Positions 1 to 22,441 of a stretch of DNA of 22,441 nucleotides are shown here, in pieces. Each line of letters begins with the position of its first letter. Within the stretch, counting starts at the first letter, position 1. The DNA is from a virus, in IMG/VR virus record IMGVR_UViG_3300010375_000053, positions 1-22,441 of that record; one strand, given 5' to 3'. The notes under the pieces were generated by a model. The model did not search any database. It worked only from the letters and a program-made list of their open reading frames with translations, and was not told where the DNA came from. Both the position numbers and the translations under genes were made by a program.

Positions 1-158
1 CGCCGCGCCGCGCGCCCCATATCTTCCGCCCACGGGTCGTCACGGCCGGGATACTGGTGCAGGGCGATGCGCCGGCCGCCTTGGGCGTCGTCGGCCAAAA
101 CAGCGAAAGGGGCGCCACGAAAGGACGCGGGAAGCAGATCGCCGCCGAACAATGGCAT
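1..158 (-). CDS. Mu gpN-like DNA circularisation/tail protein, N-terminal fragment
   Basis: Only the first 52 codons are inside the window; the gene runs off the left edge. ATG at 158 lies one base after the tape measure stop (TGACATG). The start reads MPLFGGDLLPASFRG, followed by a GGRRIALHQYPGRDDPWAED segment. This is the typical opening of the DNA circularisation N-terminal family (phage Mu gpN), with the conserved PASFRG, HQYPGRD and W-x-ED pattern. In Mu this protein belongs to the tail and baseplate hub and follows the tape measure gene, as here. The assignment rests on both motif and position. The C-terminal part cannot be assessed. Confidence 0.87.
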   Translation of the reverse strand, partial: MPLFGGDLLPASFRGAPFAVLADDAQGGRRIALHQYPGRDDPWAEDMGRAAR

Positions 159-159
159 G

Positions 160-1827
160 TCAGCCCCCCCGAACTGGCTCGAAAGCGTAGCTCACCGCTG
201 GCGACTTCGACCCGGCGGACACCTTGGCCCGTGTTCCCGGCGGCGCATTCTCGAACCGGACGTCGACCTTGACTGGAATCTCGGGGGCCGCCGCCCCGTT
301 GTTGTAGCGGGTCAGCCCATCGTCGCGCATCATGCGGCGCAGCTTGGAGCCGTAGCGCGGATCGGTGGCGTACCGCGGGTCGCGCGAGGTGCCGCCGCCC
401 AGCTCGTCGGCATAGGCACCAACGTCGGGCAGGGCCGCGCGCGCCTTGGCATATGGCCGCCCGGTCGCGAGCAGCTTGGCATGCGCGTCGAACGCGTCCT
501 CGATGCTGTCGAACACGCGAAACTTCGCCATCGTCCGGATCGCCTTGCCGGCGATGACCTCGGTCGTGGCAGCGTTGACGAACGGCTCGCCGGCCCTCGC
601 CTTGATCCCGAATGGGTTGTTGGACCCGCGGGGCATCCGGCGGCCGTATGAACTTTCCAGCCCGTATTGAGCGAGCGTGATCGACGCGGGGACGCCATAT
701 TTGCGCTCGGTCGACTGCGCCGCCCTGATAACTTCGGCGGTTAGTCCAGGACGAATCGCCCCGCCAGCGGCCCGGCCGATGGCATTGGCAGCCCGCTCCA
801 TCTTGTCGGCGGCGCGATCGATCTTGCCCGCGCCGGTGTCGAACTTGTCGGCCGCGCCGGCGATCCAGCGGCCGCCTTTCACGATTGCGTCGTAACCAGG
901 CTCCGCCGCATCCGACACGGCCTCGCCGCCCACCATCAGCGCACGGTCCTTCAGCTGGCCGACCATCGCCGATTTGCGCGTGATGCGCTTGCCCTTGGCA
1001 ATCTGGTCGTCGCTAAGAACGGCGGCCGATTTGTCTGAGTCAGCCATATCGGCCGACAGGGATTTGCCGCCCTGGGTGAACACTGGCAACGTCTCGAGCG
1101 GAATGCCGAGGATCTTGGCAGCGGTGCGCCGTCCCGAGTTATTCTGCTTTGCGAGCGCGTCCGCGATCGCGGGCAGCATCGTCGCGACGTCGACCGTGCC
1201 GTCCGAATTCAGCGCCAATTTGATGCCGAGCTTGTCGAGCAGGCCGATCGCCTGGGCATTCCTGCCATACCGCGCGTCGTTGAGCGTCTGCGACAGGCCA
1301 GCGATCCCGCCCGTCGCCTTGTCCTTGTCGACGCCAGCGCGCTCGGCCGCCGCGGTGAATTCCTGAAGAGCCTTGGTCCCGACGCCGATGATCTCGGCGG
1401 TCCGACCGATCGATGCCGCGCCGCGGGCCCAGCCATCGGCCATCTTGAACAGGGCGTACCCAGCTGCGGCGACGACGGCGATCGTGCCGGCGACCGCAAC
1501 GCCGACGCCGCCGATCACGGTGGTCAACAGGCCGCCCTCGGCCGACGCCACCCCCATGCCTTCGCCCATTGCGCCGGCAGCCTCGCCGATCGCGCCCATG
1601 CGCTTGGCGACCCCGCCCATCATCGAGCCGTTGCCGAACAGCTTTGCGCCGGCCTTCTCGGTTTCCGCGAAGGTGCGCAAGATTGCGCGCGAGGTGTTGC
1701 CGATCGACGCGCGGTTCGCCGACTCGATGTGCTTGGGGATGCTGCCGATCCGGCGCTCGGCCGACGCGACGCCCTTAGCCGTCTTGTCGTCGGCCGTGAT
1801 CGCAATGCCGTAGGTCGGCTGGCTCAT
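160..1827 (-). CDS. Short tail tape measure protein with glucosaminidase domain
   Basis: 555 residues. The position between the tail chaperones and gpN, the Ala/Gly-rich N-terminus, a hydrophobic segment near residues 101-128 and an Ala/Lys-rich helical stretch (about 330-355) indicate the tape measure, which sets tail length and enters the host envelope. At 555 residues it is short for this family, suggesting a short contractile tail. Residues about 361-507 resemble a FlgJ/Bax-type endo-beta-N-acetylglucosaminidase: LAQYGLESSYG contains the expected catalytic Glu (E391), followed by NNPFGIK and a later YADELGGGTSRDPRYA stretch. This domain probably cuts peptidoglycan during DNA entry. The tail end (VDVRFENAPPGTRAKV) resembles the C-terminus of Mu-like tape measures. 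ATG at 1827 follows the chaperone-extension stop as TGATATG. Confidence 0.88.
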   Translation of the reverse strand: MSQPTYGIAITADDKTAKGVASAERRIGSIPKHIESANRASIGNTSRAILRTFAETEKAGAKLFGNGSMMGGVAKRMGAIGEAAGAMGEGMGVASAEGGLLTTVIGGVGVAVAGTIAVVAAAGYALFKMADGWARGAASIGRTAEIIGVGTKALQEFTAAAERAGVDKDKATGGIAGLSQTLNDARYGRNAQAIGLLDKLGIKLALNSDGTVDVATMLPAIADALAKQNNSGRRTAAKILGIPLETLPVFTQGGKSLSADMADSDKSAAVLSDDQIAKGKRITRKSAMVGQLKDRALMVGGEAVSDAAEPGYDAIVKGGRWIAGAADKFDTGAGKIDRAADKMERAANAIGRAAGGAIRPGLTAEVIRAAQSTERKYGVPASITLAQYGLESSYGRRMPRGSNNPFGIKARAGEPFVNAATTEVIAGKAIRTMAKFRVFDSIEDAFDAHAKLLATGRPYAKARAALPDVGAYADELGGGTSRDPRYATDPRYGSKLRRMMRDDGLTRYNNGAAAPEIPVKVDVRFENAPPGTRAKVSAGSKSPAVSYAFEPVRGG

Positions 1828-1828
1828 A

Positions 1829-2271
1829 TCAAACGCCCTCCGACCATTCCCACCACTGCTTCAGCACCGACCATGGTCGCGTATCGATCTCGTCGGGGAG
1901 TTTCCCGAAGCGAGCGGCGAGCGCGACCAGGATGCGCCCCTCATCAGACGGCGCGGGCCTCAGTCCAAAAAAAGCAGGATGAACCGCGATGCCTTCATGA
2001 GGGCGCGAGAGCCAATCTTGTCGACGACCTGCTCCGGGACGCCCGCGACGACCGAAATGGCCTTGGTGTCGGCGGCGATTCCGGTGAGCTTGTCCCACTG
2101 CTTCCATTCGGCCGCGGTCGGCTCGCGCAGCTTAAGCTCGGTGTAAGTGAGCTCGCCGAGTTGCACCGGCGTGCGCAGCGGCACCGTCAGCTGGTAGTCG
2201 ACGCTCTCGAGGTAGGCTTCGATCACATCATCCGGCGCATTGCGGGCGGGAAAGGGCAGGGCATCGGCCAT
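1829..2271 (-). CDS. Tail assembly chaperone, long -1 frameshift product (gp41/gp42-like fusion)
   Basis: Predicted 147-residue fusion: the first 102 residues of the 103-residue chaperone, then 45 residues from the -1 frame (GLRPAPSDEG ... WWEWSEGV) ending at 1829. The -1 frame is open across the slippery run and has no convincing start of its own; its upstream part is Arg/Gly/His-rich shadow sequence. The extension looks like real protein, with a hydrophobic helix (RILVALAARFG) and a Trp-rich end. Contractile and siphovirus tails generally make a short and a long chaperone from overlapping frames just before the tape measure gene, and Mu does so at gp41/gp42. That arrangement is what is seen here. 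Fusion is inferred, not shown. Confidence 0.78.
1960..2271 (-). CDS. Tail assembly chaperone, short form (Mu gp41-like)
   Basis: 103 residues, starting at ATG 2271, one base after the tube gene stop (TGACATG). The sequence PVQLGELTYTELKLREPTAA, followed by a KQWDKL helix, is characteristic of the Mu gp41 / phage tail assembly chaperone family, whose N-terminal strands carry the 'G..Y..L.LREPTA' pattern. The protein should bind the tape measure during tail assembly. The gene ends with codons CTT TTT TTG GAC TGA, placing the slippery run just before the stop, so ribosomes that do not slip make this short form. It sits between tube and tape measure genes, as in Mu. Confidence 0.85.
   Translation of the reverse strand: MADALPFPARNAPDDVIEAYLESVDYQLTVPLRTPVQLGELTYTELKLREPTAAEWKQWDKLTGIAADTKAISVVAGVPEQVVDKIGSRALMKASRFILLFLD
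1966..1972 (-). promoter_or_regulatory. Predicted -1 ribosomal frameshift site
   Basis: On the minus strand the chaperone gene contains C followed by seven T and GG. In the zero frame this reads CTT TTT TTG, so T TTT TTG fits the X XXY YYZ slippery pattern with X and Y both T. After a -1 slip the next codon is GGA, and 45 codons of plausible protein follow to 1829. The zero-frame stop is only one codon further on (GAC TGA). No stimulatory pseudoknot was worked out. A +1 or +2 shift is less likely because the continuing protein-like sequence is in the -1 frame. Confidence 0.75.
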
Positions 2272-2272
2272 G

Positions 2273-2644
2273 TCAGGCTTCCTTCACATCCACACCTTCC
2301 CAATCGCAGGGGAAGGTGCCGTCTTCGGTGTTGACCTCGATCGGATCGCCGACGCGCCACATATTGCGGCCGACAACGGTCTTGCCGTTGGCGAGGACCA
2401 GCACGACCGTCTGGTTGGTCGCCTCGTTCAGCAGACCAACCTGGACGTTGTTGGCGTCGCGGCCCTTGAACGAAATGCGGCCGGCGGTCGGCTTCTCGGA
2501 ATAGCCGTGAACGCCGTCCTGGCCAGTGAGGGTCTCGCGGGTCGAGCCCGACACGCGATAGGCGGCCTCGCCCGAGATGGAGAATGACACGCCGTTAATG
2601 GTGATGAAGGCGGTGCCGGCGATGCGGTTGGGATCGATTGCCAT
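2273..2644 (-). CDS. Tail tube protein (Mu gpM-like)
   Basis: 123 residues. The protein starts MAIDPNRIAGTAFITINGV and continues with GYSEKPTAGRISFKG and a TVVLVLANGKTVVGRNMW strand pair, typical of Mu-type tail tube subunits, which stack as rings inside the sheath. The gene directly follows the sheath gene and precedes the chaperones, the canonical Mu order L-M-gp41. ATG at 2644 is preceded by CGGAG about ten bases upstream, and the sheath stop lies in the same leader. The length fits the family. Confidence 0.88.
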   Translation of the reverse strand: MAIDPNRIAGTAFITINGVSFSISGEAAYRVSGSTRETLTGQDGVHGYSEKPTAGRISFKGRDANNVQVGLLNEATNQTVVLVLANGKTVVGRNMWRVGDPIEVNTEDGTFPCDWEGVDVKEA

Positions 2645-2656
2645 GGGGCGCTCCGA

Positions 2657-4144
2657 TTAGACGAGGCGGAACTGGAACAGCACCGCGAACACGCGGAGCT
2701 GGTCGATCAGAACTGCCGGGTAGAGAACATCGACGCGGTTGGGATTGCTCGCGTTCTGCTCGACGACGAGATTGGTCGCGAACTCGTCCGATTTCTGGAC
2801 GAAGCCAGCCGCCTCGAGTTCGCGATATTTGGCGATCAGGTCGGCCCTGATCGTGTCCGGAGTCACCACATTGGTGCCGGGCAGGATCCTCGTGCCGTTC
2901 ACCGCGAGCTTCTTGCGCCCATAGGTCGTCTGCACGACGCTGCGCAGCTGGCGGAGGATGTAGACCGAGAGGAACAGCGTCTCGACCTCGAGATAGCTGT
3001 CGTCGGCGTTGCCCTGCGCGTTCGTGACGTAGGTCGTGGTGATGTTTTCCATCACGACCGTGCCCGCGTCGACGGTCCAGGTCGCGCAGCCGCCATAGAG
3101 CAGCGTGTTGTTGCGGACGGAGATCGGGAACAGCGACTGCTGCAGCGGCGGGAGGAGGCCCGGAACCGGCAAGAACTGAAGCGGAAGGCCCGGGTCCTGC
3201 CGGATCGACACCGCGGCGCCAGCCATGAATGCCGCCGCCCATTTCCACGGTGGGGTAGGGGAGCCGTTCACGGCGACGTTCGTGATGTGCTGGTTGTTGA
3301 GCCCCGTCGCAAAGGTCGCGTTGGCGCCGGCGGTGCCGCGCTTCGCGACCCAGCAATGACCATAGACCTGGCTCGACCACGACCACCGGCCGGTGTCGTC
3401 GCTGAGCAGCGCGGCGATCGCCGCCATCGACGTGGCGTCCGTCAGCGAGCAGGCGATGAAATCGAACGCCATATCGTTGAGGTTTGCCAGCGCCGTTGTC
3501 AGCACCGGGTTGGTCGTGCCGCCCGTCATCGCGACGATCGTGATCGACGAACCGAACGGCACCGCCTCGCCGCCTGCATTGCCCTTGTAATTGTACGAGA
3601 TGTCGATGTCGTTGCCGCACTCGCCTCCGTTGCGCGCGGTCAGGTTGACCTTGCTCAGCGTGGTGCCGTCGACGGCCGCGGTGACGGATACGTTCGCGGC
3701 CTGAATCGCCGCGGCAACGGCCGTGGCCATCGCGTTGGCGGTGGTGCCAACCGCGACTGGCACCGACACGAGGCGACCGCCGATATAGAGCGAGATCGTG
3801 CCTGGGCGCGTATTGGGTCCGGCGAATGCCACCGACCCGGTCGCTGCGACCGCGGCGCCGTCATCGGCTACGGGTAGGACCCACATCTCTCCGTTCTTGT
3901 CGACGGCGCGATAGGCGTCGATCATGCCGGCCAGGATCGAGCCGGGGCCCGCTGCCGCTCGGCTGTCGACCGTCGACTGGCAGACCACCGGGATATTGGC
4001 AGTCATCGTGCCCGCGGCGGTCTTCTGGCCGATCACCAGCGAACGCTGCGGCACCTGGTTGGTGTTGGCGCGCGAATTGTCCAGCTCGGCATAGAAGAGC
4101 GGGACGCGCGTGTTGCTCGGGATGTTCTTGAACGGGATAGTCAC
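2657..4144 (-). CDS. Contractile tail sheath protein (Mu gpL-like)
   Basis: 495 residues. The N-terminus TIPFKNIPSNTRVPLFYAEL is the typical opening of Mu-type sheath proteins (IPxxxRVPxFYaEid), and the protein also has the family middle region (PYIGGRLVSVPVAVG-type strands, a GGTTNPVL segment) and a C-terminal Arg-rich end. The sheath surrounds the tube and contracts on infection. The start is GTG at 4144: the codons MTIPF begin there, a perfect AGGAGG lies seven bases upstream, and the preceding stop TGA is two bases away. Length is normal for the family (about 480-500 residues). Confidence 0.93.
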   Translation of the reverse strand: MTIPFKNIPSNTRVPLFYAELDNSRANTNQVPQRSLVIGQKTAAGTMTANIPVVCQSTVDSRAAAGPGSILAGMIDAYRAVDKNGEMWVLPVADDGAAVAATGSVAFAGPNTRPGTISLYIGGRLVSVPVAVGTTANAMATAVAAAIQAANVSVTAAVDGTTLSKVNLTARNGGECGNDIDISYNYKGNAGGEAVPFGSSITIVAMTGGTTNPVLTTALANLNDMAFDFIACSLTDATSMAAIAALLSDDTGRWSWSSQVYGHCWVAKRGTAGANATFATGLNNQHITNVAVNGSPTPPWKWAAAFMAGAAVSIRQDPGLPLQFLPVPGLLPPLQQSLFPISVRNNTLLYGGCATWTVDAGTVVMENITTTYVTNAQGNADDSYLEVETLFLSVYILRQLRSVVQTTYGRKKLAVNGTRILPGTNVVTPDTIRADLIAKYRELEAAGFVQKSDEFATNLVVEQNASNPNRVDVLYPAVLIDQLRVFAVLFQFRLV

Positions 4145-4146
4145 GG

Positions 4147-4338
4147 TCAGGCCTCCTCGCCGCCGGGAGCGGCCTTCTTCTTGCTGGGGGCGGCCGGCGC
4201 CTCATCGGTGACATCACCGTCGGCCAGCAGACGAACCCAATGGGTGTCGAGGGGATTGACGTCGATGCCGTCGGCATCGACGACGCGGCGGGTCGCCGGA
4301 TCGCGCACGAGGCGCCCCGGAACGGAAAACACGCGCAT
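4147..4338 (-). CDS. DUF2635 / Mu gp38-like small tail-module protein
   Basis: 63 residues. The N-terminal MRVFSVPGRLVRDPATRRVV and WVRLLADGDVT segments match the DUF2635 pattern known from Mu gp38: a short protein with 'PGR.VRDP' and 'W.RLL.DGDV', encoded immediately before the sheath gene. Its role is not established. The C-terminal 18 residues are Ala/Pro/Lys-rich (PAAPSKKKAAPGG) and probably disordered. ATG at 4338 has AGGAG eight bases upstream, and this SD overlaps the stop of the preceding gene. Confidence 0.85.
   Translation of the reverse strand: MRVFSVPGRLVRDPATRRVVDADGIDVNPLDTHWVRLLADGDVTDEAPAAPSKKKAAPGGEEA
4152..4157 (-). promoter_or_regulatory. Strong ribosome binding site for the sheath GTG start
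   Basis: Minus-strand AGGAGG, seven bases before the GTG at 4144 and inside the last codons of the DUF2635 gene. It is the clearest Shine-Dalgarno match noticed in the window. It fixes the sheath start and fits the high expression expected of a major tail protein. Confidence 0.75.
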
Positions 4339-4347
4339 GCGCAGCTC

Positions 4348-4890
4348 CTAGGTTGGGAGGTCGACCGAAAGGCCGGTTGGCGGGAGGTTGGGGTTCTCGA
4401 TCTCAACGCGGGTGAGATCGAAGCTTTGGACCGGCGCGAAGTTCTCCGGGCCTTCGTAGAATTCGAGAGACAGATCGATCTGAACGCCCGCCACGTGAGT
4501 GGCGGCATCGCTGTTGAAGGAGAGCTGTGACGACATTGTCGGGATATTCTGGATCGCCTGCGTGAGCGGCGAGCTGTTGACGACGGCGACTTCGATCTCT
4601 CGCTTGAGAGCCCAGACCGCGCCTTCGACGGCCGCGGCACCGGCATCGTCGACGGTAGCCAGGCCGGAAACCTCAGCGGATATCCGCACGGTCGCCACCG
4701 ACGTGAACTCGATTGCGCCGCCGCGGCCGAGCGATGTGCGCTGCTCATGAACGAGGCGCATCTTGATAATTGGGTATTGGCCGTCCTGGGTTGGCCAGTC
4801 GCCGGGTTTGTAGACGCGCGCGCCCGCCGCGGTATCCGCCTGCAGGATCGCATCGTAGACAAGCTGGAGCAGGTCAATCGACGTCGTCAT
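4348..4890 (-). CDS. Probable tail terminator/completion protein
   Basis: 180 residues, beginning MTTSIDLLQLVYDAIL. The layout fits minor tail/terminator proteins of the gpU/gpZ sort: an N-terminal helix, then a PIIKMRLVHEQRTSLG strand, a TSVATVRISAEV strand, a helix (AAAVEGAVWALKREIEVAVV) and later strands ending in LSLEFYEGP. These cap the tail or join it to the head. I did not recognise a specific family, so the role comes from fold-like layout and position between the head-joining gene and DUF2635. Its ATG overlaps the previous stop as ATGA (4890-4887), implying coupled translation. Confidence 0.6.
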   Translation of the reverse strand: MTTSIDLLQLVYDAILQADTAAGARVYKPGDWPTQDGQYPIIKMRLVHEQRTSLGRGGAIEFTSVATVRISAEVSGLATVDDAGAAAVEGAVWALKREIEVAVVNSSPLTQAIQNIPTMSSQLSFNSDAATHVAGVQIDLSLEFYEGPENFAPVQSFDLTRVEIENPNLPPTGLSVDLPT

Positions 4891-5231
4891 GCCGTCTCCT
4901 GAAGCATCAGCTTGGCATGTCCGTGGCCGTCCGGTTGGACGTCGCGCACGACATAATTCTTGCCGGTCGACGGAATGCGCACGGAGTCGCTCTGCGCCGG
5001 CGGGCGCGGGAACAACGAAACACGGACGCCGAGCACCGGCCGGCGGGAGGTCGACGCCGTTCCGTCATCCGGATTGACGTCGACCTGCTCGTACTCGGCG
5101 TCAAACACCGCGTCGGCGAGTGCAAAAGCCGGCAGCCCACGCGGAGTGTAGATTGGGAGGCCCGTGGCTGCGCCCTCGCCGAAGACCCCCATGACGGGGG
5201 CGAGCACGAGACCATCCCAATCGATCGACAT
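4887..5231 (-). CDS. Head-tail joining protein (lambda gpFII-like)
   Basis: 114 residues from ATG 5231 (MSIDWDGLVLAPVMGVFG), two bases after the capsid stop (TGATAATG). The frame is open further upstream, but that part overlaps the capsid gene and is low-quality. The C-terminal half (RRPVLGVRVSLFPRPPAQSD, then VRIPSTGKNYVVRDVQPDG) resembles the small beta-barrel joining proteins of the FII family, where a 'GD.l.i.g..Y.V....PDG.G...L.L' ending is usual. These proteins sit at the bottom of the connector. Position right after the capsid gene agrees. Sequence similarity is weak, so the call is moderate. Confidence 0.65.
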   Translation of the reverse strand: MSIDWDGLVLAPVMGVFGEGAATGLPIYTPRGLPAFALADAVFDAEYEQVDVNPDDGTASTSRRPVLGVRVSLFPRPPAQSDSVRIPSTGKNYVVRDVQPDGHGHAKLMLQETA

Positions 5232-5233
5232 TA

Positions 5234-6271
5234 TCAGGCGCCGCGGCGACCGCTGGCGAGCGTCTCCGGACGCTTGCAGATGAACAGCGGGTAGCTGAAC
5301 GCCTCGACGCGCCACCACATGTTCCGATCGCGATCGAAGATCGGAATGATGTAGACCGGCTGGCCCGGGGTGTTGATCCAGTCGAAGCTTTCGCCCGGTG
5401 CATAGGCGACCTCGAACACGCCCGGCGCGCCCTCGGGGAAGAACTTCACGGTATCGTCGGGCACCTTGATCGTCGCGTTGTCGTCCGACCCACGATAGTT
5501 GATCCAGGTGATGCCGCCGAATTCGAAGTGCCGCCAGGCGGTGCCTTCGCGCAGCTCCGACGCTTCCGACCAGTTCTTATAGGTCTTTTCCACGTCGATG
5601 TGGGTGGTGAACTTGTCCCAGAAGCCATCGGAGCAGATACCCACCACCTTGGTCGTGGGAAGGAACGCGCCCTTGGCGGCGCGAGCCATCGTACGGACCA
5701 CGGTGTTGCAGATCGGCCGAAGCGAATACTCGATGTTGGCATCGAGGTTGAATGCGAACTCGCCCGGCTGGGCGAGCTCGAACTCGTCGTTCCAGTTGTA
5801 GAGGACCGAGCCATCCTGATCGACGAGCACGCCCTGGACAGCGCCGAGGCGCATGTTTTCCCAGGTGTAATTGATGTTGTTGACGATGCCGGTCGGGCCG
5901 TGAAGGCGGCGAGCCACTTCGTCCTGCACCTGCATCAGCACGGACGTCTCGCCGAACGCGCGGATGTTCTGCAGCTCGTGGCTGTGAACCGTGTCGCCCT
6001 GCGTGATGCGGGGAACCTCGAAATAGCGCATCTTGCGCTTTTCGGTGGTGCGTTCCGAGTTGATCGGCGCGCCGCGCTGACTGGTCGGGATGACCGTGAG
6101 GATGCCGTTGCGCTCCTCGACCGCGAGCGCGGTGGTGCGGATCGGATTCGGGGTGAACAGGTTCAGGTCGCCCAGCACGCTGGGGAGATGAGGAACGCGG
6201 TCGACCGCGCTGGTCATCTCGATCGACGAGAACGGATCGGTCTTGAAAATGTCGATGATCGTGCCGGACAT
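5234..6271 (-). CDS. Major capsid protein, lambda gpE type
   Basis: 345 residues from ATG 6271 (MSGTIIDIFKTDPFSS). GGAG lies nine bases upstream, and an in-frame ATG at 6286 overlaps that site and is less likely. The body carries the hallmarks of the E-type capsid family: LTAAVDRVPH-type start, LFTPNPIRTTALAVEERNG, PRGAP-like SQRGAPINSERTTEKRKMR, FEVPRITQGDTV, and the C-terminal WWRVEAFSYPLFICKRPE. It forms the icosahedral shell together with the decoration protein encoded just upstream. Length matches gpE (about 341 residues). Confidence 0.94.
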   Translation of the reverse strand: MSGTIIDIFKTDPFSSIEMTSAVDRVPHLPSVLGDLNLFTPNPIRTTALAVEERNGILTVIPTSQRGAPINSERTTEKRKMRYFEVPRITQGDTVHSHELQNIRAFGETSVLMQVQDEVARRLHGPTGIVNNINYTWENMRLGAVQGVLVDQDGSVLYNWNDEFELAQPGEFAFNLDANIEYSLRPICNTVVRTMARAAKGAFLPTTKVVGICSDGFWDKFTTHIDVEKTYKNWSEASELREGTAWRHFEFGGITWINYRGSDDNATIKVPDDTVKFFPEGAPGVFEVAYAPGESFDWINTPGQPVYIIPIFDRDRNMWWRVEAFSYPLFICKRPETLASGRRGA

Positions 6272-6321
6272 GGCGGGAATCTCCATCGGGTTGCGCCCGC
6301 CATCGCGAGCCAACGGGTTAG

Positions 6322-6344
6322 GGGGCGCGGTGTGGCCGCGCCCC
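6322..6344 (-). other. GC-rich hairpin between decoration and capsid genes
   Basis: A perfect 9-bp inverted repeat (GGGGCGCGG / CCGCGCCCC) with a 5-base spacer lies in the 81-base gap between the decoration gene stop and the capsid start. On the transcript it would form a very stable stem. No U-run follows, so it is not a classical intrinsic terminator; mRNA protection or processing that adjusts decoration versus capsid levels is possible. Function is inferred. Confidence 0.55.
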
Positions 6345-6352
6345 TCGCGGGG

Positions 6353-7027
6353 TTAGGTGTTGAGGATCCCGCGCGCCGCGAGGGCGGCGAGGGCGGTGGC
6401 TTTTTGCTGGTTCGTGGTGACGTTCGCGCCCCAGACGAGTTCGGATGCGTTGACACGCATCGGGCCGCGCACGTTGGCGACGGCCTTCTTGTCGGCCGAC
6501 GTCGCATCGCGCTGGCCGCTCCACATGATCGCCGAGGCGTTCTGCAGACCGTTGGTCGCGGTCGGATCGTACGGGGAATACTTCAGCGACCCCGTGACCG
6601 AGATCGTGAAGCTATCGCCCGACACGAAGTCGGTGGCACCGTCAGCGAGTGTGAAGGCAAGCCCGCCAGCCGAGAACGCCGCGGCAACGTTGCCGTGGCC
6701 GATCTCGACGCCGTCGGGGTCCTCCACGATGAAGGAGCCAGCATTGGTGTTCGGCTCCACGAACATCAGCTTGTAATCGCCGGGGCGCGCGGCGCCGGAG
6801 ACGGTAATCGCGCCCATCACACCGTTGCCGGTGTTGGTGCCCAGAGCGACCGCGGTGGCGGCGCCGCCGGCGATTTGGCTGGCGAGGACGAGGCCGGCGA
6901 GGCAGACGCCGGCGCCGGAGAGCAGCGTGATGGTTTCACGCGTGATCATGCCGTCGCTGGGATCCCAGACGACATAGCCGCCAGTATGGCGGTTTTCGGC
7001 AATCGGAGTGACCTGGGGAACACCCAT
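6353..7027 (-). CDS. Head decoration protein, long lambda gpD-like
   Basis: 224 residues, about twice the length of lambda gpD. The N-terminal part (ENRHTGGYVVWDPSDGMITR, then a Gly/Ala-rich stretch) and the C-terminal part (an SAIMWSGQRDATSADKKA-type segment, then a helix ending LAALAARGILNT) are what the gpD-like family shows. Between them, about residues 58-145, is an inserted beta-rich segment with GVMGAITVSGAARPGDY, VEDPDGVEIGHG and TDFVSGDSFTI, a module seen in other long gpD-like proteins. gpD trimers sit on the mature shell and stabilise packed DNA. ATG 7027 is preceded by AAGGA with eight-base spacing. Confidence 0.85.
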   Translation of the reverse strand: MGVPQVTPIAENRHTGGYVVWDPSDGMITRETITLLSGAGVCLAGLVLASQIAGGAATAVALGTNTGNGVMGAITVSGAARPGDYKLMFVEPNTNAGSFIVEDPDGVEIGHGNVAAAFSAGGLAFTLADGATDFVSGDSFTISVTGSLKYSPYDPTATNGLQNASAIMWSGQRDATSADKKAVANVRGPMRVNASELVWGANVTTNQQKATALAALAARGILNT

Positions 7028-7067
7028 GGTGAAGTTCCTTTACGAAAGAAGGTGAGGCTGAGTCGGA

Positions 7068-7736
7068 TCAGCGACGGGGCGTGATGCCGAGCTTGGCGAG
7101 CGAACGATCCCAGCTCGAGCCGGCTTTCGGCTTCTGCTGGTCTGCGCCCCCGGCGCTCGCGCCGAGATTGCTGTTGCGCGATTCCCGGCTGCTGCGGTCG
7201 GGAGCAGCGCTGCCGATGCCCTTCTGGCCCTTGAGGACGGCGATCGCCTCCTTGCGGGTCATCGTGGTGTCGCAAGCGAGCGACACGGCCAGGACCGGGT
7301 TGTTCGCCGCATGCGACGACGAGAGAATCGCGGTGACGCGTTCCCGCTCCCGACGACGGGCAGAGGCGGCGGCCGAGCGGCCGGTCATCTCTTGCTTGTC
7401 GTCATCGTCTTCGGCGTCCTTGCCGTCGTCGTCGTCGTCGGAGCGCTTGGCGCGGCGCGAGCGCTTGCCCTCGGGCTGCTCCTCGTCGTCGTCTGCGGCG
7501 TCCTTGCTGTCGTCGTCGTCGTCGGCATCCTTGCCGTCGTCGTCGTCCTCGGAGCGCTTGGCGCGGCGCGAGCGCTTGCCCTCGGGCTGCTCCTCGTCGT
7601 CGTCCTCGGCGTCCTTGTCGTTGTCGTCCTCGGACATCTCGTCGCGCTGATCGTCATCGTCAGTGCGCTTCGAAGCACGAGAAAGGCCGGCGAAATGCGC
7701 AAAGCGGCTCGCGCCGGCCATCAGGCTGGTCTTCAT
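7068..7736 (-). CDS. Acidic repeat protein, probable head scaffold region
   Basis: 222 residues from ATG 7736 (MKTSLMAGAS), with GAGG nine bases upstream; a TTG two codons earlier is not needed. Residues about 25-115 are a low-complexity stretch of Asp/Glu-rich runs alternating with two identical basic blocks (EEQPEGKRSRRAKRS), duplicated with a 37-residue period. After this comes a helical stretch, RRRERERVTAILSS ... MTRKEAIAVLKG. In many phages that pattern forms the C-terminal end of the S49 head protease, the part that serves as scaffold (lambda Nu3 region). Here it is a separate gene between protease and decoration protein. Scaffold or assembly-aid function is inferred from position and this segment; the acidic repeat has no recognised homologue. 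Confidence 0.7.
   Translation of the reverse strand: MKTSLMAGASRFAHFAGLSRASKRTDDDDQRDEMSEDDNDKDAEDDDEEQPEGKRSRRAKRSEDDDDGKDADDDDDSKDAADDDEEQPEGKRSRRAKRSDDDDDGKDAEDDDDKQEMTGRSAAASARRRERERVTAILSSSHAANNPVLAVSLACDTTMTRKEAIAVLKGQKGIGSAAPDRSSRESRNSNLGASAGGADQQKPKAGSSWDRSLAKLGITPRR
7401..7618 (-). repeat. Two tandem 111-bp copies coding the acidic/basic repeat
   Basis: About 107 bases at 7401-7507 recur at 7512-7618, offset by 111 bp (37 codons), with few differences; the block from 7441 to 7493 is identical to 7552-7604. The repeats are in frame and encode alternating Asp/Glu runs and a KRSRRAKRS block. Each copy is rich in GTC/CGT trinucleotides (GAC Asp codons on the coding strand), so expansion or loss of copies by slippage is likely between related phages. 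Confidence 0.85.
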
Positions 7737-7795
7737 GGTCAATACCTCGTTGAATAGGCGCGAAGCCTTGGGGGCGGGGCCGAGTCCCCGCGCGG

Positions 7796-8671
7796 TCAGT
7801 CGAGCTCGGCGAGCAATGCTCGGAACGCTTCGTCGGGCGCCATAACAGCGTCGGCGAAGCCGGCGTCGACACCCTCCGAGCCGAGGAACGTCCCGGCCTG
7901 GGTGTCGAAGACTTTCTTCTGCGGAAGGCCGCGGTTGCGGGCGACGGTCTGGTCGAACAGGTCGCCGACGCGCTCAACGTCCGCCTTCATGCGCTTAAAC
8001 GCGTCGGGCGAAAGGTTCTTCATGTCGGACCCTTCGCCCTTCAGATCGCCCTTCGTGATCAGCGTGACCTCGATTCCAGCCTTCTTCAGGGCATCCTCGA
8101 ACGACACGTGCATGTAGATCACGCCAACCGATCCGGTACCGCCGGTCCGCGGCACGGTGATCCGGTCGGCAGCGGAGGCGAGGGCGTAGGCGGCCGAATA
8201 GGCGTTCTCACCGAGAATGGCCCAGATCGGCTTTGTGCCGCGCGCCTTGTAGATCGTGTCGACCAGGTCGAAGCATCCCGCGACCTCGCCGCCTGGGCTA
8301 TCGATATCGAGCGCGATCGCGTCGATCGCGGGATCGCACAGCGCAGCGATCACGTTCTGGCGAATCCCGTCGTAACCGGTCATGCCCGAATAGGGCCGCA
8401 GGGTGCCGGTGCGCTGCACCAGCGTCCCGCGGGTTTCGATCACGGCGACGCCTGCGACGGTATCATAGCCAACGTCGGTCCGCCGGGTGCGCCGCGACGA
8501 AAAATCGGCTTCGTCCTCTTGGTCCATCATCACGAAGTCGCCGTTGACGTGCGTGATGTGGGTGATGCCGAGCCGGTCCGACAATGCGGCCATGACGATC
8601 TCGGCCTTGCCAGGCAGGATCGCGAGCGGCGTATTGAACAGCCGCGTGGCGAGTTGCGGGAAAAGGCTCAT
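7796..8671 (-). CDS. Head maturation protease, S49 family (lambda gpC-like)
   Basis: 291 residues from ATG 8671 (MSLFPQLATRLFNTPLAI), the standard opening of phage S49 proteases. The upstream open frame overlaps the previous gene and is spurious. Motifs: GTLV near residue 83, IALDIDSPGGEVAG (about 119-132), ENAYSAAYALASAADRI with the expected nucleophile Ser159, TGSVGVI (about 179-185) and the LKGEGS region with K211 as candidate general base. The enzyme trims head proteins during prohead maturation. It ends soon after the catalytic core and lacks the usual C-terminal scaffold extension, which seems to be the next gene. Start and previous stop overlap as ATGA. Confidence 0.92.
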   Translation of the reverse strand: MSLFPQLATRLFNTPLAILPGKAEIVMAALSDRLGITHITHVNGDFVMMDQEDEADFSSRRTRRTDVGYDTVAGVAVIETRGTLVQRTGTLRPYSGMTGYDGIRQNVIAALCDPAIDAIALDIDSPGGEVAGCFDLVDTIYKARGTKPIWAILGENAYSAAYALASAADRITVPRTGGTGSVGVIYMHVSFEDALKKAGIEVTLITKGDLKGEGSDMKNLSPDAFKRMKADVERVGDLFDQTVARNRGLPQKKVFDTQAGTFLGSEGVDAGFADAVMAPDEAFRALLAELD

Positions 8672-8916
8672 TTTGTGCTGCTCCGCTTGGCCTTTGTCGC
8701 TGCCGGCGCTGGCAGCGGGGCAGGGGATGCGGCGGGCTCGTCGGCGGCGCACATGCAGCGCAACTCGATCGTCTCGGGATCCTCGTTCACCCGGAGCGTT
8801 TCACCGCCGAGGATATGGATGGAGGTCCCGCCCTCGCACGCGTCGAGATAGGCGATCGCGCCGATCGCGAGCCTCATCAGGCGAATGCCGCCGTATCGGG
8901 TGACGTCGATGAACAT
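8668..8916 (-). CDS. Small FlbD-like protein in head operon
   Basis: 82 residues from ATG 8916, which shares its A with the portal stop (TGATG); its own stop overlaps the protease start (ATGA). The first 55 residues (MFIDVTRYGGIRLM, then AYLDACEGGTSIHILGGETL and VNEDPETI) follow the beta-strand layout of FlbD-like proteins, small folds found in flagellar operons and in phage genomes. The last 25 residues are Ala/Pro-rich with a basic end. The full double overlap implies coupled translation with portal and protease. Function unknown; a small head accessory protein is possible. Confidence 0.72.
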   Translation of the reverse strand: MFIDVTRYGGIRLMRLAIGAIAYLDACEGGTSIHILGGETLRVNEDPETIELRCMCAADEPAASPAPLPAPAATKAKRSSTK

Positions 8917-10601
8917 CAGGCCTCCTGCGGCGTCGGCTTGGTGGCGACTTCGGTCGCGGTCTGGTCGGTGCCCATCCATTCCGGCCGCGGCAGACCGAGG
9001 TCCGCCATCTTCTTGAATTCGATGGCGCGCTGGTCGATGTTCTCTTCCCAGTCCATGCCTTGGCGGGCCGCTTCGACCTCGAGGGTGGACAGCGCGGCAT
9101 CGAGCCCGAGCACAACGCCCTGACGCTCGCCGACCGGATCGACCCACCCGCGCGCGGCGCCAAGCCAGCGGCAACGCGCATATGCCGTGCGCATCTCGAA
9201 GTACGATGGCGCGTTACGGGGGAGGGGAACCTCACCACGTTCGAACACTTCGCCAAGCCAGGTCGCGAACATCGGCGACGCGGTGTTCTGCTCGAACTCC
9301 GACGTCCGGCGGACGAAGGTCTTCTCGGCCTCGACGATACCGGCGCGCGCCGATGACCAGCTCGCCTCCGAATAGTCGTTGTGCACTTGCTCACCTGACA
9401 TGCCCAGGACGGCGGCAAAGCCGCGGAGCATTTCGTGGGTGAACGGGCTGAACCCGCTATTAGGCCGCACCGGAGCGACGGTCTTGATGTCCTCGCCCGG
9501 CGCCAGCGTGGCAACACGAACGTCGTTCACCTGCAGGTTGCGGTCCTCGTGGAACTCGGCGCGCATATTCTGATACCAGCCGAAGCCCTTTTCGGCGTCT
9601 TCGTCGCCACCATCGAGCGCCTCGCGCACCATCTCCACGTCGAAAGGGGAGGTGACATAGAGGCCGAAGGCCGAAGCGACGGTCGCAGCAGAGAGCTCAA
9701 CGCCGTAATAGCGGGCCAGCATCTTCAGCCGGCCGAGCACCGGCGCGAAGATCGATATGCCGCGGCTTTGCGCGAAACGGTCGGGATCGTAATCGTGATA
9801 GACCCGGCGCCAGCCGTCTTCGGGATCCTCGCGCAGAACGCGCTCCCATTCCATCGATTCGACCGCGTTGTACCAGTCGAACTGGTGCGCTTTCCGAATG
9901 TGATAGGCGACAGGAACTTCGTCGGAGTCGATCTCCACGCCACCGCGCAGGTACCGCGTATCCTGCTGCTGGTAGGGGTTCGAGAGCCGATCGGGATCGA
10001 CGCCCTGGAAACAGGTGGCATACCGCGCAGCGCCGGGGCCCATCCGATCCGGCCGCCATTGCGCGACAATCAGCGATTCACCGTCGACGAGCTTGTGGCC
10101 GAGCGCGAGGCGGAATTGCTGCGAGACCGACAGCCGGCGGCCGACGTCGTTAAAGTGACCCAGATCCTCGGAATAGTTGCGCCACAGCGCCTCGACGGTT
10201 CGGCGGAAGTCCTCTGCCCACTCGGGGTCGAAAGCCTTGTTGAACAACGCCAGGGCACGATAGTCCGGCTTCGAGACCAGCCGGTAACTCGAGCCGATCG
10301 TGCTATCGAGTATGCGACTGATCGCGCCCTTCGCCCAAGCGTCGTTCCGGTGGAGATCGCGCGCCCTGGCGGCGATGCGATCACGGTTGGGGTTGATCTC
10401 CGAGTCCGGCGAGCGCGTGGTCGGGTACCAATCCCCGAATTCCTGCTGGGACCAGTTGGCGGCATCGTATGGGAAGAAATTGCTGTTCGGCCCCGACAGC
10501 GCGCCTCTCATGCCACCGCGGCCGCGAGAGCGAATGCGGTCGATCGCCTGGCTGGAGATGGCACGCCCACTGGCGTCGAGAAGGGCAGGGGGATTAGCCA
10601 T
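8916..10601 (-). CDS. Portal protein, lambda gpB family
   Basis: 561 residues. The N-terminal region (WYPTTRSPDSEINPNRDRIA, then ARDLHRNDAWAKGAISRILD) and the later segments CFQGVDPDRLSNPYQQ, VPVAYHIRKAH and FSPFTHEMLRGFAAVLGMSG are diagnostic of lambda-type portal proteins. The protein forms the dodecameric ring through which DNA is packaged. Start ATG 10601 overlaps the stop of the connector gene (TGATG). Length is close to lambda gpB (533 residues). Neighbours on both sides are those of the lambda head operon. Confidence 0.95.
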   Translation of the reverse strand: MANPPALLDASGRAISSQAIDRIRSRGRGGMRGALSGPNSNFFPYDAANWSQQEFGDWYPTTRSPDSEINPNRDRIAARARDLHRNDAWAKGAISRILDSTIGSSYRLVSKPDYRALALFNKAFDPEWAEDFRRTVEALWRNYSEDLGHFNDVGRRLSVSQQFRLALGHKLVDGESLIVAQWRPDRMGPGAARYATCFQGVDPDRLSNPYQQQDTRYLRGGVEIDSDEVPVAYHIRKAHQFDWYNAVESMEWERVLREDPEDGWRRVYHDYDPDRFAQSRGISIFAPVLGRLKMLARYYGVELSAATVASAFGLYVTSPFDVEMVREALDGGDEDAEKGFGWYQNMRAEFHEDRNLQVNDVRVATLAPGEDIKTVAPVRPNSGFSPFTHEMLRGFAAVLGMSGEQVHNDYSEASWSSARAGIVEAEKTFVRRTSEFEQNTASPMFATWLGEVFERGEVPLPRNAPSYFEMRTAYARCRWLGAARGWVDPVGERQGVVLGLDAALSTLEVEAARQGMDWEENIDQRAIEFKKMADLGLPRPEWMGTDQTATEVATKPTPQEA

Positions 10602-10867
10602 CAGAATCGCACCCCAATGGCGCGACGCGGACGGCAGATCAGGCCGAGCTGCGCCTGCACCATGCGAATGGCGGCGGTGAGCTCGCCGAGGTTGGCGCGG
10701 GAATAGGTGACGGACTTCGACCCGTCGCCCTGGGTGTACGTATAGTTGATGCCCTTCGCGCCGCTGGAAATGTCCAGATACGCCTGCTGCAGCTGCGCCA
10801 GTCGCTGCTCGAGCACGCCGGTGTCCATTCCGGCGAGGATGCTGGTCGAGGGATCATAGCGACCCAT
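10601..10867 (-). CDS. Head-tail connector, gpW-like
   Basis: 88 residues. A helical stretch (GVLEQRLAQLQQAYLDISSG), then a short beta-hairpin carrying a Thr/Gly-Asp-Gly-Ser turn (YTYTQGDGSKSVTYSR) and a second helix (LGELTAAIRMVQAQLG) reproduce the fold order of gpW, which closes the portal ring before tail joining. The C-terminus is basic (RPRRAIGVRF). It lies between large terminase and portal, as W does in lambda. ATG 10867 is preceded by GAAGGAT with suitable spacing; the terminase stop is 12 bases upstream. Confidence 0.85.
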   Translation of the reverse strand: MGRYDPSTSILAGMDTGVLEQRLAQLQQAYLDISSGAKGINYTYTQGDGSKSVTYSRANLGELTAAIRMVQAQLGLICRPRRAIGVRF

Positions 10868-10879
10868 GTGCAGGATCCT

Positions 10880-13042
10880 TCAGGCTAAACGTTGCGCGAT
10901 CGAGCGGCGGGCCGCCGGCGGTTTGGCCGGCGGAGGCGGGGGCGGCGGCGCCTTGGCCGGCTCGGCTGCCAGCGGCACCGCGAGCGGCGCATCCGGCTCA
11001 TCGTCACCATCTGCCGCCGTCGGGGACGTGATGACCGTGGTGATCGTCGCACCGACCTGGTCGGCGATCCGATTCAGCTTGGTGCCCATGTGGATCAGGC
11101 CGCGCAGAGCGGCATAGGCGTATACCCGACAGTCGAGCCGCTCGTTCGCCCGCCCCGGGATTGGAACCCACTTGCGCACCTTCTGAGCGCCTTCGCCCTC
11201 GATCTGGATGCGCTCCGCCGTCAGCTGCTCGAATGCGGCGACGTCCCAGTCGGTGTTGAAGTGCATGTATCCCGGGCCAGGCGTTTGCTTGTGCAGCCAA
11301 CCGCGGACGGCATCCTTCGCCGCATTGACGCCGATTATCACCGGCCGGAAGGTCTTGCGCGATCGTGTGCTTGGCCGCTTTATCGGCCACACCGGGTTGC
11401 GAAAACCGGTCCGGGCGCTCTCGCCCTTGATGGCCCAGATCTTGCGGCCGAGCCTCGTCTTCGAGAAATTATAAACGGCGTCGGTGTGGTGGCCGCCCGA
11501 GTCCTGGCAAGCCGCGGTGATCACGAAGGGCCGGCCGTCCGCCCGATACCAGGTCCGGGCGAGATATTCGTCGAGCGCGATCTGGGTCGCCGGGTCGGTC
11601 ATCTCGCCATCGATGACGTGATATTCGACCGACCAGCTTTCCTCGTTTCGGCCCCAGCCGACGACCTCAATTTCGACGCGATAGTCCTGGGTGTCGATTC
11701 CCGCGGTGAGCATCGCGACGCCATCGGGAACCACGCCGGCAGCCCAGTTCTCGCAGCGCTTGAGCAGCGCGTCGATCGCGATCTCCTTGCCGCCATGCCG
11801 GCGGTAGGGGAGGGCTGCCTGGGTATTGTACCAGACCTGCTTCTTGTCCTCGTCGTGCTGCGCCGCGATCCATTTGCGCGCGATGTATGGGGGCGCGTCT
11901 TTCGGCCACGGCGAATAGAGTTTGCTCGCCTGGAACCCTGCGTGCTCGTTCGGCACCGCCCAGGTGCCACATTTTCCGCAGCGGGCGCGATAGACCGCCC
12001 ACCGGTCCGATTCCCACCAATCCCAGACCTTCTCGACCGCGTCCGGATCCTGCTCGCGCCAAAGCGCTTCGAACGTCTCGAGCGGGACCTGACGCTGGCC
12101 GCAGCAGTCGAACGGGCGCGTTTGGTGCCAGCGTATGGTGCCGAGCGCCCGTCGACGCTGCCCCTCGGTCCAGGCGGTCCCGCACGCCTCGCAATAGATC
12201 TGCGCGGTCTCGGGCTTGTGCCGCTCGCCGTCCTCGCTCTTTTCCCACTCGATATGCTTGAAGAAGTCCGGAAACTGCCGGTGCGAGCAATGCGGACATT
12301 CGACCGAGGCGCGGCGCTGATCCGACGTCAGATAGCTAGCTTCGATCCTGCTTTCGTCTTTGACCGTCGGGGAGCAGACTCGAACCGACAGCCAGTTCGG
12401 AAACGAGGCCATGCGCTCGTCACCGATATCGATTGGGTCGCCCTCGCGGGTGACCGGGTACTTGTCGACCTCGTCATACATGACGATCCGGACCGGCCGG
12501 CGCGCCAGGTTGTCCGGGCTGCCGGCGCCGACCAGGGCGAGAAAACCGCCCGGGAACGACTTGAAGAGCAAGGTCTCCTCGGCTTTCCGCGTCTTCACGG
12601 TCCCGACAAGCTGGCGCAGCACCGGGGTGGCGTTGATCAGCGGCCCGATCCGCTCCTTGGAGAATTGCTCGGCCGCGTCCTCCTTCGGCTGGACGAGCAG
12701 GGCAGGGCAGGGGTCAAGGTGTGCGTGAAAGCCGACGATGTTCTCAAGCAACGACGTCTTGAGCAGCTGCGTCGCTACCATGGCGGTGATGATGTGGACC
12801 CCGGGCTCTGTGCCGGCGAGCATCGGGCCGCGGGCGACCTCAACGGTCGACGTCCTCCATTGGCCCGATGAACTCCCGGCCTCCTTCGCGAGCTTGCGAA
12901 AGCGATCGGCCCAGTCCGGAATGCTGATACGTGGGGGAGGCGTCCAACCTCGCCGCCATGCGCGGTGAAGCCGGTCCTCGTTACCCCTGAGCGGCGAAGT
13001 CTGCTTCGGGTTCGCCGAGCTGTTCGAGGAGCTGCTGGACAT
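10880..13042 (-). CDS. terL: Terminase large subunit, GpA type
   Basis: 720 residues. Typical opening: helical DNA-binding start, then ISIPDWADRFRKLAKEAGSSSGQW. The ATPase motifs are an atypical P-loop-like ATQLLKTS (about 90-97) and Walker B IVMYDEVDKYP (about 186-196). A zinc-binding pair follows (CPHC at 249-252 and CEACG at 284-288), with a further CGKCG. The nuclease part has GIDTQDYRVEIEVVGWG and ACQDSGGHHTDAVYNF, with acidic residues expected to bind metal. The protein cuts concatemers and drives DNA packaging. It overlaps the small terminase end by about 60 bases; later starts are possible, but the Ser-rich start at 13042 keeps the whole N-terminal domain. The GpA family usually makes cohesive ends. 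Confidence 0.95.
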   Translation of the reverse strand: MSSSSSNSSANPKQTSPLRGNEDRLHRAWRRGWTPPPRISIPDWADRFRKLAKEAGSSSGQWRTSTVEVARGPMLAGTEPGVHIITAMVATQLLKTSLLENIVGFHAHLDPCPALLVQPKEDAAEQFSKERIGPLINATPVLRQLVGTVKTRKAEETLLFKSFPGGFLALVGAGSPDNLARRPVRIVMYDEVDKYPVTREGDPIDIGDERMASFPNWLSVRVCSPTVKDESRIEASYLTSDQRRASVECPHCSHRQFPDFFKHIEWEKSEDGERHKPETAQIYCEACGTAWTEGQRRRALGTIRWHQTRPFDCCGQRQVPLETFEALWREQDPDAVEKVWDWWESDRWAVYRARCGKCGTWAVPNEHAGFQASKLYSPWPKDAPPYIARKWIAAQHDEDKKQVWYNTQAALPYRRHGGKEIAIDALLKRCENWAAGVVPDGVAMLTAGIDTQDYRVEIEVVGWGRNEESWSVEYHVIDGEMTDPATQIALDEYLARTWYRADGRPFVITAACQDSGGHHTDAVYNFSKTRLGRKIWAIKGESARTGFRNPVWPIKRPSTRSRKTFRPVIIGVNAAKDAVRGWLHKQTPGPGYMHFNTDWDVAAFEQLTAERIQIEGEGAQKVRKWVPIPGRANERLDCRVYAYAALRGLIHMGTKLNRIADQVGATITTVITSPTAADGDDEPDAPLAVPLAAEPAKAPPPPPPPAKPPAARRSIAQRLA

Positions 13043-13613
13043 GGATCGTGAGTGCCTCCACGACCCGGTCGGTATCGACGTCGAGGTCCGCGGCGATCAG
13101 CGGACCGACACGAGCCGGGAATCCCGCCCAGGCATCGCGAGACGCGCGGGCCTGTTCGAACAGGATGGCCTCGGCCCGCTCCACCTCGACCAGGCTGCCC
13201 GCCTCCTTGCGCGCCGCGATCAGATGCTTTGCGGCGAGGCCGTTCTCCTTGATCTGCTCGGCCCTGACGATCGAAGCGAATTCGCCGGCGAGCACGTTGG
13301 CGAGGAAGTCTTCGGCGTCTTCGTCGACGATCTTCTCGATCGCCGCTTCGACCTCGGCGGCGCTGGGTTTCTTGCGCGACCGGGTGCGGACAGGGGGTGC
13401 GGACACTTTTGCGGGGTCCGCAGCTTTGTCCGCACCCTGCTCCGCATGTCGATTTAGCCGGCGCCAGCCCGAGCCCGCCAACGCGGCGTCAACCTTCCCG
13501 TCCGCCGAAACCGGCAGCTTTCCCGCCTTGATCGCGTTCCGAACGAGCTTGTCGCTGCATCCATCAAGCCGCGCGAATTCGCGGACGCCGACATATCGCT
13601 TGGGTGCGGACAT
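12981..13613 (-). CDS. Terminase small subunit, Nu1-like
   Basis: 210 residues. Residues 1-55 form an excisionase/MerR-like winged helix (KRYVGVREFARLDGCSDKLV, then RNAIKAGKLPV), the DNA-binding domain Nu1 uses at cosB. A basic linker with SRKK (about 70-85) follows, then a long helical part (EVEAAIEKIVDEDAEDFLAN ... LIAARKEAGSLVEVERAEAI) that would contact the large subunit. The gene directly precedes the GpA-type terminase. The start ATG at 13613 lies inside one copy of a 12-bp direct repeat, and GGGTGCGGAC elements recur inside the gene; these are listed separately as possible recognition sites. Confidence 0.85.
   Translation of the reverse strand: MSAPKRYVGVREFARLDGCSDKLVRNAIKAGKLPVSADGKVDAALAGSGWRRLNRHAEQGADKAADPAKVSAPPVRTRSRKKPSAAEVEAAIEKIVDEDAEDFLANVLAGEFASIVRAEQIKENGLAAKHLIAARKEAGSLVEVERAEAILFEQARASRDAWAGFPARVGPLIAADLDVDTDRVVEALTIHVQQLLEQLGEPEADFAAQG
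13382..13437 (-). repeat. Cluster of GTCCGCACCC elements inside the small terminase gene
   Basis: On the plus strand GGGTGCGGAC occurs at 13382-13391 and again at 13395-13404, and in inverted orientation (GTCCGCACCC) at 13428-13437. The first two copies fall in different reading frames (VRT versus SAP codons), and the inverted copy encodes GAD. The DNA sequence rather than the peptide is what is conserved. Together with the copies at 13602-13625 this makes five exact 10-mers within 244 bases. Candidate binding sites for the small terminase or another phage DNA-binding protein. Confidence 0.6.
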
Positions 13614-13625
13614 TTGGGTGCGGAC
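13600..13625 (-). repeat. 12-bp direct repeat at the small terminase start
   Basis: TTGGGTGCGGAC occurs at 13600-13611 and 13614-13625 (14-bp period); on the coding strand each reads GTCCGCACCCAA. One copy is in the untranslated leader, the other covers the ATG and codons 2-5. It contains the same 10-mer as the internal cluster 165 bases downstream. The position, just upstream of and in the small terminase gene, is where lambda has cosB and where many phages have pac. It could also be an operator controlling translation or transcription of the gene. Confidence 0.6.
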
Positions 13626-13667
13626 CCCTTTCGGAGTTCAGCGCTGGTGACGTATCGGGGCGCGCAA

Positions 13668-13961
13668 TTACCCGCGATGCAATAGGGGCGTGGAGGGACC
13701 CGTCGCGATCATGGCGCTGAGGTCGGCCGTCGGGGCGGGGGTCAGGCCGATCGGGCCAGCGTCGGTGAGCAGCGAGCCCGGCTGCAGCGGGCCACCACGA
13801 TAGGCTTTGAGGCGACGCGGTCGGGGCTCGCCGGGGATGCGGCGCGCGAGGTGGATGCGTTCGGCGCCCCACCAGTTGCCCGAGGTCGCGTTGACGTAGG
13901 TCTGACGGCCGAACAGCCAAGCGAGGTTGTCGATCAGACTGACGATGAACCAAGGGATCAT
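13668..13961 (-). CDS. Hypothetical phage protein with hydrophobic N-terminus
   Basis: 97 residues from ATG 13961, with GGAG about eight bases upstream; the preceding gene's TAG is two bases away. The first 18 residues (MIPWFIVSLIDNLAWLFG) are hydrophobic and could be a short membrane or amphipathic segment. A WWGAERIHLARRIPGEPRPRR basic part follows, and a Pro/Thr/Ala-rich tail of about 45 residues that is probably disordered. No family recognised. GC3-rich codon use and tight spacing with the upstream gene support that it is real. Being between small-protein genes and the terminase it may act in lysis, packaging or neither; the sequence does not decide. Confidence 0.6.
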   Translation of the reverse strand: MIPWFIVSLIDNLAWLFGRQTYVNATSGNWWGAERIHLARRIPGEPRPRRLKAYRGGPLQPGSLLTDAGPIGLTPAPTADLSAMIATGPSTPLLHRG

Positions 13962-13963
13962 GC

Positions 13964-14617
13964 CTATCTCCGTGCAGTGGCGATCGCCATGCGCAGCGCA
14001 TCCTCAAAGGCCGCACGCGCATGGCGATCGATGTAGGCCCGGGCGCGCTGCTCGAATGGCAGGCGCTTGGGCGCGGGGGTCGTGTCCTCGAACTGGATCA
14101 GCAAGCGCAGGCCGGTGCGGCCCTTCGTGCCCTTGCCGCCGTCGCGACGAATGCCATTGGCTGGGCGTTGCCACACGCCGTTGATGATGCGGCCGCTGCG
14201 CGTCTTCACGGGGCCGATGAATACGCCCGGCTTGCCTTTGAGAGCAGCCAGCTTGCCGCGCGTCAGGTTGTGGTATCGGTTGACCGGCACTGCCCTCGGA
14301 ACGAGCATGCCCTTTTTGGTGCCGAGGAAGCGAGCACCGCCAACGACATATGGCTGGAGATACTGCGCCTGGATGTCCTTGGCGGCGACGATCGCGATCG
14401 GTCGCGACTTGGTGGCGACCTCAACCCGATACGCGTTCTGGGTGAAAGGCGTCGGACTGTCGAATGTCTGCTCGATCAGTTCGCGCTCGTCGGCGGCGGC
14501 GCCGCGTGCCAGCGTGTTGAGAGCGAGCGAAACGGCGAATGGAACTTGTTGCGACCGCAGCGCGATCAGACCGCGATGAAGGGGCGAGAGGTTGCCCTTA
14601 ATGTTGACCGTCAGCAC
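13964..14617 (-). CDS. Basic phage protein, possibly virion or neck-associated
   Basis: 217 residues. Sequence pattern: VNIKGNLSPLHRGLIALRS, then QVPFAVSLALNTLARGA, TPFTQNAYRVEVATKSR, KDIQAQYLQPYVVGGARFLG and NLTRGKLAALKGKPGVFIG, with a Lys/Arg-rich C-terminal half. The order 'helix that activates N-terminal Ala/Leu-rich domain, PTPFT, then conserved Q..YL.P.. GG.R' recurs in uncharacterised phage proteins that I associate with neck or minor virion components, but I cannot name a family. Position upstream of the terminase is unusual for such proteins. Start GTG/ATG choice: ATG 14617 overlaps the end of the previous gene by seven bases. Confidence 0.6.
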   Translation of the reverse strand: MLTVNIKGNLSPLHRGLIALRSQQVPFAVSLALNTLARGAAADERELIEQTFDSPTPFTQNAYRVEVATKSRPIAIVAAKDIQAQYLQPYVVGGARFLGTKKGMLVPRAVPVNRYHNLTRGKLAALKGKPGVFIGPVKTRSGRIINGVWQRPANGIRRDGGKGTKGRTGLRLLIQFEDTTPAPKRLPFEQRARAYIDRHARAAFEDALRMAIATARR

Positions 14618-14793
14618 CTCGGGCCGCGGAACACCGCATAGACCTCGCGCGAGATGCGTTCGCCCTCGCCGATGAGGCGTTCGGCGCGCTCAAGACTGCG
14701 GGACGGCTGCTCGACGGCATCCGACAGCGTCTCAAGTTCTTGCGCTAACGACCTCAGCCGCAGGGCTTTGGCCGCGTGGTTGGCGATAGTCAT
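14611..14793 (-). CDS. Small helical protein, first gene of the late region
   Basis: 60 residues: MTIANHAAKALRLRSLAQEL, then LETLSDAVEQPSRSLERAERLIGEGERI and VYAVFRGPRC. The whole chain is predicted helical with heptad-like Leu spacing, so a coiled-coil dimer is likely. No family recognised. It overlaps the next gene by seven bases. It has no good Shine-Dalgarno, and the leader upstream is the 125-base gap. It may be an assembly helper or a regulator. Confidence 0.55.
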   Translation of the reverse strand: MTIANHAAKALRLRSLAQELETLSDAVEQPSRSLERAERLIGEGERISREVYAVFRGPRC

Positions 14794-14918
14794 CTAGGGT
14801 GATCCGGGATCGAGCGGTTAGGACAAAGCTTCGCTTTCTCGCCCGAGCATCATGCAGCGTCGGTCGAGGGAGTGAGGTCGGCGCACCGTATGCCGGGCCA
14901 AGGCGCTCACTCAGCCGC
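14794..14918 (-). promoter_or_regulatory. 125-base gap before the late genes, probable control region
   Basis: This is the largest non-coding stretch in the window and separates the NusG-like gene from the late genes. It contains GAGTGAG at 14870-14876 matched by inverted CTCACTC at 14906-14912, a short AAAGC-TTC-GCTTT hairpin near 14825-14837, and a GCCGC/GCGGC stem (14914-14927) straddling the NusG stop. I found no convincing -35/-10 pair and no U-run terminator. A late promoter, antitermination site or partial terminator is inferred from position only. Confidence 0.35.
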
Positions 14919-15506
14919 TTAGGCGGCGATCCCCATAGCGGGATTTGCGTTCTCTACCTGTTCGTCACCCAAAAGCCAAGTGCCAACCTTGAAGCGAATT
15001 GCACCGCCGAAACAGACGAGCGCGAACTGGCCATCGCTCTCTTCGACAATGCCTTCGAGGCCTTGAGCCGGACCGTCGGTGACGCGCACCGTTGATCCGG
15101 TGTCGAACCGCCGACATCGCGTCTTGCGCTCTGCCTTGGCCCAGCGGTCCTCTTCGGCGCGAAGGCCGGCAATCTCGCGATCCTGGACGTCGACCAACCT
15201 GCCGTTGTGTCGGAATATTGAGAAGGCGGGATGTGGGTTCACCGGATTGGCCGCGATGGTCAGCAATTCGATGGCGTGCTGCTTTCGAACGAACACGAAT
15301 GTCGGCATGATCGCCACCTCGCGCTCGACGAGCTGTTTGGAGCGAGGGCGGCGTCGACGATGAATGCGCAATGGCGTCCACGCGCTCAAGCCAGCCTTCT
15401 CCAGCGACTTCATCAATGGCAGCGTGCGCGCGCCTGCAGTTCGAAGGATGCACCACGCGTCCGGCGTGCCGCTTCCGAATTGACCCTGTTCCACGATGCG
15501 CATCAT
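14919..15506 (-). CDS. NusG-like transcription (anti)termination protein
   Basis: 195 residues from ATG 15506 (MMRIVEQGQFG), which has GGGGTGG directly upstream and lies ten bases after the previous stop; the longer frame starting MCRIMDC is Cys-rich shadow. Residues 17-105 form an NGN domain (AWCILRTAGARTLPLMKSLE, then IMPTFVFVR, equivalent to the NusG 'WY.v.t' and 'PGYV.v' strands). Residues about 137-180 form a KOW domain (GSTVRVTDGPAQGLEGIVEE). Specialised NusG paralogues such as RfaH bind RNA polymerase and let it read through terminators. Its place just before the late genes suggests a phage antitermination factor; that role is inferred. Confidence 0.82.
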   Translation of the reverse strand: MMRIVEQGQFGSGTPDAWCILRTAGARTLPLMKSLEKAGLSAWTPLRIHRRRRPRSKQLVEREVAIMPTFVFVRKQHAIELLTIAANPVNPHPAFSIFRHNGRLVDVQDREIAGLRAEEDRWAKAERKTRCRRFDTGSTVRVTDGPAQGLEGIVEESDGQFALVCFGGAIRFKVGTWLLGDEQVENANPAMGIAA

Positions 15507-15516
15507 CCCACCCCGA

Positions 15517-15918
15517 TCAACGATCTGATATTTGGTACATCTTCTCCAACAGCGGCAGTCCATAATCCGGCACATCGGTTATCACTGGATATGCCGCCGC
15601 CAACGCCACTGGCGGCTTGGTGATCGTCCAACCGCGCAGCGCGCAGGCGATCTCTATCTCCGTGTCCGACAGGCAGGCTGTACGGTCGACGAGGCGGATC
15701 GAGCGGGCGACCCCGCGCTCGTACGTCAGCAGTCCATCACGCTCGAGCACGTCCAGCCAGGCGCCGACGTGCTGCCTCTGCACCCCGGTAGCCGCGGCGA
15801 TCTCCCGATGGCTCGGCGATTGGCCCAGCGCGCGGAAGTGCTGGCGGATAGCTTCGATGATCTTCTGGCGCCGCGACGACATCGATGCCGTCGGCATGCC
15901 GAGAATATCATCCCCCAT
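15517..15918 (-). CDS. LexA-type winged-helix DNA-binding protein
   Basis: 133 residues. Residues about 13-77 match the LexA N-terminal winged helix: SSRRQKIIEAIRQHFRALGQ, then SPSHREIAAATGVQRQHVGA, WLDVLERDGLLTYERGVARS. There is no LexA autoprotease domain (no Ser-Lys dyad), so the protein would be DNA-binding only; the C-terminal 55 residues are unassigned. Start ATG 15918 overlaps the upstream gene by 11 bases; internal ATGs at 15897 and 15882 are alternatives and both keep the domain. Encoded directly before the NusG-like gene, it may control the early-to-late switch. The target site is not identified. Confidence 0.75.
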   Translation of the reverse strand: MGDDILGMPTASMSSRRQKIIEAIRQHFRALGQSPSHREIAAATGVQRQHVGAWLDVLERDGLLTYERGVARSIRLVDRTACLSDTEIEIACALRGWTITKPPVALAAAYPVITDVPDYGLPLLEKMYQISDR

Positions 15919-16522
15919 CGGACATGGCGCCCTTGAACGTGCCGCCGGACAGGCGGCGCATGATCTCCTTGGCGCCCTTGCTGAATTCCTCGGGGCTGAG
16001 GCAGTCGGCCTCGCGCTTTCGGCGCGCGTCTTCCTTGTCCGCGAGCTTGGCGAGATACTCGAGATGGGCGGCGCGCGATTGCCGCTCGAACATCAGCGGA
16101 TTTGTGAAGGCGCGCAGCTCGCCCGCCGACTTAGGATAGAAGCGACGGCCCGGTGCATTGCAATATGCTCGACAGCCCGCCTTCAGGATGTCGATCGGCA
16201 CGTCGGCGAGGTGTGCGACCAGCAACGAAAGCGTGGCGTCTGCTTCTTCCGCCGTTTCCTGCACCAGGATCGTACCCGATCGCAGCCCGCGCAGGACCGA
16301 ATACCGCTCCTCGGCGTCGCTCGGCGCCAATGCTTGGCGATGCGTCAGCGCCGCCGCCCGCAAATCGTCGCCTGCGCCGACGGGGATCGGGCGGCCATAG
16401 CCGTATTGCACCACGGCGCTGAGCAGGCGGAGATCAACCCAATCAGGAATCACCTGAAGCAAGGTCGCGACGGAGTAGCGGGTCGCGGGGAGTGTCTCTG
16501 TCGTGACGAGTTCGTTGGCCAT
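15908..16522 (-). CDS. Putative replication-module protein (loader-like)
   Basis: 204 residues from ATG 16522 (MANELVTTETLPATRYSVAT). The middle (TLSLLVAHLADVPIDILKAG, CRAYCNAPGRRFYPKSAGEL) is a pattern I associate with phage replication-region proteins, perhaps helicase loaders, but no ATPase motif is present. The C-terminal quarter is helical and strongly charged (LADKEDARRKREADCLSPEE). It overlaps the preceding gene by about 80 bases, more than usual, but both frames keep protein-like sequence. Function is inferred from context. Confidence 0.55.
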   Translation of the reverse strand: MANELVTTETLPATRYSVATLLQVIPDWVDLRLLSAVVQYGYGRPIPVGAGDDLRAAALTHRQALAPSDAEERYSVLRGLRSGTILVQETAEEADATLSLLVAHLADVPIDILKAGCRAYCNAPGRRFYPKSAGELRAFTNPLMFERQSRAAHLEYLAKLADKEDARRKREADCLSPEEFSKGAKEIMRRLSGGTFKGAMSDGG

Positions 16523-17189
16523 TGCGGGTTTCCAGCGTTGCCGTGATCCATGCGACGGGATCGGACGGCGTTTGATGTTGAGCGGCGGAGAGGGCGTCGA
16601 GCACGGCGCCATCGCCGAACTTCTGGCGCCACCGGCCGAGCAGTGAGCGGGCGCTTCGGTCGGGGATGCCGGTGCTTGTCAGGAGCGGCACGCCGGACGC
16701 GAACACGGCGGCTCGCAGGTCAGCAGGGTTTGGGGCAGGCGGTGGGGGCGGCGCAGCGGCGCCCGAAGCGTCAGCTTCGGAATTATCTGTCTTTGTCTCT
16801 GTCTCTGCTTCTGGTGCCGTTGCGCGACGGGGATGCAACGTTGCACCGCCGTTGCGCTTCTTCTCGCGATGCTTCTTAGAACGCTCAGTGGAGCTATCGC
16901 TCTCGTATTGGCGCTTGGACCATGCCGCGACTGCGCCGGATGCGATGAGGCCGAGTTCGGAATATGCATCGAACAGGGCGGTGATCGGATCGAGGGGTTC
17001 GGACAGGATGACGGCGACGCGGCGCGCCGACGTCGTGTAGCGGCCAGAATCGTTCGCGCTGGCCGCGCTTTCGAGGAGGGCATGCCAGGCGGAGATCGCG
17101 ACAGAACGCGATACACCGGCGAGCATGGCGGCCTCGGCAAGTTTGGGGTCAGTGACAGTGCCTTCATAGGCGCGATACCAACGGGTCAC
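16443..17189 (-). CDS. Probable phage replication protein with HTH start
   Basis: 248 residues from GTG 17189 (GTG ACC CGT TGG), whose TGA overlaps the methyltransferase stop (GTGA). The N-terminal 80 residues (TRWYRAYEGTVTDPKLAEAA, MLAGVSRSVAISAWHALLES) look like a winged-helix replisome-organiser start. A basic, then acidic, low-complexity and poly-Pro linker follows (APPPPPAPNP). The last domain (SLLGRWRQKFGDGAVLDALS, AAQHQTPSDPVAWITATLET) matches the C-terminal 'W...G...V..A...A....P.DPVAWI' pattern of phage replication initiation proteins. It probably binds the phage origin and recruits helicase. The longer ATG frame upstream lies in the methyltransferase gene and is rejected. Confidence 0.65.
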   Translation of the reverse strand: MTRWYRAYEGTVTDPKLAEAAMLAGVSRSVAISAWHALLESAASANDSGRYTTSARRVAVILSEPLDPITALFDAYSELGLIASGAVAAWSKRQYESDSSTERSKKHREKKRNGGATLHPRRATAPEAETETKTDNSEADASGAAAPPPPPAPNPADLRAAVFASGVPLLTSTGIPDRSARSLLGRWRQKFGDGAVLDALSAAQHQTPSDPVAWITATLETRNGQRTRHDRDTPRDPLLRRDLASGDS

Positions 17190-17911
17190 GACGCCTCCAG
17201 CAGATCGAGCAGGGGCGCGGGCGCCGCCGGCATTTCGTATTTCGGGTAATCGCCGTCGCGCTCGAGCCGCAGCCGACACGGCGAAATCCAGCGCTTGCGG
17301 GTGTCGGCTGGTGCCGCGTCGCGCTTGAGCCAGATGAAGGCCGAGTAGCTTGTCGCCGTCGACGCCTTCGTCCCGGGAGTCTCCGCCAGCGGGTCCAAGT
17401 CACCCGCGCGAACGAGCCGGGCTTTTAGCATCACCACGCGCTCGCTGAACTGCAGCTCGAAGCTCGGCGGCTGCGTGAGGAACAATGTTTCTGCGCGGTC
17501 CTGCCCCTCAGAGAATGCCGAGCGCGCGATCACCACCACGCCGACGCGGCTCAACCGCAGCGCGCGTTCAATGAATTCCTGGGCGAGGCGGAAGGGCGGA
17601 TTGAGGAACGTCCAATCGGTTCGATCGAGATGTTCGTCCGGCCCCCACAGATAGTCGCGCACCGGGAAGCCGCAGCCGTAATCGAAGATGTCGCTCGGCA
17701 TCACATGGCCGAACACCTCGCGCAGCGGCGCGACCATGTGCCCGCGATTGGCGCAAGGCTCGCGGCAGTCGGACATCGCCAACACGAATCCGAGGTTTTC
17801 CAGGAACTCGCAGATCGCCCGCGTCGCCCAGGGCGGTGTCGGGAAATCGTCGAGGCTGTCGGGCGGTTCGATGCGTTGCTGCATCACCGCAGAGGATCTG
17901 TTCTGGCTCAT
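17186..17911 (-). CDS. Phage SAM-dependent DNA methyltransferase
   Basis: 241 residues. DDFPTPPWATRAICEFLENL is the typical start of a phage adenine/cytosine methyltransferase family. EPCANRGHMVAPLREVFGHV (51 onward) is motif I (usually EPACGRGHM; here the G is replaced by N), and WTFLNPPF (100-107) is the NPPF catalytic motif IV. SERVVMLKARLVRAGDLDPL and STATSYSAFIWLKRD complete the family end. The enzyme should methylate an exocyclic amino group in DNA, probably to protect phage DNA or regulate. Its ATG overlaps the ThiF stop (ATGA), so it is co-translated with the PRTRC cassette. No matching restriction gene is seen. Confidence 0.85.
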   Translation of the reverse strand: MSQNRSSAVMQQRIEPPDSLDDFPTPPWATRAICEFLENLGFVLAMSDCREPCANRGHMVAPLREVFGHVMPSDIFDYGCGFPVRDYLWGPDEHLDRTDWTFLNPPFRLAQEFIERALRLSRVGVVVIARSAFSEGQDRAETLFLTQPPSFELQFSERVVMLKARLVRAGDLDPLAETPGTKASTATSYSAFIWLKRDAAPADTRKRWISPCRLRLERDGDYPKYEMPAAPAPLLDLLEAS

Positions 17912-18678
17912 GCGTCGGCGCCAACCGGGGCTGGCAGGGGGATCGGAACGGCCTGTCCGCTGGCGAGGTTGATGAAGCCGCCGGCGTGGCCGATCGACCC
18001 GCGGCCTAGAAGGTCGAACAGCAGCGCCAGCGCGTGGCTCGCCACGACACGGTTGACGAAAAGCGATTGACGCTCGAGCGCTTCGGCCACCGAGCAGGAA
18101 GGCGCATCATCCTCCACCACGCTCTCGTCGGCCAGCTCGGGGAAGTATTCGAGCACGGTGGGGAGGCGCGCGTCCTTTTTGGCACCGCCACCGGCTGGGC
18201 AACCGATCAGGAATTGCCCATCAGTCGCGCGGTTGCCGAGATCCAGCCAATATCGAGGCGGCCGCCCGCTCTCTCCAATCGCGGCACCGAGCGCCCGACG
18301 AGCTGCTGCGGTGTCCACGCAGGTGATCAGGACGTCGACGTCTTTCACGCCGATCGCTTCCGGGGCGCGGCCATGAACTGCCCGCCAGGCTAGCCCCTGC
18401 GCGAGGTTGATCCGCTCGGTGAGCGTGCGCGCCTTCGAATTGCCAAGGTCGCAACCGTAGAACGGCTGACGCCCAAGGTTTGCCTCGGTCACGATGTCGT
18501 CGTCGACGACCGTGACGTGCAGTGACCGCGACGATATCGCCCGCAGCGCCGTGTCGAGGGATGCGAGGCCCATAAGCATCTGCGCCCCGTTCCCGCCGCA
18601 GCCCACGAGCTGGACGTTGATGTCGCGCTTGTCGCATGCCGCGAGCAGATAGTGGCGGGCTGGCGCGTCAGGCTGCAT
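17908..18678 (-). CDS. PRTRC system ThiF family (E1-like) protein
   Basis: 256 residues from ATG 18678 (MQPDAPARHYLLAAC). The frame extends upstream, but that part lies in the protein A gene. LVGCGGNGAQMLMGL (residues 24-38) is the GxGGxG nucleotide-binding loop; VTVVDDDIVTEANLGRQPF (55-73) has the acidic and Asn/Arg residues used for ATP and adenylate handling; LITCVDTAAARRAL (117-130) is the following conserved strand-helix. DAPSCSVAEALERQSLFVNR carries C195, a candidate thioester cysteine. E1-like enzymes adenylate the C-terminus of a ubiquitin-like protein or a sulphur carrier. With protein A, B and C beside it, this one is likely the activating enzyme of a conjugation cassette; substrate unknown. 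Confidence 0.88.
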   Translation of the reverse strand: MQPDAPARHYLLAACDKRDINVQLVGCGGNGAQMLMGLASLDTALRAISSRSLHVTVVDDDIVTEANLGRQPFYGCDLGNSKARTLTERINLAQGLAWRAVHGRAPEAIGVKDVDVLITCVDTAAARRALGAAIGESGRPPRYWLDLGNRATDGQFLIGCPAGGGAKKDARLPTVLEYFPELADESVVEDDAPSCSVAEALERQSLFVNRVVASHALALLFDLLGRGSIGHAGGFINLASGQAVPIPLPAPVGADA

Positions 18679-19330
18679 CGTGATCTCCAGCGAATGGGCT
18701 GCGAGGCATGGGGAGGAACAGTCCATCGGCGCACAGCCGCGAAGCCATCATCGGCGGGCTGGACGGATCGTCGAGGCCACCGAAGACGAGCGCGATCTTG
18801 GTCGCATGGGCATCGTCGGCATCGTCGGTAGAGCTGAAGAACGCGGCCGCGGAACCGTGGCTGTGAACGTCGCAGACGATATGCCAATTAGGCGCCAGGT
18901 TCGGTGTGCGATAGACCAGCCGCGAGGGCGTCGCATGGTCGACAGCCGGGTAATCGACGGCGAATCTTCCGTCGACCTCGTTCCAGATCACGAACGCCGC
19001 CGCCTCATTCGGCAGCGCCGCCATGAAATGGTCGAGGATCTCGTCGAGGTGGTGACGGGGGACGAGGCCACAGCGCAGGTCAGCCCGCGGCCGGCCAATG
19101 CTGCCATAGGGGAAATAGGCGGCGAGCGCCCCGGTGATCGGCACGTCGAGCTCAAGCCATGGCCGGCGCAGGATAAGCATCACGCCATCATGGCCGACAG
19201 CCAGGCCACGGCCGGCGCGCGCTGAGCGAAGCGCATCGATGGCCGGTGACGATCCGCTCGGCGGGATGGGGTAGCACGGCGCGGCTGAGAGCACGGCCGC
19301 CGCGGTCGGGTCATTGGCGAGGATCGTCAT
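18668..19330 (-). CDS. PRTRC system protein A, JAMM/JAB metalloprotease domain
   Basis: 220 residues. The JAMM zinc signature is present: Glu at 109 (NEAAAFVIWNE) and H156-S-H158-G with Asp169 exactly 10 residues after the second His (HSHG...FFSSTDDAD), the H-x-H-x10-D pattern of deubiquitinase-like proteases. The N-terminal 90 residues are the PRTRC A-specific part. In ubiquitin-like systems such enzymes trim the precursor or remove it from targets. It starts at ATG 19330 overlapping the protein B stop (ATGA) and ends 11 bases into the ThiF gene, all consistent with one translational unit. Catalytic residues appear intact. Confidence 0.88.
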   Translation of the reverse strand: MTILANDPTAAAVLSAAPCYPIPPSGSSPAIDALRSARAGRGLAVGHDGVMLILRRPWLELDVPITGALAAYFPYGSIGRPRADLRCGLVPRHHLDEILDHFMAALPNEAAAFVIWNEVDGRFAVDYPAVDHATPSRLVYRTPNLAPNWHIVCDVHSHGSAAAFFSSTDDADDAHATKIALVFGGLDDPSSPPMMASRLCADGLFLPMPRSPFAGDHDAA

Positions 19331-20100
19331 GCGCGGCCGCTCCGCGCGACAAGCTGTCCGAAACTCACCGGCCCGTTGGCGGTGAACGGCTTGAGCTGCT
19401 TGTAGGGGAACCGGACGGCCTTTCGCGTCGCGAGGTCATCCCATAGGCGCACCAGGCCGCCTTTGCCGGTTACGCTGTGTTCCTGCCCGGGATTGGGATG
19501 CGTCGACCAGGAATCGAACACGGCGCGCTCGTATTCCGGGATCGCCGCAAGCGTGATCTTCTTCGGCTGGGGAATGTTTCCCCAACATAATTGGCCGCTG
19601 TCGAAGACGTTCAGCACGGGAGAGCACATCAGCACGGTCGCCGCGGTCGGCCGTTCGTTGGTGGGCAGGGCGTAGACGCCAAGGCCCGACCGCGTGGCGA
19701 CGAACAGGTGTGCGGGGTAGGGGACTGGCATGACCGTGCGCTCGGAAAGGGCGCGCAGGCCCTTGGGCGGTGCCGACAGGTTGAAATAGGCAAGACGGAC
19801 GCGCTCGGGCGTCCACCACGCCAGCATGTCGGTGTGATAGACGACGACGTTGTCGGGCAGGATCTCGGGCGCGGCCCCTAAACCGAGCGCTTTCGCCCAT
19901 TGGCGCAGATGGGCATGCGAAAGAGGCGCGCCGACGCCTATCGTCGGCTTGCCGTCCGCCTGCTCCACCGCGTGGAGGCTGGCGAATGCGGGCAGGGAGC
20001 GTCCCGGCGCGGATTGGCCCGTCGGCCGGTAGAGCAGGATAGCATTGGTCAGCGCCATGCTGCCGTCGGTGACTTCGAATTGGGTGGAATGTCCGGGCAT
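19327..20100 (-). CDS. PRTRC system protein B, probable E2-like fold
   Basis: 257 residues. ATG 20100 is seven bases after the protein F stop. The C-terminal two thirds (PYPAHLFVATRSGLGVYALP, TNERPTAATVLMCSPVLNVF, then DSGQLCWGNIPQPKKITLAA) resembles the E2 active-site layout: PRTRC protein B matches, from memory, the Pfam family Prok-E2_D, prokaryotic E2-like proteins. C172 in SGQLCWGN is the candidate catalytic cysteine, in the place where eukaryotic E2s have 'NG.iCL'. The THPNPG element (200-205) lies about 28 residues later, unlike the eukaryotic HPN. Enzyme activity has not been inferred from more than these motifs. Neighbours (protein A and ThiF) support a conjugation role. Confidence 0.82.
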   Translation of the reverse strand: MPGHSTQFEVTDGSMALTNAILLYRPTGQSAPGRSLPAFASLHAVEQADGKPTIGVGAPLSHAHLRQWAKALGLGAAPEILPDNVVVYHTDMLAWWTPERVRLAYFNLSAPPKGLRALSERTVMPVPYPAHLFVATRSGLGVYALPTNERPTAATVLMCSPVLNVFDSGQLCWGNIPQPKKITLAAIPEYERAVFDSWSTHPNPGQEHSVTGKGGLVRLWDDLATRKAVRFPYKQLKPFTANGPVSFGQLVARSGRA

Positions 20101-20107
20101 CAGCTAC

Positions 20108-21142
20108 TCACGAATTGGCGGGGTCGATGGTGATCAGCTCCTGGGCGGCGAGCAGGAACTCGGCGCCGAGCTTGAGTGACGCGAACCACGCGTCGACGGC
20201 GGCAGCGTCGGCCAGCGGGCAAAGCCCGGCGATATTCATGAAGCCCTGCTGCATGCCGTAATCGCCGACGTAATCGAGCTCGCGAGCGAACTGGTCTACG
20301 GGGACGAGCGTCATCGCCGGCAAGTGCGAAGCGTCCTCGAATTCCGGCATGTATTCGACGACCTGATCGAACGAGAAGTGCCAGGCGTTCGTCTCGGCCG
20401 GAATACCTTTGATGGCCACGCGCAGATCGCGAAGCCGATAGATCCTCCGCCGCAGCGCCGCCGGCAGCTGCTTCAGCGGGGCCGCGTTCTCCTTGAGCAT
20501 CCAGTCCGGCCGGCGTGCATTCATGGCCGAGGGCAACATTTCCTCGTCGATGTCGCCCAGGTCCTGGCCCATATCGACCATGGCCTTGATCGCGGCTACG
20601 TCGGTGGTCTCGCCGTCCCAGCTGTAGGCGGCCATTTCTTCGAACAGGTCACCATAGCCGAAGATCGGCAGCGCCACCGGCAGCGTCTCGAGCAGCGTCT
20701 GATAGGCAGCGGCACACCACCTTTGCGGCGCCACGCGCTTGCCCGGCTCGGCCGCGAGGGGATTGCTTTCTTCGATCCAGCCCAGGTCGATCTGGCCGAC
20801 GGTGTCGCAGATGATGGCGATCGCCGGCGCCGTGCCATCGTCACCAGCAAGCGCGAGCACTTGCAGGTCCGCCAAATTGAACGGCTTGAGGATCTCGATC
20901 ACCGCCGCATCGAACGCGCGCTCGATGTGCTTGCGAGCATCGGCACGGGTATATCGGGCATCCGACTTTTCGTGCGATGCGACCCAGGCGCCGATCAGCT
21001 TATGGTGCGCGGCGAGCGGCGCATCGAAGCCTGCCGGGACATCGATCGACAACGCGACCGAACGCCCCGCCAGTTCAACCGAGGGGCGCGAGACGCAACC
21101 CTGCGGGCGGCTGAAGACGCTCGAACGCCGACGCTCCGTCAT
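20108..21142 (-). CDS. PRTRC system protein F
   Basis: 344 residues from ATG 21142 (MTERRRSSVFSRPQGCVSRP). The frame is open to 21217, but the upstream codons are Ser/Arg-rich with much lower GC3, while from 21142 on GC3 is high, so the shorter start is preferred. Recognised mainly by position between C and B, size, and the general mix (Asp/Glu-rich middle with VVEYMPEFEDASHLPAMTLV, and DPLADAAAVDAWFASLKLGA near the end). No catalytic motif is known to me for PRTRC F. There is no Shine-Dalgarno at 21142; the start lies inside the upstream 71-residue ORF, so translation may be coupled. Start uncertain. Confidence 0.72.
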   Translation of the reverse strand: MTERRRSSVFSRPQGCVSRPSVELAGRSVALSIDVPAGFDAPLAAHHKLIGAWVASHEKSDARYTRADARKHIERAFDAAVIEILKPFNLADLQVLALAGDDGTAPAIAIICDTVGQIDLGWIEESNPLAAEPGKRVAPQRWCAAAYQTLLETLPVALPIFGYGDLFEEMAAYSWDGETTDVAAIKAMVDMGQDLGDIDEEMLPSAMNARRPDWMLKENAAPLKQLPAALRRRIYRLRDLRVAIKGIPAETNAWHFSFDQVVEYMPEFEDASHLPAMTLVPVDQFARELDYVGDYGMQQGFMNIAGLCPLADAAAVDAWFASLKLGAEFLLAAQELITIDPANS

Positions 21143-21290
21143 AGGGCGCGAGGAGGATGCTCGCGTGGAGCGCTTGATCCTTTTCGCTGCAGATAGGCTG
21201 GATGCTGCTGTCGACATCGTCTTGTTCGATCCATTCGAGGAGCGTCTTGCGGGCGGCGGCGGGGATGCCCGCGCTCTGGCACCGCGCCAC
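21075..21290 (-). CDS. Unrecognised 71-residue ORF between PRTRC C and F
   Basis: GTG start at 21290, two bases after the protein C stop at 21293. Translation is VARCQSAGIPAAARKTLLEW then a soluble chain ending LAPLG. About 79% of codons end in G or C, similar to the neighbouring genes, and the frame alternative (the F-frame upstream of 21142) looks like shadow. It overlaps the proposed F start by 68 bases. It may be a small cassette protein, or the true N-terminal part of F shifted by an indel. No family recognised. Confidence 0.5.
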   Translation of the reverse strand: MARCQSAGIPAAARKTLLEWIEQDDVDSSIQPICSEKDQALHASILLAPYDGASAFERLQPPAGLRLAPLG

Positions 21291-21292
21291 CG

Positions 21293-21499
21293 TCAGCCCT
21301 TGGTGCCGACCGCGCGCCGGTATTCGGTGACGAGCACGCCGCCCGACACGCCGGCGTCGACCGTCTCGGCATTGAGGATCGCGGGGTAGAGCGTGGCGTG
21401 ATAAGCGCGCAGGCCCTGCGGATCGTCGGCAAGGTGGGGAGGGATCGGAAGATCGATCCCGTCGTAGCGATAGGCTCGGGTCAGATGATTGATTTGCAT
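21293..21499 (-). CDS. PRTRC system protein C (ubiquitin-like, small)
   Basis: 68 residues from ATG 21499, with GAGAG upstream. MQINHLTRAYRYDGIDLPIP forms a beta-hairpin-like start, then a helix (DDPQGLRAYHATLYPAILNA) and strands (GGVLVTEYRRAVGTKG). The RRAVGTKG ending is the hallmark of PRTRC protein C. From memory, this family overlaps Pfam Prok_Ub, prokaryotic ubiquitin-like proteins with E1/E2/JAB neighbours. The chain ends in Gly, so no processing would be required for adenylation by the ThiF protein. Conjugation is inferred, not shown. The short size, position and ending make the identity call secure. Confidence 0.88.
   Translation of the reverse strand: MQINHLTRAYRYDGIDLPIPPHLADDPQGLRAYHATLYPAILNAETVDAGVSGGVLVTEYRRAVGTKG

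Positions 21500-22441: not shown

Follow-up and report, generated by a model that had tools for sequence, protein, structure and literature searches.

A repeated ten-base element in and before a small terminase gene is a probable multi-copy cosB site of a lambda/N15-type cos region

What is the role of a ten-base element that recurs in and just before the small terminase gene (terS) of a phage? The question is raised by a 22,441-bp stretch of viral DNA (hereafter, the window), for which the original prediction was that the copies form either a cosB/pac-type recognition site of a Nu1-like protein or an autoregulatory operator. All five exact copies of GTCCGCACCC that had been predicted were confirmed at their coordinates (Table 1) and there were zero further copies in the window, compared with an expectation of 0.13 copies from dinucleotide shuffles, among which the maximum was one and none of 100 reached the observed five. 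Allowing one mismatch added a single match, at 16995, to give a total that chance could explain (3.5 expected), and the cluster is thus confined to terS. The details of the prediction held as well: the pair at the start codon extends to a shared 12-mer, GTCCGCACCCAA, around the ATG, the start-to-start spacings of the paired copies are 14 and 13, and the reading frame is not the same for all copies (counted from the ATG, the offsets are 2, 209 and 222 in direct orientation and 176 in inverted orientation, with one further copy in the leader). Two elements had been missed, namely a sixth, inverted copy of the core GTCCGCA at 13416-13422 and a cosQ/cosN-like block at 13659-13701. Four of the six sites are within terS and one more overlaps its start codon. 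As the record of the window is a 22.4-kb IMG/VR fragment, the genome-wide count was made in 11 related records of the GTCCGCA class (386 kb), where 47 of the 55 copies of GTCCGCACC were inside the cos cluster, as counted from the match list.

Table 1. Terminase genes and proposed cos elements of the window; bp numbers are relative to the predicted left cohesive end.
Feature	Position	Strand	Location or product	Basis
terL	10880..13042	-	GpA-family large terminase, 720 aa	PF05876 and PF20454
terS	12981..13613	-	small terminase, 210 aa	phrog_57, E 7.5e-15
R site 6, GTCCGCACCC	13382..13391	-	bp 281-290, direct, within terS	exact match
R site 5, GTCCGCACCC	13395..13404	-	bp 268-277, direct, within terS	exact match
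R site 4 core, GTCCGCA	13416..13422	+	bp 250-256, inverted, within terS	conserved in relatives
R site 3, GTCCGCACCC	13428..13437	+	bp 235-244, inverted, within terS	exact match
R site 2, GTCCGCACCC	13602..13611	-	bp 61-70, overlaps terS start codon	exact match; conserved
R site 1, GTCCGCACCC	13616..13625	-	bp 47-56, leader	exact match; position conserved
Predicted cosN overhang, GTAATTGCGCGCC	13659..13671	-	bp 1 of left cohesive end = 13671	register from BZS1
cosQ-like, GGGTCCCTCC	13692..13701	-	upstream of terS	alignment to relatives; likeness to lambda/N15 cosQ

The repeats are very probably the cosB R sites of the winged-helix domain of TerS, in a cos region of the lambda/N15 type whose putative parts are cosQ (13692-13701), cosN (~13659-13671) and cosB (13382-13625). 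This reading is strongly supported by the cosQ/cosN-like sequences and their spacing, the recurrence of the layout in about 50 relatives, the way the repeated word covaries with the recognition helix of TerS, and the mapped ends of two phages, vB_SspM_BZS1 and RcKemmy. The gene order is that of a small terminase with a winged helix-turn-helix (wHTH), followed directly by a GpA-family large terminase. At about 85-95 nt 5' of the start codon, relatives carry the block GGGTCCTTCC (in the window and in locus L012, GGGTCCCTCC), with CGGG, often TTGCGC, and then CCCAGCT and GAAA downstream at conserved distances. By its sequence, this block matches the cosQ of lambda and N15, which is GGGTCCTTTCC in both and lies 30 nt before their left ends. 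The GGGTCCCTCC of the window is one base off the cosQ consensus and starts 30 nt before predicted bp 1.

The 5' cohesive-end cosN of the window is a prediction by alignment to Serratia phage vB_SspM_BZS1, for which a 12-nt 5' overhang, GCATTGCGCGCC, was reported from PhageTerm, with a check by PCR across the prophage cos (PMC7556043), and it is from the register of this overhang that we infer the nick position in the window phage. In BZS1 the block GGGTCCTTCC is 31 nt before the left end, the word GGTAACA is present at bp 48, 55 and 67, and an intragenic GGTAACA cluster extends from bp 218 to ~303. In lambda-like cos packaging the first R site stands at a set distance from the left end, about bp 48-65; the first repeat is at bp 47 in the window and at bp 46-49 in 26 of the 27 phages that have a recognisable cosN register. 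Contig ends were also considered as physical ends, and were not used: in two loci (L013 and L016) the contig starts 15-21 nt ahead of cosQ, off the predicted nick.

Relatives were collected in two ways. Searches with the TerS and TerL proteins, in which the repeats were not used, gave 19 loci, nine of which (L002-L007, L012, L014 and L015) carry GTCCGCAC at the positions seen in the window, with two copies at the start codon, then inverted ones ~190 bp on, and direct copies after these. Other loci had other words in the same places, including GTTCGCA in L008, GTTTCCAC in L010 and L011, GTTGCCAC in L020 and GTTGACGG in L016. The second set came from a scan for a cosQ plus CCCAGCT pattern from which R words were excluded, and comprised 87 stretches, some of which overlapped the first set. 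Filtering for a TerL match and an open frame resembling terS resulted in 56 distinct cos regions, inclusive of the protein-found loci, phiAP1 and the window; pattern matches with no downstream TerL, many of which looked like chance, were dropped. Because most of these loci were gathered by a pattern that holds both elements, the conservation of cosQ and CCCAGCT among the 56 is partly a result of selection. A strict cosQ-cosN pattern found only three loci on genome contigs (two from Cupriavidus and one from a Desulfocapsaceae MAG).

For each region a 7-mer was picked in the leader zone, counted inside terS and compared with dinucleotide shuffles. In 47 of the 56 the leader 7-mer recurred inside terS above the shuffles (p<=0.01), while in four loci with a TerL (L027, L062, L064 and L065) this test gave no clear repeated word. 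Eight word classes were apparent among the 56 regions: GTCCGCA, GTTCGCA, GTTGACG, GTTGCGG, GGTAACA, GTTGCCA, GTTTCCA and GTTGCA. The word of a region's own class averaged 4.5-7.5 copies, versus mostly <0.3 copies for other words (as many as 1.5 where a class has only one or two phages). From sequence comparison, the layout is conserved in about 50 relatives and the word changes. A stretch that was dropped by the terS/TerL filter (L069:851-1000) has about five tandem units of the GGAATGCCAGCA type after a cosQ-like block and CCCAGCT, and these may be another word class or chance.

The positions of the copies indicate what the sites are tied to. In all 51 phages that were compared, 72-78 nt separate the start of cosQ from that of the first R copy (SD 1.7), whereas the distance from an invariant alanine codon of the wHTH to the same copy is more variable (SD 7.3). 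Inverted intragenic copies are present in 50 of the 51 relatives, the intragenic group has both inverted and direct copies in 48, with the inverted copy first in 42, and successive copies are most often 12 bp apart, followed by 9 or 13 bp. The strongest single case for sites following the DNA end is the Rhodobacter phage RcKemmy (L107; MW677517, 40-85), a member of the RcC cluster whose ends were measured and have an 11-base 5' overhang (PMC8601537). Its deposited left end carries GTTTCCAC at bp 47, 60 and 73, that is, three direct repeats 13 bp apart, a cosQ variant, GGTTCTTCC, is 27 nt before the right end, and terS starts only at 2067 and contains no intragenic copies. Since the RcKemmy repeats are at the end of the DNA and terS is 2 kb off, the sites track the end and not the gene.

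The identity of the word was reflected in TerS itself. Across 51 TerS proteins of seven word classes, recognition-helix residues 21, 22 and 25 (window numbering) follow the word. Residues 21-22 are [D/E]-[K/R/A] with R at 25 in GTCCGCA phages (25 phages), D-T with R at 25 for GTTCGCA (7), H-T with G or Q at 25 for GTTGCCA (2) and H-T with S at 25 for GTTTCCA (1), and they are K-Q for GTTGACG (7), R-Q for GTTGCGG (4) and R-K for GGTAACA (5). Of all TerS columns, 21 and 25 carry the most normalised information on the word; 2 and 62 score high as well, since these residues are themselves encoded by the R word. This correlation suggests that the R word and the TerS recognition helix together set specificity. 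Residue 119 (~13257-13259), a C-terminal position, likewise ranks high and tracks the word, being mostly E in GTCCGCA and L or I in GTTCGCA phages; it is outside the DNA-binding domain and its tracking may come from shared ancestry. At least 15 changes of word are required on a tree of 43 TerL rows, compared with a mean of 22 when shuffled, which indicates that words are inherited yet switch often. Of the cases of a word switch, the one nearest to the window is L013, whose TerL is 77% identical over the alignment and which has the word GTTGACG and a different TerS N-terminus.

In an AlphaFold2 model of TerS, a folded N-terminal domain is followed by residues 57-80, where pLDDT is below 50, and then by a helical C-terminal part. 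Together with fold comparison, the model places the wHTH at about residues 6-56 and a low-confidence linker at 57-80. The four intragenic sites are at about codons 59-78, that is, in the stretch that encodes this linker, which is predicted to be disordered. The fold of the N-terminal domain resembles those of Xis, BldC, MerR-type (SoxR) and terminase DNA-binding domains with middling Z scores, including a Z of 4.0 against gpNu1 (1j9i), and we regard these resemblances as supportive but not decisive. Pfam and PDB sequence searches gave no family name for TerS.

Among known cos systems, N15 is similar in having 30 nt from cosQ to the nick, the TerS-TerL order, a first R site at bp 48 (47 in the window) and an inverted site ~200 bp further on inside the TerS gene (bp 249-260, versus 235-256 in the window). 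The R3 site of N15 is at bp 48-59, and its inverted site at bp 249-260 is the remote rR2, which lies within the TerS gene and is dispensable for plaque formation (PMC4669245). In N15 a single R site is critical and the one remote copy is dispensable, whereas the window has two copies at the start of the gene and four inside it; the words differ too, being GAGGTTGTTGTT in N15 and GTCCGCACCC in the window. Lambda shares the cosQ-cosN-cosB order, a near-identical cosQ, several R sites of which at least one is inverted, and a Nu1-like winged helix, and at bp 54 it has a core, GTTTCC, that is similar to the GTTTCCAC word found in L010 and RcKemmy. However, in lambda (R3-I1-R2-R1) all three R sites precede Nu1 and an IHF site lies between R3 and R2, unlike the window, where most sites are inside terS. 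Near the cos of the window there was no match to the IHF-type consensus WATCAANNNNTTR within one mismatch, a consensus that is from E. coli. With no IHF-type site found between the two groups, lambda's bending step has no explanation here. BZS1 resembles the window in having cosQ 31 nt before the overhang, repeats at bp 48-73, an intragenic cluster and the TerS-TerL order, and differs in the word (GGTAACA versus GTCCGCA); its overhang was taken from the published report and its repeats were noted in this analysis. RcKemmy is similar in its measured 5' overhang end and three direct repeats from bp 47, and differs in having terS 2 kb from the end, no intragenic copies, the word GTTTCCAC and an overhang of 11 bases.

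For the window phage we infer TerS binding, looping and nicking as follows. TerS would bind the leader pair (bp 47-70) and the inverted/direct cluster (bp 235-290), and looping or bending of the ~165 bp that encode the DNA-binding domain would join the two groups. TerS would then anchor the GpA-type TerL over cosN, where TerL would make staggered nicks that leave 5' cohesive ends, and packaging would proceed towards terS-terL. As in lambda, cosQ would act when packaging terminates at the next cos (PMC4669245). Because the remote site of N15 is dispensable (PMC4669245) and no IHF-like site was found, the intragenic copies may have an accessory role. A tentative idea, to which we would not commit, is that the intragenic half is a working part of the initiation complex, acting through the ~165-bp loop, rather than an optional addition as in N15, and that the terS wHTH, flanked by its own sites (the pair at the start codon on one side and the linker-encoded cluster on the other), is a compact specificity cassette exchangeable as a unit, through which phages with similar TerL would have switched packaging specificity again and again.

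Other explanations of the repeats have to be weighed against the cosB reading. The operator proposed as an alternative in the original prediction, in which TerS or another repressor shuts off terS-terL expression and packaging is uninvolved, would account for the leader copy, which covers the stretch from the likely ribosome-binding site to the ATG, and for the copy that overlaps the start codon. We consider it very unlikely, given that the first copy is fixed to cosQ (SD 1.7) and not to the gene (SD 7.3), that most copies are conserved deep in the gene, 170-230 bp inside it, and that RcKemmy has its repeats at the DNA end, 2 kb from terS. The sites might, besides their part in packaging, additionally repress terS. 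For the cosB/pac site of a Nu1-like protein, the other half of that prediction, the subsites, layout, covariation and mapped ends bear out cosB, whereas the pac half did not fare as well. The pac sites of some phages, such as SPP1 and P22, are inside the terS gene, as are four of the six sites here, and the repeats could in principle be TerS contacts of a headful-packaging phage that has no defined cohesive end. Such a site is highly improbable in view of the cosQ/cosN-like sequences at lambda spacing and a TerL of the GpA (cos) family, and in BZS1 and RcKemmy, which share the layout, cohesive ends have been measured (PMC7556043, PMC8601537).

That the DNA copies are no more than the trace of a peptide repeated in the TerS linker, through coding or expansion, has next to no probability. 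Several copies do code for SAP or AD pairs, and among relative frames frame 0 is the most common; however, copies are on both strands and in the untranslated leader, same-strand intragenic copies are in more than one frame in 34 of the 56 phages, and the word switches along with the recognition helix.

Already known were cosB itself, how lambda, 21 and N15 differ in specificity, and the intragenic remote site of N15 (PMC4669245, PMC9026076). Neither multi-copy intragenic R clusters nor word switching in this group was found in the literature searched, outside of which most subscription journals lie. With the cosB reading of the repeats, cosB would reach beyond a few enteric phages to a wide range of phages with GpA terminases. 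The natural TerS recognition words, of which there are at least seven with matching helix residues, are enough to test a recognition code. Our results also suggest that the non-essential remote site of N15 belongs to a widely conserved, multi-copy intragenic arrangement whose role is now testable, and the cosQ-cosN-R spacing rule provides a means to predict the physical genome ends of metagenomic phages.

Several neighbouring genes of the window, all on the minus strand, are also of note. A minor tail protein gene (13964-14617, phrog_1924) comes before cos and terS. Just upstream of the tail and terminase genes is a gene for an RfaH/NusG-like transcription antiterminator (14919-15575, phrog_6386; matches to UpxY/RfaH models were below cutoffs), a candidate regulator of the late operon. 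Also upstream of them is a PRTRC block (17908-22369) with ThiF, A, B and E genes, a below-cutoff match to C and a stretch that matches the C-terminal end of a ParB model. PRTRC blocks are known mainly from plasmids and integrated elements, and the block may point to a phage-plasmid; locus L012 carries at least the PRTRC ThiF gene.
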